This document shows, one piece after another, positions 1-6,926 of a stretch of DNA of 6,926 bases. Source of the stretch: Clostridia bacterium BRH_c25 (GTDB lineage: Bacteria > Bacillota_A > Clostridia > Lutisporales > Lutisporaceae); contig LOES01000131.1 of NCBI GenBank assembly GCA_001515955.1, positions 1-6,926 of the forward strand. Direction: 5' to 3'. The notes beneath the pieces are model-generated. The model worked only from the letters and a program-made list of their open reading frames with translations. It did not search any database and was not told the DNA's origin. Position 1 is the stretch's first letter. Each line of letters starts with the position of its first letter. Made by a program: the position numbers and the translations under genes.

Positions 1-1413
1 ATCCGGAACAGCAATATTTTTCACAAGCCTGCCCAGCCATCCCTCCTTTGGATTTATAGAAGAGCCTTCTCTACGGTGGAGCTTCATCCTGCCGGCTGTA
101 GTAACCGTGAGGAATACAGAGAAGCACAGTATATAGAAGAGCTGATATCCCCATAATACTGCCAACTGGTACAAGGGGGTGCGATAATGTACAAGAGCTA
201 CACCCGCTGATATGCTTTCAAACTTCAAGGAATAGGGCAGGGCAAATATCTGTGAAAGAGCTATAATAACAAGCACAACAGCGGAGGTCTTTATCAAAGG
301 GTTTGCAGGCTTCATTATACCTGAAGCTCCGGTATGGGAAGAAAACATTGAATTGCTGTGGATATGCCTGTACAGCATTACAATTGAAAGAACTGTTATA
401 TATATCGGATAATCCCAGGTATTTGTCATATACATAATTGAGAGAAGAAAGCCCAGCAGCACAAGCTTGCCATAGCCAAGCCGCCCTGGTTCCTTACCTG
501 GGGCAAAGCAGCTCAGAATCAGTGCCATAAAGGTCAACACTGTTGGGATGTCGGATACATGGCCGTGAAGATCTGATACTATAAAGGAATAGGCCGGATA
601 CTCATGTATAGTCTTATCATCGGTAGAAGGATTGTAGCCTATGTACCTGGTGGAATCAGGATAAAAATACTTACTGTCCTCCGGCTGTGAAGAGGTTATC
701 CGGTTATACAGAGGTACTCCGTAGCCGTAAATGAAGCTGTGCAGGTTGCCTCCGAAAGCAAGAAGTGAGGCAGCTATCAGCCCTGCTATTACCAGCTTTC
801 TCATACTGAACCTTTTCAGAAGATGCAGCAGGTTGGAGGCTATGGAAAAAGTAAGCAGGAAGGATAGGGAGAAAAGGGTCGCAATCATCAGGTTGTATGA
901 GACTGCAGGTTCGATGCCTGTAAGCTTTGTAAGATAAGCGCAGATATAGTGACCGAAATAGTAATAATTGATGCCCTTTCCGGCAAACCATATATCAATG
1001 GGAGGCATGCCGTCCGCCCTGAGGATGGCATTTACAAAGCCGAAGTCCATATATTTCTCAAGTCCGTATATGTCAGGCTGCAGCCCCCTTACATAACACC
1101 AAGAAAGGAGCATGCCCAGAAACAGCAGTTCTTCAAAAAGTATGATGCGTTTGTTCTCCTTGATAAATTCCACGGTATTAGAGCGTTTGTAAGCAAGCAG
1201 TGCGGCAGGTATTAAAGCCAAAGGCAGGATAATGGAGTGTATGGATAAAAGCCATGAGGAATATGATAATGTCAGGATACCTATAATCTTAGAAAAACCA
1301 TAGCCTCTATCGAAAAAGCAACAGAGGACTTTTTGGGCAACCGGCAGGAATAATATGCCTATTAGTAGAATATATAACCACCATTTAATTACAAATATCA
1401 TGTACCCTAGCAT
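1..1413 (-). CDS. DUF2298 / Chlor_Arch_YYY-family multi-pass membrane protein, N-terminal part (C-terminus off the left edge)
   Basis: An open frame of 471 codons runs from ATG at 1413 down to position 1 with no stop, so the C-terminal part lies outside the window. AGGAGGT (complement of 1421-1427) sits 7 bases before the ATG and fixes the start. The protein is very hydrophobic, with likely membrane segments near residues 5-27, 43-75 (two), 90-107, 172-196, 207-221, 291-303, 316-346, 377-395 and 417-438. Family hallmarks are E119..DFGF followed by PP-D-WFAGK at 137-146, the name-giving NYYYFGHY at 149-156, EYPAYSF..SDLHGH at 271-285, TNTWDYP at 330-336, and RTPLYQL..LWG at 411-422. As I recall, members are about 700-900 residues, occur in Archaea, Chloroflexi and some Clostridia, and have no proven function. 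I also recall a grouping with GT-C-type glycosyltransferases, less certainly. It diverges from galU, which weakly suggests an envelope or glycan role. The family call is firm; the function is unknown. Confidence 0.9.
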   Translation of the reverse strand, partial: MLGYMIFVIKWWLYILLIGILFLPVAQKVLCCFFDRGYGFSKIIGILTLSYSSWLLSIHSIILPLALIPAALLAYKRSNTVEFIKENKRIILFEELLFLGMLLSWCYVRGLQPDIYGLEKYMDFGFVNAILRADGMPPIDIWFAGKGINYYYFGHYICAYLTKLTGIEPAVSYNLMIATLFSLSFLLTFSIASNLLHLLKRFSMRKLVIAGLIAASLLAFGGNLHSFIYGYGVPLYNRITSSQPEDSKYFYPDSTRYIGYNPSTDDKTIHEYPAYSFIVSDLHGHVSDIPTVLTFMALILSCFAPGKEPGRLGYGKLVLLGFLLSIMYMTNTWDYPIYITVLSIVMLYRHIHSNSMFSSHTGASGIMKPANPLIKTSAVVLVIIALSQIFALPYSLKFESISAGVALVHYRTPLYQLAVLWGYQLFYILCFSVFLTVTTAGRMKLHRREGSSINPKEGWLGRLVKNIAVPD

Positions 1414-1433
1414 ACGTCGAACCTCCTAAATAT

Positions 1434-1447
1434 TGTGTATTTACACA
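1434..1447. promoter_or_regulatory. Perfect 6-bp dyad between divergent genes, operator-like
   Basis: TGTGTA and TACACA form a perfect inverted repeat around a TT centre. It lies 20 bases upstream of the minus-strand ATG at 1413 and just upstream of its ribosome binding site, where it would be near the start of that transcript. A second TTACAC follows at 1456-1461. It could be a repressor site or a small leader hairpin. The region is AT-rich, so chance is possible, and no convincing -35/-10 pair was found for either divergent gene. Confidence 0.3.
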
Positions 1448-1489
1448 TTTATATATTACACGAAAAAAAGAAATATTAAAAGTGGACAT

Positions 1490-1515
1490 TAGATGCGAGT
1501 AGGGGCTCGTATCTG
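1490..1515. repeat. Mini inverted repeat with heptamer-family arms
   Basis: AGATGCGAG (1491-1499) and CTCGTATCT (1506-1514) are inverted copies with one mismatch, which becomes a G-T wobble if paired, around the loop TAGGGG. The arm contains TAGATGC (1490-1496), the same heptamer found in the large element after kal. It sits 30 bases before the galU start and could fold in the galU leader. It looks like a one-unit version of the heptamer fold-back elements elsewhere in the window. Confidence 0.55.
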
Positions 1516-1544
1516 GCCAAAAAGGAATATAAAGGAGATAATTC

Positions 1545-2408
1545 ATGAAAGTCAGAAAAGCGATAATACCTGCGGCGGGACTGGGGACTAGGTTTCTGCC
1601 CGCCACCAAGGCACAGCCGAAAGAAATGCTCCCTATTGTGGATAAACCGACAATACAGTATATCGTGGAAGAAGCAATCAACTCAGGTATTGAGGAAATC
1701 CTCATTGTGACAGGAAGAAACAAAAGAGCTATTGAGGATCATTTTGACAGGTCGGTGGAGCTGGAGCTGGAGCTAAGGAATAAAGGCAATGATGCGCTTC
1801 TGAAGCAAGTGCAGGATATTTCCAGCCTGGTGGATATACACTATATCAGACAGAAGGAGGCAAAGGGACTGGGCCATGCGATATACTGCGCCAGAACCTT
1901 TGTAGGGGATGAGCCCTTTGCAGTAATGCTTGGGGATGATGTGGTAGATTCGGCTATTCCATGCATAAAGCAGCTGATTGACGTATTTGAGTGTCATTCC
2001 AGGACTGTGCTTGGGGTTCAGAGGGTAAGCCCTGAGGATGTAAATAAATATGGAATAGTCGACTATGATATAATCAGTGACAGGCTTTACAAGGTAAAAG
2101 ACCTTGTAGAAAAGCCGGCTAAAGAAAAAGCACCTTCAAATATAGCAATACTGGGAAGGTATATAATAACCCCTGAGATATTTGGCATATTGGAGGGCAC
2201 AGAACCAGGTTCAGGGGGAGAGATACAGCTGACAGATGCATTGAGGGCGCTGGGGAAGGTCCAGGATATGTATGCATATAACTTTGAAGGTAAAAGATAT
2301 GACATAGGCTCAAAGCTTGGCTTCCTGCAAGCAACAGTGGAATTCGCACTGCAGCGGGAAGAGCTGAGCCGAGACTTCAGGGAGTATTTAAAAGGGTTGA
2401 GCATTTAG
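1545..2408 (+). CDS. galU: UTP--glucose-1-phosphate uridylyltransferase (UDP-glucose pyrophosphorylase)
   Basis: This 287-residue cytoplasmic enzyme makes UDP-glucose and pyrophosphate from UTP and glucose 1-phosphate, supplying glucosyl units for envelope polysaccharides and glycolipids. The length is typical for bacterial GalU. The N-terminal nucleotide-binding signature GLGTRFLPATKA (residues 12-23) continues into PKEMLPIVDKP (25-35), with R16 and K26 in the conserved positions. GDD at 130-132 is the likely metal-binding turn. LVEKP at 187-191 carries the conserved sugar-phosphate lysine K190, and GGEIQLTDAL at 224-233 plus KRYDIGSKLGF near the C-terminus are also GalU hallmarks. AAAGGAG (1531-1537) lies 7 bases before the ATG. 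Three near-identical GAGCTG units (1758-1775) encode ELELEL at 72-77. The phosphoglucomutase that makes its substrate is the next gene. No terminator is visible in the gap, so co-transcription is possible. Confidence 0.96.
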   Translation: MKVRKAIIPAAGLGTRFLPATKAQPKEMLPIVDKPTIQYIVEEAINSGIEEILIVTGRNKRAIEDHFDRSVELELELRNKGNDALLKQVQDISSLVDIHYIRQKEAKGLGHAIYCARTFVGDEPFAVMLGDDVVDSAIPCIKQLIDVFECHSRTVLGVQRVSPEDVNKYGIVDYDIISDRLYKVKDLVEKPAKEKAPSNIAILGRYIITPEIFGILEGTEPGSGGEIQLTDALRALGKVQDMYAYNFEGKRYDIGSKLGFLQATVEFALQREELSRDFREYLKGLSI

Positions 2409-2431
2409 AATGAGAGACTATGTTTTGTATG

Positions 2432-2539
2432 TGTCATTCTGAGCGTAGCGAAGAATCTTATGCCTGTGAGAATAACCTTGACAAATACCTTTGAGTATTC
2501 CCCAAGGGTCTAAGATCCTTCATTGCATTCAGGATGACA
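2432..2539. repeat. MITE-like intergenic inverted repeat, about 108 bp
   Basis: The left arm (2432-2460, starting TGTCATTCTGAGCG) and the reverse complement of the right arm (2511-2539) match at 22 of 29 positions. All seven differences are transitions, and four become G-U wobbles in RNA. The element lies between galU and the mutase and carries no reading frame of its own. I recall very similar TGTCATTCTGAGCG...GAAGAATCT arms scattered between genes in several unrelated anaerobes, but cannot cite a named family. It is probably a non-autonomous mobile element or a dispersed palindromic repeat; no target-site duplication was clear. Confidence 0.7.
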
Positions 2540-2540
2540 T

Positions 2541-2575
2541 GAATCGCGCAACTCGTAACGCGAAACGCGTAACCA
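2541..2575 (-). repeat. Five-unit degenerate heptamer array (GCGTTAC type)
   Basis: Read on the minus strand, five consecutive 7-bp units occur from 2575 to 2541: TGGTTAC, GCGTTTC, GCGTTAC, GAGTTGC, GCGATTC. They abut the right end of the 2432-2539 inverted repeat. The units fit the pattern K-M-G-W-Y-N-C shared by the other heptamer arrays here, except for one G in TGGTTAC, but the dominant version is GCGTTAC. No inverted partner array or AGGGCAA core is present, so it looks like a half element. It ends 28 bases before the ribosome binding site of the next gene. Confidence 0.6.
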
Positions 2576-2617
2576 AGCCTGATAGGAATACCCCAAAATG
2601 ATTACGGAGGTAAATTT

Positions 2618-4312
2618 ATGAGCTATTACGAAAGGTACAACAAATGGATTACTGATGCTGCCTTTGATGAGGAGACCAGGAAGGAACTCATGGCTATCAA
2701 GGGTAATGATAAGGATATAGAGGATAGGTTTTACAAGGATCTGGAGTTCGGAACCGGCGGCCTTAGAGGTGTAATCGGAGCCGGCACCAACAGGATGAAC
2801 AAGTATACAGTCGGCAGAGCGACACAGGGTCTGGCCAATTACATCATAAAAAAAAGGCTGGAAAACCCCAGTGTTGTAATTGCTTATGATTCCAGGCGCT
2901 TTTCCTATGAATTCGCCATAGAGGCGGCAAGGGTGCTGAATTCCAATGGGATTATCGCATATGTATTCAATGAGCTTAGACCCACACCGGAGCTTTCCTT
3001 TGCAGTCAGGGAGCTGAGAGCAACAGCAGGGATCGTTATTACAGCAAGCCACAATCCGCCCCAATATAATGGCTACAAGGTTTATTGGAGCGACGGAGGG
3101 CAGGTGGTTTCACCCATTGCTGAGGAGCTTATTGCAGAAGCGAATTCCATACAGGATTTTTCTGAAATAAAGTGCATGGATGAATGCTATATAAGCAATA
3201 AAGGATTGCTGCGATTTTTGGGTAAAGAGATGGATGACAGGTATATCGGCAAGGTCAGGGGTCTGGCACTTAATTCCGATGTGGTGAAGGAAGTGGGAGA
3301 TGACTTTGGAATTATATATACACCTTTGCATGGAGCGGGTAACATTCCTGTCAGGAGGGCTTTAAAGGAGACCGGTTTTAACAATGTGACGGTAGTGCCG
3401 GAGCAGGAGTTGCCGGACCAGGACTTTCGTACTGTAAAATTCCCTAATCCTGAGGAGCATGAGGCTTTTACTCTCGCTATTGAGCTTGCCGGGAAGCAGT
3501 CTGCAGATATAATAATCGGAACTGACCCCGACTGTGACAGGGTGGGGGTTGTAGTGAAGAACACCCAGGGTGAATATGTGGTCCTCACAGGGAATCAGAC
3601 AGGAGCATTGCTTGTTGACTATATATTGGGTTCCATGCAGAAGCAGGGCAGATTGAATGAGAGAAGCACTATAATAAACACCATAGTAACAGGCAAGCTG
3701 GGGGCGAAAATAGCAGAAAGCTATAATGTGGGGACGATATCTGTACTTACAGGTTTCAAATATATTGCAGAGAAGATAAAAGAATTTGAAAATACCGGGA
3801 GAGAATTCATATTCGGCTATGAAGAAAGCTATGGATATCTTGCAGGAACCTTTGTAAGAGACAAGGATGCAGTCATTACATCCATGCTTATATGCGAGAT
3901 GGCTGCCTGCTACAAGAAAAAAGGAATGACACTGTACGAAGGGCTTATGAACCTCTATAGCAAATACGGATATTACAAGGAGAGTCTTAGCTCCATTACT
4001 TTCAAAGGTAAGGAAGGCATGGAGGAAATGGTCAGGCTTATAGATGGATTAAGAAGCAATCCGCCCGGGGAGGTCAACGGTATTAAAGTGACAGAAGTAA
4101 GGGACTATTTGGATTATAACGGTACGATAACACTTCCGAAGGAAAACGTACTTCAATTTATACTGGAGGACAAATCCTGGTTTTGCATAAGACCTTCAGG
4201 AACTGAACCGAAGCTGAAGATATATTTTTCCGTAACAGGGGAAAGCAATGATGCTGCCGAAGCAAGAATGGCAGGGCTTAGAGCTGGGGTAGAGGTATAT
4301 GTGGAAGTTTAA
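2618..4312 (+). CDS. pgcA: Alpha-phosphoglucomutase / phosphohexomutase, PgcA type
   Basis: This 564-residue cytoplasmic enzyme interconverts glucose 6-phosphate and glucose 1-phosphate, possibly also mannose phosphates, through a phosphoserine. It feeds the upstream galU. The four signature loops of the alpha-D-phosphohexomutase superfamily are in order: active-site TASHNPPQYNGYK (142-154, phosphoserine S144), metal-binding DPDCDRVG (303-310, D303/D305/D307), sugar-binding GYEESYGY (400-407), and phosphate-binding RPSGTEPK (525-532). The N-terminal LEFGTGGLRG (42-51) and GAGTNRMN (54-61) are typical of the longer Bacillus PgcA/YhxB branch rather than the shorter GlmM or ManB branches, and the length agrees. 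GGAGG (2606-2610) lies 7 bases before the ATG. No damage is seen. Exact hexose preference cannot be read from the sequence. Confidence 0.95.
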   Translation: MSYYERYNKWITDAAFDEETRKELMAIKGNDKDIEDRFYKDLEFGTGGLRGVIGAGTNRMNKYTVGRATQGLANYIIKKRLENPSVVIAYDSRRFSYEFAIEAARVLNSNGIIAYVFNELRPTPELSFAVRELRATAGIVITASHNPPQYNGYKVYWSDGGQVVSPIAEELIAEANSIQDFSEIKCMDECYISNKGLLRFLGKEMDDRYIGKVRGLALNSDVVKEVGDDFGIIYTPLHGAGNIPVRRALKETGFNNVTVVPEQELPDQDFRTVKFPNPEEHEAFTLAIELAGKQSADIIIGTDPDCDRVGVVVKNTQGEYVVLTGNQTGALLVDYILGSMQKQGRLNERSTIINTIVTGKLGAKIAESYNVGTISVLTGFKYIAEKIKEFENTGREFIFGYEESYGYLAGTFVRDKDAVITSMLICEMAACYKKKGMTLYEGLMNLYSKYGYYKESLSSITFKGKEGMEEMVRLIDGLRSNPPGEVNGIKVTEVRDYLDYNGTITLPKENVLQFILEDKSWFCIRPSGTEPKLKIYFSVTGESNDAAEARMAGLRAGVEVYVEV

Positions 4313-4324
4313 TATACAGAAAAA

Positions 4325-4353
4325 GAAGGAAATATTGAATAGATATTGAATAT
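4325..4353 (+). promoter_or_regulatory. Candidate sigma-H promoter of the response-regulator gene
   Basis: GAAGGAAAT (4325-4333) and ATTGAATAT (4345-4353) are 11 bases apart. They fit at every defined position the Bacillus sigma-H consensus as I recall it, RnAGGAwWW, 11-12 bases, RnnGAATww. Transcription would start near 4360, giving a leader of about 38 bases. Part of the match may come from a local direct repeat of ATATTGAATA. An alternative sigma-A reading is TTGAAT (4346-4351), 16 bases, TATAAG (4368-4373). In Bacillus subtilis spo0F is under sigma-H control, which is why the match is interesting here. Confidence 0.5.
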
Positions 4354-4397
4354 ATATTATTGCACATTATAAGGCAATTTCGAGGGAGGCTAGTACA

Positions 4398-4811
4398 ATG
4401 ACAGGCAAAAAGCTGCTTGTAGTTGACGATCAACAGGGTGTTAGATTTCTTATCAGCGAAATATTCCAGGAAGAAGGCTATAATGTTGCCGAAGCAAGCA
4501 ATTATGAAGAAGCAATAGAGGTAGCAAAGAAGTTCATGCCTGATATTGCTCTGGTAGACATGAGACTGGGGAATAATGCGGGTTATGACGGAGGGGATAT
4601 CGTTAAGGAGCTTAAACAGTACATTCCTGAGCTGGTACCTATAGTTGTGACTGCCCATAGTGAGCCTGACAAGCTTAATAAGGCAATTAAGTGCGGTGCG
4701 GTGTACTGTCTGGAAAAGCCTTTTGATGTTGAGCGGATTGTCAGTGTGGTAAATGAGCAGTATATAAAATATTCATGTGATATTGTGAAACTAGGTAATA
4801 GCAGCGTGTAA
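4398..4811 (+). CDS. Single-domain CheY-like response regulator, Spo0F-like
   Basis: The 137-residue protein is one receiver domain with no DNA-binding output domain. The phosphorylation set is complete: acidic pair D10/D11, phosphoacceptor D54 in LVDMRL, T85, and K107 in the KPF motif. The N-terminus, VVDDQQGVRFLISEIFQEEGY, resembles Spo0F closely: DDQ-G-R and an acidic EGY helix end, with D10, D11 and D54 at the same numbers. The D54 to T85 span is about three residues longer than in Spo0F (extra glycine- and asparagine-rich loop at 58-66), and the last dozen residues form a short tail. It probably accepts phosphate from a histidine kinase and relays it or binds a partner; no kinase gene is next to it. 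GGGAGG (4384-4389) lies 8 bases before the ATG. It could equally be a CheY-type or other orphan relay regulator, so no gene symbol is given. Confidence 0.9.
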   Translation: MTGKKLLVVDDQQGVRFLISEIFQEEGYNVAEASNYEEAIEVAKKFMPDIALVDMRLGNNAGYDGGDIVKELKQYIPELVPIVVTAHSEPDKLNKAIKCGAVYCLEKPFDVERIVSVVNEQYIKYSCDIVKLGNSSV

Positions 4812-4847
4812 CAGATCGTACAGGCCAATCCACAGATAACAGGCTTT

Positions 4848-4870
4848 GCACATGGCACGTAGCACGTGCC
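4848..4870 (-). repeat. Three-unit heptamer array with a perfect 7-bp hairpin
   Basis: On the minus strand the heptamers CACGTGC, TACGTGC and CATGTGC run in tandem from 4868 to 4848. The same bases contain a perfect hairpin, GGCACGT (4854-4860) and ACGTGCC (4864-4870), with an AGC loop. A CCGAAGC follows at 4870-4876, recalling the CGAAGC in the core of the larger elements. It sits between the response regulator and kal, 23 bases before the kal ribosome binding site. No T-run follows, so it is not a classic terminator. Confidence 0.5.
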
Positions 4871-4905
4871 CCGAAGCTAAATAAATACGTCAGGGAGGAA
4901 GAAAA

Positions 4906-5289
4906 ATGGATAAAGTAATTATAAGGCTGAGAATGAGTGCACATGATGCGCATTACGGAGGGAATCTGGTGGACGGAGCAAGGATGCTGGGACTTTTCGG
5001 AGATGTTGCAACAGAGCTTCTTATAAGAAATGACGGAGATGAAGGACTGTTTTGTGCTTATGACAATGTTGAGTTTCTTGCACCGGTATTTGCCGGAGAC
5101 TACATCGAAGCTGTGGGCGAAATTACAAAGATGGGAAACACATCAAGAAAAATGCAGTTTGAAGCCAGAAAGGTGATACAGGCAAGAACCGACATTAATG
5201 ATTCAGCGGCAGAAGTACTGGAAACACCAATTGCAGTATGCAGAGCAAGCGGCACCTGCGTAGTACCAAAAGACAAGCAGCGGCTGTAG
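4906..5289 (+). CDS. kal: 3-aminobutyryl-CoA ammonia-lyase
   Basis: The 127-residue protein matches the Kal family in length and sequence. It removes ammonia from L-3-aminobutyryl-CoA to give crotonyl-CoA, a late step of lysine fermentation to butyrate and acetate. It has a single hotdog-fold pattern: a short first strand, [17 protein letters not shown] (residues 12-28) leading into the central helix, then [19 protein letters not shown] (55-73), the strand-turn-strand typical of hotdog CoA enzymes. H13, H16, D23 and E56 are candidate catalytic or substrate-contact residues by position only. GGGAGG (4893-4898) lies 7 bases before the ATG. Its neighbour kce makes its substrate, which strengthens the call. 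The stop codon sits in the loop of a 10-bp hairpin. Other hotdog CoA enzymes are the main alternative. Confidence 0.88.
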
Positions 5290-5298
5290 CCGCTGCTT
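5275..5298 (+). other. Perfect 10-bp hairpin enclosing the kal stop codon
   Basis: AAGCAGCGGC (5275-5284) and GCCGCTGCTT (5289-5298) pair perfectly around a TGTA loop. The TAG stop (5287-5289) spans the loop and the first stem base. Only TTAGATAC follows, with no U-run, so it is not a standard rho-independent terminator. Its last two bases overlap the first bases of the fold-back element. It may protect the kal 3' end or affect termination; the effect is unknown. Confidence 0.6.
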
Positions 5299-5394
5299 AG
5301 ATACGAGATACGAGATGCTAGATGCGAGGATTAGGGCAAGGCTTCGAAGCATTGCTTGCACTCTCGAATCTCGGATCTAGAATCTCGCATCTAA
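5297..5394. repeat. Heptamer fold-back element A (KAGATNC arms around an AGGGCAA core)
   Basis: The left arm is a run of 7-bp units from 5298: TAGATAC, GAGATAC, GAGATGC, TAGATGC, GAGGATT. The core AGGGCAAGGCTTCGAAGC (5333-5350) then ATTGCTTGC folds on itself: GCAA-GCTTCGAAGC-TTGC pairs with one mismatch. The right arm, read on the minus strand from 5393, gives TAGATGC, GAGATTC, TAGATCC, GAGATTC and the partial GAGAGTG. The whole therefore folds back, and the 7-bp period would allow several registers. It fills the kal-kce gap and ends just before the kce ribosome binding site. No coding potential was seen. Confidence 0.75.
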
Positions 5395-5415
5395 AATTAA
5401 GGGAGGATTTTTTTC

Positions 5416-6231
5416 GTGGATAAATTAATCATAACAGCGTGTCTTACGGGAGCGGAAGTGACAAGGGAGCAGCAGCCCAATCTTCCCATCAGTCCCGATG
5501 AAATAGCTGAAGCAGCATATCAGGCATGGAAAGCCGGTGCTTCAATAGTGCATATCCATGCCAGGAAGGCTGACGGTACTCCGACTCAGGATATTGAGGT
5601 ATATAGGGAGATCAAAGAGAAGATTGCAAAAAAATGCGATATAATATTTCAACCTTCAACAGGGGGAGCGGTATGGCACTCCAAGGAAGAAAGGATACAG
5701 CCTGTACACCTGAAGCCCGAAATGGCTTCCCTGAGCACAGGCACATGCAATTTTGGTCCGGATGTGTTCATGAATTCAGAAGAGTATATTGAGACCTTCG
5801 CAAAAGCTATGCAGGAAAATGGTGTAAAGCCGGAGATTGAAGTATTTGAAAAGGGTATGATCAACAATGCATTGAAGCTGGTCAAAAAAGGACTTCTTAC
5901 AATGCCAATACATTTTGACTTTGTTTTGGGTGTTCCCGGAGCAATGCCGGGGGAGCCAAGGGACCTTATGTACCTTGTAGACAGCATTCCTGCCGGCTGC
6001 ACCTGGACGGTGGCAGGCATAGGAAGGGCGGAGCTTCCTCTTGCAGTGATGGCAATAGTAATGGGAGGACATGTAAGGGTAGGCTTTGAAGATAATATAT
6101 TCTATTCAAAGGGTGTAGTTGCAGAGTCTAATGCTCAATTGGTAGAAAGAATTGCAAGGATAGCAAAGGAATGCGGCAGAGAAGTGGCAATACCGGATGA
6201 AGCAAGGAAGATACTGAATGTTAGTCGCTAG
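5416..6231 (+). CDS. kce: 3-keto-5-aminohexanoate cleavage enzyme (BKACE family)
   Basis: The 271-residue protein belongs to the beta-keto acid cleavage enzyme family (formerly DUF849), TIM-barrel zinc enzymes. Kce condenses 3-keto-5-aminohexanoate with acetyl-CoA, giving 3-aminobutyryl-CoA and acetoacetate. Visible hallmarks are VHIHAR (45-50) with zinc ligands H46 and H48, QPSTGG (79-84), SLSTGTCNFG (105-114), IEVFEKGM (141-148), HFDFVLGVPG (166-175) and HVRVGFEDN (219-227), whose E225 is the likely third zinc ligand and R221/D226 likely catalytic. E14 is present; I recall an acidic residue there helping to bind the substrate amine. The start is GTG, 8 bases after GGGAGGA (5401-5407). Adjacent kal favours true Kce over another BKACE specificity. 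The last codons and the stop lie inside a heptamer repeat. No other lysine-pathway genes (kamA, kamDE, kdd) are in the window. Confidence 0.92.
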   Translation: MDKLIITACLTGAEVTREQQPNLPISPDEIAEAAYQAWKAGASIVHIHARKADGTPTQDIEVYREIKEKIAKKCDIIFQPSTGGAVWHSKEERIQPVHLKPEMASLSTGTCNFGPDVFMNSEEYIETFAKAMQENGVKPEIEVFEKGMINNALKLVKKGLLTMPIHFDFVLGVPGAMPGEPRDLMYLVDSIPAGCTWTVAGIGRAELPLAVMAIVMGGHVRVGFEDNIFYSKGVVAESNAQLVERIARIAKECGREVAIPDEARKILNVSR

Positions 6232-6319
6232 ATACTAGTCGCTAGTCTCTAGTTTTAGGGCAAAGCCTGCGAAGCCTTGCCCAAATCTAGCGACTCGTGA
6301 CTCGTGACTAGTGACTAAC
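6221..6319. repeat. Heptamer fold-back element B (KAGTCRC arms around an AGGGCAA core)
   Basis: The left-arm units from 6222 are TAGTCGC, TAGATAC, TAGTCGC, TAGTCTC, TAGTTTT. The core (6257-6282) starts AGGGCAAAGCCTGCGAAGCC and is nearly palindromic, opening GGGCAA and closing TTGCCC. The right arm, read on the minus strand from 6317, gives TAGTCAC, TAGTCAC, GAGTCAC, GAGTCGC, TAGATTT. It has the same plan and core as element A, but the heptamer is AGTC-based rather than AGAT-based, except for one TAGATAC in the left arm and the TAGATTT next to the core in the right arm. It overlaps the kce 3' end, supplying codons S270, R271 and the TAG stop, and abuts the hairpin at 6318. Confidence 0.75.
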
Positions 6320-6353
6320 GAAAATCATTTAGATATTTCTAAAGGATTTTCGT
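6318..6353. terminator. Strong AT-rich hairpin after kce, probable terminator
   Basis: Bases 6318-6333 and 6338-6353 pair at 15 of 16 positions (one A-G mismatch at 6327/6344) around the loop TATT. The outer stem is ACGAAAATC/GATTTTCGT and the inner is TTTAGA/TCTAAA. GTTTTAT follows (6354-6360), a short broken T-run, and A-rich bases begin the other side, so it could act in both directions. It probably ends the kal-kce transcript. An operator dyad for the downstream gene is a less likely alternative. Confidence 0.55.
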
Positions 6354-6405
6354 GTTTTATGTAGAAATATAGTTATATGATAATGATACCTGGGGGGGTG
6401 ATATC

Positions 6406-6780
6406 GTGCTTTTCGATACGAATATCAGTGCAGCAGTGAGATGTAAGCATTGCGGCAAACTTGTAATAAAGGACATATCTCTTTTTAACCTTTCTAAGGG
6501 CAGCTTGCATGAGGAAAGATGCAATTGCGGCAATAAGTTATTCAGAATTAAAAGCAGCGATTCAAAGACCTTCTGTCTATATATCAATTGTATTGCCTGT
6601 GACAAGGAACATCTTTACCTGTTTAACTCCAGACAGGTTTTAAGTGAAAAAATGAAAATCCTGGGCTGCCCGAACAGCAGGTTGGACATTGCATTCGTAG
6701 GCAACAGGAAGCTGGTCAGAGAAGTGGCCATTAAGTATCAAAAGGACTTGCAGGAGCTTATAAAAGTGCTTGAGGTGTAA
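6406..6780 (+). CDS. Hypothetical protein with CxxC zinc-ribbon-like motifs
   Basis: I do not recognise this 124-residue protein. It has no signal peptide or membrane segment and is probably cytoplasmic. Cysteine pairs suggest metal binding: C13-x2-C16 in RCKHCGK, C39-x-C41 in RCNCGN, and C62-x2-C65 in NCIACDK, with a further C88. The C-terminal third is a charged helix (about 98-122) and might mediate dimerisation or partner binding. The start is GTG at 6406, set by GGGGG (6394-6398) in a run of seven G followed by TGAT, 7 bases upstream; this resembles GGAGGTGAT with one change. It stands alone between two hairpins, so it is probably a single-gene transcript, but no convincing promoter was found at 6354-6390. 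Codon use and frame look like the neighbours, so it is probably a real gene. Confidence 0.75.
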   Translation: MLFDTNISAAVRCKHCGKLVIKDISLFNLSKGSLHEERCNCGNKLFRIKSSDSKTFCLYINCIACDKEHLYLFNSRQVLSEKMKILGCPNSRLDIAFVGNRKLVREVAIKYQKDLQELIKVLEV

Positions 6781-6784
6781 AAAA

Positions 6785-6827
6785 GGCACGGGTATGGTGC
6801 AAAATTAGATGCCCGTGTCTAATATTT
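6785..6827 (+). terminator. Probable rho-independent terminator after the CxxC protein
   Basis: GGCACGGGTAT (6785-6795) pairs with ATGCCCGTGTC (6809-6819) along 11 positions including two G-T wobbles, with a 13-base loop, starting 4 bases after the TAA stop. TAATATTTT follows, an imperfect T-run. The downstream half also contains TAGATGC and, inverted, TAGACAC (6806-6821), again heptamer-family words. Confidence 0.55.
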
Positions 6828-6926
6828 TGAAAGTATTAGATTGAACGCACAAAAGTATTTACATCGGGCAAAGTGCGAATTCAATAACAACCAAGGAAAC
6901 ATTTACGCGAAATCTGAATTAAGAAT
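6828..6926. other. Noncoding tail, nothing clear
   Basis: No gene start, ribosome binding site or confident promoter was seen up to the right edge. CGCAC and GTGCG (about 6846-6877) could pair only weakly across a long loop. GGGCAAAGTGCGAA (6866-6879) resembles the core of element B with two bases missing and may be a decayed copy. Confidence 0.3.

What the first reader, a model, noticed from the sequence alone, without database searches (positions are those of the whole stretch)
5297..6319. Two fold-back elements with one architecture, built from different heptamers
Elements A (5297-5394) and B (6221-6319) share length (about 98 bp), plan (direct heptamers, hairpin core, inverted heptamers), the phase of the 7-bp units relative to the core, and the core itself (AGGGCAA-R-GC-Y-T...CGAAGC-N-TTGC). 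Yet most arm units differ: AGAT-based in A, AGTC-based in B. Arms that are largely homogenised within a copy but different between copies imply unit-by-unit expansion or conversion on a conserved core, or a core that recruits arms. Tandem heptamers are known from cyanobacterial STRR repeats, but I know of no inverted, core-centred heptamer family in Clostridia.
Basis: partly seen in the sequence, partly recalled or inferred. Interest (0 to 1): 0.8.

Follow-up and report, generated by a model that had tools for sequence, protein, structure and literature searches.

The report
Fixed-length heptamer fold-backs at gene ends
A small group of uncultured Clostridia carries, in up to dozens of copies per genome, DNA elements of about 98 bases placed just after genes and built, when complete, from four seven-letter repeats on either side of a shared core, and at one such spot a related species has the same core with different repeat letters.

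Summary
A (5297-5394) and B (6221-6319) belong to a real, clade-limited family. A profile of left arm plus core gives 105 distinct elements in 659 kb of fetched DNA and none in shuffled DNA, and matches 8 of 391 sampled genomes of the class. The left arm is close to fixed length: four KAGWYNC heptamers, then a core (KAGATTAGGGCARGGCTTCGAAG) in constant phase. About a quarter have a clear inverted right arm. Elements sit mostly just downstream of stop codons, often supply a TAG stop, and about 3 in 10 abut a short stem-loop. At site A a relative (G020, kce 84.6% identical DNA) has a core and arms of other units beside the same hairpin; at site B it has period-8 repeats without a recognisable core; G001 lacks both. 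Neighbouring units within an arm resemble each other more than chance in several genomes. Unit turnover in place on a conserved core therefore gains support; free slippage growth does not fit the length. Nearest known kind: inverted intergenic heptamers of Xanthomonas. Function and any mobilising enzyme are unknown; TRAP is absent and Y1 transposases show no link. Best reading: REP-like 3'-end palindromes with unit turnover.

The parts
5297..5394 (+). Element A: fold-back of about 98 bp in the kal-kce gap, ends TTAG...CTAA
5298..5325 (+). A left arm: four heptamers TAGATAC GAGATAC GAGATGC TAGATGC
5333..5359 (+). A core AGGGCAAGGCTTCGAAGCATTGCTTGC
5366..5393 (-). A right arm: four inverted heptamers (TAGATGC GAGATTC TAGATCC GAGATTC on the minus strand)
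5275..5298 (+). Hairpin, 10-bp stem and 4-nt loop, abutting A; its left arm is the 3' end of the kal coding region. In G020 one inner base pair differs on both sides (G-C to A-T) and the outermost pair is lost
6221..6319 (-). Element B: fold-back of about 99 bp after kce; scores best read on the minus strand
6222..6249 (+). B arm on the kce side: TAGTCGC TAGATAC TAGTCGC TAGTCTC
6257..6282 (+). B core AGGGCAAAGCCTGCGAAGCCTTGCCC
6290..6317 (-). B arm on the far side, minus strand: TAGTCAC TAGTCAC GAGTCAC GAGTCGC
6318..6353 (-). Hairpin abutting the outer end of B; a like hairpin is at the empty site in L001 (G001) and in G020
6229..6231 (+). kce stop codon TAG, which is the TAG of a B heptamer

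Best explanation
A and B belong to a clade-limited family of REP-like palindromic elements. The complete form is a fold-back of about 98 bp with four heptamers (KAGWYNC) and a half-unit on each side of a conserved core. Elements lie mostly at gene 3' ends, often against a short stem-loop or supplying the gene's TAG stop. Some are kept at the same site between species, and their heptamers turn over arm by arm, probably by short-tract copying between neighbouring units held to a fixed length. In transcripts they would form a long stem with frequent mismatches behind the coding sequence, which I think most likely protects the mRNA 3' end or insulates neighbouring genes, as REP sequences are thought to do (recalled). 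Shown: family, architecture, placement, shared sites, unit differences. Inferred: the copying mechanism, original mobility, the RNA role.
For: 105 distinct elements; 0 shuffled hits. R1 matches in 8 of 391 class genomes. AG in left units 0-3 in 97, 96, 97, 77 of 105, in unit 4 in 15 of 104. Strong right arm in 28 of 104, 0 of 520 shuffled trials. 96 of 105 intergenic; 69 of 94 with the upstream ORF in the same orientation, 30 of those 69 starting within 10 nt of its stop. Stop codon TAG in 24 of 34 ORFs ending next to an element, 91 of 356 other ORFs (Fisher p 2e-7). Site A in G020 has the core centre GGCTTCGAAG and other units. Neighbour similarity: G001 58 of 113 vs 36.8 sd 5.0, G021 43 of 92 vs 32.3 sd 3.9. 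Pairing across arms at W 89 of 124 vs 50.9 sd 8.3.
Against: 76 of 104 lack a strong right arm. Shuffled within genomes, pairing at W is near expectation (80 of 112 vs 71.6 sd 5.3), so pairing may not be what selection sees. 25 of 94 have the upstream ORF in the opposite orientation. No neighbour effect in G016, G018, G019 or G022. In G020 site B has period-8 units and no recognisable core, and neither G020 site reaches the profile cut-off, so replacement by another repeat is possible. Some sites are filled in one species only. No transcription data.
Confidence: 0.45

Rival explanations
1. A non-autonomous mobile element (MITE- or REPIN-like) that settles beside hairpins at gene ends; related species share sites because the target is shared, and unit differences reflect replacement by new copies.
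For: A stem of 9 bp or more ends at offset -1 or 0 of the outer unit in 16 of 103 elements, and one of 7 bp or more within -8 to +5 in 31 of 103; control 0.0002 per position for stems of 8 bp or more. Sites A and B are empty in G001 and the B hairpin is there without the element. Site B in G020 holds a different repeat at the same place.
Against: Y1 transposases occur in 41 of 61 relatives and none of the 20 fetched Y1 stretches, 17 of them from element genomes, has an element. No target duplication seen in the few empty sites read by eye. At two shared sites core and arms align as one inherited copy (sets 2 and 6). Other transposase families were not tested. Some hairpin-bearing rows are copies of one longer G001 repeat.
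Confidence: 0.28
2. Ordinary heptamer microsatellites grown by polymerase slippage that happen to lie in inverted pairs.
For: Heptamers are reported as the most abundant category of such repeats in most genomes (PMC4679880, introduction, citing Mrazek 2007). Neighbouring units are similar in some genomes.
Against: The left arm ends sharply after four units; runs of three or more NAGNNNC number 55, 78, 10 and 3 for 3, 4, 5 and 6 units. The core is conserved in sequence and phase.
Confidence: 0.1
3. A binding site for an RNA- or DNA-binding protein that reads (G/T)AG every seven letters.
For: A, G and C are the constant letters (0.90, 0.96, 0.95). K (mostly G or T) is an unusual degeneracy. A fixed unit number fits an ordered protein.
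Against: TRAP (PF02081), which I recall as a reader of (G/U)AG triplets, is in none of the eight element genomes, though in 10 of 61 relatives. In G020 some arms are GCG or GGG rather than KAG.
Confidence: 0.1
4. Intrinsic transcription terminators.
For: Stem-loops at gene ends; a terminator-like site on the minus strand at 5274-5299, the hairpin beside A.
Against: In 5200-6500 the scan calls neither fold-back a terminator and finds no plus-strand site. The other elements were not scanned.
Confidence: 0.05

Closest known systems
GGGAATC heptamer repeats of Xanthomonas (Rehm et al. 2015, PMC4692102; sections 10-11 read, further passages and the start of the abstract seen)
   Same: Intergenic heptamer arrays nearer to the 5' neighbouring ORF (mean 28 nt), 70 cases in Xcc and 75 in Xac of convergent pairs able to form stem-loops, mostly between the same genes in two species with variable length and sequence.
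   Different: There 2-26 units and no conserved core in what I read; here four units and a conserved core in fixed phase.
TAACTGA repeats of Beggiatoaceae, Cyanobacteria and Bacteroidetes (MacGregor 2015, PMC4679880; abstract and sections 3, 9, 10, 24 read)
   Same: Dispersed intergenic heptamers; occupancy differs between relatives.
   Different: Direct repeats, in the main genome mostly just upstream of start codons, with one indirect repeat; no core.
Cyanobacterial STRR heptamers (PMC2670836, one passage on a hairpin-forming STRR; PMC2858038, one reference entry)
   Same: Short tandem repeats between genes that can form a hairpin.
   Different: No conserved core or fixed length in the passage; different phylum.
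REP / REPIN elements (PMC3116915 and PMC2817692, search listings only; rest recalled)
   Same: Dispersed extragenic palindromes.
   Different: Heptamer arms are not part of them as I recall; no link to Y1/RAYT genes found here.

Membership tests
Inverted intergenic heptamer repeats (Xanthomonas type) | Tandem heptamers in intergenic DNA near the upstream gene | tested here: met
Inverted intergenic heptamer repeats (Xanthomonas type) | Convergent inverted pairs | tested here: met
   28 of 104
Inverted intergenic heptamer repeats (Xanthomonas type) | GGGAATC unit and wide range of unit numbers | tested here: not met
   units KAGWYNC, mostly four
REP/REPIN with RAYT | Dispersed extragenic palindrome | tested here: met
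   palindromic form in 28 of 104
REP/REPIN with RAYT | Element beside a Y1/RAYT gene | tested here: not met
   0 of 20 Y1 stretches, 17 from element genomes
Mobile insertion element | Target-site duplication | tested here: inconclusive
   None seen by eye at a few empty sites
TRAP-bound KAG array | TRAP gene present in the genome | tested here: not met
   0 of 8 element genomes
Known Rfam family | Match to a covariance model | tested here: not met
   none over A or B nor over the elements of six further loci
Intrinsic terminator | Stem followed by a T run | tested here: not met
   window elements A and B only

The most novel reading that the evidence does not exclude
A defined genetic element whose length, core and phase are fixed while its repeat letters are rewritten arm by arm and species by species at the same chromosomal site, with one letter per heptamer tending to stay unpaired so that the fold-back is punctuated every seven bases, and which settles against small stem-loops at gene ends by an unknown single-strand-dependent process.
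Probability: 0.22. Interest if true: 0.8.

Novelty: new variant of a known kind. Interest (0 to 1): 0.57.

Why it matters
Heptamer repeats have been reported as the most abundant class of such repeats in most bacterial genomes examined (PMC4679880 citing Mrazek 2007) and, in the papers I read, have no agreed origin or role. A family with a near-constant unit number, a conserved core and a shared site bearing different units makes the question of how units are rewritten readable from strain comparisons. It also shows that intergenic heptamers can be parts of an ordered element rather than free-running microsatellites.

Tried and rejected
TRAP as reader of KAG. Y1/RAYT transposase as mover. Rfam. 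Viral contigs with an exact core pattern: 0. Plasmids and phages with B only: no match (BLAST's low-complexity filter may hide such sequence). Programmed mismatch at position N: 26 of 124 paired vs 43.3 sd 5.3; still low without G020 and G022 (24 of 96 vs 34.6 sd 4.2), but not significant in window, G001 and G016 alone (8 of 40 vs 10.4 sd 2.2), so only suggestive. A heptamer consensus common to several phyla was thought of and not tested.

Dropped rows and biases: one search merged 108 hits into 105 by identical context; several G001 copies of a longer repeat remain as separate rows and inflate the hairpin count. Most loci were fetched because they bear heptamers, so shared sites are over-represented. 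The profile spans four units, so its counts for units 0-3 are ascertained; the drop at unit 4 is not. It misses diverged members: both G020 copies at the window sites score below its cut-off. One search scored at most 39 candidates per genome and at most 14, so copy numbers are lower bounds. Gene calls were simple open reading frames.

Full report
What was checked. Each folds into a single long hairpin on either strand, with a shared core and the same phase of units to core. Neither matches an Rfam family. The window's genes, by Pfam, are a DUF2298 membrane protein, a nucleotidyl transferase, a phosphoglucomutase, a response regulator, a 4HBT-family protein, a BKACE protein and one protein without a family. 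I call the 4HBT and BKACE genes kal and kce from recalled knowledge of lysine fermentation.

Relatives. No whole genome is held for the window. The kce protein found 49 relatives among genome contigs; the closest, L001 (genome G001), is 92% identical. In a 230 kb sample of G001 heptamer fold-backs appeared, some with other cores. A pattern of two and a half KAGWYNC units matched 14 of 61 relatives; G001 has 24 forward and 21 reverse matches and none with the pattern read backwards. The backward pattern did match in 7 of the 61, none of them G001 or G017-G021.

The family. A sequence profile of left arm plus core was built from 26 elements. It matched 17 of 148 relatives at E up to 0.001: seven (G001, G017-G022) have 6-39 matches, G016 has 6, the other nine 1-3. 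In a sample of 391 genomes of the class it matched 8 at E up to 0.0001, the same eight. In the fetched stretches an ungapped form of it gives 105 distinct elements and nothing in shuffled sequence.

Architecture. From the core outward AG is present in 97, 96, 97 and 77 of 105 at units 0 to 3 and in 15 of 104 at unit 4. Runs of three or more NAGNNNC, counted without reference to the core, number 55, 78, 10 and 3 for 3, 4, 5 and 6 units. Letters over 427 units are G 0.52, T 0.27, C 0.19 at position 1, then A 0.90, G 0.96, W (A 0.57, T 0.37), Y (C 0.60, T 0.38), a free position, and C 0.95. A right arm with at least 10 of 12 required letters is present in 28 of 104, in none of 520 shuffled trials, and in 17 of the 28 it lies 0-3 bases from the palindromic position. 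The letters K, W, Y and N were not used to find right arms. W pairs across arms in 89 of 124 cells against 50.9 sd 8.3; N pairs in 26 of 124 against 43.3 sd 5.3. Shuffled within genomes (28 elements), W is 80 against 71.6 sd 5.3 and N 25 against 36.3 sd 3.6, so the W signal is mostly a difference between lineages.

Placement. 96 of 105 are intergenic by simple ORF calls. Of 94 with an upstream ORF, 69 have it in the same orientation, at a median 17 nt after the stop, and 30 of those 69 start within 10 nt of it. Among ORFs of at least 90 codons, the stop is TAG in 24 of 34 that end next to an element and in 91 of 356 others; in 15 of the 34 the TAG is in phase with the heptamers. The kce stop in the window lies in a heptamer of B. 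A stem of 7 bp or more ends within -8 to +5 of the outer unit in 31 of 103 and one of 9 bp or more at exactly -1 or 0 in 16; the control rate for stems of 8 bp or more is 0.0002 per position. Some of these rows are copies of one longer G001 repeat.

Orthologous sites. Elements lie in the same gap in several pairs of genomes whose aligned flanks are about 74-90% identical. In two pairs core and arms read as one inherited copy (L327 with L363; L316 with L359). Other gaps hold an element in one genome only (L226 against L266 in both directions; L338 against L318 and L370). G020 carries kce at 93% protein identity and 84.6% DNA identity. At site A it has units AGGTGC where the window has AGATRC, starting at the same base after the same hairpin, and the core centre GGCTTCGAAG. 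At site B it has period-8 units (22 of 30 matches against 11 of 30 for period 7) and no recognisable core. Both G020 sites contain a nested short palindrome. The hairpin beside A has one inner base pair changed on both sides between window and G020 and its outermost pair lost; a like hairpin beside B is present in window, G020 and G001. G001 is empty at both sites.

Unit turnover. Neighbouring units share their type more than expected in G001 (58 of 113 vs 36.8 sd 5.0), G021 (43 of 92 vs 32.3 sd 3.9), G020 (26 of 27 vs 21.4 sd 1.1) and the window (6 of 6 vs 2.6 sd 1.2), weakly in G017 (8 of 16 vs 4.6 sd 1.7), and not clearly in G016, G018, G019 or G022. The two arms of one element can differ in type.

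Mechanism. The data favour elements of constrained length whose units are rewritten within an arm. Copying between neighbouring units during replication, with a limit on total length, would do this; replacement by another repeat at the same site cannot be excluded, and the coreless G020 site B speaks for it. No enzyme was found: Y1 transposases are in 41 of 61 relatives, and none of 20 fetched Y1 stretches, 17 of them from element genomes, has an element. TRAP is absent from the eight element genomes.

Prior work. The nearest precedent is the inverted GGGAATC heptamers of Xanthomonas (PMC4692102). My seven paper searches listed no core-centred heptamer family in Clostridia; the library holds openly licensed papers only, so this is not proof of absence.

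Noticed in passing
window 2541-2594: Heptamers of CGCGTAA type followed by GATAGGAATACCCC, like the right end of the G020 element subfamily.
   Followed up: partly
window 2432-2540: A CATTCTGAGCG...AGGATGACA palindromic element directly beside those heptamers; the same kind sits beside heptamer arms in L183, L187 and L018.
   Followed up: partly
window 4848-4870: GCACATG GCACGTA GCACGTG heptamers in the gap before kal, similar to right-arm units of L274.
   Followed up: no
L227 about 2470-3000; also L183, L187, L224, L225, L232, L240, L242, L244: A longer repeat in G001 with a heptamer arm at one end; some contigs end in it, and its ends look like short inverted repeats by eye.
   Followed up: partly
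L266, L274, L334, L398: A GTAGGGGCGAA-type palindrome nested inside heptamer elements.
   Followed up: no
L256:2836-2929: A fold-back with CAGARAA units and a related core, outside the KAGWYNC type.
   Followed up: no
L380, L382, L397 and L385, L387: Long Y1 (RAYT-like) genes flanked by their own short ends (GTGCCAGGCAC or GGGACAGGTACC types).
   Followed up: no
L398 about 2310-2340: Period-8 rather than period-7 units (AGGTTGCG) at the site of element B in G020.
   Followed up: partly
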